Of a stretch of 64,000 nucleotides of DNA, positions 1-64,000 are shown one piece after another. How positions within the stretch are numbered: position 1 is the stretch's first letter; the number at the start of each line of letters is the position of its first letter. Origin of the DNA: Cytobacillus gottheilii. GTDB taxonomy: Bacteria > Bacillota > Bacilli > Bacillales > Cytobacillaceae. The notes below the pieces were generated by a model that was not told the origin of the DNA, made no database searches, and worked only from the letters and a program-made list of their open reading frames with translations. The translations under genes were made by a program, and so were the position numbers. The stretch lies in the NCBI RefSeq assembly GCF_001636345.1, contig NZ_KV440945.1, positions 2,871,354-2,935,353 on the forward strand. The letters are read 5' to 3'.

Positions 1-122
1 TGTTCAGCTCTGAATGCTTTTTCGTTATGATCCTTTAACCAATCTCTCAGCTCGTGCAGCTGTAAAGAATAAATGGAAGGTTTTTGTTCTGTTGCTGTTT
101 TGTCTTTTGTTGCTTGTACCAT
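1..122 (-). CDS. rlmN: 23S rRNA/tRNA adenine-C2 methyltransferase RlmN, N-terminal part only
   Basis: Only the first 40 codons lie in the window; the gene runs off the left edge. The frame starts at ATG 122-120, directly after the rsmB stop, with an AAGGTG ribosome binding site inside the end of rsmB. The peptide contains SIYSLQLHELRDWL and KAFRAEQ, which match the start of Bacillus RlmN. The family is a radical-SAM enzyme that methylates C2 of A2503 in 23S rRNA and A37 in some tRNAs; its CxxxC cluster motif lies outside the window. Order fmt-rsmB-rlmN is as in B. subtilis. Confidence 0.85.
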   Translation of the reverse strand, partial: MVQATKDKTATEQKPSIYSLQLHELRDWLKDHNEKAFRAE

Positions 123-1478
123 TTATTGCACCTTCTTTCTTAGACTTGCTATATAAAAGCCGTCTGATCCTATATCCTGCGGCAGTATTTGCAGCTCAAA
201 ATCAGTTACTAAAGGCTTGATTGCCTCTGGCATTCTTGATTTTAAGGCTGCATCCGCTTCAAAATCTTTATGTTTTTGTAAAAATGCTTCAACTGTCTTT
301 ATATTTTCTTCCTTGTCAATTGTACAAGTACTATAAACTAGGATACCACCTTTTTTTAATAAAGGGGCAGCAGCGGTTAATAAATTCATTTGGATGTTAT
401 GAAGATTAGAAAGATCTTCTTCTTTTTTTGTGTACTTCATATCAGGCTTTCTTCTCATGACACCAAGCCCTGAGCAAGGTGCATCGAGGAGAATCCGATC
501 AAAGCTTTCTGCTTCAAAATGCTCTTGGACTGTTCTGCTATCCATTGCTTTAGCCGTAATGTTCTCAAGTCCAAGCCTGCTTGCATTATCTTTTATAAGT
601 TTTACTTTATGCTCATGAAGGTCTAACGAAACGAGTGTTCCGCTATTTTGCATCCTTTCAGCAATATGAGTGGATTTCCCTCCTGGAGCTGCACATGCAT
701 CAAGAATCTCCTCATCCTGACTGGCGCCAAGTGCGTAGGCTGCAAGCATCGAACTCTCATCCTGAATGGTCAGATAGCCTTCTTTAAATGCATTTGAACG
801 GGCTAAATTCCCGCGTTTGCACTTAATGGCAACGGGCAGAAACGGACTTTCTTCTACTTCAAACCCTTCCTCAAGCAGCATGTGAAGCACTTCTTCCCGT
901 GTTGCTTTAACTGTATTCACTCTGGCTGTTTGCAGCGGTGCGGTAAGATTCAGCAAACACATTTCTCTTGTTTTTTCGATGCCCAGCTGTTCAGCCCAGC
1001 GTTTCACCAGCCAAACTGGATGGCTTGTTTCAATGGAGATTCGTTCAATTGGATCTGTAATAGAATCAAGTGAAGGAACACCGCTGCGCTGAAAATTCCT
1101 TAGTACTCCATTAACAAGACCGGCAATTCCCTTATGGCCACGCTTTTTGGCCAATTCAACAGCTTCATTTAAAGCAGCATGATCCGGAATTTTGTCTAAA
1201 TAAACAAGCTGGTAGACCGTTAAACGAAGAAGCTGAATCACCCAGCTTTCAAGCTTTTTACTGTTTTTAATAAAAGGCTGTAAAAGAAAGTCTAGCGTCA
1301 TCTGGCGCTGTAATGTTCCATAGGTGATTTCCGTCAGCAACGCTGCATCCTTTGCATTTAATTCATTTTTGTTAATCGCATTATTAAGCAGAAGATTGCT
1401 GTAGGACTGGTTTTTCTCAATTGCTGTTAATAGCTCAAGTGCTGTTTCACGCACATTTTTCTTTGACGTCTTTTTCAT
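123..1478 (-). CDS. rsmB: 16S rRNA m5C967 methyltransferase RsmB (Sun)
   Basis: 451 aa, the normal length for Bacillus RsmB. The N-terminal ~140 residues are a NusB-like RNA-binding domain. The SAM-binding Rossmann domain follows, with [11 protein letters not shown] at about 260-270. The two catalytic cysteines are visible: DAPCSGLG (C335) and [11 protein letters not shown] (C385). The family methylates C967 of 16S rRNA using SAM. The ATG overlaps the fmt stop as ATGA, so the two are translationally coupled within the priA-def-fmt-rsmB-rlmN operon. Confidence 0.95.
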
Positions 1479-2425
1479 GAATGATCCCCTAATACAAACC
1501 CTTTTGTCAGCTTCGTGCCGGCACCTCTTAAATATTCTCCTGCATCCATTTTTTTCTTGCCAGAAGGCTGCAGTTCAACTATTTTAATCGCAGTTTGATT
1601 ACCGGAAGCAATCGTTAATCCCTGATCATCTGTTGCTAAAATGGTGCCTGGAGCAAAAGTTTCAGCGATTTCCACTTTCTCAGCTTTCCAAACTTTTAAA
1701 ACTGCTCCTTCTACGGTTGTGTAAGCAACTGGCCATGGATTTAGACCGCGAATATGATTGTAGATTTCTTCACCATTTTTCGTCCAATCAATCTTTTCTT
1801 GCTCACGCTTAATATTGGAAGCAAAAGTTGCCAAAGCATCGTCTTGTACGATCGGTTCTAATTCACCGTTTATGAGCTTTGGCAATGTTTCGGAAAGAAG
1901 TTTGCAGCCAGTCTCACTTAATTTATCGTGAAGAGTTCCAACATTATCGTCTTCTGTTATAACGACTTCTGCTTGTGTTAATATATCGCCCGCATCTAAT
2001 TTTTCAGCCATATACATGATGGTAATGCCTGTTTTTTCTTTCCCCTGCATGATTGCATAATGAATCGGCGCCCCGCCGCGAAGTTCCGGCAGAAGTGATG
2101 CATGAACATTAATACAGCCAAATTTAGGGGCTTCCAGCAATGCTTTAGGTAAGATTTGGCCAAATGCAGCCGTTACGACTAAATCAGGCTGTAAATCCAA
2201 AATAGGCTGCAATTCTTCAGGATTGCGGATTTTTTCAGGCTGATATACCGGGATCCCTCTTTTTACAGCTTCTGCTTTAACAGGTGGAGGAGTCAGCACT
2301 TTTTTCCTGCCCACAGGACGGTCCGGCTGTGTCACCACTGCAATCACATCATAGCCATCACTTAAAAGCTGCTGCAGAATAGGGACTGAAAAGTCTGGAG
2401 TTCCCATGAAAATAATTTTTGTCAT
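1475..2425 (-). CDS. fmt: Methionyl-tRNA formyltransferase
   Basis: 316 aa. Transfers a formyl group from 10-formyl-THF to Met-tRNAi before translation initiation. The N-terminal formyltransferase domain holds the catalytic set N107, H109 and D145 within [15 protein letters not shown] and the DAGDI segment; the C-terminal part is the tRNA-binding OB-like domain. It overlaps def upstream and rsmB downstream by ATGA at both ends. Pairing with peptide deformylase is the usual Bacillus arrangement: formyl is added and later removed. Confidence 0.97.
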
Positions 2426-2907
2426 TCCTCTTCCATCCCTTCAAGTTCGTGTTCTTCTATATATCTTGAAACCTTGGATGTAAACAGAATGCCATTCAAA
2501 TGATCAATTTCATGCAGGATCGCTCTTGCTAAAAATCCTTCTGCTTCAAGCTTATAAAATTTACCTGTTCGATCCTGCGCTTTAATCTTTACCGTTTCCG
2601 GTCTTGTCACTTCTCCATATAACCCAGGAAAACTTAAACAGCCTTCCACATCTGTCATTTCGCCTGCTGTTTCCACGACAACAGGATTGATCATTTCAAT
2701 GGTACCTGTTTCATCATCAATATCAACAACGGCCACTTGGATATTCAGTCCAATTTGCGGGGCAGCGAGTCCTACTCCATCAAATTCAATCATTGTATCA
2801 TACATATCGTTTAGAAGTTTAGTTAATTTTTTATCAAATACTTTAACAGGTTCACACTGTTCCTCTAAAATCGGATCAGGGTGCATAACGATTTTTCTAA
2901 TTGCCAA
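2422..2907 (-). CDS. def: Peptide deformylase
   Basis: 161 aa, type 1-like. It removes the N-formyl group from nascent proteins. All three signature motifs are present: [10 protein letters not shown] (residues ~44-53), EGCLSFPG (metal ligand C90) and HEIDHLNG (H132, catalytic E133, H136). The ATG at 2907 follows a GGAGG site. The stop overlaps the fmt start. The gene is separated from priA upstream by about 330 bp that hold a GC-rich repeat element. Confidence 0.97.
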
Positions 2908-3057
2908 AATGTATTTCCTCCAACTCTATCGTAACGCGTTTCTTACAGCGTTTTGTTCAATTAACGTGCATTACATACTGTTTTTCTCTAGTTTTCACAA
3001 ATTTCTATAAGTTCATAAGTGTTTCTTTGAAATCAAGGATATAACATAATGAAATAG

Positions 3058-3190
3058 CAGGGATTTCCACTCCATGGTACTCGCTTTCCGGCGGGGCGGG
3101 TGCTGAGCCTCCTCGTCGCTACGCTCCTGCGGGGTCTCAGCTCCCCACTCGTCCCGCAGGAGTCTCGCACCATTCCGTTCCAATCAAAGA
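3058..3190. repeat. GC-rich palindromic intergenic element between priA and def
   Basis: This ~130-bp stretch is far more GC-rich than its surroundings and has no credible gene. It contains a perfect 10-bp inverted repeat, CTCCTGCGGG (3124-3133) and CCCGCAGGAG (3153-3162), so a transcript on either strand would fold. The flanking text (TTGATTGGAACGGAA at the right end on the minus strand and GGAGTGGAAATC at the left) resembles an interspersed element I recognise from many Bacillaceae genomes; that recognition is from memory. Only one copy lies here. Together with AT-rich flanks it fills the 334-bp gap between the priA stop and the def start. Confidence 0.6.
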
Positions 3191-3241
3191 GTAGTCTGCT
3201 GATCGTCTTTCTCTTTAGAAACAGTAATCGTTTTATAATCA

Positions 3242-5647
3242 CTACATTAAAATATACGGGTTTACGTCAATGGATATTTGCAGGCCGCCGGTGGCTATTT
3301 CTTGCTGGTATTGGTCAAGGACCGTTTTCAGCGCGCCATTAAGCTGTGGTTCCCGTTTGTATTTTACCAGACATTGATATCGATATCTATTGTTGATGCG
3401 GGGGATAGGCGATGCTACCGGTCCAAGGACAACTGCTTCATCTGATAGCTTTGCTCTCACCCATCCTGTAATTTTTTCTGTCACTGCCACTGCTTTCATC
3501 AGCTGTTCATGGCTTACAGTTATTAAGGATATATAATAGAAAGGCGGATATTTATGAATTTTGCGGATCATCATTTCCTTATCATAAAAACGGTCATAAT
3601 CCTGTGTACCAGCAAGTACTACACTGTAATGCTCAGGTGTGTACGTTTGGATGATAACCTCCCCTTCCAATTGATGCCTGCCTGCTCGCCCGCTTACTTG
3701 CGTTAAGAGCTGAAAGGTTTTTTCGGAGGAGCGGAAATCAGGCAAATGGAGCATCGTATCCGCTGAAAGAACGCCTACAAGCGTGATATTAGGAAAATCA
3801 AGCCCTTTGGCAATCATTTGTGTGCCAAGTAAAATATCTGCTTGTCCCTCTTGAAATTGGTTCAGCAGTTTTTCATGTGCTCCTTTTCTGCTTGTTGTAT
3901 CCACATCCATTCGGATGACTTTTGCTTCAGGCAGAACCTTCACTAGCTCTTCTTCCACCTTTTGGGTACCTGTGCCAAAATAGCGGATATGTTCACTTTG
4001 ACATTCCGGACAAACAGATGGAACATGGTCCTCATGTCCGCAATAATGACATTTCATTTGCCTGCTATATTGATGATATGTTAATGAGATATCACAATTT
4101 GGGCAATTGATGACATAACCGCAGTCTCTGCACATAACAAAGGAAGAATGACCTCTTTTGTTTAAAAATAGAACAGTCTGTTCTTTCTTTTCAATCCGTT
4201 CTTTTAATTTATCAAGCAGCACCCTGGAAAACATCGAACGGTTCCCTTCACGCAGCTCCTCTCTCATATCAATAATCGTAACAGCTGGCAGGGCTTGGTT
4301 GTTCATCCTTTTTGGAAGCTTGAGCAGCTTATAGACATCTTTTTGCGCTCGTGCAAATGTTTCAAGAGCAGGTGTTGCGCTGCCAAGCACGACTGGACAG
4401 CGGTATGTTTTCGCCCTTTCAATCGCCACATCCCGTGCATGGTACCTCGGGTTTTCCTCCTGCTTATAGCTAGTTTCATGTTCTTCATCAATAATGATTA
4501 TGCCTAGATTTTCAAAAGGTGCAAAAATAGCTGAACGTGCTCCAACCGCAACACTGACTTCTTTGCGCTGAATCTTCCGCCATTCATCATATTTTTCTCC
4601 AGCAGAAAGGCCGCTGTGTAAAACAGCTACCTGATCGCCGAATCTGCCTTTAAATCTAGTAACCATTTGCGGTGTTAATGAGATTTCAGGAACGAGTACG
4701 ATCGCTTCTCTGCCCTGTTCGAGCACTCGCTGAATCGATTGCAGATAAACTTCCGTTTTCCCGCTTCCTGTCACACCATATAGAAGAAACACTTCATGTT
4801 CATGCTGTTCAACAGAACGCCAGATTGGAATAATTGCATTATGCTGCTCCTCTGTTAAAGAAAGTGGAACCGTACTGGAAAACTGGCGCTCGGCAAAAGG
4901 ATCCCTGTACACTTCTAAATATGTTTCAGACAGCATTCCTTTTTTCACAAGACCTTTGATGACAGCCGACGACACTTCTAATACGTCTTCAATTTCTTTT
5001 TGGAATATAGGTCCTTCCTGTACCTGAAAATAGGATAGTACTTCTTTTTGTTTTGCTGCATTTGCTGGCAGCGATTTTATCCAATTTTCCAACTGGGCAC
5101 GATCTGGACAATAGATGGCCTTTAATTTCTTCTTTTTCACACGTTCTTTTACTTCATATATAAGTTCAATGCTGCCCTCTGCTACCGCTTTTTGCAGCGT
5201 GCGCATAGATGCATGGCTCGTTGCTTCTTCCCAAGTGATACTATCACGATCTGAAAAAAGCGGCTTTATAGAAGGATCAAGATTTTCAATTACATCGATC
5301 CGCTTCAGCTTTTTTTCATATTTTGCTTTTAAAGCAGCTGGAAGCATCGCTTGATATGCTGAAATCTTATAGCTGAGAGTGTGATTTGATAGCCAATCTC
5401 CGAGGGAAAGCAATTCCTTATTTAAGATTGGATTAAGATCCATCGGCTCGATCAGCTCTTTTAATGACTTAAAGTCTGATTCTGCCTTAATACCTACAAC
5501 GAAGCCTTGTATTTTTCTTGGCCCGAATGGGACGATCACCCGCATTCCAGGCTTAATGATTTCTATAAGGTGTTCTGGAATCAGATAATCAAAAGGCTTG
5601 TCCGTTTGTTTGGCTGGAACATCTACAATGACACTTGCAACATTCAT
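3242..5647 (-). CDS. priA: Primosomal protein N' (replication restart helicase PriA)
   Basis: 801 aa from the chosen start. PriA is a 3'-5' DNA helicase that reloads DnaB at stalled forks. Domains in order: N-terminal DNA-binding region, winged helix, helicase core with Walker A GVTGSGKTE (~291-299) and DEEH box IIIDEEHETSYKQ, then a two-zinc insert with eight cysteines (CRDCGY, CPNC, CHYC, CPEC), and helicase motifs TQMIAKGLDFPN and QVSGRAGR. The longest frame would start at 5674, but ATG 5647-5645 forms an ATGA overlap with the coaBC stop and matches the B. subtilis N-terminus (MNxAxVIVDV), so it is preferred. Confidence 0.96.
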   Translation of the reverse strand: MNVASVIVDVPAKQTDKPFDYLIPEHLIEIIKPGMRVIVPFGPRKIQGFVVGIKAESDFKSLKELIEPMDLNPILNKELLSLGDWLSNHTLSYKISAYQAMLPAALKAKYEKKLKRIDVIENLDPSIKPLFSDRDSITWEEATSHASMRTLQKAVAEGSIELIYEVKERVKKKKLKAIYCPDRAQLENWIKSLPANAAKQKEVLSYFQVQEGPIFQKEIEDVLEVSSAVIKGLVKKGMLSETYLEVYRDPFAERQFSSTVPLSLTEEQHNAIIPIWRSVEQHEHEVFLLYGVTGSGKTEVYLQSIQRVLEQGREAIVLVPEISLTPQMVTRFKGRFGDQVAVLHSGLSAGEKYDEWRKIQRKEVSVAVGARSAIFAPFENLGIIIIDEEHETSYKQEENPRYHARDVAIERAKTYRCPVVLGSATPALETFARAQKDVYKLLKLPKRMNNQALPAVTIIDMREELREGNRSMFSRVLLDKLKERIEKKEQTVLFLNKRGHSSFVMCRDCGYVINCPNCDISLTYHQYSRQMKCHYCGHEDHVPSVCPECQSEHIRYFGTGTQKVEEELVKVLPEAKVIRMDVDTTSRKGAHEKLLNQFQEGQADILLGTQMIAKGLDFPNITLVGVLSADTMLHLPDFRSSEKTFQLLTQVSGRAGRHQLEGEVIIQTYTPEHYSVVLAGTQDYDRFYDKEMMIRKIHKYPPFYYISLITVSHEQLMKAVAVTEKITGWVRAKLSDEAVVLGPVASPIPRINNRYRYQCLVKYKREPQLNGALKTVLDQYQQEIATGGLQISIDVNPYILM

Positions 5648-6852
5648 TCTCCATTTGCTCCCAGCAGAAGGCAAGCTTCCTCTAGAATTTTCATTGCGAC
5701 CGTCTTTTTATCGAGGAGCGGCAGTTCAATTACACTTCCGTCCTTTTTATAGAGAGTGACAATATTCGTATCTGTTCCAAATCCTGCACCTTCTGTTTTC
5801 ACATTATTGGCAACGATCATATCAGCATTTTTCTTTTTCAGTTTTTTGGAGGCATATTCCTCAAGGTGATCTGTTTCGGCAGCAAATCCTATTAAGAGCT
5901 GACTTTGCTTTTTTTGTCCAAGTTCATACAAAATATCTTTAGTTCGTTCAAGCTGCAGCACTTCTTCTCCGGGCTGTTTTTTAATCTTTTGATCAGCAGC
6001 ATATTTAGGTCTGTAATCAGCCACTGCAGCGGTTTTGACGACGATTTGCGCATGATCATATTCCTTTAGTACTGCTTGATACATTTCTTCAGCACTCTCT
6101 ACTTTAACAACCTTAACACCAGCTGGAGGCTGAATGGAAACGGGTCCTGAAATAAGAGTCACATTCCCGCCAAGCTTTTTAGCAGCTTCTGCAATAGCAT
6201 AGCCCATTTTCCCTGATGAATGATTGGTCAGATAGCGGACCGGATCAATTTTCTCACGGGTTGGCCCTGCCGTCACAACAATATTTTTACCGGACAAGGG
6301 TTTTTTTTGACTAGAAAAATATGAATTCATATGTTCTACAATTTTCTCCGGCTCTTCCAGTCTGCCTTTCCCAATATATCCGCAAGCAAGATAGCCTTCA
6401 CTTGGTTCAATAAAGGAATAGCCAAAGTCAGCTAATGTTTGGATGTTTTTTTGCACTGCCGGGTGAGCGTACATATGAACATTCATGGCTGGTGCTATCC
6501 AGATCGGTGCTGTTGCTGCCAGCAATGTAGTCGAAATCATATTATCAGCAATGCCGTTTGCCAGTTTTCCAATTATGTTGGCTGTAGCAGGGGCGATTAA
6601 AATAAGGTCAGCCCAATCCGCAAGATCAATATGTGCAATCACTTTTGAATCTTTTTCATCAAATGTATCGTAATAGACGTCATTTCGCGACAATGCTTGG
6701 AACGTGAGCGGTGCAACAAATTTTTGGGCTGAGTCGCTTATGATCACTTTTACGTCTGCTCCCGCTTGTGTAAGCTTGCTAGTGAGTGCTGCAGCTTTAT
6801 AAACAGCAATCCCGCCAGTCACACAGAGCAGAATCTTTTTTCCATTAAGCAT
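5644..6852 (-). CDS. coaBC: Bifunctional phosphopantothenoylcysteine decarboxylase / phosphopantothenate-cysteine ligase
   Basis: 402 aa. Two steps of CoA synthesis: CoaB joins cysteine to 4'-phosphopantothenate, and the FMN-dependent CoaC half decarboxylates the product. The CoaC half carries catalytic H75 (IAHIDLADWADL), PAMN (N~124) and the ACGYIGKGR loop with C157. The CoaB half begins near residue 190 with VVTAGPTREKIDPVRY. ATG 6852 is chosen because the GGGGGAA binding site lies between it and an upstream in-frame ATG at 6867. The stop overlaps the priA start. Confidence 0.96.
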   Translation of the reverse strand: MLNGKKILLCVTGGIAVYKAAALTSKLTQAGADVKVIISDSAQKFVAPLTFQALSRNDVYYDTFDEKDSKVIAHIDLADWADLILIAPATANIIGKLANGIADNMISTTLLAATAPIWIAPAMNVHMYAHPAVQKNIQTLADFGYSFIEPSEGYLACGYIGKGRLEEPEKIVEHMNSYFSSQKKPLSGKNIVVTAGPTREKIDPVRYLTNHSSGKMGYAIAEAAKKLGGNVTLISGPVSIQPPAGVKVVKVESAEEMYQAVLKEYDHAQIVVKTAAVADYRPKYAADQKIKKQPGEEVLQLERTKDILYELGQKKQSQLLIGFAAETDHLEEYASKKLKKKNADMIVANNVKTEGAGFGTDTNIVTLYKKDGSVIELPLLDKKTVAMKILEEACLLLGANGE

Positions 6853-7047
6853 ATTCGTTCCCCCCATTTAAACAGTTCGCCATTCTTTCTTCTATTATCA
6901 TCGAACAGTGGATTTATTTCATCAATTTCATGCCTTTCGCAGAAAAAGAGAAGAAATATGCTGCTGAGTCATTTGATTTCGAGCGTGAATATTTCTTCAC
7001 ACTCTCACCAGCTCGCTTCTATCTGCATTTTTCAAAAAAGCCAATAA

Positions 7048-7078
7048 AAATAACAACCTTGTTTAGAGGTTGTTATTT
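7048..7078 (-). terminator. Rho-independent terminator downstream of rpoZ
   Basis: A perfect 12-bp stem, AAATAACAACCT (7048-7059) with AGGTTGTTATTT (7067-7078), and a 7-nt loop. On the minus strand it is followed by TTATTGG, so the U-rich tail is partly inside the stem. It lies between the rpoZ stop and coaBC and suggests that gmk-rpoZ and coaBC-priA are separable units. The rest of the ~315-bp gap shows no gene. Confidence 0.6.
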
Positions 7079-7167
7079 CGCGGTTTTCTTTGCTGTACGG
7101 TTAGACTGCTACGAGAGGCAGCCTGCATGTTCAACATTATTTTATAACAGCAAGACAGGTTTTACAA

Positions 7168-7377
7168 TCAATCCGTACTGTCTTCTTTAAGGCGGTAAAG
7201 CAGTTCGTCTGCATTAATTTCTTCCAGCGCTTTTCCTACATTCTTATGAGAAATGTAGTTGCTGAGCTGGTACTCTGGATTTATCTGAAGCTGGCGAGCG
7301 CGTTTCGCTGCTACAGATACTAAGGAATATTTAGAATCAATTTTAGTCATTAAAGAATCAATAGATGGATCAAGCAT
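7168..7377 (-). CDS. rpoZ: RNA polymerase omega subunit
   Basis: 69 aa. Omega helps fold and assemble the beta' subunit. It begins [19 protein letters not shown] and contains [12 protein letters not shown] and [13 protein letters not shown], the conserved omega motifs seen in B. subtilis RpoZ. It starts 2 bp after the gmk stop, as in other Bacillus genomes. It ends acidic (LKEDSTD), normal for this family. Confidence 0.96.
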
Positions 7378-7379
7378 GT

Positions 7380-8003
<624 letters not shown>

Positions 8004-8267
8004 CTATCCTTCCTCTACAATTTCATCGCGATCATATAATCTAGCCGCAACCGTTTCTGGCTGTACGGCCGATAGAATAACATGGTCACTGTCCATCACA
8101 ATGACAGCTCTTGTTCTTCTCCCGTATGTCGCATCTATTAAAGATCCCCGATCACGAGCATCTTGAATGATTCTTTTAATAGGGGCCGATTCAGGGCTGA
8201 CGATGGATATAATCCTATTGGCAGAAACAATGTTTCCAAATCCAATGTTAATTAATTTGATTGACAT
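8004..8267 (-). CDS. remA: Extracellular matrix regulator RemA
   Basis: 87 aa. In B. subtilis RemA (YlzA) is a DNA-binding protein that activates biofilm matrix operons and osmoprotection genes. The conserved core is intact: [42 protein letters not shown] and [18 protein letters not shown]. The open frame extends to 8279, but GGAGG sits between that ATG and ATG 8267, and [12 protein letters not shown] matches known N-termini, so 8267 is used. Confidence 0.95.
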
Positions 8268-8326
8268 AGTGTCCTCCAATCATCAGTTATTTATTTTTGC
8301 CGTTTACGGCCGTTCATAAACAACTT

Positions 8327-9196
8327 CTATTCAATATTTTGAACTTGTTCCTTCATTTTTTCCAGCAGACTCTTCATTTCTACCACTTCGGAAGCGATGT
8401 GGGCATCATTTGCTTTAGCGCCGATCGTATTGGCTTCACGATTCATTTCCTGAAGCAGGAAATCCAGCTTTCTGCCTATAGAACCTTCTGTTTCCAAGGT
8501 TTGTCTGAATTGATGAATATGACTTTGCAATCTTGTTAATTCCTCATTGATATCGGATTTATCTGCAAATATAGCGGCCTCAGCTGCAATTCTCGACTCA
8601 TCCAATTCGCCTGACAAGTATTCTTGCATTTTCTTTTTTAAGCGTTCCTCATACTTTAATACAACAGAAGGTGCATATTCTTTTAATTGCGATATACAAC
8701 TTTGCAGATGTGAAAGCAAGTTAAGAAAATCCTTTTTCAATTCTTCGCCTTCTGCCATCCTCATAGCAACAAGCTGCTGGCATGCTTCCTCAACAGCTTC
8801 AATAAACAGGGGCTCGAATTCATCTGTGGATACTTCACTTTCTTCTATGTACAAAAACTCTTCTCGCATTAAATCTTGTACTGCAAGGCCTGGAAGATCG
8901 TATTTTTCACTGATTTTCTTCATGTTTTCATAGTACTGATGCAGCAGCGGCCAATCAATCACCATTTCCTTAGCGGAATCGCCTTCTTTTGTCACTGCTG
9001 AAAATATTTCTATTCTACCACGTTTAATCGATTTTGAAAGCCGTTTTTTAACTTTTTCCTCAAAGTGTACATATTGCTTTGGCAAACGCATCATATATTC
9101 TGCAAATCGATGATTGACCGTTTTGATCTCGATCGTAATCGTAAAAAGGTCATGTTCCTTTTTACTGCGTCCGAAACCAGTCATACTTCTGACCAT
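8327..9196 (-). CDS. yloC: YicC/YloC family endoribonuclease
   Basis: 289 aa. YicC-family proteins have been described as endoribonucleases. The start MVRSMTGFGRSK and the C-terminal DUF1732 block (IGRKLDFLLQEMNREANT and KANDAHIASEVVEMKSLLEK) are diagnostic. The middle is helical and charged. It is the first gene of the yicC-remA-gmk-rpoZ series. The ATPase gene upstream ends at a terminator (9285-9313), so a promoter should lie in the ~90 bp before this start, though no clear box was assigned. Confidence 0.92.
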   Translation of the reverse strand: MVRSMTGFGRSKKEHDLFTITIEIKTVNHRFAEYMMRLPKQYVHFEEKVKKRLSKSIKRGRIEIFSAVTKEGDSAKEMVIDWPLLHQYYENMKKISEKYDLPGLAVQDLMREEFLYIEESEVSTDEFEPLFIEAVEEACQQLVAMRMAEGEELKKDFLNLLSHLQSCISQLKEYAPSVVLKYEERLKKKMQEYLSGELDESRIAAEAAIFADKSDINEELTRLQSHIHQFRQTLETEGSIGRKLDFLLQEMNREANTIGAKANDAHIASEVVEMKSLLEKMKEQVQNIE

Positions 9197-9284
9197 TTAT
9201 ATACACTTCCTTTATAAAACAACATTCTAAATATGTATGTATATCTGCCAAATTGCTGGCGGTAATCTTGTTAAAATAAAAAAG

Positions 9285-9313
9285 AAGGTAATAGAGCGCA
9301 TCTCTACTACCTT
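9285..9313 (-). terminator. Terminator of the calcium ATPase gene
   Basis: On the minus strand a 12-bp stem with one G-U pair (arms 9302-9313 and 9285-9296) and a 5-nt loop is followed by CTTTTTTATTTT. It starts 18 bp after the ATPase stop and is a standard intrinsic terminator. Confidence 0.85.
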
Positions 9314-9330
9314 AAGGATTATATCATACT

Positions 9331-12009
9331 TTATTTCTTTTTACTTAGCAAAAATGAAAAGGCAAGTAAAAATGTTGGAACCGCTGATAAACCTAAGATC
9401 ATCAGCCAATCCTTCGCCTCAATTGAAACGGTATGGAAAATTGGCTGCAGCGGCGGATAATAAATAACAGCAAGCATGAGCAGAACTGAAGAAATAACGG
9501 CCCAGACTAAGTATTTATTGCCAAACGGATTACGCGACAGCACGGACTTTTCACTGCGGCAATCAAACACATGGATCAGCTGTGCCATAACCAATGTTGC
9601 AAATGCAACAGTTTGTGCATAGGCAAGATGGTCAGGATGTGCTTCATAAGCAAACATAAAGGCAAGCAGCGTCACAATCCCTATTAGAAATCCTCTTGAG
9701 ACAACCTTCCAGCCAAGACCTCTTGAAAAGACACCTTCTTTTGGATTCCGCGGTTTCCGCTTCATTACATCATCCTCAGGCTTATCAAGTCCCAGAGCCA
9801 TTGCCGGCAATCCATCTGTGACAAGGTTAACCCATAGTATCTGAATTGGAACGAGCGGCAGCGGGAGGGCAAGCAGCATCGCAAAAAGCATTACTAAGAT
9901 TTCTCCAACATTTGATGCCAGCAAATAGCGAATAAACTTGCGGATGTTTTCGTAAATATTCCTTCCTTCCTTGATTGCTGACTTAATTGTTGCAAAGTTA
10001 TCGTCAAGCAGCACAAGTGAGGATGCTTCTTTTGCTACATCTGTACCTGTAATCCCCATCGCAATACCAATATCTGCAGCCTTAATCGCTGGTGCATCAT
10101 TGATGCCATCCCCTGTCATCGCAACAATATGTCCGCGGTTTTGCAGCGCTTTAACAATTTTTAATTTGTGTTCAGGCGAAACACGTGCAAACACTGTGAC
10201 ATCTTCAACCACATCTTCAAGCTCTTCTACTGACATATCTGCCAGTGATTTTCCTTCCATAACTTTCGAAGATCCTGTTAAAATACCAAGCTGCTTCGCG
10301 ATTGCAGTCGCCGTAATTACATGATCTCCAGTGATCATCACGGTCTTAATGCCTGCTTCCTTACATTCCTTAACAGCTTGTTTCACTTCAGGACGCGGCG
10401 GATCAATCATCCCCTGCAACCCGATAAAGGTTAAATTCTTCTCTGCTTCACTTTCTTCTAAAATAACTGTGTTTGCAGGTACCTCTTTAAATGCAATCGC
10501 AATCGTTCTTAGTGCATTCGAAGCGAGCTGTTCAATGGCATGATGAATGTTTCCTGCCATTTCCTTAGACAACAGCTGACGTCTGCCATTCCATAAAATC
10601 GAATCACTGACACCTGCTAATACATCCGGCGCCCCTTTTGTTACGATAAATTGGCGGCCATTTTGATCTTTCACAACAATACTCATCATCTTTCTTGTTG
10701 AATCAAATGGAAATTCGTTAATAATACTGAATTGGTTTAAAAGACTGCCGCGGTTATATCCTGCTTTCATGGCAGCAACTAATAATGCACCTTCAGTTGG
10801 ATCACCATCAACAATATATTCCTTTTCCTTCTGCTTTACTTCTGCATGATTGCACAGCATGCCAAACATCAGCATTTGCTGCAGAGTTTTATCATCCTTT
10901 GGATCTATCCTTGATTCATTGCGGTAAAACTGGCCTTGCGGCTCATAGCCAACTCCGTCTACTTTCCACTGCTTACCGCCGGACCAGATATCTGTTACGG
11001 TCATTTTGTTCTGCGTCATCGTTCCTGTTTTATCAGAACAAATGACAGAAGCACAGCCGAGTGTCTCGACCGCAGGAAGCTTTCGCACAATCGCCTTTTT
11101 CTTTATCATCCGCTGCACGCCTAAGGACAGAGCGACCGTTACTATGGCTGGAAGCCCTTCAGGAATGGCTGCTACCGCCAAGCTGACTCCCGCTAAGAAC
11201 ATCGTATATAATTCCTGACCCTGAATCACCCCTACTGCCACCACTAAAACGGTTAACAGAAGAGCTGCCACAATCAGAATTTTTCCAAGCTGCTCGAGTT
11301 TTCTCTGCAATGGAGTAATCATGGTTTCAGCACTCTGCAGAAGGTCTGCAATTTGCCCCATAGCCGTTTTCATTCCTGTCCCGACAACTAGTCCTAATCC
11401 GCTGCCTCGGGTGATCATCGTGCCCATGAAGGCCATATTTTCCATATCACCGATGCCAATGTTGGCTGCTTTTATACTGCCAACTGATTTAGAAACAGGA
11501 AGTGACTCTCCAGTTAACGCAGATTCTTCAATTTCCAAGCTGTTAGATTCAATGATTCTCACGTCAGCACCAACACGGTCACCTGAGGTAAACTTCAGTA
11601 AATCACCTGGCACTACTTCTTTTGAAGGAATCTTAATCCATTCACCGTCTCTTAATGCCATGACCTGCGGTGCTGATAACTCTTTCAATGCATCCAGCGA
11701 TTTTTCTGCTCTGCGCTCCTGGTAAAATCCTAAAAACCCATTCACGATGACTATGGCAATGATGGCAATCGCATCAATATATTCACCGAGCAATCCGGAA
11801 ATAAGGGTTGCTGCCAGCAAGACAATAACCATAAAATCTTTAAACTGACTAAAAAATAAGAGCAAAGCGGACTGCTTTTCTCCTTCTGCTAATTCATTAT
11901 ATCCGTATTGTTTGAGTCGTTTCCTTGCATCATCTTCAGTTAAGCCTTCCTTCATACTGCTGTTTAAAGCCTGCTCAACCTCGCGCTCATTCATTTCATG
12001 GAACTTCAT
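9331..12009 (-). CDS. yloB: Calcium-transporting P-type (P2A, SERCA-like) ATPase YloB
   Basis: 892 aa integral membrane pump. The order is cation ATPase N-domain (1-70), first TM pair (~47-90), actuator domain with LTGESLPV, TM3-4 with the ion-site PEGLP, phosphorylation motif DKTGTMTQ, nucleotide domain (KGAPD), hinge TGDGINDAPA, and a C-terminal six-TM block (LWVNLVTDGLPA). It matches B. subtilis YloB, which is expressed in sporulation, through most of its length. The binding site GGGGGAAG is rather far (about 12 nt) from ATG 12009, and the nearer ATG at 12018 is closed by a stop, so initiation may be weak. Confidence 0.94.
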   Translation of the reverse strand: MKFHEMNEREVEQALNSSMKEGLTEDDARKRLKQYGYNELAEGEKQSALLLFFSQFKDFMVIVLLAATLISGLLGEYIDAIAIIAIVIVNGFLGFYQERRAEKSLDALKELSAPQVMALRDGEWIKIPSKEVVPGDLLKFTSGDRVGADVRIIESNSLEIEESALTGESLPVSKSVGSIKAANIGIGDMENMAFMGTMITRGSGLGLVVGTGMKTAMGQIADLLQSAETMITPLQRKLEQLGKILIVAALLLTVLVVAVGVIQGQELYTMFLAGVSLAVAAIPEGLPAIVTVALSLGVQRMIKKKAIVRKLPAVETLGCASVICSDKTGTMTQNKMTVTDIWSGGKQWKVDGVGYEPQGQFYRNESRIDPKDDKTLQQMLMFGMLCNHAEVKQKEKEYIVDGDPTEGALLVAAMKAGYNRGSLLNQFSIINEFPFDSTRKMMSIVVKDQNGRQFIVTKGAPDVLAGVSDSILWNGRRQLLSKEMAGNIHHAIEQLASNALRTIAIAFKEVPANTVILEESEAEKNLTFIGLQGMIDPPRPEVKQAVKECKEAGIKTVMITGDHVITATAIAKQLGILTGSSKVMEGKSLADMSVEELEDVVEDVTVFARVSPEHKLKIVKALQNRGHIVAMTGDGINDAPAIKAADIGIAMGITGTDVAKEASSLVLLDDNFATIKSAIKEGRNIYENIRKFIRYLLASNVGEILVMLFAMLLALPLPLVPIQILWVNLVTDGLPAMALGLDKPEDDVMKRKPRNPKEGVFSRGLGWKVVSRGFLIGIVTLLAFMFAYEAHPDHLAYAQTVAFATLVMAQLIHVFDCRSEKSVLSRNPFGNKYLVWAVISSVLLMLAVIYYPPLQPIFHTVSIEAKDWLMILGLSAVPTFLLAFSFLLSKKK

Positions 12010-12115
12010 CCGGACATCACACTTCCCCCTTATCTAATCACCAGCATAAATTGTACAAACCAAAGCTCTCATCAAAGCATATTCATTCTTGTCCAAAAAA
12101 ATGCTATGATTATTA

Positions 12116-12264
12116 GAAAAGCGGAAGCGGGTTGCCCAGCCCCGACAAGCATAAGGCAAGATGGCTAGAAGGTTGTTCTTTAACCTTCTGGACAGATTGA
12201 CTTAGACCCAAGAAGGGCTAACCGCTGGAGCTGGACATGTAGAAAAGCGGAAGGCGCTTTTCTA
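12116..12264 (+). repeat. Interspersed structured repeat, copy A
   Basis: A ~145-bp element between the divergent yloB and rqcH genes. It aligns nearly end to end with copy B at 43111-43263 (opposite strand). Nested pairing is visible: outer arms 12126-12133 and 12220-12226, a second stem AGCCC (12138-12142) with GGGCT (12215-12219), and a central perfect 8-bp hairpin (12167-12174 with 12182-12189). A separate 10-bp hairpin (12240-12249 with 12255-12264) closes the right end. No open frame was seen. It fills most of the 311-bp gap; promoters for the two divergent genes must lie on its flanks. Confidence 0.8.
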
Positions 12265-12320
12265 GGAATAACTAATAATTTATACATATGAATAGAAAAT
12301 TACTGTAGAGGATGTTTTGC

Positions 12321-14030
12321 ATGTCTTTTGATGGTTTATTTACAAGGGCGATGACAAAGGAATTGTCAGAGTCATTAACAGGCGGAAGAATCAACAAGGT
12401 TCATCAGCCATATAAAAATGAAATTATATTATTGATCAGAGCGGGCGGAAAAAATCATAAACTCCTGCTTTCAGCACACCCAAGCTATGCACGCGTTCAG
12501 CTCACGAATGAAGCATACGATAACCCTTCCACTCCCCCAATGTTTTGCATGCTGCTGCGCAAGCATCTGGAAGGATACATTTTAGAAAATATTCACCAAG
12601 TTGAACTGGACCGGATTATTATTTTTGAGGTTAAAGGAAGAAACGAAATCGGCGATGTCTCAAGCAAACAGCTGATTGTAGAAATTATGGGACGCCACAG
12701 CAATATTACGCTTGTTGATAAGGAACGGAACATGATCTTAGACAGCATCAAGCATGTATCCTTTGCCATCAATAGCCACCGTGCCCTTTTGCCTGGACAG
12801 GAATACAAACTTCCGCCTGCACAGCATAAAGCAAATCCCTTTGCTGCAGATGAAGATGATATTTTAAGAAAAATTGATTTTAACAGCGGAAAAATCGATA
12901 AACAGCTTGTTTCAGCCTTCAGCGGCCTGTCACCTTTGCTTGCTAAAGAAGCATTATTTCATGCAGGACTTGCAAACCGGACGACCATACCAAAAGCTTT
13001 CATAACACTTATGAAAAAGGTGGAAGAACACGCCTATTCACCTGCTATTACCGTAAATGAAAACAAAGAAAGCTTCTATTTGTTTCCGCTCGAACATGCC
13101 AACGGCAAATCTTATTCATACCCATCTTTAAGTGCAATGCTTGACCGTTTTTATTTCGGCAAAGCGGAGCGCGACCGGGTAAAACAGCAATCAAGCGATC
13201 TGGAACGTTTTATGCAGACGGAAAAAGAGAAAAACGAGAAGAAAATTAAGAAGTTAGAACGCACATTAACAGAAGCTGCAAACGCAGATCAGCATCAGCT
13301 TTTTGGAGAGCTCATAACCGCAAACATGTACAGTATCGCAAAAGGCATGAAAAGCGTTGAAGTGATCAATTATTATGACGAAAACGGCGCAACCGCTGAG
13401 ATTCCGCTCGATCCTAAAAAAACGCCTTCTGAAAATGCGCAAAGCTATTTTAAGAGGTACACGAAAGCGAAAAACTCCATTGCTATCGTGCATGAACAGA
13501 TTGACAAAGCAAAGGAAGAAACAGCATATTTTGATAGCCTGCTGCAGCAAATCCAAACAGCCTCCCCAAGGGATATCGAAGAAATACGGGAAGAGCTGAT
13601 GGAAGAAGGCTATATCAAGCAAAAACAAAAACGAAACGGCAAGAAACAGCAAAATGTCAAACCAACCCTAGATACATACACAGCTGGGGATGGAACAGAA
13701 ATACTGGTTGGCAAAAACAACAAACAAAATGACTACTTAACGAACAAACTTGCTGGCCGCGATGAAATCTGGCTTCATACAAAGGATATCCCTGGTTCAC
13801 ACGTCGTCATCCGCACCAAAGAGCCTAGTGACGAAACGATCCTTGAAGCGGCTGTCCTTGCTGCATACTTCAGCAAAGCCCGCAGCTCCAGCTCTGTTCC
13901 AGTTGATTACACACGGGTTCGCCATGTAAAAAAACCAAATGGAGCTAAACCAGGTTACGTGATCTATGAACAGCAGCAGACTGTTTATGTGACACCTAGT
14001 GAGGATGAGGTTTTGCGGTTGAAAAAATGA
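12321..14030 (+). CDS. rqcH: Ribosome quality control protein RqcH (NFACT family, alanine tailing)
   Basis: 569 aa. RqcH binds stalled 50S-peptidyl-tRNA complexes and recruits tRNA-Ala to add C-terminal Ala tails. The NFACT-N domain begins [15 protein letters not shown] and has the D97-R98 pair needed for tailing. A coiled-coil middle (~270-420) is followed by the C-terminal NFACT-R domain with [19 protein letters not shown]. Annotated elsewhere as a fibronectin-binding protein. ATG 12321 is used rather than 12312 because GAGG lies just upstream of it and MSFDG is the family start. It is divergent from yloB and followed by a repeat array and terminator. Confidence 0.95.
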
Positions 14031-14098
14031 TTAGGGGTGTCGTGTGAAATAGAGTTTGGGTAGGCAATTCTTGAAAAACGTTTATTAATTTGGTTCGA

Positions 14099-14597
14099 GA
14101 ATTAGAATCCAAGAGTCATTCCTGATATGGTCTCAACCATGAAAATTCAGGAATTAGAATCCAAGAGTCATTCCTGAAACGGTTTCTACCATAGAAGTTC
14201 GGGAATTAGAATCCAAGACTCATTCCTAAAACGGACACAACCATGGAAATTCAGGAATTAGAATCTAAGAGTCATTCCTGATATGGTCTCAACCATAGAA
14301 GTTCGGGAATTAGAATCCAAGAGTCATTCCTAAAACGGTCTCAACCATGGAAGTTCGGGAATTAGAATCCAAGACTCATTCCTGAAACGGCCTCAACAAT
14401 GGAAGTTCGGGAATTAGAATCCAAGAGTCATTCTTGAAACGGCCTCAACCATGGAAATTCAGGAATTAGAATCTAAGAGTCATTCCTGAAACGGCCTCTA
14501 CCATGGAAGTTCGGGAATTAGAATCCAAGAGTCATTCCTGAAACGGCCTCTACCATGGAAGTTCGGGAATTAAAATACAAGACTCTTTCTCGAAACC
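14099..14597 (+). repeat. Tandem array of nine 52-bp units plus a decayed tenth
   Basis: Units begin with GAATTAGAATCCAAGAGTC at 14099, 14151, 14203, 14255, 14307, 14359, 14411, 14463 and 14515; a partial, diverged unit starts at 14567. The period is exactly 52 bp with substitutions but no indels. Each unit junction carries inverted arms (TTCAGGAAT or TTCGGGAAT with ATTCCTGAA) that can pair across ~15 nt. The array has no spacers, so it is not CRISPR, and a period not divisible by three with TAG inside rules out a repetitive protein. It lies between the rqcH stop and its terminator, so it should be transcribed in the 3' UTR. Confidence 0.95.
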
Positions 14598-14651
14598 CTC
14601 CCCTTAGTGTTTCATCCAAGCATATTTATAAAAGTTAATGAAACGATAAAC

Positions 14652-14681
14652 AAACCGTCATGTGGATTAACATGACGGTTT
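14652..14681 (+). terminator. Terminator after rqcH and the 52-bp array
   Basis: A perfect 12-bp stem, AAACCGTCATGT (14652-14663) with ACATGACGGTTT (14670-14681), 6-nt loop, followed by TTCTGTTTTTT. It is the first good terminator after rqcH, about 620 bp past its stop. Confidence 0.85.
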
Positions 14682-14802
14682 TTCTGTTTTTTACGAGTTG
14701 TGATGACCATTTATTTTACCTATCCCTTCCCTTTTAAAGGAAAATGATAAATTGCCAAGAAAATATATATAATTCATTCACTATAAGCTTAGTAAAAATT
14801 CT

Positions 14803-14829
14803 TGTAACTTTTCGATAGGCTCAAACGAG
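14803..14829 (+). promoter_or_regulatory. Candidate ECF-type promoter of the sigma factor gene
   Basis: TGTAAC (14803-14808), a 17-nt spacer, then CGAG (14826-14829). This resembles the SigX-type consensus TGTAAC-N17-CGAC. It lies about 40 bp upstream of the sigma gene start. Autoregulation would be typical for an ECF operon; this is inference from the motif. Confidence 0.5.
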
Positions 14830-14867
14830 TTATTAGTGTAGAGAAAAAAAGAAAGGGGGAAAATCAT

Positions 14868-15410
14868 TTGCCTGATCAGGAAAATTTAGAACAGATGATT
14901 CATCAACTTTATAATCGTCATTATCTGGAAGTATATCGATTCCTAATCTGTTTTTCTGGCAATCAAAATGATGCAGAGGACTTAACTCAAGAAGTATTTA
15001 TGCGTGTCTTAAACAATTCTTCTACTATACCAAGCTTAATTAACGTGAAAACATGGATCTTCTCAATTGCCAAACACGTTGCTGTTGACCACTATCGAAA
15101 AAAAAGATTTTCATCCCTTTTCACTGATGGGTTTTTCAAACAATTTAGATCTCTTGAAAAAGAACCAAATGAAATAGTTGAACAAAACGAATTAAAAAAA
15201 CTGGTACACACTGCCATTTCAAGGTTAAAGCCCCATTATAGAGCGGTAGTCATTTTAAGAGGAATCAATGAATTTTCAATTAAGGAAACCTCTTTCATCC
15301 TTCAATGCAGTGAGTCAAAGGTGAAGGTAGACTATCATAGAGCCATAAAAGAACTAAGAAAGAAGTTAGACATGAAATCTGTGGAGGTGATCGAAAATGC
15401 AAACGGATAA
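14868..15410 (+). CDS. ECF RNA polymerase sigma factor, SigX-like
   Basis: 180 aa with only regions 2 and 4, as in ECF sigmas. Region 2 includes DAEDLTQEVFMRVLNN (~37-52) and WIFSIAKHVAVDHYRKKR; region 4 includes LKPHYRAVVILRGINEFSIKE and SESKVKVDYHRAIKELRKK. The region-2/4 text most resembles B. subtilis SigX. It starts at TTG 14868 after a strong AAAGGGGG site. It overlaps the next gene by 14 bp, whose start has a GGAGGTGATC site inside this gene, a layout typical of a sigma/anti-sigma pair. An ECF-like promoter lies upstream. Confidence 0.85.
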   Translation: MPDQENLEQMIHQLYNRHYLEVYRFLICFSGNQNDAEDLTQEVFMRVLNNSSTIPSLINVKTWIFSIAKHVAVDHYRKKRFSSLFTDGFFKQFRSLEKEPNEIVEQNELKKLVHTAISRLKPHYRAVVILRGINEFSIKETSFILQCSESKVKVDYHRAIKELRKKLDMKSVEVIENANG

Positions 15411-16308
15411 GGATATTTTTAATCTAATAAAAGAAACCTACCCACAAGAACCTAGGGAAGAATTTGTTGAGTCCACTTCAAATAAATTAAAACAACGGGC
15501 ACGAAAATTAAACAGAAAGAAAAAAATCAAACGATTTCCTATAGTCTCAGCCAGCATTGCTATTTGTACACTTGCTTTATCGTGGTTTTTCTTTTATGGA
15601 GAAACAAATCTATTTACCAGTTACCTTACCTCTTTAGGAAGAGAAGAAAAACCTCAGTCAATCGTTAACCATCAAGACCCGCTAGTATTTATTTATCACT
15701 CACACAATACAGAGTCATTTTTTTCAGAAGCAAAAACGGATGACTCCAATCAGGCATTCCATGAAGATAGAAATATTTCATTAGTTGGAGAGAGACTTCG
15801 CCAATCATTGTTAAACAAGGGAGTTAACTCAATCCTTGATAAAACGGATATAATGGGGATTTTAGAAGAAAAAGGCTTGCCGTTTAGCCAAAGTTATACC
15901 ATTTCAAGAGATCCTTTAAATGCTGCTCTTGAAAAAAACCAGAGCATTAAGATGGTATTTGACATACACAGAGATTCAGCAAAAAGAATTGATACCACCG
16001 TCACATTAAACGGTAAAGACTATCCTCGGACTGCCTTTGTTGTTTCTCAATCAAGTGACTTTTTTGAAGAGAATTTAGAATTTGCAGAACTCCTTCACAG
16101 TAAAATAGAAGAAAAATATCCCACTTTGTCAAGAGGAGTTCTTATAAAAGCCGATACAAGCAAACAGAATACGTATAACCAAGACCTCATTGAACAATCC
16201 GTATTGATTGAAATTGGCGGAGTTGGAAACACATTAGAAGAGGAATATAGGACGGTTGATATCCTTGCTGAGGTAATTGAAGATATTTTACGCAATGAAC
16301 CGTATTAA
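15397..16308 (+). CDS. Membrane protein with cytoplasmic N-tail and extracellular SpoIIP-type amidase domain, putative anti-sigma factor
   Basis: 303 aa. Residues 1-46 are charged and likely cytoplasmic; one TM helix spans ~47-67; the rest should be outside. The outer part has the SpoIIP family landmarks IYHSHNTESF (H101, H103, E106), DIHRDS (H191, D193) and LIEIGG (E272), which fit the zinc-site residues of SpoIIP amidase/transglycosylases, so it may be active. SpoIIP proper works with SpoIID/SpoIIM in engulfment, but none are near. Coupling to an ECF sigma gene suggests its N-tail holds the sigma factor, as RsiX does for SigX. That role is inference; the domain call is firmer. Confidence 0.75.
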   Translation: MQTDKDIFNLIKETYPQEPREEFVESTSNKLKQRARKLNRKKKIKRFPIVSASIAICTLALSWFFFYGETNLFTSYLTSLGREEKPQSIVNHQDPLVFIYHSHNTESFFSEAKTDDSNQAFHEDRNISLVGERLRQSLLNKGVNSILDKTDIMGILEEKGLPFSQSYTISRDPLNAALEKNQSIKMVFDIHRDSAKRIDTTVTLNGKDYPRTAFVVSQSSDFFEENLEFAELLHSKIEEKYPTLSRGVLIKADTSKQNTYNQDLIEQSVLIEIGGVGNTLEEEYRTVDILAEVIEDILRNEPY

Positions 16309-16315
16309 ACAAGTA

Positions 16316-16352
16316 AGAGCGTCTCTGATTATAAGCAGAGACGCTCTTTTTT
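16316..16352 (+). terminator. Terminator of the sigma/SpoIIP-like operon
   Basis: A perfect 12-bp GC-rich stem, AGAGCGTCTCTG (16316-16327) with CAGAGACGCTCT (16336-16347), 8-nt loop, then a run of seven more T. It starts 8 bp after the stop. Confidence 0.93.
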
Positions 16353-16423
16353 TTGGCTATTGGTTTTGTCTATATGTAGATTCATTAATTTTTCTCTTCT
16401 TGCCCTCTAGATGATGAAACCAG

Positions 16424-16620
16424 TGAAAAATAAGCGGAGATTTTACCGTTATTTCCAAAAAATCGAGCTATTTTCGTACAAAATAAGCGGAGATATTCCG
16501 GTTATTTAGAATAAAATCGCCTATTTTCACGTTTTTATGTTAGTTAGTCGGAATTCCTCCGTCTATTTTAGCCAAATTTGAGTGATTTTACGATTTAAGC
16601 GGAATTCTTCCGCTTATTTA
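16424..16620. repeat. Modular hairpin repeat (AAGCGGA family), locus 1
   Basis: Four short imperfect inverted repeats lie about 50-60 bp apart. Modules near 16430-16455 and 16482-16507 have TAAGCGGAGAT with a CCGTTATT or CCGGTTATT partner. The third is TAGTCGGA (16545-16552) with TCCGTCTA (16558-16565), and the fourth a perfect 7-bp stem, AAGCGGA (16597-16603) with TCCGCTT (16609-16615). The same order of modules recurs twice at 34084-34520. There is no gene in the 377-bp gap 16309-16686 besides this and the terminator. Confidence 0.8.
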
Positions 16621-16686
16621 TGAGATAAATAATATCCAACCAAAGCAACTGTGTTTGAAGAGAACGTTACATACCAGTTTGCTTAA

Positions 16687-17295
16687 TCACAACTCACTAA
16701 ACCTATCAATCTCAGCCATCACGTTTTTTAATATATCAATAGATTTCAAGGGTTGACCTTCTATCTCTAAAGCGTGATTCCCATCACCAATCAAACTTAA
16801 TGTTAGATTATTATTCTTCCTCAATAGTTCAAATCGTTCTTCTATAAAACAAGGATCGCGATCCCCAATAATACAAAGTCCTTCTTGTTCACTATTTACC
16901 ATGCTATTAAAGACATCATCTCTTTGCAGCAACGGAGTCAGCCAGACTGCTTTTGCATGATGAAATACCGGGTTATGAAGCAGACCGCTTAGTGCAATAG
17001 TTCCGATCGATTTCGCCACTATATAAAAATGACTATAATTTTTATCTTTAATGGCATCTTCAATTGAATGGTACACATTTCTTGTAAAATCTTCAGCGTT
17101 TAGCTCGGCCATTTCTTCTCTGCTAAATCCATAGTTTATATGCAGTACGTCAAACCCTTTTGAATAAAATATTCCAGTAGTAAAATGCAATAACGGGGCT
17201 TGCGTTGTGTAGCCTGCTCCAGGCAAAACAATGACCAAATTAGTTGTTTGTCCTTTTTGTTCTATTAATCTAAAAGGAAACCTTTTATTTTTCAC
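16687..17295 (-). CDS. Alpha/beta hydrolase family protein
   Basis: 202 aa from the chosen start. It has the alpha/beta-hydrolase layout: an oxyanion turn LPGAGYTTQAP, a nucleophile elbow VAKSIGT (A-x-S-x-G rather than G-x-S-x-G), an acid loop IGDRDPCF, and a late histidine GNHALEIEG. The family is like the small KANL3/Tex30-type hydrolases; the substrate is unknown. The frame opens at 17328, but GTG 17295 has AGGAAGTGA just before it and starts directly after the upstream DUF5662 stop, so it is preferred. It sits in the accessory block with no B. subtilis counterpart here. Confidence 0.7.
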   Translation of the reverse strand: MKNKRFPFRLIEQKGQTTNLVIVLPGAGYTTQAPLLHFTTGIFYSKGFDVLHINYGFSREEMAELNAEDFTRNVYHSIEDAIKDKNYSHFYIVAKSIGTIALSGLLHNPVFHHAKAVWLTPLLQRDDVFNSMVNSEQEGLCIIGDRDPCFIEERFELLRKNNNLTLSLIGDGNHALEIEGQPLKSIDILKNVMAEIDRFSEL

Positions 17296-17302
17296 TGTAT
17301 TT

Positions 17303-17756
17303 TCACTTCCTAACATGATATTCTGCATCTTCTTTTCTCTTTCTCTCCAAGATTATCTCTAACTCTTTTCTGGATTCAGGATGCAGCACGAGCCTGGTGC
17401 TTGGATCTACAGTTGATGGTTTCACTTTTCTTCCCCATCTCCTGGAAAACGAACGCCAGTCACAGACCATTTCAATGAGATATTTCTTAGGCATTGGCAA
17501 GGCTGTTTTATTTTGCGGGTCTACAACCCAATATTCAGCATGATGCTTATTTTTATGCTGATGGTGCAGCCAAGCGTATTTCCACTTCATTTCATCTTCC
17601 GAATTTTTTAGCATAAGGAAAAAATTCTTTAGGTGAAAATTTAGATAAATCATGAGTTATGCCTTGAATGTATAAACCTTCCTTCCAGCACTCCACTAGC
17701 ACATTTAATTGGTGATCAAGGGTATACAAGAAATTTTTCCAATAGGCAATGAACAT
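17303..17756 (-). pseudogene. DUF5662 family protein, frameshifted at an A6 run
   Basis: The C-terminal part contains YAWLHHQHKNKHHAEYW, MPKKYLIEMVCDW and LHPESRKELE, hallmarks of DUF5662. The missing N-terminal half lies upstream in another frame: it begins at ATG 17756 with a strong GGGAGGATC site and has DHQLNVLVECWKEG and ITHDLSKFSPKEFFPYAKK, then hits a TGA. The frames meet at six A residues (minus strand of 17604-17609). Removing one A gives one continuous protein of 150 aa, the size expected for the family. It is a real frameshift, a sequencing slip or a slippage site; I cannot tell which. Confidence 0.8.
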
Positions 17757-18088
17757 ATGATCCTCCCGCTATTTTCTAAATTAATTTTTTCACTCCTTAG
17801 TTTCGTTAACTTCCGTTTGAAAATCGAAGTATTAAATCTAGATATTCTCACAAAACAAAAACAACTGATGTACCACACTTCTCTTAGTTTTAGATATAAT
17901 AGCAACATATCCATTTATTGTAAAGTTATAATTTTCTAGTTATATATAGATGATTCAGTTCTTTAAGTGAAGTAACAGGATAATTGAAGACGAGGACCAT
18001 TAAATAGGCTGTATAAAATATATTTCTAAAAAGGAAAATTATGTTATTGTTGAATTAACAAAAATCCTCTTAGGGAGGGGCTTTATAA
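17757..18088. other. 332-bp AT-rich divergent intergenic region
   Basis: It separates the DUF5662 gene (minus) from the small membrane peptide (plus). I see no credible gene, repeat or strong terminator. It is very AT-rich, and promoters for both sides are expected here but no box pair stands out. Confidence 0.5.
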
Positions 18089-18232
18089 TTGAAATTTGTT
18101 GATGATTTAGCTGGTGCTATATATGATATTTTTAAATTTTTTATAGGTTCGATTAGCTATTTTCTTACAGGGATGATAATTGTTGCTGTTCTAATGTATT
18201 TGATAGTTTGGATATTTGGTTTATTTCAGTAA
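18089..18232 (+). CDS. Small membrane protein (47 aa), unknown
   Basis: An open frame starting at TTG 18089, eight bases after a strong GGGAGGGG site (18073-18080). The peptide starts MKFVDDLAGAIYDIFKFF and has one hydrophobic span (~19-45, with GMIIVAVLMYLIVWIFG), so it should be a single-pass membrane protein. No family is recognised. The strong ribosome site and clean hydrophobic segment support it; the TTG start and isolation reduce confidence. Confidence 0.5.
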   Translation: MKFVDDLAGAIYDIFKFFIGSISYFLTGMIIVAVLMYLIVWIFGLFQ

Positions 18233-18364
18233 ACACCTTAAATTAGTATCAATAGAGATCTCAATCTTCTTCAACTACAGGGGGAAAGGTTACATGAAGA
18301 AGGATATGTGAAGTTTAAAAATAGAATATGAATATGTATTAAAAAAGTAAAGGAGGTTGCATAT

Positions 18365-18871
18365 TTGAGACTTAGACAAATGGCTGTCGTTTTTCTTTTA
18401 AGTGAAGATCAAGATGTTTTGTTTCTTCAAAAAAAGTCAAAAGACTCTTTCTTTGCAGGTTTCTTAGTCCCAATAGGCGGACATATTGAAGGTCATGAAA
18501 TAAATGAACCTCAAGAGGCTTGTTTACGAGAGATTGAGGAAGAAACTGGATTGAAAAGGGAATTAATAGAAAATCTAAAACTTAGATATATCGTACATAG
18601 AATAAAGGAAGATCAAGAAATTCGATTACAATATATTTTCTTTGGAAATGTATCAAAAATTAATACCTTAATTGAGAGTGATGAAGGTTCATTAGCATGG
18701 GTAGGCTATAACGATATTTTAAGGAAAAATGTCTCAGCCACTACTATTGAAATAGTTAAACACTACAAGGAAATAGGCAAATCTACTGAAAATGTGTATG
18801 TAGGTTCAATGAGGTCACTAAAAGGAAATCCTACTATTACTTGGGGACTTTTAGAGGATTGGGAAAAGTAA
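18365..18871 (+). CDS. Nudix hydrolase
   Basis: 168 aa. Nudix enzymes split nucleoside diphosphates linked to another group. The Nudix box is present at about 38-62, GGHIEGHEINEPQEACL then REIEEETG, with two residues more than the canonical spacing, as seen in some Nudix subfamilies. The REIEEE metal ligands are intact. It starts at TTG 18365 after AAAGGAGGT. The substrate cannot be told; a MutT-type sanitising role is one possibility. It lies in the accessory block next to VOC and GrpB genes. Confidence 0.8.
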   Translation: MRLRQMAVVFLLSEDQDVLFLQKKSKDSFFAGFLVPIGGHIEGHEINEPQEACLREIEEETGLKRELIENLKLRYIVHRIKEDQEIRLQYIFFGNVSKINTLIESDEGSLAWVGYNDILRKNVSATTIEIVKHYKEIGKSTENVYVGSMRSLKGNPTITWGLLEDWEK

Positions 18872-19002
18872 TTCTTCTGATAAAATAGTTTTTATTATAT
18901 GTGAAAATAAAGGTTATGAAGTATTGCACTTAACCAAACAGGTGCTTAAGGTTAAGAACGCCTACCAATCCAGGCGACTTTACTTAAGAGAGGAACGGTA
19001 AT

Positions 19003-19380
19003 ATGAGTGTGCTCTTTAGAGTTGAATTGTATATAAGGGATATTGAAAAATCTATAAGCTTTTATCAAAATATCATTGGATTAGAACTCTATGGAAGAAG
19101 CGAACGTTCTGCCCGCTTCAATTATGATTGTTTTTCATTATTACTTACCTCTGAAACCATTTTAGCTGATGATCATTATTTTAATAAAGGTGTAAAGGGA
19201 GATATGAGAGGAAAAGGGTTTGAATTCATTATTGTTGTTGAAGAATTAGAATCAGTTTATCAACGGTGTATGGATTACAATTACCCAATTGAAGTTGAGA
19301 TAGAAAAATATCCTTGGGAAATGAGAGGGTTTAAAATTGCCGATCCGGATGGGTATTTTTTAAGGATTACATCCAAATGA
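19003..19380 (+). CDS. VOC (glyoxalase/bleomycin resistance) family protein
   Basis: 125 aa with the paired beta-alpha-beta-beta-beta modules of the VOC fold: FRVELYIRDIEKSISFYQNIIGLEL at the N-terminus and GFKIADPDGYFLRI at the C-terminus, where the last glutamate metal ligand is not obvious. The family includes glyoxalase I, dioxygenases and drug-binding proteins; I cannot choose among them. ATG 19003 has GAGAGGAACGG upstream. Confidence 0.75.
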   Translation: MSVLFRVELYIRDIEKSISFYQNIIGLELYGRSERSARFNYDCFSLLLTSETILADDHYFNKGVKGDMRGKGFEFIIVVEELESVYQRCMDYNYPIEVEIEKYPWEMRGFKIADPDGYFLRITSK

Positions 19381-19493
19381 GAATTTTGAAGAAATGTACT
19401 TAGGGTTGTCATATAATGCAGCTTTTCTTATGTAACAAACGGGCAAGCTTTATAGAATGAGATAAAAAAGTATTTTTTATAGGTGGGAACAAT

Positions 19494-20009
19494 ATGACGA
19501 AACCAATTGTTAATCTTAGTTATTATAATCTTAATTGGGAAACACAATTTGAATATGAGAAGAAAAGAATTGTTGATGTTTTAGGAGATAATGTTGTTGG
19601 GATTGAACATATAGGAAGCACTTCTATAAAGGGATTAGAAGCGAAAGCAATAATTGATATTATTGTAGGAGTACATTATTTAGATGAAGTATCCAACTTT
19701 GTTATTCCTCTAAGTAAAATTGAATATGAATATGTTGATAAACCTGAGTTTAAAGAAAGAAGGTTTTTTAGGAAGGAAGTATGGGGACAAGGCACTTGTC
19801 ATTTGCATATATGTGAAATTAACAGTAGTGAGTGGATTGAAAAAATATTGTTTCGAGATTATCTTAGGTTACACCCCCATGCAGCTAAAGAATATGCTTC
19901 ATTAAAAAAAGAACTTGCTTCTAAATATAAGTTCGATAGACCAACATATACAAAGAAAAAAGAACCGTTTATTAAAACTATTATCGAAAAAGCTATAAAG
20001 GAAATGTAA
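19494..20009 (+). CDS. GrpB/UPF0157 family nucleotidyltransferase-like protein
   Basis: 171 aa. The signature HIGSTSIKGLEAKAIIDI lies at about 41-58, matching the GrpB (UPF0157) nucleotidyltransferase-fold family, with CHLHICEINSSEW and FRDYLRLHPHAAKEY further on. Its biochemical role is not established. ATG 19494 is preceded by TAGGTGG. It is the last plus-strand gene before the pyr operon and shares a bidirectional stem with it at 20081-20115. Confidence 0.8.
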   Translation: MTKPIVNLSYYNLNWETQFEYEKKRIVDVLGDNVVGIEHIGSTSIKGLEAKAIIDIIVGVHYLDEVSNFVIPLSKIEYEYVDKPEFKERRFFRKEVWGQGTCHLHICEINSSEWIEKILFRDYLRLHPHAAKEYASLKKELASKYKFDRPTYTKKKEPFIKTIIEKAIKEM

Positions 20010-20080
20010 ATTAAATAAAGATCGCTTATTAAAACTAACACTTGCTACAGTTAAACAACCCCCTTATCTCAAAGAAGAAG

Positions 20081-20115
20081 AAAAGCTTGAGGCTTCTAAG
20101 TTCCCTCAAGCTTTT
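20081..20115. terminator. Bidirectional terminator between the GrpB gene and pyrE
   Basis: A perfect 12-bp stem, AAAAGCTTGAGG (20081-20092) with CCTCAAGCTTTT (20104-20115), 11-nt loop. On the minus strand it is followed by CTTCTTCTTTG, and T runs sit in the stem on both strands, so it can stop both convergent units. The rest of 20010-20230 holds no gene. Confidence 0.75.
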
Positions 20116-20230
20116 AGTATACAATTGTATTGTTATTTACCTTGTTATGTGCCCTTCAAAATCGCAAGTTATTTATGGTGCCTTTTTAGATTCCCACGTT
20201 ATCAGAACTGCTTAACAAGCATTAACTTTC

Positions 20231-20862
20231 TTATGACTGAACAGCCTTCCCCCAAGCTTCCGGGTCTTTTCTCCATTGTGCCAGGCTGTTCACATCTTTT
20301 TCTTCAATATGACCTTTTGCCTCGGCCAATTCTGCTAGTGTTTCAAAATCACTTAATGCATGGGCAGTTACGCCAGCAGCACCCAGCTTTTCTGTGCCAG
20401 CTGTCAGTCCATATGTAAAGATTGCAGCAACACCAAGCACTTCAAGTCCTTCTTCGCGCAATGCTTCGACAGCCGTAATTGCACTGCCTCCAGTTGAAAT
20501 TAAGTCTTCAACCACAACGACCTTTTGGCCGGCTGTCGCTTTGCCTTCAATTTGTTTGCCTTTACCATGTCCTTTTGCCTTTGAGCGCACATAACACATT
20601 GGCAAATCCATCAGGTCACTTACCCAGGCAGCGTGCGGGATGCCTGCTGTTGCTGTGCCTGCGATTAATTCCGCTTCTGGGAATTGTTCTTCAATGATTT
20701 GTTTCAAGCCGGCTGCAATTTGTTTGCGCACTGCTGGATAAGATAATGTTAAACGGTTATCACAGTAAATCGGCGAGCGCAGTCCAGAAGACCAAGTAAA
20801 TGGGTCGTTTGGACTTAGAGCAACGGCCCCAATATCCAGTAAGCTTTGCGCAATTTCTTTTT

Positions 20863-20866
<4 letters not shown>
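20231..20866 (-). CDS. pyrE: Orotate phosphoribosyltransferase
   Basis: 211 aa. Makes OMP from orotate and PRPP. The PRPP-binding motif [14 protein letters not shown] and the substrate segment [12 protein letters not shown] are intact. ATG 20866 overlaps the pyrF stop (ATGA), with GGGAGGGCG just ahead; the frame upstream to 20884 only contains that site. It is the last gene of the pyr operon, followed by the stem at 20081-20115. Confidence 0.96.
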
Positions 20867-23267
<2,401 letters not shown>

Positions 23268-23271
<4 letters not shown>

Positions 23272-26200
23272 ACGAGCACTGCCTCCTGTCCTGCCTCTGG
23301 ATGACTCATTGCTTCTGCAGAAAAGTTCATTGATTCAATTACTTGTAAAATCGCTGAAGCTGTATCAAGTGAAGTTAAGCATGGTACCCCATTTTCAACT
23401 GACTCGCGGCGGATTCGGAAGCCATCACGCTGCGGCTGCTTTCCTTTTGTCAGCGTGTTAATGACAATTTGCGCTCCGCCATTCCGGATGGCATCGAGCA
23501 GGTTCGGACCTTCAGAACCAATTTTGTCTGTTACATCAACTGGGATGCCGTTTGCTTCTAACACTTCAGCTGTTCCGCTTGTCGCCATGATTCTATAGCC
23601 GATTGAAACAAATCTTTTCGCAAGCTGAAGTGCCTCTTCCTTATCTTTGTCTGCAACTGTCATTAACACTGTACCAAACTTATGAATGTTCATACCGGAA
23701 GCAACAAGGCCTTTATACAATGCTTTTTCAAGTGTTGTATCTTTACCCATTACCTCTCCGGTTGATTTCATTTCAGGTCCGAGTGTAATGTCTACACGTC
23801 TTAATTTTGCAAAAGAGAAGACCGGAACCTTTACATATACGCCTGAACGTTCTGGTACAAGTCCAGTTGAATAGCCTAGTTCTTTTAATGATTCTCCCAG
23901 AATGACTTTTGTTGCTAGATTGGCCATTGGCACATTTGTTATTTTGCTTAAGAATGGAACCGTCCGGCTTGAACGCGGATTGACTTCAAGCACATAGACC
24001 TCTTCTTTTGCGACAACATATTGAATGTTTAACAGTCCAACAATGCCTAATCCCTTTGCAAGCTTTTCTGTATAAGTGATTAGTTTTTCTTTCACAGCTG
24101 CAGAGATATTTTGCGGCGGGTACACAGCAATGGAGTCGCCTGAGTGCACACCGGCTCTTTCGATATGCTCCATAATTCCAGGGATTACTACTGTTTCACC
24201 ATCACAAATCGCATCCACTTCGATTTCTTTGCCTGTTAAGTAGCGGTCGATTAACACAGGATGCTCGGGATTTACTTTTACCGCGTTTTTCATGTAGTGC
24301 AATAATTCTTCTTCTTTATAAACGATCTCCATTGCTCTTCCGCCGAGAACGTACGATGGTCTTACAAGCACTGGATAGCCAATTTCAGAAGCGATCAGAA
24401 CCGCTTGCTCAACCGACTTTGCTGTTTTTCCTTTTGGCTGCGGAATTTGCAGCTCTGTTAAGGCTTGTTCGAACTTGTCGCGGTTCTCTGCACGATCCAT
24501 ATTTTCAAGAGTTGTACCTAAGATTTTCACGCCTCTTGCCACTAATTGATCGGCAAGGTTAATGGCTGTCTGACCGCCGAATTGAACGACTACACCTTCT
24601 GGCTGTTCAAGATCAATAATGTGCATGACATCTTCAATCGTCAACGGCTCAAAATATAGCTTATCTGAAATACTGAAATCAGTTGAAACCGTTTCTGGGT
24701 TGTTGTTGATGATAATCGCTTCATAACCTGCTTGTTTAATCGCCCATACAGCATGAACGGTTGAATAATCAAACTCGATTCCCTGCCCGATGCGGATTGG
24801 ACCAGATCCTAAGACAATGACACTCTTTTTCTCTGTTACAATCGATTCGTTCTCTTCTTCATATGTGCCGTAGTAATATGGTGTTTCTGATTCGAATTCA
24901 GCAGCACATGTATCAACCATTTTGTATACCGGCATTAAATCCTGTTCTTTTCTCCACTCGTAAACATCAAGTTCCGTGCTATTCCACAGCTTCGCGATCA
25001 CTGAATCGGCAAAGCCCATTTCCTTCGCTTTTTTCGCAGTATCATACTGGAATGGATGATCCTTTACTTGTTGTTCAAAAGCAATGATTTTTGAAAATTT
25101 ATGCAGGAAGAACAGATCAATTTCACACCACTCATGAATGGTTTCAATTGTGATTCCGCGTTTTAATGCTTCACCGATATAAAATAAGCGCTCGTCACCA
25201 GCTTTTCTAATCCGTTTTTCTAAAAGGGCATCATCAATGCTGTCTGCATCATTTAGAGCGAGATGAAATACATTGGCCTCTAGTGAGCGAATCGCTTTTA
25301 GCAGGGATTCCTCAAACGTGCGGCCGATTGCCATAACCTCTCCTGTTGCTTTCATTTGCGTTCCCAGTGTGCGGTTGGCCGATTCAAATTTATCAAATGG
25401 CCAGCGTGGAATCTTTGAAACCACATAATCTAATGCTGGCTCAAAGCTTGCATATGTTTTTCCTGTAACAGGATTCATCATTTCATCCAGTGTCAGTCCA
25501 ACAGCAATTTTTGCAGCAAGCTTTGCAATTGGATAGCCTGTAGCTTTTGAAGCAAGTGCAGATGAACGGCTTACCCTTGGATTTACTTCAATGATGTAAT
25601 AATTGAAGCTGTAAGGATCTAGGGCAAGCTGCACATTACAGCCACCTTCAATCTCAAGCGCACGAATGATTTTTAAAGACGTATTGCGCAGGAGCTGATA
25701 TTCTCTATCACTTAAAGTTTGGCTTGGTGCAACAACGATTGAGTCGCCTGTATGAACACCGACTGGATCAATGTTTTCCATATTACATACGACAATTGCA
25801 TTATCATTTGAGTCGCGCATTACTTCATATTCAATTTCCTTGTAGCCAGCAATACTTTTTTCAAGCAAACACTGTGTTACAGGACTATTTTTTAAACCGC
25901 TTGTAACAATTTCAATCAGTTCTTCTTCATCCTGACAAATTCCGCCGCCAGTGCCGCCTAATGTATAGGCTGGGCGGACAATAACAGGGTATCCGACACG
26001 CTCGACAAATGTATAAGCTTCTTCGAGATTGTGAATAATATCGCTCTCTGGGACAGGCTCTCCCAGTTCATGCATTAAGTTTCTGAAAAGGTCACGGTCC
26101 TCTGCTTTTTCAATTGCTGTAAGCTTTGTACCGAGAATTTCAACGCCACACTCTTCCAGCACGCCGGATTTTGATAATTCGACTGCTAAATTGAGTCCTG

Positions 26201-26480
26201 TCTGTCCGCCTAAAGTCGGCACAAGTGCATCTGGTCTTTCTTTGCGGATAATTCGGCTTACAAATTCAAGCGTAAGCGGTTCGATATAAACGGCATCTGC
26301 TATTTCTGTGTCTGTCATGATTGTAGCAGGATTGGAGTTTACTAGAATAACTTTGTAGCCTTCTTCTTTTAAGGCAATACATGCTTGTGTTCCTGCATAA
26401 TCAAATTCTGCAGCCTGGCCGATTACGATCGGGCCTGATCCGATGACGAGAATGCTTTTTATATCTGTACGCTTTGTCAT
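23268..26480 (-). CDS. carB: Carbamoyl-phosphate synthase large chain (pyrimidine-specific)
   Basis: 1070 aa, equal to PyrAB of Bacillus. Two homologous ATP-grasp halves: the first ([20 protein letters not shown]) makes carboxyphosphate, the second ([18 protein letters not shown]) phosphorylates carbamate, joined by an oligomerisation domain; the C-terminal ~130 residues are the MGS-like allosteric domain. It works with CarA, which supplies ammonia from glutamine. Coupled by 4-bp overlaps to carA and pyrK. B. subtilis calls it pyrAB. Confidence 0.97.
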
Positions 26481-27561
26481 TTGTTTACACCTTCCAATTT
26501 GTCAGATTCAATCATTGCTAGAAATTGTTCAAAAAGTCCATTTGCATCTTCTGGTCCTGGTGAAGCTTCTGGATGGTACTGGACCGTAAATGCCGGATAA
26601 TCTTTATGTTTTAACCCTTCGATCGTACGATCATTTAAGGCAATATGTGTCACTTCTAATCTTGTATTCTCTAAAGAGGTCTCGTTCACTGTATAACCGT
26701 GGTTTTGAGAAGTCAGTGCCACCTTGCCTGTCGCTAAATCTTTTACCGGATGATTGGAGCCGCGGTGTCCGAACTTCATTTTCTCTGTATTCGCTCCACA
26801 GGAAAGGGCAAATAATTGATGTCCAAGACAGATGCCAAACAATGGAACCTTGCCAAGCAAACCTTGGATCATACTGATTGCTTCCGGAACATCCTTTGGA
26901 TCTCCAGGTCCGTTAGAAAGCATGACACCATCAGGGCTAAGATTTAAGATTTCCTCAGCTGTAGTATGGTACGGAACAACAATCACATCACAGCCTCTGT
27001 TGTTCAATTCACGCAAAATGCCGTGCTTCATTCCGTAATCCACCAGCACAACTCTTCTGCCGCGGCCAGGACTTGGATAAGCTGTTTTGGTAGAAACCTG
27101 CTTCACTTGGTCTGTTCTTAGTGAAGTGGAGCGGAGCTTTTCGATCACATCTTCTGGATTTTCTTCTATTCTGCAGATAATTCCTTTTAATGTGCCGTAT
27201 TTGCGGATGATTCTTGTCAGTTTTCTCGTATCAATTCCTGAAATGCCAGGAATATTGCGCAGCTTTAGAAAATCGTCCAGTGAGCGTTCATTCCGCCAGT
27301 TGGATGGGAAGTCAGCTGCTTCCTTGACGATTAACCCGTTGATTGCAGGGTTAATGCTTTCAAAATCATCGCGGTTAATGCCATAGTTTCCGATTAAAGG
27401 ATATGTTAAGGTTACAATCTGGCCACAGTAAGATGGGTCCGAGAGTATTTCCTGATAGCCTGTCATTCCAGTATTAAAAACGACCTCTCCGCTAAGCATT
27501 CGTTCTCCGCCAAAGCCTTCTCCGATAAAAATCGTTCCATCCTCTAAGATTAGTTGTCTTT

Positions 27562-27565
<4 letters not shown>
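26477..27565 (-). CDS. carA: Carbamoyl-phosphate synthase small (glutaminase) chain
   Basis: 362 aa. Class I amidotransferase: Cys ~246 in FGICLGHQ, and the His-Glu pair in [12 protein letters not shown]. The N-terminal domain ([19 protein letters not shown]) is the small-subunit-specific part. The frame continues up to 27634, but ATG 27565 overlaps the pyrC stop (ATGA) and matches the known N-terminus. B. subtilis calls it pyrAA. Confidence 0.96.
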
Positions 27566-29904
<2,339 letters not shown>

Positions 29905-29918
29905 CTTCTTAAAAGGCG

Positions 29919-31217
29919 TTATGCCACATCATCATTGTGAGATTCGTTTTCATCTAAATCCGCCATTTTCTCTCTGCCTGGAAGGATCAGGTTTAATAAC
30001 ACACCGCTGATTGCTGCAAGTGCCATTCCTTCAAGTTCAAAGTTTCCAATGGCGATATGTGCTCCGCCAATTCCTATAACTAAGATGACAGATGAGATGA
30101 CAAGGTTGCGGTTATTGCCAAAGTCAACTTTGCTGTCAACTAGCAGTCTTAAACCAGATGAAGCGATAATTCCGAACAGCAGGATCGATACGCCTCCCAT
30201 TACTGGAGAAGGAATGGATGAAATTAATGCAGTTATTTTTCCGATGAAGCCGAATAGGATTGCGAATACCGCTGCTCCAGCCAAAACATATACGCTGTAA
30301 ACCTTTGTAATCGCCAGCACACCAATGTTTTCTCCATACGTCGTTTTCGGCGGTCCGCCAATTAAAGCGGAAATCATTGTAGCTGTTCCGTCTCCTAAAA
30401 TGGAGCGGTGTAAGCCTGGATCTTTTATATAGTTCTTGCCTACAACCTTACCAAGGACAAGCTGATGTCCGATATGCTCTGAAATTGTCACAATTGCTAC
30501 TGGTGCCATCAGGAATATTAATGTTGAAGTAATGCTGATATCATAATGCACGATCGGGAAAATAAAATCTGGCATCTCGATCCAAGCTGCTTCTCTTACT
30601 CCTGTGAAGTCAACAATGCCGATTATCACTGAGTATAGATATCCGACGATGATTCCTAAAAGGATGGATACCATTCCAAACATGCCTTTGCCGAAGATTG
30701 AAAACAAAATTGTTGCTGCAAGAGTTACAATGGCTGCTGAGAAGTGAAGCAGACTGTATTCTCCTGATGCAGGGTTATTCATGGCCATGCCAACTGCTGT
30801 ACCTGCTAGAGCCAAACCAATTACGATAATCACCGGACCAACAACAACTGGCGGTAAAATATTCATAATCCAGCGGAAGCCTGCTTTTTTAATGATTAAA
30901 GCCACTATGCCGTATACGAGACCAGCTATGAAGGATCCGATCATCGCTGCGCCAGGTCCGCCAATCTCATGAGCCGTGGTTAAAGGAATGATGAAGGCGA
31001 AAGACGAGCCAAGATATGCTGGTACTTGAAACTTAGTGATTAAGAGGAAAGCCAGCGTCCCTATACCGCTTGAAATAAGGGCCATCGCTGGGCTTAAGTC
31101 AACTAAAATGGGTACAAGTACGGTTGCACCAAACATAGCGAATAAGTGCTGTAAGCTAAGTGTAAGCCATTGAAATGGTGATGGTTTATCTTTAATATCT
31201 AGAACTGGATTTCTCAT
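29919..31217 (-). CDS. pyrP: Uracil permease (NCS2 family)
   Basis: 432 aa, about 12-14 TM segments. It imports uracil with protons. Family motifs: QHLFAMFGATVLVPIL near the N-terminus, the substrate-site segment around ISEHIGHQLVLGKVVGKNY, and GGPPKTTYGENIG. ATG 31217 with GGGAGAG ahead is chosen; the frame upstream to 31241 only carries the binding site. It sits between two attenuators in the pyr operon, as in B. subtilis. Confidence 0.95.
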   Translation of the reverse strand: MRNPVLDIKDKPSPFQWLTLSLQHLFAMFGATVLVPILVDLSPAMALISSGIGTLAFLLITKFQVPAYLGSSFAFIIPLTTAHEIGGPGAAMIGSFIAGLVYGIVALIIKKAGFRWIMNILPPVVVGPVIIVIGLALAGTAVGMAMNNPASGEYSLLHFSAAIVTLAATILFSIFGKGMFGMVSILLGIIVGYLYSVIIGIVDFTGVREAAWIEMPDFIFPIVHYDISITSTLIFLMAPVAIVTISEHIGHQLVLGKVVGKNYIKDPGLHRSILGDGTATMISALIGGPPKTTYGENIGVLAITKVYSVYVLAGAAVFAILFGFIGKITALISSIPSPVMGGVSILLFGIIASSGLRLLVDSKVDFGNNRNLVISSVILVIGIGGAHIAIGNFELEGMALAAISGVLLNLILPGREKMADLDENESHNDDVA

Positions 31218-31252
31218 AAGGCTCTCTCCCTTTACATTCATTTAAGTAAAAA

Positions 31253-31346
31253 ACCCTCTTTGCGTTAGGCTGCAAAGAGGGTATAAGAGCACAGCAAAAG
31301 AAAGACAATTCTCTTGCCGGTTCCCCTTTGTCAGCCTCACGGGACT
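31253..31346 (-). promoter_or_regulatory. PyrR attenuator between pyrR and pyrP
   Basis: PyrR loop AGTCCCGTGAGGCT at 31346-31333 (minus). The terminator is ACCCTCTTTGC (31282-31272) with GCAAAGAGGGT (31263-31253) and then TTTTTTACTT. It follows the pyrR stop by 24 bp. Second attenuator of the operon. Confidence 0.95.
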
Positions 31347-31370
31347 GCTTTTAAAAAGGGTATGAAATTT

Positions 31371-32060
<690 letters not shown>

Positions 32061-32087
32061 GTCTTAAAGGACTATTCAACTGTGTTT

Positions 32088-32116
32088 ATCATATAGCAGC
32101 TATCGAATTTTGTCAA
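32088..32116 (-). promoter_or_regulatory. Sigma-A promoter of the pyr operon
   Basis: TTGACA (32116-32111), 17-nt spacer, TATGAT (32093-32088), minus strand. The -35 box contains the TGA stop codon of rluD, so the promoter starts inside the upstream gene. Transcription would begin near 32081, about 20 nt before the PyrR loop. Confidence 0.9.
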
Positions 32117-33024
32117 CGGTTATTTCTTAATGAATCAAGCAGTTCAGTATAATCTGCAGGAAGCGGTGCTTCAAACTCGATATACTCACCCGTGCGGGGG
32201 TGATCAAACCCTAATACACCTGCATGCAGGACTTGTCCATTAAAATCAATCGTTTTCCTTGGACCATATTTCGGATCGCCTGCAAGCGGGTAGCCAATAT
32301 ATTTCATGTGAACACGAATTTGATGTGTTCTCCCTGTTTCCAGCTGACATTCAACGAGAGTGAAGTTCTCAAAACGTTCGAGTACCCTGAAATGAGTGAC
32401 AGCATGCTTGCCTTCATCGACCACCGCCATGTTTTGACGATCTTTAGGGTCACGTGCAATTGGGGCATCAATCGTTCCATGGTCATGGGGAATTAAACCA
32501 TGCACAACCGCTTTGTATTTACGGGTAACCGTTTTTTCAACAAGCTGATTGACAAGACTTTCATGAGCCATATCATTTTTAGCAACCATCAAAAGGCCAG
32601 AAGTATCTTTATCAATTCTGTGAACAATTCCAGGACGCATTACGCCATTAATGCCAGAAAGATCTGTACAGTGCGCCATTAATCCATTCACAAGTGTTCC
32701 CGTTTGATGGCCAGCCGCAGGATGTACAACCATCCCTTTTGGTTTATTAACGACAAGAACATCCGAATCTTCAAAATAAATTTCCAGATCCATTTGCTCT
32801 GCTACAATATCAAGCTCTTCAGGATCAGGCAATGAAATTTCAATCTGATCATTCAGGCTGCATTTATAATTTGTTTTAATGGTTTTCCCGTTAACAAGCA
32901 CCAAATTATCTTTAATCCACTGCTGTACTTGTGTTCTGGACCATTCTTCATTTACATTTGAAAGAACTTTATCAATTCTTTCTCCTACTTGTTCTTCAAG
33001 AACGATGTGTTCCACTTTTTCCAT
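32113..33024 (-). CDS. rluD: RluD-type large-subunit pseudouridine synthase (YlyB)
   Basis: 303 aa. An N-terminal S4 RNA-binding domain (~12-75) is followed by the pseudouridine synthase domain with catalytic D138 in [11 protein letters not shown] and the [13 protein letters not shown] motif. The B. subtilis orthologue is YlyB; the exact 23S positions here are not shown. It overlaps lspA by 29 bp and its stop lies within the pyr promoter. Confidence 0.93.
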
Positions 33025-33490
33025 CTTTTTTCTCCTTCTTAGCTGCTATTTCCTCTAAGATCATTTGCAGCATTAACATTCCAACACCAATACATAATGC
33101 GGCATCAGCTACATTAAAAATAGGGAAATCATAAGAAAAGATATACGTATTAACAAAGTCTACAACTTCCTGATGTAAAACCCGATCAATAAAATTTCCT
33201 ATTGCTCCGCCAAGCATTAATGCTAAGGAAACACCTAACAGATGGTTTCCTTTTGCCGCTTTTTGCATGTAATAAACGATTCCTATGATGACAATAACGG
33301 TTATGATATAGAAAAACCACATTTGCCCTTCCAGTATGCCCCAAGCAGCACCAGGATTGCGATGGGATGTTATATACAGAAAATCTTCAATAATTTCAAC
33401 ACTTTCACCAAGCTCAAAATTTTTGACAATCAGCCATTTTGTCAGCTGATCAAGCGCAATGACAAATACTGTAATTATGTAATAAAACAC
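32996..33490 (-). CDS. lspA: Lipoprotein signal peptidase (signal peptidase II)
   Basis: 164 aa, four TM helices. An aspartyl protease that cuts prolipoproteins after lipidation. The catalytic aspartates are D102 (GNFIDR) and D129 (FNVADA); NPGAAWG lies at 45-51. The frame opens at GTG 33505, but GGAGGTT lies between it and GTG 33490, and the result ([19 protein letters not shown]) matches B. subtilis LspA, so 33490 is used. Confidence 0.95.
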
Positions 33491-33566
33491 AAAGGCAACC
33501 TCCACAATTCATATCGTTACCTTAGCATTTTAGCATAAACAGCCTGAAAGCAACAGTAAGCATTCT

Positions 33567-33851
33567 TTAAAAGAGTGCTTTTCGATAAAATTTCCCCAGG
33601 CTTGTGTAATCGTCTTTTGACTTGAGGGTTGGAATTTCTTTTAGCAGTTCTGTTGGCAGAAGTTCTCCCGAAAGCTCGCACATGCCATAATTGCCTTGTT
33701 CAAGTTTTGCAATTGTTCTTTCAACATCGTGCAATTCTTCAAGAAGGATAGGTTTAATTAGCGGATTACTGGTACCATTCATTAGCCTTTCTAAAAGTTC
33801 TTGTCTCGTGTTACGGAGTTCTGAATAAAGATCGTTAATGTTTGCATCCAT
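33567..33851 (-). CDS. ylyA: DksA/TraR-like protein YlyA with degenerate zinc finger
   Basis: 94 aa from ATG 33851, which follows GGAGGAAAAG; the frame to 33920 is not used. An N-terminal helical hairpin (DLYSELRNTRQELLERL to LHDVERTIAKLEQGNYG) resembles DksA-type proteins that enter the RNA polymerase secondary channel. Of the usual four zinc cysteines only one remains (YGMCELSGELL). In B. subtilis ylyA lies in the same place between ileS and lspA and affects late spore gene expression. A 14-bp palindrome (33893-33906) lies in its leader. Confidence 0.8.
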   Translation of the reverse strand: MDANINDLYSELRNTRQELLERLMNGTSNPLIKPILLEELHDVERTIAKLEQGNYGMCELSGELLPTELLKEIPTLKSKDDYTSLGKFYRKALF

Positions 33852-34083
33852 ATCTTTTCCTCCGTTCATTTTGTTTCTTATATTATTTTCCGCATGCTCG
33901 AGCATGACACGGGAAAACATTTAACATAAGGAACAACATTTGACGGAGGTGGTAATAATCAACAGAGAAGATACATGTATATTGACTAAATTAAGAAAGT
34001 TGCGATTTGAAAAACCATTATTGTAGAGGCGGGTTTTAGAAGTAGTCCGTTTCTTTACGCTGCTGCAGACCTATGCTTTTCGC
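33852..34083. other. Intergenic DNA before ylyA
   Basis: Part of the 877-bp gap between ileS and ylyA. It contains the ylyA leader with a perfect 14-bp palindrome CATGCTCGAGCATG (33893-33906). No further gene is visible; a plus-strand AGGTGG site near 33949 opens only a four-codon frame. Confidence 0.5.
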
Positions 34084-34520
34084 GGGAGGAACCTGTGAAA
34101 TAAGCGGAGATTTTAACCTTATTTCCTGAATTGAGCTATTTTCGGGCAAAATAAGGGGAGGGTTTCCGACTATCTTGAAAAAAATCGTCCATTTGCATGT
34201 TTTTCAGGTAGTTAGTCGGAATTTCTCCGTCTATTTCTGCACATTTTCCGTGATTTTGCGATTTAAGCGGAATTTTTCCGCTTATTTTGATGTTCCTTTC
34301 TGCCCTGAATGGGAGGAACCTGTGAAATAAGCGGAGATTTTACCCTTATTTCGAGAATTGGGCTATTTTCGCTCAAAATAAGGGGCGGGTTTCCGACTAT
34401 CTTGAAAAAAATCGTCCATTTGCATGTTTTTCAGGTAGTTAGTCGGAATTTCTCCGTCTATTTCTGCACCTTTTCCATGATTTTGTGATTTAAGTGGAAG
34501 ATTTCCGCTTATTTCACAGG
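34084..34520. repeat. Modular hairpin repeat (AAGCGGA family), locus 2: tandem 227-bp duplication
   Basis: GGGAGGAACCTGTGAAATAA occurs at 34084 and again at 34311, and the following ~210 bp align closely, so this is a direct duplication with a 227-bp period. Each copy has the module order of 16424-16620: AAGCGGAGATTTT...CCTTATTT, a central hairpin region, AGTTAGTCGGAATTTCTCCG, and a final AAGCGGAA...TCCGCTT-type stem. In the second copy the last stem is changed to AAGTGGAAGATTTCCGCTT. No gene. Confidence 0.9.
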
Positions 34521-34650
34521 TTAAGTATTTCACACGTTGCTTGGAAGGCACTATGTCTGTTGATTTACAGCACAAAAGAAGCTGAGATGCGCGCTCTTAC
34601 TCAGCAGTTATAACAACAAAGTTTGCATCCAATATTTTAAACATAAAAAA

Positions 34651-34689
34651 ATCCGAATGATTAGAAGGTGTTTTCCTAATCATCCGGAT
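34651..34689 (-). terminator. Terminator of ileS
   Basis: Minus-strand 14-bp stem with one G-U pair (34676-34689 with 34651-34664), 11-nt loop, followed by seven T. It lies 40 bp past the ileS stop. Confidence 0.93.
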
Positions 34690-34728
34690 CCAATTCAAGG
34701 CTGAGCACCAGCCTCTGTTTAGTTTAAT

Positions 34729-37500
34729 TTATGCCAAATGGCTATAGTTGTTTTTTACAACATCTGCACAGCGTGTGCAAAGTGTAGGGTATTCTTCGTT
34801 TTGGCCCACTTCTGGAGTGACCGTCCAGCAGCGTTCACATGTTTCGCCTTCTGCTTTTGAGACAACAATAGCTGTGTTCTCAAATTTAACTGCATTTTCT
34901 GGCGCTTCTTCATATGTGCCGGCAATTTCAAAGCCTGAAACAATAAAGAGCTGCTGCAGGTTTTCGCTGATGGAATCAAGCAATCCTTTTACTTCATCGT
35001 TCACATATAACGCAATTTTAGCTGTTAATGATTTTCCGATTACTTTCGCATTACGAGCTTCTTCTAGCGCTTTTAATACGTCGTCGCGCAGTTTCATAAA
35101 TGACGTCCATTTTTTCTCCAGCAATTCTGCATTTGGCAGATCAACATATTCCGGCATATCAGTTAACTGAACACTTTCTTCCTGAACATTTGGAATAAAG
35201 CTCCACACTTCATCTGCTGTATGAGAAAGAATTGGCGCAGTAAGCTTCGTCAACGCAATTAAGCTCTCATATAATACAGTTTGAATCGCACGGCGATCTT
35301 CATGATCTTTTGCTTCGATATATAAAACATCTTTAGCAAAATCAAGATAGAATGCACTTAGATCTAACGTACAGAAATTATTGATGCTATGGTAGATGGA
35401 AGCAAATTCATAGCGGTCATAAGCTGTTACTGAATTTTTAATTAGCTTGTTCAGCTTCACGAGCATAAATTGATCTACTTCACGAAGATTTTCATATGCT
35501 ACTTTATCTTTTGCCGGATCAAAATCAGCAAGATTTCCAAGTAAGAAACGGAACGTATTACGGATTTTACGATATACTTCTGCGACTTGCTTAAGAATAG
35601 GATCAGAAACACGGACATCTGCCTGATAGTCAACAGATGCTACCCATAAACGGAGGATGTCAGCACCTAACTGATTCATTACTTTAGCTGGCACAACGAC
35701 ATTTCCTACAGACTTACTCATCTTTCTGCCTTCTCCATCCAGAACAAATCCATGGCTCAATACACCTTTGTATGGTGCTTTGCCTGTTACAGCAACAGCT
35801 GTTGATAATGAAGAGTTAAACCAGCCGCGATATTGGTCAGATCCTTCTAAATAAAGGTCTGCTGGTCTTTGCAGGTCTTCTCTTTCAAGCAGAACCGCCT
35901 GATGGGATGATCCTGAGTCAAACCAAACATCCATAATATCTGTTTCTTTTGTAAATTGGCCATTCGGACTTCCTGGATGAGTAAATCCTTCAGGAAGCAA
36001 TTCTTTTGCTTCTTTCTCAAACCAGATATTTGAGCCATGCTCTCTAAATAATGCAGATACATGGTCGATTGTTTCATCAGTAATGATCTCTTCGCCATTT
36101 TCCGCATAAAAAACTGGAATTGGCACACCCCATGCACGCTGACGGGAGATACACCAATCGCCGCGATCACGGACCATGTTATATAAACGAGTTTCTCCCC
36201 ACGCTGGAACAAACTGAGTATCATTAATCGCTTGAAGCAGTTCACTTCTAAAGTCTTTAATTGAAGCAAACCATTGGGCTGTTGCACGGAAAATAACTGG
36301 CTTTTTTGTTCTCCAATCATGCGGATAGGAGTGTGTGATAAATGAGATCTTCAGTAATGCGCCAGCTTCCTGCAGTTTCTCAGTAATTGGTTTATTTGCC
36401 TGATCATAAAATAATCCTTCAAAACCAGGTGCTTCATCTGTCATATTCCCTTTATCATCGACAGGACATAATACTTCTAAGCCGTATTTGCTGCCGACAT
36501 AAAAGTCATCTTCCCCATGTCCTGGAGCTGTATGAACACAGCCTGTTCCGGCATCAGTCGTAACGTGTTCACCAAGCATGACGAGCGAATCACGGCCATA
36601 TAAAGGATGCTTCGCTAATACGTTTTCCATTTCGGCGCCTTTAAATGTTTTAACAACATTATGCTGCTCCCATTCAAGCTCACTTGCAACAGATGATAAT
36701 AAGTCTTCTGCAATAACAAACTTATCTCCATTGGCTTCCACAACAACATAATTTAATGTTGGGTGAACAGAGATTCCCAAGTTTGCAGGAATCGTCCATG
36801 GAGTCGTTGTCCAGATGATGATTTTCGTGTCAGCATCTAGAACGTCTTTACCATCTTTTACAGGGAAAGCCACATAAATGGATGGAGAACGCTTATCTTG
36901 ATATTCAATTTCTGCTTCAGCAAGTGCAGATTCTGAAGAAGGAGACCAATAAACTGGCTTTTTGCCTTTATAGATATAACCTTTTTTGGCCATGTCTCCA
37001 AATACTTTAATTTGCTGTGCTTCATATGCTGGTTTTAGTGTGATATAAGGATTTTCCCAATCCCCTCTGACACCTAATCGCTTGAATTGCTCACGCTGGC
37101 TGTCAATTTGTTCGTATGCATATTCTTCACAAAGCTTACGGAATTCAGCAACCGTCATTTCCTTGCGTTTTACACCTTTATTTGTAAGCGCCTGTTCAAT
37201 TGGAAGACCATGAGTATCCCAGCCTGGCACATATGGGGCATGAAACCCGTTCATTGATTTAAAACGGACAATAAAGTCTTTTAAAATTTTATTTAAAGCA
37301 TGACCAATGTGAATATCTCCGTTTGCATATGGAGGTCCATCGTGAAGAACAAACATTGGACGATCCTTTGTGCGCTCCTGCACCTTCTCATAAATGTTCA
37401 TTTCTGACCATTTATCCTGCACTTCCGGTTCGCGCTTTGGCAAGTTGCCGCGCATCGGAAATTCTGTTTGTGGCATTAATAATGTATCTTTGAATTCCAT
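34729..37500 (-). CDS. ileS: Isoleucyl-tRNA synthetase
   Basis: 923 aa, class Ia. The HIGH motif is [15 protein letters not shown] (~57-71), followed by the CP1 editing domain ([13 protein letters not shown]), the KMSKS loop [10 protein letters not shown], an anticodon-binding domain, and a C-terminal zinc finger with CERCWT and [11 protein letters not shown] 37500 has GGAGG upstream. Expression is controlled by the T-box leader at 37574-37830. It is monocistronic between its own promoter and terminator. Confidence 0.97.
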
Positions 37501-37573
37501 CTCTGTTTCCTCCTGTCATCTCTATCGACCATCATTACCTTTTTTCGGGGTAAAAATCCGCTGAAACGCAAAA

Positions 37574-37830
37574 AAAACCTTTTCATCCCATAAAGGGACG
37601 AGAAGGTTTTAATTCCCGCGGTACCACCCTTGTAGACAGAGAAAACAGTCTCTATCCGCTCAATTAGCATTCATAACGTGAATGAACCGTCCCGCCTACC
37701 AGCTTAAAAGCGTTCAGCAAGGAACTCAAGGGTGATTTTCTTAATCTCAGCTTATGCCGGCTTCCACCTCTCCCCGGCTCTCTGCAAGCGTCCATAATAA
37801 CCGCTTATATAAACAAATGAGATTTGTACT
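37574..37830 (-). promoter_or_regulatory. T-box leader (isoleucine) upstream of ileS
   Basis: The T-box core AGGGTGGTACCGCG lies at 37630-37617 (minus). It is followed by the terminator stem (37595-37610 with 37574-37589) and a T run. Upstream, stem I contains a specifier region GAAAATCACC with ATC (Ile) at 37736-37734. Uncharged tRNA-Ile pairs with the specifier and the UGG bulge, stabilising the antiterminator. Confidence 0.95.
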
Positions 37831-37870
37831 GTCCCTCTCAACGATTTAATATAGATGATTTTGTGATAAA

Positions 37871-37900
37871 ATTATATGCGATATCCTCTTATTTCGTCAA
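37871..37900 (-). promoter_or_regulatory. Sigma-A promoter of ileS
   Basis: TTGACG (37900-37895), 18-nt spacer, TATAAT (37876-37871), minus strand, upstream of the T-box leader. The -35 box includes the divIVA stop TGA, as in the pyr promoter. Confidence 0.75.
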
Positions 37901-38412
37901 GCGTATGAATCTTCTTCTTCAGAACTTTTTAATTCAGTTGCATCAAGCTTATATTCTAAGAGATGATCCCAATCATCATTATTAAGCATATCAAGCTGTG
38001 CTTCGATTAACATTTTAAAACGAGTGCGGAATACCTTCGACTGTTTTTTTAATTCCTCTATGTCAATGGCAATTTTTCTTGCTTTAGAGAGAGACTCATT
38101 CACGATGCGATCAGCGTTTTTCTCGGCTTCTTTAATAATCAGCTTCGCTTCCTTCTGCGCATTACGCTTTACTTCCTCTGCAGCTTCCTGTGCAACAACG
38201 ATTGATTTGTTTAATGTCGTCTCAATGGTGTTGAAATGGCCAATTCGCTCATTTAAATCATTTAGCTTTTCTTCGAGTTCTTTTTTCTCACGAATAATTA
38301 ATTCATAATCTTTAATAACGTTATCAAGAAATTCATTTACTTCATCTTCATCATATCCGCGGAATCCTTTACTGAACTCTTTATTATGAATATCTAACGG
38401 TGTTAATGGCAC
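37897..38412 (-). CDS. divIVA: Cell division initiation protein DivIVA
   Basis: 171 aa. Binds negatively curved membrane at septum and poles, recruiting MinJ and chromosome-anchoring proteins. The N-terminal membrane-binding domain has F17-R18 in SKGFRGYDEDEVNEF; the rest is coiled coil (ERIGHFNTIETTLNKSI, KEAEKNADRI). GTG 38412 is chosen: GGGAGGTGG lies just upstream and the frame above (to 38433) only contains it; the result begins MPLTPLDIHNK, as in B. subtilis. Confidence 0.95.
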   Translation of the reverse strand: MPLTPLDIHNKEFSKGFRGYDEDEVNEFLDNVIKDYELIIREKKELEEKLNDLNERIGHFNTIETTLNKSIVVAQEAAEEVKRNAQKEAKLIIKEAEKNADRIVNESLSKARKIAIDIEELKKQSKVFRTRFKMLIEAQLDMLNNDDWDHLLEYKLDATELKSSEEEDSYA

Positions 38413-38501
38413 TGTTGCCACCTCCCAAATCAATTGTTCTTTTTATGTACTTGATAAGCAAATATTCGACACACTTTCGCAAATTCCTGCAAGATGCTGA
38501 A

Positions 38502-39275
38502 TTATTTTTGCTTGCCTGCTACAATTCGCCATTTATCCTTTTTTGTTTTTCCTTCGATGCCCATCATTTTAGCGCGCCCAAAACCCCTGGCTGAAATCAT
38601 ATCCCCTTCTCTGCACTCAAAAGAAGGATTTTCAATCACGGTCCAGTTCACTTTTACCAGTTTTGAACTTATAAAGGTTTGTGCTTTTTGCCGTGATATA
38701 TTAAAAATGGCGGCAAGCACTGCATCCAGTCTTAATGAACTGCATGTCAGAGCAGATTCTTGCCACTGTTCTTCAGGTGTTTTAGCATCTGATAAAGGGA
38801 TTTGCTTTAAGTTTATGCTCGCTCGTCCGATTGATTCGAGCTGAAGGCTGATATATGACTCAATTTCTTTCGACACAATCAGCTGGACCACATCATTCTG
38901 AATAAGAATATCGCCAAATTTGGCTCTCTTTAGTCCAAGTGACATGAGACTGCCAAGAACTTGCGGATGCTCAATTGTAACAAACTTCTTTGCATATTCT
39001 ACCTCAAATAAGCTGATTTGAAAATCCTCTTCTTCAATTTGATGATAATCAGGATATAAAAATGCGCGCTTTCTTTCAGCACCGCTGTATCCGCCAAAGA
39101 ATGCATATTTGATTTCAGCGTTCTCTCCAATAAGCGATTTAACGATTTGCTGTTCGCGGGGATCCAGAAAATCGGTCAGCTTTCCTGCATATGTACTTTC
39201 AACTTGATTTCTCCAATTCAGCACCTGATCAATAAATTCTTTTTCCTCTGGCCTGAAGTGTTGATAAATGCTCAT
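38502..39275 (-). CDS. ylmH: YlmH, S4-domain RNA-binding protein (RQC factor)
   Basis: 257 aa. An N-terminal RNA-binding domain (YAFFGGYSGAERKRAFLYP) is followed by a linker and a C-terminal S4 domain (~185-250, LRLDAVLAAIFNISRQKAQ to GDMISARGFGRAK). In B. subtilis YlmH has been tied to ribosome quality control, where it can act like RqcP beside RqcH. It lies in the sepF-ylmG-ylmH-divIVA series. Confidence 0.93.
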   Translation of the reverse strand: MSIYQHFRPEEKEFIDQVLNWRNQVESTYAGKLTDFLDPREQQIVKSLIGENAEIKYAFFGGYSGAERKRAFLYPDYHQIEEEDFQISLFEVEYAKKFVTIEHPQVLGSLMSLGLKRAKFGDILIQNDVVQLIVSKEIESYISLQLESIGRASINLKQIPLSDAKTPEEQWQESALTCSSLRLDAVLAAIFNISRQKAQTFISSKLVKVNWTVIENPSFECREGDMISARGFGRAKMMGIEGKTKKDKWRIVAGKQK

Positions 39276-39350
39276 TTTAAAACTCCTTACTATGTTAAGA
39301 AAAAATAAATAAGGACTTACAAAGTAAAAAAGGACTATAATAGCCCCATT

Positions 39351-39617
39351 TTACAATACAATCCATCTATATAATTGATCAATGCCTGTTACAGCGAATC
39401 GAAGAACAAAAATGGCAACAAGAGGTGAAATATCAAGCATGCCAATCGGAGGAATAAACCTTCTGAACGGCTCTAAATACGGTTCACATATTCTCGCTAA
39501 AAACTGTCCAATCGATGATTCTCTTGCATTTGGAAACCATGACATTAAAATATAAATAATTAATGCCCATGAATAAATACCAATTAAATTTGCTAATATT
39601 TCAAACAGAAAGCCCAT
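39351..39617 (-). CDS. ylmG: YggT family membrane protein YlmG
   Basis: 88 aa from ATG 39617. Two TM segments flank a conserved loop [16 protein letters not shown]. The family has a role in division or membrane organisation that is not well defined. The frame starts at GTG 39629, and ATG 39623 overlaps the sepF stop; ATG 39617 is preferred because AGGTGG lies 8 nt before it. The exact start is uncertain by six codons. Confidence 0.88.
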
Positions 39618-39622
39618 TCCCA

Positions 39623-40072
39623 TTACCACCTCGTATTATCGAATTCTTGCTCTTGCATTAATTGAGAAATCGTGCCTGAAACCTCTACATTATCAGGAGT
39701 ACATAGGAAAATATCATTTCCTACTTTTTGAATATCTCCGCCAATTGCATAAACGGTTCCACTCAGGAAATCAATAATTCGTTTGGCTTGATCTCTCTCA
39801 ATTCGCTGCAGATTAACAACAACGGCTCTTCTATTTTTCAGCTGATCTGCTATATCCTGTGCTTCCGCATAAACACGCGGTTCAACGAGGACAACTTTTG
39901 ATGATTTTTGCACACTTTGCAGACTGACTACGTTTTGCTTTTGAACAGACTGCTGCTTTTGCTGAGAAGGCTGTTTAGCAGGGGCTGCTTCCTCTTCGAG
40001 CATATCCTCTTCTCTATCATCATATTCATCATCTAAAAAGAAAAATGTCTTAAATTTAGATTTAATGCTCAT
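39623..40072 (-). CDS. sepF: Cell division protein SepF
   Basis: 149 aa. Anchors and bundles FtsZ at the membrane. It has the N-terminal amphipathic helix ([13 protein letters not shown]), an acidic and Gln-rich linker (~15-57), and the C-terminal SepF core ([34 protein letters not shown]). ATG 40072 follows AAGGAGG. Clustered with ylmE and ylmG. Confidence 0.95.
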
Positions 40073-40093
40073 CTCTTCATATACCTCCTTACC

Positions 40094-40765
40094 TTATTGA
40101 CCCACTAAAGCGGTTCCTATTCTGATCATTGTTGCGCCTTCTTCAATAGCAATGTGATAATCATTAGACATTCCCATTGATAGTTCTGTGCAAGGCGCAT
40201 AACTCTCTTCAAGTGCCTGAATATCCTGCTGAAGCTCTTTCAATTTTCTAAAGCAGCTGCGCAGCAGGTCTTCATCTTCCGTGAACGGTGCCATTGTCAT
40301 AAGACCAGCAACACGAATATTGGAAAATGGCTTTAATGAAGCAATAAAGGGTTTAACCTCTTCAAGCGGCAGGCCATGCTTTGACTCTTCACCCGAAACA
40401 TTGACTTGAACTAAACAATCAATGATATGATCGGCTCTTTTTTGTATTTCTTCAGCAAGTGAAAGCCGGTCAAGCGAATGAATATAGGCTACTTTATCAA
40501 TGATGTTTTTTACTTTTTTTGATTGAAGTGAACCAATAAAATGCCATGTAGGCTTGTCCGCTAATACCTCCCATTTAGCCAGGAGGCCATCATCACGGTT
40601 TTCGCCTAAATCCTTAATACCTGCATCCATTGCTTCTTGTGCCCGTTCCACAGAAACATATTTTGTCACAGCAATGATTTTAATTTCTTCGCGATTGCGT
40701 CCAGAGCGCTCGCAGGCTGTTTCTATCTTTTGCTGAATTTCCCGTAAATTGTCTTCTACTTTCAT
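40094..40765 (-). CDS. ylmE: YggS-type PLP homeostasis protein YlmE
   Basis: 223 aa, alanine-racemase-like TIM barrel. PLP lysine K35 lies in [28 protein letters not shown] and [10 protein letters not shown] are conserved family motifs. It binds PLP and balances vitamin B6 and amino-acid pools without a known catalytic reaction. Confidence 0.94.
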
Positions 40766-40775
40766 GGTATTGCTC

Positions 40776-41594
40776 TTACTCCTCCTTCCAGCCCATAAAA
40801 CTGATCATTCTGCCTGTCTTCCCGCTATCTCTGCGGTGAGAGTAAAATAAGTCAGCATTACAGCTGGTGCAATAATTCGAAATAACAATATTCTTTTCAG
40901 CCAGTCCGCTATGAATCATGACTTGACGGTTTAATTGTTTTAAGTCTAATTGATACTGACCTTTTGAAATCTCTTTATATGCTGGTGGCAAATGATCGTT
41001 TTTCCACTGATTTGCAGCTTTGATGACCCTGTCATCTACTACATAACACTGTCCGCAAATTGATGGTCCGATGACGGCTTCTATTTCATTTGCCGGAATT
41101 CCATCGTTTTTAAATACGGTAATCATTTTTTCAGCTATTCCATGCACTGTACCTTTCCAGCCGGCGTGTGCAATCCCAATTGTTTTTGTTTTGCGATGCA
41201 GAAAGTATAATGGAACACAATCAGCATAGCATAATGTCAGAAGAATTCCTTGGTCATTTGTATAAAATCCATCTGTATGAGGAAAAGAGCTATCATATTG
41301 CATGGCTCCGAGCCCGGCATCTTTAGGTGAAACTTTTGCCACATTAACCTCATGTGTTTGATCTGCTCCAACCCAATTGGAAAGAGGAAAATCCAGCTTA
41401 CCACCAAGATGCTGACGATTTTTCATAACAGTGAGCTGGTCGTCTGAAACATGAAACCCCATATTCAGCCCTGTAAACTCCCCTTTGCTAAAACCGCCAT
41501 TTTTGGTAGAAAATCCAGCAGTAAGTCCGGGAAAATCGGAAACCCAGTGTTCAATTGTTAAAAACTCATCAGTGTGTTTAATAAAAGGCTCCAT
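40776..41594 (-). CDS. ylmD: YlmD/PgeF (YfiH) family laccase-domain protein
   Basis: 272 aa. The DUF152/multicopper-like fold acts as purine nucleoside phosphorylase/adenosine deaminase in some members and as a peptidoglycan-editing factor in E. coli. Metal residues lie in [19 protein letters not shown] and [17 protein letters not shown] 41594 is preferred to ATG 41600 because GAGGAT is too close to the first; either is possible. Confidence 0.92.
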
Positions 41595-41659
41595 ACTCAT
41601 ATCCTCATTTTTTCTCTAGTTTACCATAAGGAAGGCATTGTTTACAGTTTTATGTTGCT

Positions 41660-41926
41660 TTATCCTTCATCTTCTGTAAAACTGTATTCTGCTGATTTAT
41701 ATCGGACGAGTATCACATCTTCACCAATTTTAATGATATTTTTCCAAGGTATAACAATGTCTTCGTCTTTTCCGAAGAAGCCCAGCATTCTGCCGCTTCC
41801 TCCCACGATGACAGCTTCAATTTTGCCGCTGTTTAGATTGATATCAATATCGCCAATATTCCCCAGCCTTTTTCCATCTGAAACATTAACCACATCTTTC
41901 AATTGAAAATCAGATATTTTGATCAT
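41660..41926 (-). CDS. ylmC: YlmC/YmxH family PRC-barrel sporulation protein
   Basis: 88 aa PRC-barrel protein: MIKISDFQLKDVVNVSDGKRLGNIGDIDI and VVGGSGRMLGFFGKDEDIVIPW are characteristic (IEAVIVGGSGR). ATG 41926 follows GGGAGATGACC; the frame up to 41944 contains that site. It starts the ylmC-divIVA run downstream of sigG. Function unknown; the family is linked to sporulation by name and location only. Confidence 0.88.
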   Translation of the reverse strand: MIKISDFQLKDVVNVSDGKRLGNIGDIDINLNSGKIEAVIVGGSGRMLGFFGKDEDIVIPWKNIIKIGEDVILVRYKSAEYSFTEDEG

Positions 41927-42158
41927 AAAGGTCATCTCCCGCATTTATTCTATAATTTAATATATGATGCATAGATTGAAAATCATGTTAGGAAAAAAGA
42001 AAATTGTAGGCAGGGGTTAAAAGAATGAAAGAAAACTTGCCGATTGGCAAGCCTGTCAGGGGAAGTCAGTGGCTTAGCTGCACTTGTGCTACATTAATTG
42101 AGCACCTCGGTCGATTATCCCTCCAAGCTGTTCATTAATCATTTCTGAACATACGAAA

Positions 42159-42180
42159 AAGCCTGCCATTCGGCAGACTT
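42159..42180 (-). terminator. Terminator of sigG
   Basis: Minus-strand 9-bp stem with one G-U pair (42172-42180 with 42159-42167), 4-nt loop, then TTTTTCG. It begins inside the sigG stop codon. The remainder of 41927-42158 holds no convincing gene, though a small CTTGCC/GGCAAG hairpin occurs at 42036-42051. Confidence 0.85.
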
Positions 42181-42958
42181 AACTTTGAATATTTTTGTTC
42201 ATTTGTTTAATGGCCGCTTTTTCTAAGCGTGATACTTGAGCTTGAGATATTCCGATTTCTTCAGCAACTTCCATTTGCGTTTTTCCTTGGAAAAATCTTT
42301 TTCTAAGTATGAGTTTTTCTCTTTCATTAAGTCTTCGCATACCTTCCATAAGTGCAATTTCCTCAATCCATTGGATGTCTTTATTCCGCTCATCACTGAG
42401 CTGGTCCATCACAAAAATAGGATCTCCGCCATCATTATAAATTGGCTCAAACAAGGAAACGGGATCTTGAATGGCATCGAGGGCAAATACAATGTCCTCA
42501 TGCGGTACATCAAGTTCCTTTGCAATTTCTTCTGCTGTTGGCTCTCTAGATGTTTTGCTCATAAGCCGTTCTCTTACCTGCAAGGCTTTATAAGCAATAT
42601 CCCTTAATGAACGGGAAACGCGAATAGGGTTATTATCACGCAGATACCTTCTGATTTCCCCAATAATCATTGGAACAGCATAAGTGGAAAACTTTACGTT
42701 TTGACTTAAATCAAAATTATCAATAGATTTCATTAGGCCGATACATCCAACCTGGAACAGATCATCCACAAATTCTCCCCTGTTATTAAAACGCTGGATG
42801 ACACTTAATACAAGCCGTAAATTGCCATTTACGAGTTTTTCCCGGGCCGTTATATCTCCCTCATGCATTTGCTTGAAGAGTTCTCTCATTTCTTCGTTTT
42901 TTAATACTGGAAGTTTTGATGTGTCTACACCGCAAATCTCTACTTTATTTCGAGTCAA
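42179..42958 (-). CDS. sigG: Late forespore RNA polymerase sigma factor SigG
   Basis: 259 aa. Region 2 (DLFQVGCIGLMKSIDNFDLSQNVKFSTYA), region 3 and region 4 (ALMEGMRRLNEREKLILRKRFF, EVAEEIGISQAQVSRLEK) are all present, with the SigG-type N-terminus KVEICGVDTSKLPVL. It starts at TTG 42958 after GAGGAGGG; the weak start and an upstream hairpin (42975-43005) resemble the translation damping described for B. subtilis sigG. It lies downstream of sigE, as usual. Confidence 0.97.
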   Translation of the reverse strand: MTRNKVEICGVDTSKLPVLKNEEMRELFKQMHEGDITAREKLVNGNLRLVLSVIQRFNNRGEFVDDLFQVGCIGLMKSIDNFDLSQNVKFSTYAVPMIIGEIRRYLRDNNPIRVSRSLRDIAYKALQVRERLMSKTSREPTAEEIAKELDVPHEDIVFALDAIQDPVSLFEPIYNDGGDPIFVMDQLSDERNKDIQWIEEIALMEGMRRLNEREKLILRKRFFQGKTQMEVAEEIGISQAQVSRLEKAAIKQMNKNIQS

Positions 42959-42974
42959 TTCTTTCCCTCCTCAC

Positions 42975-43005
42975 AGGAGTTGCTGTACAAAAAACAGTAT
43001 CTCCT
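42975..43005 (-). promoter_or_regulatory. Leader hairpin upstream of sigG
   Basis: On the minus strand AGGAG-AT-ACTGT pairs with ACAGCA-ACTCCT around an 8-9 nt loop (43005-42975). The second arm ends about 7 nt before the GAGGAGGG ribosome site. It is in place to lower or time sigG translation, as reported for the B. subtilis leader. Confidence 0.55.
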
Positions 43006-43110
43006 TGAGAAGGAAAAATATGCATGATGAAATAGAGCACAAAAATTCAGAATTGACAAAGCTTGCTGCTAAAGGATTTTTGAGGAAAAAAGGACAAAAT
43101 TTATAATTAG

Positions 43111-43263
43111 TTCCAGCTCCTAGCGCCTTCCACTTTTCCTTTGTCCAGTTCCAGCGCCTAGCCCCTCGAGGTCATAAGTCAATCTGTCCAGAAGGTTAAA
43201 GTACAACCTTCTAGCCAGCTCGTCTTATGCTTGTCGGGGCTGAGCAAGGCGCTTCCACTTTTC
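43111..43263 (-). repeat. Interspersed structured repeat, copy B
   Basis: Reads on the minus strand, starting one base after the sigE stop codon, and aligns with copy A (12116-12264). It keeps the central AGAAGGTT/AACCTTCT hairpin with a one-base loop change and the outer stem, here AGCGCCT (43253-43247) with AGGCGCT (43159-43153). It fills most of the 305-bp sigE-sigG gap. Confidence 0.8.
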
Positions 43264-43983
43264 TTACACCATTTTATTAAATTCTTTTTTTAGTCTTTTG
43301 ATGATTCTTTTTTCCAGGCGTGAGATATAGGATTGAGAGATGCCCAGAAGGTCCGCTACATCTTTTTGGGTCATTTCGTCGCCCGCTCCAAGACCAAATC
43401 TTAGCTCCATAATTTGTTTTTCACGGTCTGTTAGCTGATGCAGGGCATTTAACAGCAGTTTTTTATCTACATTTGCTTCCAAATCTTTTGTAATGATATC
43501 GTCATCTGTTCCCAGCACGTCGGATAGCAATAACTCATTGCCGTCCCAATCAATGTTCAGCGGTTCATCAAAAGAGACCTCTGAGCGAATTTTGTTATTT
43601 CTTCTTAAATACATTAAGATTTCATTTTCAATGCATCGGGAAGCGTATGTAGCTAATTTGATTTTCTTTTCAGGGTTAAATGTATTTACCGCTTTAATCA
43701 GTCCAATAGTACCTATGCTTATTAAATCTTCAATATTAATGCCTGTGTTTTCAAATTTCCTTGCAATATAAACCACAAGTCTTAAATTACGCTCAATTAA
43801 GATGGAGCGGGCTGCCTTATCACCATTAGGCAATTTAATCAATAAATGTTCTTCTTCTTCTTTGCTCAATGGCGGCGGTAATGCTTCACTTCCGCCTATG
43901 TAGTAAACTTCATCAGATTTGAGGCCCAGTTTAATCAGCAATTTATACCAGTAATAGGATAATCGAAGTTTTAATTTTTTCAT
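43264..43983 (-). CDS. sigE: Mother-cell sigma factor, pro-SigE
   Basis: 239 aa including the pro-sequence. The N-terminal ~27 residues ([20 protein letters not shown]) form the membrane-bound pro-peptide removed by SpoIIGA; cleavage is expected near [11 protein letters not shown]. Sigma region 2 ([20 protein letters not shown]) and region 4 ([33 protein letters not shown]) are intact. ATG 43983 with AGAAGGAGG is used; the frame to 44082 would overlap spoIIGA. Confidence 0.97.
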
Positions 43984-44044
43984 GATTTGTCCTCCTTCTA
44001 AATTGTGTTTTTCTGAGTATAGTATATAAAGCGTTTTAACTATA

Positions 44045-44983
44045 TTATCCTGCGCGTATTTCTGCAGATACTTGTTTAGCACTTGCCATCATTTTAGGGT
44101 GAACAATACATTGAAAGGCATCGTCGCTCGAAAGCTCCTGCATGGTAAACGAGATTAGTCCCCGATTAACTTCCAGAACTTCCTCCGTCTTTCGGAACTT
44201 GATGCTTTCTGGTTTTACAGCGATTATAAGCTGGTGATCCTGACCGACTACTTTATATGGAATAATTCTCATCCTATGCTCCCACTCAGCAGAAACGGTG
44301 TGTTGCCCGAGTACAACCTTTTCAGGGTCTTCAGCCATTGCCTGTATTTCTTCAGGAAAATCTCCTTTGTTTCCTTTAATAGAAATAAACATAACAGGCA
44401 TTTTGGAGATTGGATCGTATAATTGATTTCCACTGTCAATCAGACCTTTAAAGCTATACACTTTGCTGTTCAGCATAATTTCTACATCAATTAAGGAGTC
44501 ATATTGAATTTTTACCATTTCAAATGTTTCGATGTTTTTTCTGGAAAAATGCCAGGCAAGCGGAAAACCAATTAGAACGAAGAGCCAGCTAATCGGATCT
44601 CCAAATCCTTTTACACTCCCAATCATGACTGCAGCCGACAGTTCAAAGTCAAATTGTACAAAGTAATGAGCTCCAATCAGGACGCCGCCAATTAAAAAGG
44701 TGGTTAAATAAAAGGTCATTAGACTGCTGAAGAAAAACTTCAATCTCTTATAGCCAAATGCCGTATAAACCATAAAGACTGAGAATAGTAATTTCATTAG
44801 CGGATGTCCTGCTACTGAATGTATAGGCGTAATCGCTAATAAGATAATAATTGAGCCGATAAGACCGCCTGCTATCAGTCTCCACCATTTCACATGACGC
44901 TTTAAGATGATAGCGGTTAAGTAAAGTAATAGTGTGTCGAATAAAAAGTTTAAAGCCCAAATGACATCAAGGTAAATCGCCAA
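44045..44983 (-). CDS. spoIIGA: Pro-SigE processing aspartic protease SpoIIGA
   Basis: 312 aa. Five TM helices (~1-145) and a cytoplasmic aspartic-protease domain with catalytic D183 in [12 protein letters not shown], the same number as in B. subtilis. It dimerises, is triggered by SpoIIR and cuts pro-SigE. It starts at TTG 44983 after GGAGGGA. It is 61 bp upstream of sigE. Confidence 0.95.
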
Positions 44984-45118
44984 TCATATCCCTCCTATAA
45001 GTCTGATGCGGGATCATTTGGGATCGTAAGCAACCACTCAATAAACTTAAAGCTGCAAAAGATAAATATTTTCCCAGTAAGTATTATCCTTTGACCACTA
45101 TTAAATCTGTTACGAAAA

Positions 45119-45205
45119 AGTATAGCGCATCTGTTTAGATAAAGATGTCACTTCCTGTAGTGAAAACTTGAGAAATTTTCACTATAATTTTCGTTTTTTG
45201 TCAAT
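45119..45205 (-). promoter_or_regulatory. Candidate Spo0A-dependent spoIIG promoter
   Basis: Minus strand: GTGACA (45151-45146), unusually long 21-nt spacer, TATACT (45124-45119). The B. subtilis spoIIG promoter has the same odd spacing (22 nt) and needs Spo0A-P. A TTTGTCAAT motif at 45197-45205 (plus strand), about 85 bp upstream of the inferred start, resembles a 0A box (TTTGTCRAA). No second box was found with confidence. The 369-bp gap 44984-45352 holds no gene. Confidence 0.45.
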
Positions 45206-45310
45206 ATTTCATATGGGACAAGTATTTGTTCTAAATATATATATTAAAAAGGGGTTAATAGAGTTGATTTTTAAGAGAGGTTCAGTAAATTATTTTTTTA
45301 CAATATAAAA

Positions 45311-45337
45311 AAACCCTCAGCCTTTTGCCGAGGGTTT
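45311..45337 (-). terminator. Terminator of ftsZ
   Basis: Minus strand AAACCCTCGGC, a short AT-rich loop, then GCTGAGGGTTT followed by TTTTATATTG. It lies 16 bp after the ftsZ stop. Confidence 0.9.
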
Positions 45338-45352
45338 AATCTGCTATATTAT

Positions 45353-46507
45353 TTATCTTCTGCGATTGCGATTGCGCAAGAACGTTGGAATATCTAAAGT
45401 GTCTTCCGAGTTGTTTGATGTTGTGCTGCGGACAGGTTCTTGCTGAGGTTCTTCACGCTTTGGCTGTTCGCGCTTCACAGCTCCTGTACCTGCACCCATT
45501 GCTGGTTGTTTCTGCTGGCCAAATGAAGGTCTGCTTGGTTTAGGCTGTGCCGCTTCTTCATTAAATCCAGTTGCAATAACCGTTACGACAATTTCATCTT
45601 TTAGGTTTTCATTAATGACAGAACCGAAGATCATATTCACATCATGATCAGATGCAGAGGCAACAATATCTGCTGCTTCTTGAACTTCGTAAAGGCTTAG
45701 GTTTGAGCCTCCAGTAATATTCATAAGAACACCTTGTGCTCCATCAATAGATGTTTCTAATAATGGAGAAGAAATCGCCTTTTTAGCAGCTTCTGTTGCA
45801 CGGTTATCACCTGAAGCAATACCGATACCCATTGAAGCAGATCCTTTATTGGACATAATTGTCTTTACGTCAGCAAAGTCAAGGTTAATTAATCCAGGAA
45901 CAGCGATTAGTTCTGAAATACCTTGAACCCCTTGACGAAGCACATTATCTGCTTCACGGAAAGCTTCAAGCATTGGAGTGCTTTTATCTACAATTTCTAA
46001 TAAACGGTCGTTAGGAATGACAATTAACGTATCGACAGCTTCTTTCATCGAAGCGATTCCGCCTGCAGCCTGTGTTGATCTTTTTCTTCCTTCAAAAGTG
46101 AAAGGTCTTGTTACAACACCAACTGTTAAAGCTCCTAAATCTCTAGCGATTTGAGCAATTACTGGTGCAGCTCCTGTACCAGTTCCTCCGCCCATACCAG
46201 CTGTAACAAACACCATGTCAGCACCTCTAAGTGCTTCTTCAAGCTGTTCTTTGCTTTCTTCTGCAGCCTTTTTACCAACCTCAGGATTTGCTCCAGCTCC
46301 AAGTCCTCTAGTAAGTTTACCGCCAATCTGCATTTTGATTTCAGCTTTCGATAGGTTTAATGCTTGCGCATCTGTATTTACAGCAATAAAATCAACACCT
46401 TGAACACCATGTTCAATCATCCGGTTAACCGCATTGTTACCGCCGCCGCCAACGCCGATGACTTTAATCGTTGCTAATGAATCTAAATTTGTATCAAATT
46501 CTAACAT
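45353..46507 (-). CDS. ftsZ: Cell division protein FtsZ
   Basis: 384 aa tubulin-like GTPase that forms the Z ring. The tubulin signature [10 protein letters not shown] is at about 104-113, with the N-terminal [13 protein letters not shown] and the synergy loop NLDFADV. A variable Gln/Pro-rich linker (~320-368) precedes the conserved C-terminal peptide [13 protein letters not shown] that binds FtsA, SepF and others. It follows ftsA by 54 bp with TAGGAGG. Confidence 0.98.
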
Positions 46508-46561
46508 GACAAATCCTCCTAAATCGATATCCCCGAGAACACCATTTCGTATGTGAAAAGC

Positions 46562-47845
46562 CTATTCGAAAAAGTATCCGAAGAACTTTTTTACTCTCGA
46601 TGTAATTTTTTCTTCCGGCTGCTTCTCCGGCTTTGCTTTTGGTTGCGGTTGTTTTTGAACTCTTCTTTCCTTTGCTTCAGTGCTTGCGACCGGAGTACTC
46701 ATCTTCCTGCCCTGCACCTTCGCATTTTTATAAGCGAATTTTATCAACCCGACCGCGGTTGTATACTGCGGCTCCCTTACACCGATATAATCAGGTATGG
46801 CGATCCGTACGCGGTTTTGGAAAATAACTTGTGCTAATTCGAGTATACCTTGAGAATTGGCAACTCCGCCTGTCAGAACATATCCCCCAGGGAGATCATA
46901 TGCCCCAAGGCGCTTTACTTCATGCTGAATTAAATCAAAGATCTCTTCCAATCTAGCTTCTATAATATCAGATATTTCAAGCTGATTAAATTGCTGATGC
47001 TGATCACTTCCAATAATCGGTACACTAAATACTTCCTCTTCAGAAGCATGATCATAGAATGCATAGCCATGTTTGATTTTTATTTTTTCAGCGTCTTCTG
47101 TTGAAGTTCGCAAGCCAATTGAGAGATCCTTTGTTATATGATCACCGCCAACTGGCAATACACTTGTTCCTTTTAATATGCCCTGCTCAAATAAGGTAAC
47201 CGTTGTTGAGCCGCCTCCTATATCAACTAAAGCAACTCCAAGGTTCTTCTCATCCTTTGAAAGAGCAAATGCTCCTGCTGCTAGAGGCTGCAGGCTAATG
47301 TCCACTATTTCCAGACCAGCACGCTCTACACAGCGCAATGTGTTATGTAAAATTGTTTTAGAGCCAGTGATAATGGTACCTTCCATTTCAAGCCTTACAC
47401 CAATCATACCACGCGGATCACTTATTTCATCCAATCCGTCAACAATAAATTGTCTGGGAATAACATCAATGATATCTCTTTCTGGAGGAATGGATACAAC
47501 TTGTGCTGCATCTATTACTCTTGCAACATCATCATCTGATATTTCCCTATTTTCACTTGAAACAGCCACTACGCCATGTGAAGGCTGCAGCATAACATGA
47601 TTGCCAGTAATCCCCACTATTACGCTTTTAATCTCCATGCCAATCATTCTTTCGGCTTGTTCGATTGCACGTTTGATGGAATGAACGGTTTCATCTATAT
47701 CAACAATGGAGCCTTTTCGTAAACCTTCAGACTTTACATTGCCAACACCAATAATATTTAAAGAGTCATTGACCATTTCACCAATGATTACTTTTACACT
47801 GGATGTACCGATGTCAAGACTTACATATATTTCGTTGCTGTTCAT
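46562..47845 (-). CDS. ftsA: Cell division protein FtsA
   Basis: 427 aa actin-like ATPase that tethers FtsZ to the membrane. Phosphate loops YVSLDIGTSSVKVIIG (5-20) and VALVDIGGGSTTVTLFE, and the adenosine motif VLTGGVANSQG are present. A long linker ends in the amphipathic tip ITSRVKKFFGYFFE, the membrane target. ATG 47845 follows AAGGAGGTG. Confidence 0.97.
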   Translation of the reverse strand: MNSNEIYVSLDIGTSSVKVIIGEMVNDSLNIIGVGNVKSEGLRKGSIVDIDETVHSIKRAIEQAERMIGMEIKSVIVGITGNHVMLQPSHGVVAVSSENREISDDDVARVIDAAQVVSIPPERDIIDVIPRQFIVDGLDEISDPRGMIGVRLEMEGTIITGSKTILHNTLRCVERAGLEIVDISLQPLAAGAFALSKDEKNLGVALVDIGGGSTTVTLFEQGILKGTSVLPVGGDHITKDLSIGLRTSTEDAEKIKIKHGYAFYDHASEEEVFSVPIIGSDQHQQFNQLEISDIIEARLEEIFDLIQHEVKRLGAYDLPGGYVLTGGVANSQGILELAQVIFQNRVRIAIPDYIGVREPQYTTAVGLIKFAYKNAKVQGRKMSTPVASTEAKERRVQKQPQPKAKPEKQPEEKITSRVKKFFGYFFE

Positions 47846-48194
47846 TCTCTGGCACCTCCTTTTGCAAATTGTTTCTTTTGAACAACAAATAATTTTTTTA
47901 GGTTTCTGATGTGCTGATCTGCTATTAAGGGAACTCGTTTTCCGCAGAGCCGATGCTGAATCCCCTTATGTTTTAATCAGCACAAGTTAATGTTTAATAT
48001 AATTCATCTGCTTGTATAAAGCATCGAATAATAACGTGAATTAAAAACTATTGTAATGAAATTTTTCTTCTTTTAATAAATATAATATAAAAAAGAGGGA
48101 TTAAAGCAGATCAGCCTCTTTATTTATATTAATTTATTTACAATAGAATACTCTACTAATTCGTCAGAAGTTAGACTATTCCCTTTTTTAAAAC
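47846..48194. other. 349-bp gap between sbp and ftsA
   Basis: No gene. A short terminator-like stem occurs at 48092-48121. The AT-rich stretch 47880-48090 must hold the ftsA promoter; TGAATTATATTAAAC near 48000 could be a -10 region, but no -35 box pairs with it convincingly. Confidence 0.5.
48092..48121 (-). terminator. Possible terminator downstream of sbp
   Basis: Minus strand AAAGAGG (48121-48115) with CCTCTTT (48098-48092) and a long 16-nt loop, then TTTTATATT. The stem is only 7 bp, so this is moderate. Confidence 0.5.
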
Positions 48195-48557
48195 TTAATT
48201 TTTTTCAGTTTTTTCACGGGGTACAGACCATTTTGTAAGCAGGATTCTCCTGATGACAGCTATGTTTTGAAATAGCCTTACACCAAAGGCGAATACAGCG
48301 GCTAAGTACAAGTCTACACCAAGATGTACACCTAGGAAAGCTAAACTTGCTGCAAGGATAATATTAAAGAAAAAGCCTGAAACAAAGACCTTTTCATCGT
48401 AAATATTCTGCAGCTGTGCCCGTATTCCTCCGAATAGTGTATCAAGGGCTGCTAACACAGCAATCGATAGATAATTAGAGTACTCGGCAGGGATTCTGAT
48501 ATCTGCCATCAGTCCAAAGAAGACACCTATTATAAGGCCTAACACAGGCAGCCACAT
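48195..48557 (-). CDS. sbp: Small basic protein Sbp (DUF1290)
   Basis: 120 aa, about four TM segments (LPVLGLIIGVFFGLM, YLSIAVLAALDTLFGGI, FFFNIILAASLAFLGV, LYLAAVFAFGVRLF) and a basic tail ending KTEKN. In B. subtilis the orthologue lies just ahead of ftsA. Its function is not known. Its ATG shares one base with the stop of the upstream gene. Confidence 0.9.
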   Translation of the reverse strand: MWLPVLGLIIGVFFGLMADIRIPAEYSNYLSIAVLAALDTLFGGIRAQLQNIYDEKVFVSGFFFNIILAASLAFLGVHLGVDLYLAAVFAFGVRLFQNIAVIRRILLTKWSVPREKTEKN

Positions 48558-49285
48558 TATGAATTTCCTCCTTTGTCGGCCTCTACAGGTTCCATGTCTC
48601 TAATACGAATACTATCTTCATAAGCAGGAATAGTAATCATGCTTTCGGGTTTTGAAATCTTCACCCGCAAATTATCAATAAAAAACTCCTCAGCCGATTT
48701 GGATACTTGCATACGGTTATAAAGTTTTTCCGCAACCTGCCTATTTTCTGCAATTACTTTGATTTCAATCGGAAAATCGTTTAGCGAGAAGCCATTTATT
48801 TTTGTTTCTCCATTGATATCACGGATTACCGTCGTGTTTATAACACGCTGCCCTCCGATCGAAACATATAATGCATCGTACATATTCAGCTCATTTAATA
48901 ACCTTTTAAGCAATTCAGGAGACACGGTTGTGACCTTGTTTCCCATTAGCAATTCCTCATAAACTGGTTCTATGGTTAATAAAATGCCGAATCCTTCAAT
49001 GTCACTTAAGCCTGCCTCTTTCTTCAATTCCTCCAGCGTTTCACGCAATGCCAGCTCTTTGCTTTGTTCACGTTCTGATTCATATTGAGAAAGAATTTCC
49101 TCTTGAGAACGTATTTCCCTTAACAAATTTACTTGCATCTCTTTTTCTTTCTCGAGATCCTCCCTAAGCTGCCACGTATCCCTAGTGTCACGGACCGTTG
49201 GCTCTTGCAGGGTATTAAATTGCAAGGCAAGCATGAAGCCGACAATGATTGCAATAAAGGTAAAACTTATCCATTTTTTGTCCAC
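48557..49285 (-). CDS. ylxX: DUF881 family membrane-anchored protein (YlxX)
   Basis: 242 aa. One N-terminal TM helix (~6-21), a coiled coil (~38-90) and an extracellular DUF881 domain with PELLKRLLNELNMYDALYVSIGGQRVIN. It starts at GTG 49285 after AAGGTGG. It is a paralogue of the next gene upstream. It has been linked to division by position only. Confidence 0.9.
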   Translation of the reverse strand: MDKKWISFTFIAIIVGFMLALQFNTLQEPTVRDTRDTWQLREDLEKEKEMQVNLLREIRSQEEILSQYESEREQSKELALRETLEELKKEAGLSDIEGFGILLTIEPVYEELLMGNKVTTVSPELLKRLLNELNMYDALYVSIGGQRVINTTVIRDINGETKINGFSLNDFPIEIKVIAENRQVAEKLYNRMQVSKSAEEFFIDNLRVKISKPESMITIPAYEDSIRIRDMEPVEADKGGNS

Positions 49286-49426
49286 GTGTTTACCACCTTG
49301 CTTTCACACCAAATTTATGTGGACATTCATTTTTAATTTACTGATGTTTTGTGCAGCGATCCGGAAACATATTTATTAAGATCCGAAGAGGTAAGCTGAA
49401 TAGTATGTTCATTCAAGGTGAGAATC

Positions 49427-50116
49427 TTAGCTTCCGTATATTGGCTCCATGATAATTTCTTGCTTCGTTTCTAATGAAAATAAAATATTATCATTCACTA
49501 AACGATCTTTCACTCCGCCTGTTAAATTTAAGGCTGAAGCCATAACATCAGCATCTCCGATTGCAGTGATCACAAATGGTGCAGGATGCTGATAGCCGTC
49601 AACTTCAATGACAGGTCCATTGCATAGAATATACGAATTTGCTTTCAGCCTTTGGCCATTTATTGAAATAGCCGATGCACCTGAAATATATAATTCATTG
49701 ATCACTCGGAAAACATGATGTTCATGAACAATATAATTATTAATATTCTCTTCATTAGGATCATAGTTTCCGTCAGAAAGCTTAACCTCTACACCTTGTC
49801 CTTTTACTTTTACTTTACCAAGAAACATCCGGTATTTTTCAGCATCTTCAGCCATGTTAAAATAAATCTGTTCTTCCTCAGCGAAGCCTTTTTCAATTCC
49901 TTGGATCGTATCTTGGTTCGCATTCAGTTCTCTTTGCAATGAGCGATTTTTCTCTTCCATTTCTACGATTTGGTTACGGAGATTAAGATCTCTTTCCCAT
50001 TGTTTTGTAGAAATATCAGCCGCCTCATTTTCATTATTGGTTAAACGGAATGAAAAAGTTAATATAAACCCTAACACAAGAAAAACAAGAGAAAATATGA
50101 CTTGTCTACCTTTCAC
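49427..50116 (-). CDS. ylxW: DUF881 family membrane-anchored protein (YlxW)
   Basis: 229 aa from GTG 50116. TM helix at ~5-23 (VIFSLVFLVLGFILTFSF), coiled coil (~45-80), then DUF881 (VHEHHVFRVINELYISGASAISINGQ). The frame extends to 50179, but GAGG in the divIB tail lies 9 nt before GTG 50116 and this start gives a normal signal anchor; the overlap with divIB is then 11 bp. Confidence 0.88.
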   Translation of the reverse strand: MKGRQVIFSLVFLVLGFILTFSFRLTNNENEAADISTKQWERDLNLRNQIVEMEEKNRSLQRELNANQDTIQGIEKGFAEEEQIYFNMAEDAEKYRMFLGKVKVKGQGVEVKLSDGNYDPNEENINNYIVHEHHVFRVINELYISGASAISINGQRLKANSYILCNGPVIEVDGYQHPAPFVITAIGDADVMASALNLTGGVKDRLVNDNILFSLETKQEIIMEPIYGS

Positions 50117-50894
50117 CTTCTGTTTCCTCGTCAACTTTCTCCGCTCCTTCTTCTTCAAAAGCTCTAAAATAAGAGCCAACTTCTAAATCAATAATTCCCT
50201 TTTGATTGGCATCCAGCTGACTTACGATTGAAGGATAATGTGCCATCTTTTCAGAAAAACTTCTAAGTGTCGCACTCACTTCAAAGCCATCGTTCATAAA
50301 TAACTGTACGTGAAAACGATCCGTTTCCTTTGGGCTATAATGGACTTCTGAAATTGAATTTTGAATTTCGACAGGCAAGACTTCTAATTCCTGTATCATT
50401 AAATCAAGAACTTCGCCTTCATCGAATCCAATTAGGATCGGTGCATTTGCGGGGATTTCACCTGCTTGTCCTTGAATGGTTTTACCGTTTTCTAATACAG
50501 GCTTATATGTCTCCCCGTTCATTATGTATGCAATTCTTCTCAATTCATCGACCACAATGTTTACCGTGCTGGGCAAACTGGTTGTAACTTGTACATTTTT
50601 CACTTCAGACAGCGCCTTTAATTTCTCCTCAATCTCCTGTTCATCAATCTCCCATATATTCGTAGTCTGTGAAATGCCGCTATTTTCAATAACTTCAGCA
50701 TTGCTGTATATAGTATTGCCCTTCACTTCAATTTCTTTCACGTGACTCAGCGGTGATTGAAAATATATAACGAATACAATTAAAATAAAAAACAGGATCA
50801 GCAGAAAAATAAGTCTGCGATTCGCTTTCTTTTTCCGCTGCTGTTTTAGCTTTGGAATACGATCTTCAAGTGAAACTAATTTTCCATTGCTCAT
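50106..50894 (-). CDS. divIB: Cell division protein DivIB (FtsQ)
   Basis: 262 aa. Short basic cytoplasmic tail, TM helix (~28-45), then the POTRA domain (SHVKEIEVKGNTIYSNAEVIE) and beta domain with LPSTVNIVVDELRRIAYI. It joins FtsL and DivIC at the septum. The C-terminal tail is acidic (EEEGAEKVDEETEGER). ATG 50894 follows GAGAGGTG. Confidence 0.95.
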   Translation of the reverse strand: MSNGKLVSLEDRIPKLKQQRKKKANRRLIFLLILFFILIVFVIYFQSPLSHVKEIEVKGNTIYSNAEVIENSGISQTTNIWEIDEQEIEEKLKALSEVKNVQVTTSLPSTVNIVVDELRRIAYIMNGETYKPVLENGKTIQGQAGEIPANAPILIGFDEGEVLDLMIQELEVLPVEIQNSISEVHYSPKETDRFHVQLFMNDGFEVSATLRSFSEKMAHYPSIVSQLDANQKGIIDLEVGSYFRAFEEEGAEKVDEETEGER

Positions 50895-51052
50895 TGATTT
50901 TCACCTCTCCAATAAACCATATCCTTTATTCCAAATTGGAATTTTTTCATCTAAAGAGAGGGATAACGGCATATATTTCATGCCGTTATAACTGCAAATT
51001 CCAATAAATTATTATATCACAAAATATGGAATAAGGGAGGAATATCCCCCTG

Positions 51053-51961
51053 TTACTTTCGTCCTATTATTTCTACTTCTGTCTCAAGTGATACACCGAA
51101 TTGCTCTTGGATTTTGTCTTTTGCAAATTGGATTAGATCCAGTACATCCTGTGCTGTAGCACTGCCGGTATTCACAATAAAATTACCATGCATATCTGAA
51201 ATCTGCGCCCCGCCAATTGAATAGCCTTTTAGACCTGCCTCTTCAATAAGCCTTCCAGCATATTTTGGCAGCGGGTTTCTAAAAATACTGCCTGCGCACT
51301 TATAGTTCCATGGCTGAGTTTCTTTGCGATAATCTTTGTTTTTCTGCATCTCCGCAAATATTTGATCCTTATCTCCAGATACTACTTCAAAAACTGCTTC
51401 AAGCACGATGCCAGGACGCTTTTTTTGCAATACAGACGTTCTATAGGAAAAGTCCATTTCTTCATTTGATAACCATTTCATACTTCCATCTTCAAACAAT
51501 ATGTGAGCACTCTTTAGAATTTTAGATATATCAGAACCATGTGCACCAGCGTTCATATATACTGCTCCGCCAACAGAACCAGGTATTCCGCTCGCAAATT
51601 CAAGACCTGAATAGCCCTTTCTGCTTATTTGTGTAGACAATGCAACGATTGAATAGCCTGCTCCAACCTTTAACTCTGAGCCCTGCAGATCCATGTGATC
51701 AAGTCCGCGTCCCAGTTTAATAACAGCTCCTTCAATCCCTTTATCCGAAATAAGCAAATTAGAACCTCTTCCAATTGCCGTCCATTTTATATTATGTTTT
51801 TGAATAAGCTCCATAATCTGTTTTAAGCTGTCAACTGAAGATGGTTCTATATAAAGATCAGCTGGTCCGCCAATTTTCATTGTTGTATGGTTTGCAAGCG
51901 GTTCATTTTCTTTGATTTTGCCTGCGTTTAATGTCTGAAGCTCTTCGATAAATTCTTTCAT
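51053..51961 (-). CDS. murB: UDP-N-acetylenolpyruvoylglucosamine reductase
   Basis: 302 aa, type II MurB. Reduces UDP-GlcNAc-enolpyruvate to UDP-MurNAc with NADPH and FAD. FAD motifs: [29 protein letters not shown] and [18 protein letters not shown]; the catalytic serine lies in [10 protein letters not shown]. The gap 50895-51052 has a palindromic stem at 50963-50989 without a T run. Confidence 0.96.
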
Positions 51962-52015
51962 ACAAACCTGCCTTTCTTTTGCTGTTTTTCCTTATTAGTT
52001 TATGCAGTTATTGGG

Positions 52016-53119
52016 CTACTTGCGCTTGGCAGTGCTTAGCTCATTCATTAAACGATAAAGCTTGCCAGCCGCATCTGGCATACCAAGTTTTTTTGAGTTT
52101 TTCTTCATTTGCTCAATCTTCTCATCATTAATTAAAATCTGATCGATTTGCTCCACTAATTTTTTCCCAGTTAGATCCTTCTCCAGCAATAGTTCAGCTG
52201 CTCCGTGATCACTTAAAGCCCTCGCATTTTTTTCCTGATGGTTATTGGTTACATAAGGACTAGGAATTAAAATGCTTGGAATGCCCAAGGAAGTGAGTTC
52301 AGCCAGCGTCGTTGCGCCAGCCCGGGTAACCGCTAAGTCAATGCCTGCAAGCACTTCTGGCATATTATGAATAAAAGGCTTGATGATTACATTTTCAGGA
52401 TTTCCAACTAGCTCCACTTCTTTTTTGACATCATCGAAGTGAGCGTCTCCAGTCACATACAATAGCTGATATGGCTTTGAACCGAATTCAGCAAGTGATT
52501 TAACGACTGCTTCATTTATTGGTCTGGCTCCCCTGCTCCCGCCAAAGATCAGAACGGCAGGTGTTTTCGTATTTAATCCAGCAGAAAGCCTTCCGCGAAT
52601 TCCATCTTGGCCAAGTACTTCAGATGCCCGCGGATTGCCAGTAAACACGACTTTTTCTTCAGGAAAAAATGCTTTTGCTTCTTCAAAGCAGACAGCTACT
52701 TTGTCAACATACTTACTTAAAAATTTATTCGTTAAACCTGGTACACTATTTTGTTCATGAATAATCGTTGGAATGCCTAATTTAGCAGCTGCATAGACTA
52801 CAGGTCCGCAAACATAGCCGCCAGTTCCAATCACAACATCAGGCTGAAAGTCCTTTAGCATTTGCTTGCTGTCTTTTACGCCTTTTAAGAAGCGCATAAT
52901 GGTTTTCACATTTTCCATTGAAAGCTTGCGCTTAAAGCCTGTTATATGGATCGACTTAAATGGAATGTTTTCTCTTGGTACAATTTTGCTTTCTAAGCCT
53001 TTTTCCGTTCCTATGTATAGAAATTGTGCATTTTTATGCTCTTTTCGAATTTCTCTTATCAAGGCCAGCGCAGGATATATATGCCCCCCTGTACCGCCGC
53101 CGCTTACTGCAATTTTCAT
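52016..53119 (-). CDS. murG: UDP-GlcNAc transferase MurG (lipid II synthase)
   Basis: 367 aa GT-B enzyme on the inner face of the membrane. It adds GlcNAc to lipid I. The glycine loop [16 protein letters not shown] (6-21), the second G-loop [14 protein letters not shown], and the UDP-site motif [21 protein letters not shown] are intact. ATG 53119 follows GAGGTG. Confidence 0.97.
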
Positions 53120-53417
53120 GATTTCACCTCAAAGTTATTTGTTGTCTCACAATGTTGTATGGTCTTAAAATTTGAAGGAAAGAAAAAACCACATCCTCCG
53201 CTTTACCCTATTCTACTATATTTAAAACACTATGAAGAAATGGAAAACATAATGTCATGCAAATGTAATGAATTTGGAAAAAGGGAAGCTGCATCCTTCA
53301 CGGTGCCGATACACTCAAATGTACATAGTTTCTTGTGAGTTGTAAATTGTTTTCTGTGATAAAAGGCATATTTCTTTCTTAAACAAAAAGAAACCCTGCA
53401 GCAAGTACAGGGCGAGT
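53120..53417. other. 298-bp gap between murG and spoVE
   Basis: AT-rich DNA with no gene visible. The terminator of spoVE (53394-53413) sits at its right edge, so murG should have its own promoter here; no clear box pair was found. Confidence 0.5.
53394..53413 (-). terminator. Terminator of spoVE
   Basis: Minus strand GCCCTG, a 9-nt loop, CAGGGT, followed by TTCTTTTTG. The stem is short (5-6 bp) but GC-rich and lies just past the stop. Confidence 0.6.
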
Positions 53418-54518
53418 TCAATAACGTGCATATCGGCTAATATTCAGCAGAACACCGATTGCCATTAGCATTAATGTTAAGGAAGAACCTCCGTAGCTCA
53501 AAAATGGCAGAGTGATTCCGGTAACTGGCATTAAACCAGTAACAACACCAACATTGATCATTACCTGAATTGCTACCATTGCAATGATGCCTATTGCAAG
53601 AAAGCTTCCGTATAAATCAGGTGCCCCTAGAGCGATGCGAATACCTCTCCATAATAACAAGGCAAACAATAAAATAACAAACGATCCGCCAATAAATCCA
53701 AGCTCTTCTGAAAGAATGGCGAAAATGAAATCTGTTTGCGGTTCAGGCAAGTAGAAGAATTTCTGCCTGCTCTGTCCAAGTCCTAGCCCAAACAATCCTC
53801 CCGGGCCAATAGCGTATAAGGATTGAATAATTTGAAAGCCGCTCCCAAGGGGATCTTCCCACGGATCTAAAAATGAGGTGATCCGCTTCATTCGGTATGG
53901 TGCTGAAAGCACAAGAGCCACAAAGCCTGCAACACCAATTAAGCCGAGCATAACAAAGTGGCTAATCCGGGCACCAGCAACAAAAATCATCACTACACAT
54001 GTACCCATCATGACCGTGCCTGTTCCTAAGTCAGGCTGCATCATGATCATGGCGAAAGCTAGAAAAGCAAGACCGAGTGAAGGTGCTAACCCTTTCTTAA
54101 AGGACGTAATCAGTTTTTGCCTCTCTGATAAAAACTTTGCCATAAAGACAATCATGGCCAGCTTCATAAACTCAGAGGGCTGAACAGAAAATGCACCGAC
54201 CCCAATCCAGCTCCTAGAGCCATTCCGAACATTTCCTACCCCAGGAATCAGAACTAGCACTAACAGAACAAAACATACAATAATAATAAGCTTTGCCCAT
54301 GTCCTCCATGTCCAATAATCAACATTCATGATAAAAAACATAGCAACAATACCTGCTACCGCAAAAAGCAGCTGCCTTTTCGCAAAAAAGAATGAATCAT
54401 CAAATTTATAATCCGCCCAAATTGCACTTGCACTGTATACCATTGTCAGTCCAACCGCAAGCAAGGATAAAGTAATGATGATCAGTATTAGATCTGGAGT
54501 CGTTTTTTTTGTCGGCAA
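53418..54518 (-). CDS. spoVE: SEDS glycosyltransferase SpoVE (cortex synthesis)
   Basis: 366 aa, ten TM helices. SEDS polymerase working with a class B PBP, probably SpoVD (same window). It matches B. subtilis SpoVE almost throughout (VYSASAIWADYKFDDSFFF, NPWEDPLG-like DPWEDPLGSG, FLSYGGSSL). TTG 54518 after AGAGGTG is chosen; the frame up to 54584 has a poor N-terminus and no binding site. Confidence 0.93.
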   Translation of the reverse strand: MPTKKTTPDLILIIITLSLLAVGLTMVYSASAIWADYKFDDSFFFAKRQLLFAVAGIVAMFFIMNVDYWTWRTWAKLIIIVCFVLLVLVLIPGVGNVRNGSRSWIGVGAFSVQPSEFMKLAMIVFMAKFLSERQKLITSFKKGLAPSLGLAFLAFAMIMMQPDLGTGTVMMGTCVVMIFVAGARISHFVMLGLIGVAGFVALVLSAPYRMKRITSFLDPWEDPLGSGFQIIQSLYAIGPGGLFGLGLGQSRQKFFYLPEPQTDFIFAILSEELGFIGGSFVILLFALLLWRGIRIALGAPDLYGSFLAIGIIAMVAIQVMINVGVVTGLMPVTGITLPFLSYGGSSLTLMLMAIGVLLNISRYARY

Positions 54519-54609
54519 TGCAAACACCTCTAACGGAAGTATTAGGGCTGCAGGAATGATTGCCGAAATCTGCGGGTATAACAAGTTGAAGATTCAGCAG
54601 ACAAGCCCT

Positions 54610-55962
54610 TTACTTAAGCTTATGCACCGCATCTATAAAAATGTCTCCTCTAACTTCAAAAGTTTTATATTGATCCCAGCTTGCACAAGCTGGTGAGAGC
54701 AAGATAACATCTTTAGCTTCAGACATATCAAAAGCGGCCGGCACAGCCTTTTCAACATTATCGACACGTTGAATCATTTTTATTCCAGCTTCCATTGCCG
54801 CTTTCTCAATTTTCTCAGCAGTTTGTCCAAACGTTACAATCCCCTTCACTCCCCTTAGGGAAGGCACAAGCTCGTCAAATTCATTTCCTCTGTCAAGTCC
54901 GCCGGCAAGCAGAATAATCGGCTCATGGAAGGCAGCTAATGCATTTTGGGTAGCTAGAATATTTGTTGCCTTTGAATCATTGTAAAATGATCTTTCGGAC
55001 ACCTCGCCAACATATTGAAGACGATGCTTAACACCAGTGAATGTAGTCAGCACTTCAATAATCGCTTCATTACTAACACCCGAAAGCTTAGAAGCGGCAA
55101 CTGCCGATAAAATATTCTCTAGATTATGGGCTCCAGGCAGCTTTATATCCTTTACTTCCATAATCTTCTCTCCATTGAATACAAGCCAGCCGTCTTTTGA
55201 ATATGCACCGTGATCAAGCTCATGATAAGGCGAAAAAGGGATCAACTCAGCATTAGAACCTTCTCCTACAGCAATAACCTCCTCTTGATCATTGTTGTGA
55301 ATGAAATAATCCTCTGCTGTTTGATTCTTTGTGATGAGTGCTTTTGCATTTATATACTCATCTCTAGTGCCATGGTAGTCAAGATGTGCATCATAAAGAT
55401 TCGTCAGAATAGCCATCTTCGGTTTGAATTCATCGATGCCCATAAGCTGAAAGGAGGATAGTTCAATGACGATCGTATTCTCCTTCGTTGCAAGTTGTGC
55501 GACTTCAGAAGCGACTGTTCCAATATTGCCAGCTATAAGCGGCTTTTTCCCGCCAGCGAGCATCATTTCATATATAAGTGTAGTTGTAGTTGTTTTCCCA
55601 TTCGTACCTGTTATGGCGATAAAAGGGGCTTCGCTGATTTGATAAGCTAACTCCACTTCAGTAATGACCGGAATGCCTCTCTCAAAAGCACCTTCGATCA
55701 TCGGGTTATAATAAGGAATTCCTGGATTTTTGACAATTAATTCAAAACCTTCATCAAGCAGATCAATAGGATGTGAGCCGCATATAACCGTAATTCCCTG
55801 CTGAAGCAAACCTTGTGCTTCTGGGTTCTCAGAAAGCGGCTTATAATCATTGACAGTCACAAAGGCGCCAAGTTTATGTAAAAGCGAAGCTGCACTTACT
55901 CCGCTTTTCGCCAGTCCAAGAACTAATATTTTTTTATGAAGATAGCGATTGACCTGTTTCAC
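54610..55962 (-). CDS. murD: UDP-MurNAc-L-alanine:D-glutamate ligase
   Basis: 450 aa. N-terminal UDP-binding domain (ILVLGLAKSGVSAASLL), ATP loop [14 protein letters not shown] (~118-131), and the C-terminal ligase domain (HRLQYVGEVSERSFYNDSKATN). It starts at GTG 55962 after GAGGTG within mraY; the mraY stop is 1 bp upstream. Confidence 0.96.
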   Translation of the reverse strand: MKQVNRYLHKKILVLGLAKSGVSAASLLHKLGAFVTVNDYKPLSENPEAQGLLQQGITVICGSHPIDLLDEGFELIVKNPGIPYYNPMIEGAFERGIPVITEVELAYQISEAPFIAITGTNGKTTTTTLIYEMMLAGGKKPLIAGNIGTVASEVAQLATKENTIVIELSSFQLMGIDEFKPKMAILTNLYDAHLDYHGTRDEYINAKALITKNQTAEDYFIHNNDQEEVIAVGEGSNAELIPFSPYHELDHGAYSKDGWLVFNGEKIMEVKDIKLPGAHNLENILSAVAASKLSGVSNEAIIEVLTTFTGVKHRLQYVGEVSERSFYNDSKATNILATQNALAAFHEPIILLAGGLDRGNEFDELVPSLRGVKGIVTFGQTAEKIEKAAMEAGIKMIQRVDNVEKAVPAAFDMSEAKDVILLSPACASWDQYKTFEVRGDIFIDAVHKLK

Positions 55963-55963
55963 T

Positions 55964-56938
55964 TTACATCCACACCTCTATATAAATTCCAAGGACTGCA
56001 AGCAATAGCCCGACCGTCCAAAAGGTTACAACAACACGCCACTCTGACCATCCTACCAGTTCATAATGATGGTGAAGAGGGCTCATCTTAAAGATTCGTC
56101 TTCCCGTTGTTTTAAATGATATTACCTGCAAGATAACGGATAGTGTCTCAATAACAAATACTCCGCCGATAATAATCAGGATAAATTCAAGCTTTGTTAA
56201 AATCGCGATGGTTGCAATCGCACCACCTAAAGCCAGTGATCCTGTATCTCCCATAAATACCTTTGCAGGGTGAGCATTAAAGACAAGGAATCCTAACACA
56301 GCACCTACAACCGAGACTGCAAAAATGGAAATTTCAAACTGAGACTGACTCCAAGCCAAAACTGCAAATGCACCAAATGCAATAGCCGATGTTCCAGATA
56401 CTAGCCCATCGAGACCGTCTGTTAAATTAACTGCATTTGAAAATCCTACAAGCCAGAAAATAATAAAGAAAACATAAGTCCATCCCATATCAAAAGAAAA
56501 ATCCGTTAATGGAATATGAACAACAGTCGAAAACTCATTCTGCTGGAAAACAAGATAGAAAACGATTGAAATGATGATTTGCCCCAGCAGCTTTTGCTTC
56601 GAAGTCAAACCAAGGTTCCGTTTCAGCGCAACTTTGATAAAGTCATCTAAAAAGCCAAGCAGACCAAACCCTAACGTAACAAGCAGCAGCAAATACGTTT
56701 TAACAGTAGGCTCGGAAAATTTGCCTGTCATCACCAGCGTCGTAACAGTAATCGATAACAGAATCATAATTCCGCCCATCGTTGGAGTTCCTGTTTTCTT
56801 TTGGTGTGATTGCGGTCCTTCCTCGCGAATGCTTTGACCAAATTTCAATCTGCGTAAAAATGGGATAAATAAAGGCGATAATAACACGGTTATTAAAAAG
56901 CCCATTAAAATTGTGAAAAAAATAACCTGCTCCATCAT
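55964..56938 (-). CDS. mraY: Phospho-MurNAc-pentapeptide transferase MraY
   Basis: 324 aa, ten TM helices. It makes lipid I from UDP-MurNAc-pentapeptide and undecaprenyl phosphate. The Asp motif ([11 protein letters not shown]), [13 protein letters not shown] and [11 protein letters not shown], with the HHHYE-type [12 protein letters not shown], are intact. ATG 56938 after GGAGTAAT starts 1 bp after the stop of the MurF-N-like gene. Confidence 0.97.
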
Positions 56939-56939
56939 A

Positions 56940-57380
56940 TTACTCCTTACCTCCTAGCCGGCCGTCTTCATCCAGTTTGGCAAAGAGCAAATGAAGCTCC
57001 TCTTTATACTCAAACTCATTGGGTATTACAGCACTATTTACATGATTCTGAGTCCAGTGTGCTGGACTTCCTGCCATGCTTTCTGTTTTTTGTTTATAAA
57101 GTTCAATCATATCCAATAAACCTTTCATTACATTATTCATAGATAAGAGCGATAAATGTTTCCGTATAAAATGCGGTATATTCAAAGAAGCTTCCCAAAC
57201 CTCTGCCATTGCGCCACTTTCCAGTGCAATCCTGTCTGCACTTATTCCGCATGAATCATAAAGACCTTTAGGCAGTCGATGGTCTGGTGAACGTGACACA
57301 TGATTAAAAGAAATATCCTCATTTGCAATGTCCGTTTTGTTTGGAAAGAGTTTTGCATCGCCACGATATGTTAAAAACAT
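56940..57380 (-). CDS. MurF N-terminal-domain-like protein, no ATPase domain
   Basis: 146 aa from ATG 57380, which follows GAGGAGCG and the murE stop by 1 bp. Residues ~24-98 follow the Mur ligase N-terminal pattern: [20 protein letters not shown] resembles the GVxTDxR...LFVPL block, and [15 protein letters not shown] the AxxxGAxAxLW block, then a helix [10 protein letters not shown]. The central GKTTTK ATP domain is absent. It lies between murE and mraY, where murF sits in many bacteria. It may be a decayed MurF, a UDP-MurNAc sensor or a partner protein. Low similarity, so the call is tentative. Confidence 0.55.
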
Positions 57381-57381
57381 T

Positions 57382-58842
57382 TTATCGCTCCTCAATAGCC
57401 TTTTTGGCTTCAATGCGGTCATCAAAATCAAAGGTTTTATCCCCAATCTGCTGATACGTTTCATGCCCTTTCCCTGCAATTAAGATGACATCCCCAGCAC
57501 TGGCTTGACGAACTGCATATCGAATCGCGTCCCTTCGATCAGGAATAATTTTATAATTCTCTCCTGTCGCGCCAGCTTCCATATCAGCCAGTATCGCATG
57601 TGGATCTTCACTTCGCGGATTATCAGAAGTGAAGATTGGATCACTGCTGTAGCTGCATGATATTTGCGCCATGATCGGACGTTTTGTCCGGTCACGATCA
57701 CCGCCGCACCCAACAACCGTAAAGATCCGTTTAACTGCAAATTCACGGATTGTCTGTAACGCATTTTCTAAGCTGTCTGGCGTATGTGAATAGTCGACAA
57801 TAACTGAAAAGTCCTGCCCGGCATCCACAGTCTCAAATCTGCCTGAAACACCTTCTACTTCTTCAATCGAAGCAAGAATGCTTCTGATTGGGATTCCAGC
57901 TGCAACTGCTGTACTAATCGCAGCTAATACATTATAAACACTAAATTTGCCGATTAATTTCATATTCACATTGTAATTCCCTAATGGGCTTTCCAGGGTA
58001 AAGCTAGTTCCCCCTGCCTTTATGGAAATGCTATGTGCTTTAAAATCGGCACCACGGTCTATTCCATATGTAAGAATATGAGCAGACGTAGATCTTATAT
58101 ATTGTTCTGCTGCTGCATCATCCGCATTTAACACAGCATATTTCGGGGAGTTCTTTTGAAAACGGCTGCCCAGCTGAGCAAAAAGCAAACCCTTTGCCCG
58201 TTTGTATTCTTCCATAGTGCCGTGATAATCCAAATGATCTTGTGTTAAGTTTGTAAACACAGCAATGTCAAAATCACAGCCATGAACTCTGCCCTCATCA
58301 AGAGCATGTGAAGATACCTCCATTACTGCAGCAGATACATTTGCATCCACCATCTGTCTAAATGTCTTTTGCAGTGTTAAGCTTTCTGGAGTCGTATTTT
58401 TCGTTGGGAATACCTCATCTCCAACCTTTGTATACATCGTCCCGATTAATCCTGTCTTTTTCCCATGATCCTGAATTATTTTTTCTATTAAGTGACTTGT
58501 CGTCGTTTTGCCATTTGTTCCGGTAATCCCAATCAGCTGCAGCTGATGTGTGGGATGCTCATAAAATGTATCCGCAAGAACAGACAATGCCCTTTTTGTA
58601 TTTTTGACCACAATAACCGGGACAGTTAATGTCAGCTCACGCTCGGCAATGACGGCCACAGCTCCTGCTTTTACAGCTTCAGCAGCTAAGTCGTGTCCAT
58701 CCACTGTGTATCCTTTAATACAGACAAACAAACTGCCTTCAGTTACTTTCCGATGATCATTTTCAATAGAAGTAATTTCGATAGAATCTTCATTATATGT
58801 CTGATAAGGCTGCAGCGCCTCCAGCAAAGTATGTAATTTCAT
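57382..58842 (-). CDS. murE: UDP-MurNAc-tripeptide synthetase (meso-DAP-adding)
   Basis: 486 aa. Adds meso-diaminopimelate to UDP-MurNAc-Ala-Glu. The ATP loop [15 protein letters not shown] (~105-119), the carbamylated Lys segment, and the DAP-specific DNPR motif ([11 protein letters not shown]) are present. ATG 58842 follows GAGAGGG. It leads the murE-mraY-murD-spoVE cluster. Confidence 0.97.
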
Positions 58843-59281
58843 GTTCTTCCAACCCTCTCAATACCGTAGTACTTCGTAAAATAGCCTTTATATGTAATCC
58901 TTACGAAAGATGAATAAACCTTATTCCACTTAATAAGCTATTCTCTTACCCATCAAAAGAGAATTAGCGATTTATATTTTACATGAAAACACAATAATAT
59001 GCTATTTGTTATTTATAGAAAACGAGAAGACCACGTTGAGAAGAGGTGAAAAAACGAACGATCGTTACTATTATCCTACCTGTTGGAATATGTTATCCCT
59101 TCACTATTGATCGGTTATCAAGGTATATGCTGATGGCCCAGTTGTTTTATAATAGAGGTTTTTCTCTGCTTACATAAAAGTTCATTCGTTGCAGAGAAAG
59201 CTATATCACCCTCTCTACTTACCTTTAACGTGGAAAAAGGGCGGCGCAACCCCATGGAACGCCGCCCGAATCACTATGTCT
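58843..59281. other. 439-bp gap between murE and spoVD
   Basis: No gene. Besides the spoVD terminator (59239-59267) there is a perfect 9-bp inverted repeat, TTTCTCTGC (59161-59169 plus strand) with GCAGAGAAA (59191-59199). The murE promoter should lie here; the segment near 58975-59000 has TGTAAAATATAA on the minus strand as a possible -10. Confidence 0.5.
59239..59267 (-). terminator. Terminator of spoVD
   Basis: Minus strand GGGCGGCG (59267-59260) with CGCCGCCC (59246-59239), 13-nt loop, followed by TTTTTCC. The stem is entirely GC, so it is strong. Confidence 0.92.
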
Positions 59282-61201
59282 TTACTGTGAAGAGTCAAAA
59301 TACAGCCTAATTGTTGATCCTTCCTTCAGCTTAACACCTGGTTCTGGTGATTGCTTAACGACTTTGTCGCCGCTGCCGCTTGCATCAATTTGGAGGTTCA
59401 CATATAGTTCGCGGATTTCCCGCTTTGTAATGCCAACTAGGTCTGGTACCTCAATCATCGGGGTATCCGGCCAAGTTAACTCTTTTTCAACCTGTTCTTT
59501 CCTTGGCTTTACGCCCATCGCTCTTAAGCTATCTCCGATAATATTGCCGACAATTGGCGCTGCAACGACACCACCAAACTGAACCGTTCCTTTCGGATTG
59601 TCTACTGCTACATATACAACAATTTCAGGATCATCTGCAGGAGCAAATCCAATAAATGAGACAATATGGTTATTTTCAAGATAACGGCCGCCTTGTGCTT
59701 TTTGAGCTGTTCCTGTCTTGCCGCCAACGCGGTATCCATCTACAAATGCCTTTTTACCAGATCCTTGAGCAACGACCGTTTCAAGGGCATGTCTAATTTC
59801 ATCAGATGTTTCTTTTGAAATGACTTTTCTCTTAGCCGTCGGAGATTTTTTCATGACAGCTTCACCTGTGGTAGGATCAATAAGTTCCTTTGCAATGTAA
59901 GGCGTATATAGTGTGCCGCCATTAATTGCAGCAGAAATAGCTGCTACCTGCTGAATTGGTGTTACAGATACACCTTGACCAAAAGCAGTTGTTGCCTGCT
60001 CCACTGGTCCGACACGATCGAGATTAAAGAGTATTCCTCTTCCTTCACCTTGCAGATCAATTCCTGTTTTTTGCCCGAAGCCAAAGTCTTTAATATATTT
60101 GAATAACGTATCTTTTCCAAGTCGTTCACCGAGCTCTACAAACCCCGGGTTACATGAATTCTGAACAACTTCTAAAAAGGATTGACTTCCATGACCGCCT
60201 TTTTTCCAGCAGCGCAGCTTTGCACCGCCTACCTCCACAAAACCGGGATCATGAAAATGATCTTCTTCCAGATCGACTTTGCCTTCTTCCAGAGCAGCTG
60301 CTAAAGTAATAATCTTAAAAGTAGAACCTGGTTCATACGTACTCCATATAGGCAGGTTGCGGTTATACACGTCTGGTTCTACATGTCTGAAATTAGTCGG
60401 ATCAAAAGATGGCCGGCTGGACATGCCAAGAATTTCACCTGTATTTGGATCCATTGCGACTGCAATCAGTCCATCGGGATTATAGGTGGCCTCTGCAATA
60501 TCCAACTCACGTTCCATAATGGTTTGCACCTTTGAATCAATTGTCAGCATGAGATTATTGCCATCCACTGGCGCCTGATAATCATCAGCCATATCGTTCA
60601 TTCGCTCGCCTTTTGCATTTGCATAAAATTTAACTGAACCCTTTTCACCTTGTAATTCCTTATCATAGTAAAGTTCAAGACCCATTAAGCCTTGGTTATC
60701 AATACCGGCAAACCCTAAAACATGTGATAAATAATCGCCAAAAGGATAATGGCGTTTTGAATCCTCGCCAATATATACGCCTTCAAGTTCTAATGCACGA
60801 ATTTCCTTTGCTTTTTCATGAGAAATTTTTCTTCCTTCTTTGATTCTCACATTTGACTCTCTTTGTGTAATTTGTTTATAAGCCTCTTCCTTTGACATAT
60901 TCAAGACACCTGCCAGCTTTTCTGCTGTTGCAGCTGGATCTTTTATTTGCCTCGGTACAACATAAACTGTTGGTGCACTTACATTTGTTGCAAGCGCTAC
61001 TCCATTTCGATCGACAATTTCACCTCGTTCAGGCTCAAAAGGGATGTCCCTGCTCCACAGCTCTTTCGCTTTGTCTGTCAAATCATTTCCAAGAATCATC
61101 TGCACATAACCCAGCCGTAAATCTATTATAAAAAACACTAAGATTCCGACAATCAAAGCAGCTGTAAGCCTTTTACGCACTGTTACATTTGATACACGCA
61201 T
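59282..61201 (-). CDS. spoVD: Sporulation-specific penicillin-binding protein SpoVD
   Basis: 639 aa. N-terminal TM (~12-32), PBP dimerisation domain, transpeptidase domain with EPGSTFKI (active Ser), SCN-type NSCNP and KTGT (VGGKTGTAQ), then one C-terminal PASTA domain (MIEVPDLVGITKREI). It matches B. subtilis SpoVD, which makes cortex with SpoVE. ATG 61201 follows AAGGAGGTT. It lies next to its paralogue pbpB. Confidence 0.95.
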   Translation of the reverse strand: MRVSNVTVRKRLTAALIVGILVFFIIDLRLGYVQMILGNDLTDKAKELWSRDIPFEPERGEIVDRNGVALATNVSAPTVYVVPRQIKDPAATAEKLAGVLNMSKEEAYKQITQRESNVRIKEGRKISHEKAKEIRALELEGVYIGEDSKRHYPFGDYLSHVLGFAGIDNQGLMGLELYYDKELQGEKGSVKFYANAKGERMNDMADDYQAPVDGNNLMLTIDSKVQTIMERELDIAEATYNPDGLIAVAMDPNTGEILGMSSRPSFDPTNFRHVEPDVYNRNLPIWSTYEPGSTFKIITLAAALEEGKVDLEEDHFHDPGFVEVGGAKLRCWKKGGHGSQSFLEVVQNSCNPGFVELGERLGKDTLFKYIKDFGFGQKTGIDLQGEGRGILFNLDRVGPVEQATTAFGQGVSVTPIQQVAAISAAINGGTLYTPYIAKELIDPTTGEAVMKKSPTAKRKVISKETSDEIRHALETVVAQGSGKKAFVDGYRVGGKTGTAQKAQGGRYLENNHIVSFIGFAPADDPEIVVYVAVDNPKGTVQFGGVVAAPIVGNIIGDSLRAMGVKPRKEQVEKELTWPDTPMIEVPDLVGITKREIRELYVNLQIDASGSGDKVVKQSPEPGVKLKEGSTIRLYFDSSQ

Positions 61202-61261
61202 CTTTGAACGAACCTCCTTCGTTTATGGCTCGTTCAAATATATGCTTGTACACAAACAAAT

Positions 61262-61292
61262 AGAACGCACCATCATATGATTGGTGCGTTCT
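61262..61292 (-). terminator. Terminator of ftsI/pbpB
   Basis: A perfect 11-bp stem AGAACGCACCA/TGGTGCGTTCT (61282-61292 with 61262-61272), 9-nt loop, then ATTTGTTTGTG on the minus strand. The T tail is weak. Confidence 0.65.
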
Positions 61293-61297
61293 GCTTC

Positions 61298-63520
61298 TTA
61301 ATCCGTTACAACTTCTTCTTCCTCTTCAACTTGTTCCTTAGCCATTTTTTCTCTTTCATATTGCTCCAGCGGTGTCTCAAATTCAACGATTAAGTAATCC
61401 CCTTCAGCAAGAACAGATCCTGAGGATAAATTTTGCTTCATGACATAGCCATTGCCGACTGTATTCAGCTTTAGGTTTGCCGCTTTTGTAAACTTGAGCA
61501 CATCTCTAAGAGACCAGCCCGTCATGTCAGGGACAATTGTTTTCCCATTTGTTTTGAGAATAACTTTTTCACCTTCTAACATGGAAGATGTTTGGCCGGG
61601 GAACTGTCCTTCCACTGTTTTTCCATCTCCAATTATGACTGGTTCCAAGTCTTGTTCCGTCAGTTTCTTTTCAGCTTCCTTAACAGGCATCCCGATCAAG
61701 TCAGGCGCCTGACTGCTTTTTGCTTTAGGCTGCTCAGTTGGTTCAATGTTTAAATATTGTAAACTGCTTTGCATAACCGGTTTGAAAATTTCAGCAACCG
61801 GCTCTGCTCCATTTGTACTTTCATCAATATCGGGCTGCTGAACAGCAACATACATAACAAGCTCAGGATCATCTGCTGGTGCCATGCCCAGAAAAGAAAA
61901 TACATAGTTGCTATGTCCGGTTAAATAGCCGCCGCCTTCCGGATTAGGAATTTGCGCTGTCCCTGTTTTACCTGCAACCTCGTATCCATCAATATTAAAT
62001 CTGCCGTATCCTGTCCCATTTTCAGAAGAAACCACCGTCTCTAAGATATTTCTGACTTCCTTGGCAGTTGCGTCAGAAATAGGTGTTCCAACATTTTCAG
62101 GACTTGTCTTTTGCACAGTTTTTCCTGAATTCGGGTCAACAACCTTGCTGATGACATGCGGCTTTTTCATTGAACCATCACCTGCTACAGCAGTTGCCGC
62201 CTGCATTTGCTGTATGGGCGTAAAGGCTGATCCTTGTCCAAAACCGATCGAAGCTTTTTCCAAAGGCCAATCATACTTTATAAGCCCGCTCGTTTCATTT
62301 GGCAAATCAATACCTGTTGGCTGATCAAAGCCAAACTTTGTTAGGTACTCACGAAAAGTTTCATAGCCAAGCTGTTCATTTACAATTTTTGCGAACGCAA
62401 CATTGGAGGAGCGCTGAACTCCTTCCAGATAAGTAATCTCGCCCCATCCGCGCCCGCCGTTATGGTCAGGAATGGCAGGTGATCTTTCTGTCACTTTATA
62501 AGAACCAGATTGATAGGTATTATTTTTATTAAAGACACCTTCTTCTATTGCAGATGCCAATGTAAATACCTTCATTGTTGAGCCAGGTTCATATGAATCT
62601 TCAACGGCTAAGTTGCGCCAGGTGTCTTCAATTCCTTCTCTTGTTTTTGGATGAAATGATGGTCTCTGTGCCATAGCTAAAATATCGCCCGTCTTTGGAT
62701 CTGCAACAATACCGATCATTTTCTTAGGACTATATTTCTCGTCTACCTTACTCATCGCGTCTTCGAGGAAGATTTGAATGGACTTATCTAATGTTAAATA
62801 TACATCCTGACCATTTTTGGCCGGTTCAATGACTTCATCACCATTTGGCAGCAAATAACCCCAAAGATCTGCTTCATAGCTAAAATGGCCATTTGAGCCT
62901 GTTAATAAATCATTTAAGCTTTGTTCTAATCCAAGCATTCCCACTGTTTCAGTGCCGCCATCTTCCTTTTCCTGTTTTTCAACATAACCAATTAAATGCG
63001 AAGCGAAAAGGCCATTCGGATAAAATCTTTTAGTATCCTGAATGAAAGAGATGCCAGGAAGCTTAAGATCCTCTATTTCTTTCTTTTTTTGAAGTGTGAG
63101 ATCGCGGCCGGCAGTACCGAATTCAACCTGCTTTAGATCACTTGACAGTTTGCTATAAATCTCGGATTCTTCCATATCAATTAATCCAGCAAGCTTTGCA
63201 GCAGTTTGCTCTGGATTTACCACATGTCTTGGATGTTCATCGTCTGTTGTTAATTCCTCGTCCAGGATCGCCACAAGTTTATAAGAGTTGGCATCTTCTG
63301 CAATAACCTCGCCATTTCTGTCATATATCGTCCCTCTTCTGGCTTCAAGAGTTTTTTCTCTTTCGTATTTAGATTGTGCTTTTGCAGCAACAGGCTGTCC
63401 GCCCGCCTCTCCAGTCACTTGAATGGACATAAACCGAAACAGTAAGACAAAAAAGAGCAGACTGAATATTATAAATAATATCACTGCTCCAGCATTAATA
63501 TTTCTTTGCTTTTTAATCAT
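61298..63520 (-). CDS. pbpB: Septal penicillin-binding protein 2B (FtsI family)
   Basis: 740 aa. One TM (~10-32), dimerisation domain, transpeptidase with EPGSTMKV (active Ser), SSN-type RSSNVA and KTGT (VAGKTGTAQ), then two PASTA domains (~595-720: QAPDLIGMPVKEA and IVPDMTGWSLRDV). It ends in an acidic tail. The essential class B PBP of the divisome; shares one base with ftsL. Confidence 0.96.
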   Translation of the reverse strand: MIKKQRNINAGAVILFIIFSLLFFVLLFRFMSIQVTGEAGGQPVAAKAQSKYEREKTLEARRGTIYDRNGEVIAEDANSYKLVAILDEELTTDDEHPRHVVNPEQTAAKLAGLIDMEESEIYSKLSSDLKQVEFGTAGRDLTLQKKKEIEDLKLPGISFIQDTKRFYPNGLFASHLIGYVEKQEKEDGGTETVGMLGLEQSLNDLLTGSNGHFSYEADLWGYLLPNGDEVIEPAKNGQDVYLTLDKSIQIFLEDAMSKVDEKYSPKKMIGIVADPKTGDILAMAQRPSFHPKTREGIEDTWRNLAVEDSYEPGSTMKVFTLASAIEEGVFNKNNTYQSGSYKVTERSPAIPDHNGGRGWGEITYLEGVQRSSNVAFAKIVNEQLGYETFREYLTKFGFDQPTGIDLPNETSGLIKYDWPLEKASIGFGQGSAFTPIQQMQAATAVAGDGSMKKPHVISKVVDPNSGKTVQKTSPENVGTPISDATAKEVRNILETVVSSENGTGYGRFNIDGYEVAGKTGTAQIPNPEGGGYLTGHSNYVFSFLGMAPADDPELVMYVAVQQPDIDESTNGAEPVAEIFKPVMQSSLQYLNIEPTEQPKAKSSQAPDLIGMPVKEAEKKLTEQDLEPVIIGDGKTVEGQFPGQTSSMLEGEKVILKTNGKTIVPDMTGWSLRDVLKFTKAANLKLNTVGNGYVMKQNLSSGSVLAEGDYLIVEFETPLEQYEREKMAKEQVEEEEEVVTD

Positions 63521-63879
63521 CAGTCACGCACAGCCTTAACATTTTTTTCGTTGAATGTTAAACCAAGCTCTTCTGCTTTGGCTTTAATTCTTTCGTATGT
63601 ACTTAATTCAGCCACCTGCATGCTAAGATCTTTATTTTGTTCTGTTTGGCCTTGAATCGCTGCTTCTGTCTGCTGAATATTCTTGTTGACTTCATAAAGT
63701 GCTGATTGATTTGAAACCATTGTTACTGCACCGATACAAACTGCACCCGCAAAAAGGATACCAAGTATTTTTTCACCTGGAGAAAACAAGGTTTGGCGCT
63801 GAACAGATTTTTTAGGTTTTTGTACCTGCTGCTGTCTTTGCTGCTGTTCTTGTTGAATTTGTCTAGCTAGATTACTCAT
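63520..63879 (-). CDS. ftsL: Cell division protein FtsL
   Basis: 119 aa. Gln-rich cytoplasmic tail (IQQEQQQRQQQVQ), TM helix (~37-55) and an extracellular coiled coil (~58-95) ending LTFNEKNVKAVRD. It forms the FtsL-DivIC-DivIB complex. ATG 63879 follows GGAGGGAAA. Confidence 0.93.
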   Translation of the reverse strand: MSNLARQIQQEQQQRQQQVQKPKKSVQRQTLFSPGEKILGILFAGAVCIGAVTMVSNQSALYEVNKNIQQTEAAIQGQTEQNKDLSMQVAELSTYERIKAKAEELGLTFNEKNVKAVRD

Positions 63880-63914
63880 AGTTTCCCTCCTGTTTCTCTT
63901 ATACTCCGTATATT

Positions 63915-64000
63915 TTATAGTTTTTCAGCAATTCGAAGTTTGGCAGAACGAGCACGATTATTTTGTTCAAGCTCTTCATCTGATGGTAATTGCGGTTTAC
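63915..64000 (-). CDS. rsmH: 16S rRNA m4C1402 methyltransferase RsmH, C-terminal end only
   Basis: The last 27 codons, ending KPQLPSDEELEQNNRARSAKLR then IAEKL, with the stop TAA at 63917-63915. This is the conserved tail of RsmH (MraW), whose gene precedes ftsL in the dcw cluster. The rest lies beyond the right edge. Confidence 0.9.
   Translation of the reverse strand, partial: KPQLPSDEELEQNNRARSAKLRIAEKL

Follow-up and report, generated by a model that had tools for sequence, protein, structure and literature searches.

The nearest printed ideas to the one developed here concern RsgI6 of Clostridium thermocellum and RsiV, as described in the accessible parts of PMC4711584 and PMC6066255, respectively. 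In the RsgI/SigI systems of C. thermocellum, the accessible text describes a protein with a cytoplasmic N-terminal part, one transmembrane helix and an exchangeable outer module that binds polysaccharide, and the sigma factor is autoregulated; in RsgI6 an enzyme fold is kept for this purpose: its GH10 domain has very low catalysis and is proposed to serve in binding (PMC4711584). RsiV, the partner of SigV, is one of the DUF4179 anti-sigma factors, membrane proteins that control an ECF sigma factor of Bacilli through an outer sensor; by the available part of that source, it binds lysozyme, itself a wall-attacking enzyme, and is cleaved upon binding (PMC6066255). In class I anti-sigma factors (ASDI), helix 4 binds sigma2, and domains of fewer than 50 residues were set aside as possible class II (the CnrY type) by the authors of PMC7406223, in the portion available. 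SpoIIP and SpoIID are known as enzymes that act in sequence in engulfment. Our literature search went by title and the start of the abstract and lay outside the large ECF reclassification papers and most subscription papers; within that scope, no description was found of an anti-sigma factor that contains SpoIIP, SpoIID or IseA, and a search combining ECF sigma, SpoIIP and anti-sigma returned only sigma-K processing.

The locus described here lies in a window of 64,000 nucleotides, the whole stretch of DNA that was analysed, from Cytobacillus gottheilii, a soil-type bacterium. Two ORFs on the forward strand overlap by exactly 14 bp, as a preliminary description of this DNA had stated: the first (14868–15410) has a TTG start and encodes 180 aa, and the second (15397–16308) has an ATG start and encodes 303 aa. 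Such gene order and short overlap are those of known sigma/anti-sigma operons. The second gene directly follows the sigma gene in what is, as predicted from sequence, a single operon of two genes with one promoter before them and one terminator after them. Two terminator-like hairpins, both scored on either strand, were detected in the region scanned, where shuffled sequence averaged 1.1. The interval originally marked begins exactly at the -35 element (14803), and its end takes in the terminator. The features are as follows.

14803..14833, + strand: ECF-type promoter, with -35 TGTAAC(TTTT), a spacer of 17 nt and -10 region CGAGTTAT
14852..14867, + strand: ribosome-binding site region AAAGGGGG, 5' of the TTG start (by inspection)
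14868..15410, + strand: ECF sigma factor, 180 aa (ORF, Pfam and NCBIfam)
15397..16308, + strand: tail-TM-SpoIIP protein, 303 aa, proposed membrane anti-sigma factor (ORF, Pfam, NCBIfam and AF2 model)
15397..15531, + strand: N-terminal tail, residues ~1–45, with a short helix, conserved P19 and a basic second helix; proposed sigma-binding part
15535..15600, + strand: single transmembrane helix, residues ~47–68 (hydrophobic stretch by inspection; AF2 helix 21–66)
15679..16299, + strand: outer SpoIIP/amidase-fold domain, residues ~95–301, with active-site-type H103, E106, H191 and E272
16315..16348, + strand: intrinsic terminator, a 13-bp stem then a T run, 3' of the second stop codon; closes the operon

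The first protein, of about 180 aa, matched Sigma70_r2 (2.4e-14) and Sigma70_r4_2 (3.8e-12) in Pfam and gave no region-3 match, which is the make-up of an ECF sigma factor. Its two best NCBIfam models were SigX models, with scores of 120 bits (cut-off 260) and 116 bits (cut-off 239). The locus had been described as holding a SigX-like ECF sigma; the ECF assignment is retained, but both SigX scores are far below the NCBIfam cut-offs and the SigX name was dropped.

The second protein belongs to the SpoIIP family by the curated cut-offs of both Pfam (PF07454, 1.2e-64, 218.8 bits, cut-off 24.4) and NCBIfam (TIGR02867, 1.3e-61, 208 bits, cut-off 123.15). Its closest match in the named genome collection was from C. 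gottheilii Marseille-P3555, with 95% identity over the full length. The AF2 model predicts a helix at residues 4–14, a break around the conserved P19 and a long helix at residues 21–66 that runs into the membrane, followed by an amidase-fold domain; the pLDDT of the tail is mostly 76–84 and lower at the membrane. AmiB, Ami1 and CwlD were the best structural matches to the outer-domain model (E 1.8e-7 to 1.2e-6). Non-fused SpoIIP proteins share a conserved set of H103, E106, H191 and E272, and the window protein keeps all four. The preliminary description had named H101, H191 and E272 as the site residues: the latter two stand, and H101 was rejected in favour of H103, since a histidine occurs at residue 101 in just 23 of the 37 tail-SpoIIP fusions described below (Q 11, S 2, N 1) and in 15 of the 33 non-fused rows that are ungapped at this column. 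That the site holds zinc is assumed; for C. difficile SpoIIP, the accessible text of PMC6221140 reports that metal was not detected and that activity requires two histidines, H142 and H222. The putative catalytic residue of CwlD, an amidase, is Glu199, close to the C-terminal end of the protein (PMC8496864, available part), and from chain order, motif and the amidase fold we infer that E272 is the counterpart of this residue and of the amidase_3 catalytic glutamate.

The tail is basic just before the transmembrane helix, which fits an inside N-terminus. Sequence comparison places the ~45-residue tail as a family outside Pfam: 25 tails scanned at E 1 gave only weak, unrelated names. A search against solved structures (five sequences, up to E 10) had a best E of 0.58 and gave no anti-sigma domain. 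Class I anti-sigma factors have a four-helix domain of at least 50 residues, whereas the tail model has two helices, the second shared with the transmembrane segment, and lacks helices 1–3 and a Cys/His zinc motif. By its length, below 50 residues, the tail may be of the class II type. RsiW, likewise a membrane anti-sigma factor, was matched weakly by the tail profile in two genomes (9.3e-6 in G130 and 3.4e-5 in G307), in the segment that follows the zinc helices and enters the membrane; the solved RsiW chain covers the first 80 residues. Most genomes searched gave no RsiW hit, and we regard the match as a hint, not proof of homology. RsgI_N was absent from the window protein and from the 25 tails scanned, and in contrast to RsgI the partner is an ECF sigma factor, and each outer module has a peptidoglycan-hydrolase or otherwise wall-related fold. 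The window protein also differs from RsiV: DUF4179 (PF13786) is missing, and the putative sensor itself has the fold of a wall hydrolase.

We searched 36 genus genomes with a profile made from the tails of eight fusions (A1). Ten matched at E 0.01, and eight of these carry nine full-length fusions, every one with a sigma gene directly upstream, although that of L010 (Cytobacillus praedii) is frameshifted. Of the two genomes with weak matches only, G003 holds a tail-only ORF and G032 what is probably a chance hit. A tail-only ORF also accompanies the fusion in G028; it is shorter than the 50-residue limit and hence outside the sigma-less rows counted below. Among 397 genomes of the order, A1 matched 28 at E 0.001, and on re-scoring every match above 27 bits adjoined a sigma ORF. 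The weaker matches were five loci without a sigma gene (L096, L097, L098, L101 and L102), two RsiW genes and one true pair (L100). Those five, being weak and without a nearby sigma gene, were treated as chance, as was a weak match in a gene that appears transporter-like by inspection (L041/L047). A widened profile of 25 tails (A4) gave matches at E 0.001 in 48 of the 397 genomes of the order and in 32 of 398 genomes of the class, two sets that overlap. Altogether, a sigma ORF ends no more than 60 nt away from the tail in 69 distinct sequences, three of them pieces or copies of a single cassette in G383, compared with eight sigma-less rows (four distinct sequences) that comprise the tail-only ORF of G003, two internal matches in RsiW and a chance hit. 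Sigma was found at 28 of the 29 A4 order loci inspected, the remaining one being RsiW; rows from G407, G408 and G369 lay outside this inspection, and the G307 row is an RsiW locus (L099). The class search contributed 26 further inspected loci (L229–L254), all with sigma. Homologues without a sigma gene are thus not the norm, and the co-occurrence expected from the preliminary description is borne out in all nine genus fusions, one with a broken sigma gene.

The pair was also found on plasmids. The second protein matched 32 records in the plasmid collection, eight over at least 80% of its length, and among the 15 plasmid matches listed seven carry both annotations (sigma and SpoIIP). Genes annotated as sigma and 'stage II sporulation protein P' overlap by 17 bp in three Priestia megaterium plasmid records, and a Niallia taxi megaplasmid holds the pair unannotated. 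A plasmid SpoIIP of Alkalihalophilus pseudofirmus is of ordinary length and has no adjacent sigma gene. In viral contigs 163 stretches matched a pattern, and a relative was confirmed in none.

The domain that follows the tail varies. Blast clusters of the part after residue 65 divided the 69 sequences into SpoIIP (37), IseA/NTF2-like (14), propeller-like (10) and singletons (8), where 'propeller-like' and 'NTF2-like' are labels by inspection, with Pfam support that is sub-threshold or lacking. The outer domain of L105 is SpoIID (TIGR02870, 8.7e-120) and that of L130 is an IseA DL-endopeptidase inhibitor domain (PF16800, 7.3e-14). L090 has a marginal match to DUF4030 and a sub-threshold one to DUF4179 (19.2 bits against 30.1). 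YcdB/YcdC repeats were present in four of nine class-search outer domains scanned, and L245 gave a sub-threshold RseB-like match. On a tree of 65 sigma factors, with the intact copy in L105 standing in for SpoIID, the outer-domain labels need 10 changes, and one branch of 41 rows unites partners of SpoIIP, SpoIID, two propeller-group proteins and three singletons; the tree is quick and has long branches, which makes the exact numbers soft. The clearest swap is seen at L083: its sigma shares up to 74% identity, and its tail up to 66%, with those of SpoIIP-type pairs, but its outer part has neither a Pfam match nor a blast link. A tail that is kept with its sigma while the outer domain is exchanged is what an anti-sigma tail joined to a sensor predicts, which supports the original suggestion that the N-terminal tail could be the anti-sigma part; the analogy to RsgI-type factors is a fair one.

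Sigma and tail distances were correlated across 64 pairs (Spearman 0.67; no more than 0.16 in any of 1000 permutations). For the 35 SpoIIP pairs taken by themselves, the correlation of sigma with the outer domain equalled that with the tail (0.85 in each case); therefore, the correlation reflects joint inheritance, not contact, and the mirror test was rejected as proof of sigma-tail contact. Five loci with a partial or broken sigma gene (L089, L104, L089b, L010 and L091) were left out of this test and of the promoter count.

An ECF-type promoter (TGTAAC or TGAAAC, 15–18 nt, then CGA or CGT) was present within 110 nt 5' of sigma in 54 of 64 pairs, compared with 0.6% of base shuffles. The stricter form, TGTAACYTT, occurred in 30 of the 64, 28 of them SpoIIP-type, and neither form was present in 5 of the 35 SpoIIP pairs. 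The longer pattern TGTAACN{16,18}CGANTNAT has the operon promoter as its sole match in the C. gottheilii genome. Together with the position of the promoter upstream of sigma, this makes it likely that the sigma factor autoregulates its operon. A shorter pattern has a second site in the same genome, and another second site appears at two mismatches; both look like chance, because reversed-pattern controls gave similar counts. In two of the motif searches, genome counts were close to those of the reversed-pattern controls, and this genome offered no conspicuous strict-consensus target beyond the operon itself. When up to two mismatches were allowed, the sites with zero or one mismatch comprised pair loci, a single empty site (G018), the tail-only ORFs of G003 and G028, and another conserved site present in two copies (G004 and G031). 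There may be further sigma targets with looser promoters.

Whether these proteins act as enzymes was approached through the catalytic-type residues. E272 is replaced in 11 of the 37 SpoIIP fusions (N 7, D 3, Q 1) and in none of 35 non-fused rows (Fisher p 0.0004, with related rows on both sides). The 35 rows represent 32 genes, since L042/L045/L223 are one gene and L044/L046 another, and they include several near-copies, as do the 37 fusions; partial SpoIIP frames were left out of this comparison. Gaps fall at H103 and E106 in two of the 35 rows. Seven changes account for the E272 replacements on a tree from which these columns had been removed. L062 (Neobacillus niacini) retains E272, but its H103, E106 and H191 are replaced by P, V and N, respectively. 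In total, 25 of the 37 fusions keep all four residues, and catalytic-type loss affects 12, about a third. The plasmid proteins, which together with two class loci (L229 and L230) lie outside the 37, have N at E272 in the three Priestia sequences and E in that of Niallia. The catalytic residue of C. difficile SpoIID is E101 (PMC6221140, accessible part), and a phmmer alignment places a glycine at this position in the tail-SpoIID protein, counted along the printed chain with the construct offset; the evidence comes from one cassette present in several copies in a single genome. The catalytic glutamate is kept in the SpoIID proper of that genome and in the SpoIID of the window genome.

Genes with lost residues are not decaying. 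The dN/dS was 0.24–0.27 for the Priestia and L009/L010 pairs (E272N), 0.19 for L131/L132 (E272D) and 0.30 for L062/L059, compared with 0.24 for two pairs that keep the residues; L080/L084 were too distant and were left out. These values (0.19–0.30) indicate purifying selection. Because catalytic-type residues were repeatedly lost while dN/dS stayed low, catalysis looks dispensable in part of the family. The preliminary description had left 'sensor or effector' open. Residue loss in relatives favours sensor for the family, but the window protein, with its four residues intact, may act both as an enzyme and as a sensor.

Taken together, the pairing, the tail kept across outer-domain swaps, the ECF-type promoter and the repeated residue loss under purifying selection suggest that the locus is probably a self-contained cell-wall-signalling cassette, in which a membrane anti-sigma factor reuses a peptidoglycan-hydrolase fold as its receptor. 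An anti-sigma role of the second protein is very likely on these patterns, and a receptor role of the outer domain is likely for the family; the pair itself is real, conserved and of the sigma/anti-sigma type, and its peptidoglycan-hydrolase fold is the probable receptor. In the mechanism that we infer, including its tail-sigma binding, signal, proteolysis, autoregulation and regulon, the cytoplasmic tail (short helix, conserved proline and basic helix into the membrane) would bind and hold the ECF sigma factor, and the outer SpoIIP fold would serve less as an enzyme than as a receptor that recognises some state or fragment of peptidoglycan. When the ligand binds or is lost, the stalk would become accessible to a site-1 protease; intramembrane cleavage would then release sigma, which would initiate transcription of its operon at the 14803 promoter and perhaps of further genes.

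The second protein could instead be the output of the system, an active membrane-tethered amidase or endopeptidase under sigma control that remodels the wall in stress, with the tail as a feedback inhibitor or anchor. The intact residues of the window protein and of most SpoIIP fusions are consistent with this, as is the longer promoter motif, which matches only the operon itself and could make the second protein the main output. Such an effector is nevertheless unlikely: E272 replacement and the wider loss in L062 both occur under purifying selection, the SpoIID version has a glycine at the catalytic position, and outer domains that are not known to be hydrolases (IseA-like inhibitor, propeller-like and YcdB/PepSY-like) occupy the same arrangement. 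It is far less probable that the genes are co-transcribed neighbours whose products do not touch, with the tail as a membrane anchor and no anti-sigma role. Joint inheritance alone can explain the sigma-tail correlation, and solved anti-sigma domains give no sequence match to the tail, but at the inspected loci the tail stays alike next to sigma while unrelated outer domains replace each other, and the gene order and short overlap recall sigma/anti-sigma operons. The sigma-less tail matches also tell against mere neighbours since, besides a tail-only ORF and a probable chance hit, they are RsiW, matched weakly and after its zinc helices.

The strong SpoIIP match and the RefSeq name of the plasmid copies, stage II sporulation protein P, would also fit a duplicate of an engulfment gene that ended up next to a sigma gene and kept its function in sporulation. 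We consider this hardly credible and rejected it. The sporulation spoIIP lies beside gpr, and the genome has this canonical gene at a separate locus (G000:C1:1653206, next to a gene labelled gpr-like by inspection); the window gene is not so placed. The pair is patchy (8 of 36 genus genomes) and its neighbourhoods differ. Moreover, 34 of 35 non-fused SpoIIP rows form one branch (SH-aLRT 99%) apart from the fusions. The preliminary description had considered an engulfment role unlikely and had seen no SpoIID nearby; both views agree with these data, SpoIID being encoded elsewhere in the genome (G000:C1:511544). The SpoIIP and SpoIID outer domains of the fusions are homologous to those of the engulfment machine, but the fusions are sigma-linked, tail-fused and outside the canonical loci, and catalytic-type residues are lost in a third of the SpoIIP fusions and in the one SpoIID fusion.

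To our knowledge, how Gram-positive bacteria sense the state of their own wall, as opposed to antibiotics or lysozyme, is largely open. With regard to the cell-wall-signalling reading, we give even odds to the broader proposal that a tail-type anti-sigma family of Bacilli, absent from Pfam, has more than once drawn its receptors from the wall-cutting machinery of the cell itself (SpoIIP, SpoIID and an IseA-like inhibitor fold), whereby hydrolases would have become pseudoenzymes that inform ECF sigma factors directly about the condition of the peptidoglycan. Jointly with that recruitment, and about as likely as its opposite, the SpoIIP fold would sense peptide-bearing strands and the SpoIID fold denuded strands, each its own substrate. 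The receptor folds have known substrates, so that the ligand can be guessed and tested at once, and the compact tail profile is a means to find more sigma/sensor pairs. Some genes annotated as stage II sporulation protein P, such as those in the three Priestia megaterium plasmid records, may then be signalling proteins.

In the window, a repeat lies on each side of the cassette, the upstream one following an Rqc2/FbpA-like gene (labeled by inspection).

14041–14648: direct repeat of eight copies (period, 52 nt), just upstream of the cassette
16427–16528: a different repeat of two copies, downstream of the cassette

At one locus in G018 (L196, contig C15, approximately 7579–7609), the sigma/tail-SpoIIP pair is missing and the promoter motif is still there, and the upstream flanking gene resembles the gene adjoining the pair in L006 (G019). 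Because the motif is kept, the pair is gone, and the upstream flank is like that of L006, L196 looks like an empty or deleted pair site. Cytobacillus praedii (L010/L071) has an open tail-SpoIIP gene, and its sigma gene is frameshifted. Several copies of a sigma/tail-SpoIID cassette are present in G383 (L104, L105, L199, and L200), one of them partial and partly masked.

The anti-sigma-type tail also occurs alone, with neither a transmembrane segment nor a sigma gene, in G003 (L045, approximately 4676–4890) and G028 (L046, approximately 4598–4800). In both loci, a promoter of the pair's ECF type is followed by a ribosome-binding site and then by a free-standing ORF of approximately 45–50 amino acids, and the genes upstream of it encode a 382-amino-acid paralog of SpoIIP and a small protein that looks secreted. 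The tail-only ORF is possibly a soluble mini-anti-sigma or else a remnant. Further SpoIIP paralogs of approximately 380–391 amino acids are found in genomes of the genus (for example, L051, L052, and L055); these have no tail or sigma and lie in other neighborhoods.

In the Bacilli family f68, L232–L240 hold tail proteins that look similar to those described above and have an outer part of YcdB/PepSY type; the Pfam scan among these nine proteins covered L232 only. A sigma gene adjoins every one that was fetched, and some f68 genomes have up to five tail matches each.

A different conserved site, TGTAACTTTTTTTAGAGAGAGAACGACTATT with small variants, recurs in 19 of the 36 genus genomes (for example, G001:C1:3516169 and G005:C1:4186704), both with and without the pair; it may be a promoter belonging to some other ECF sigma.
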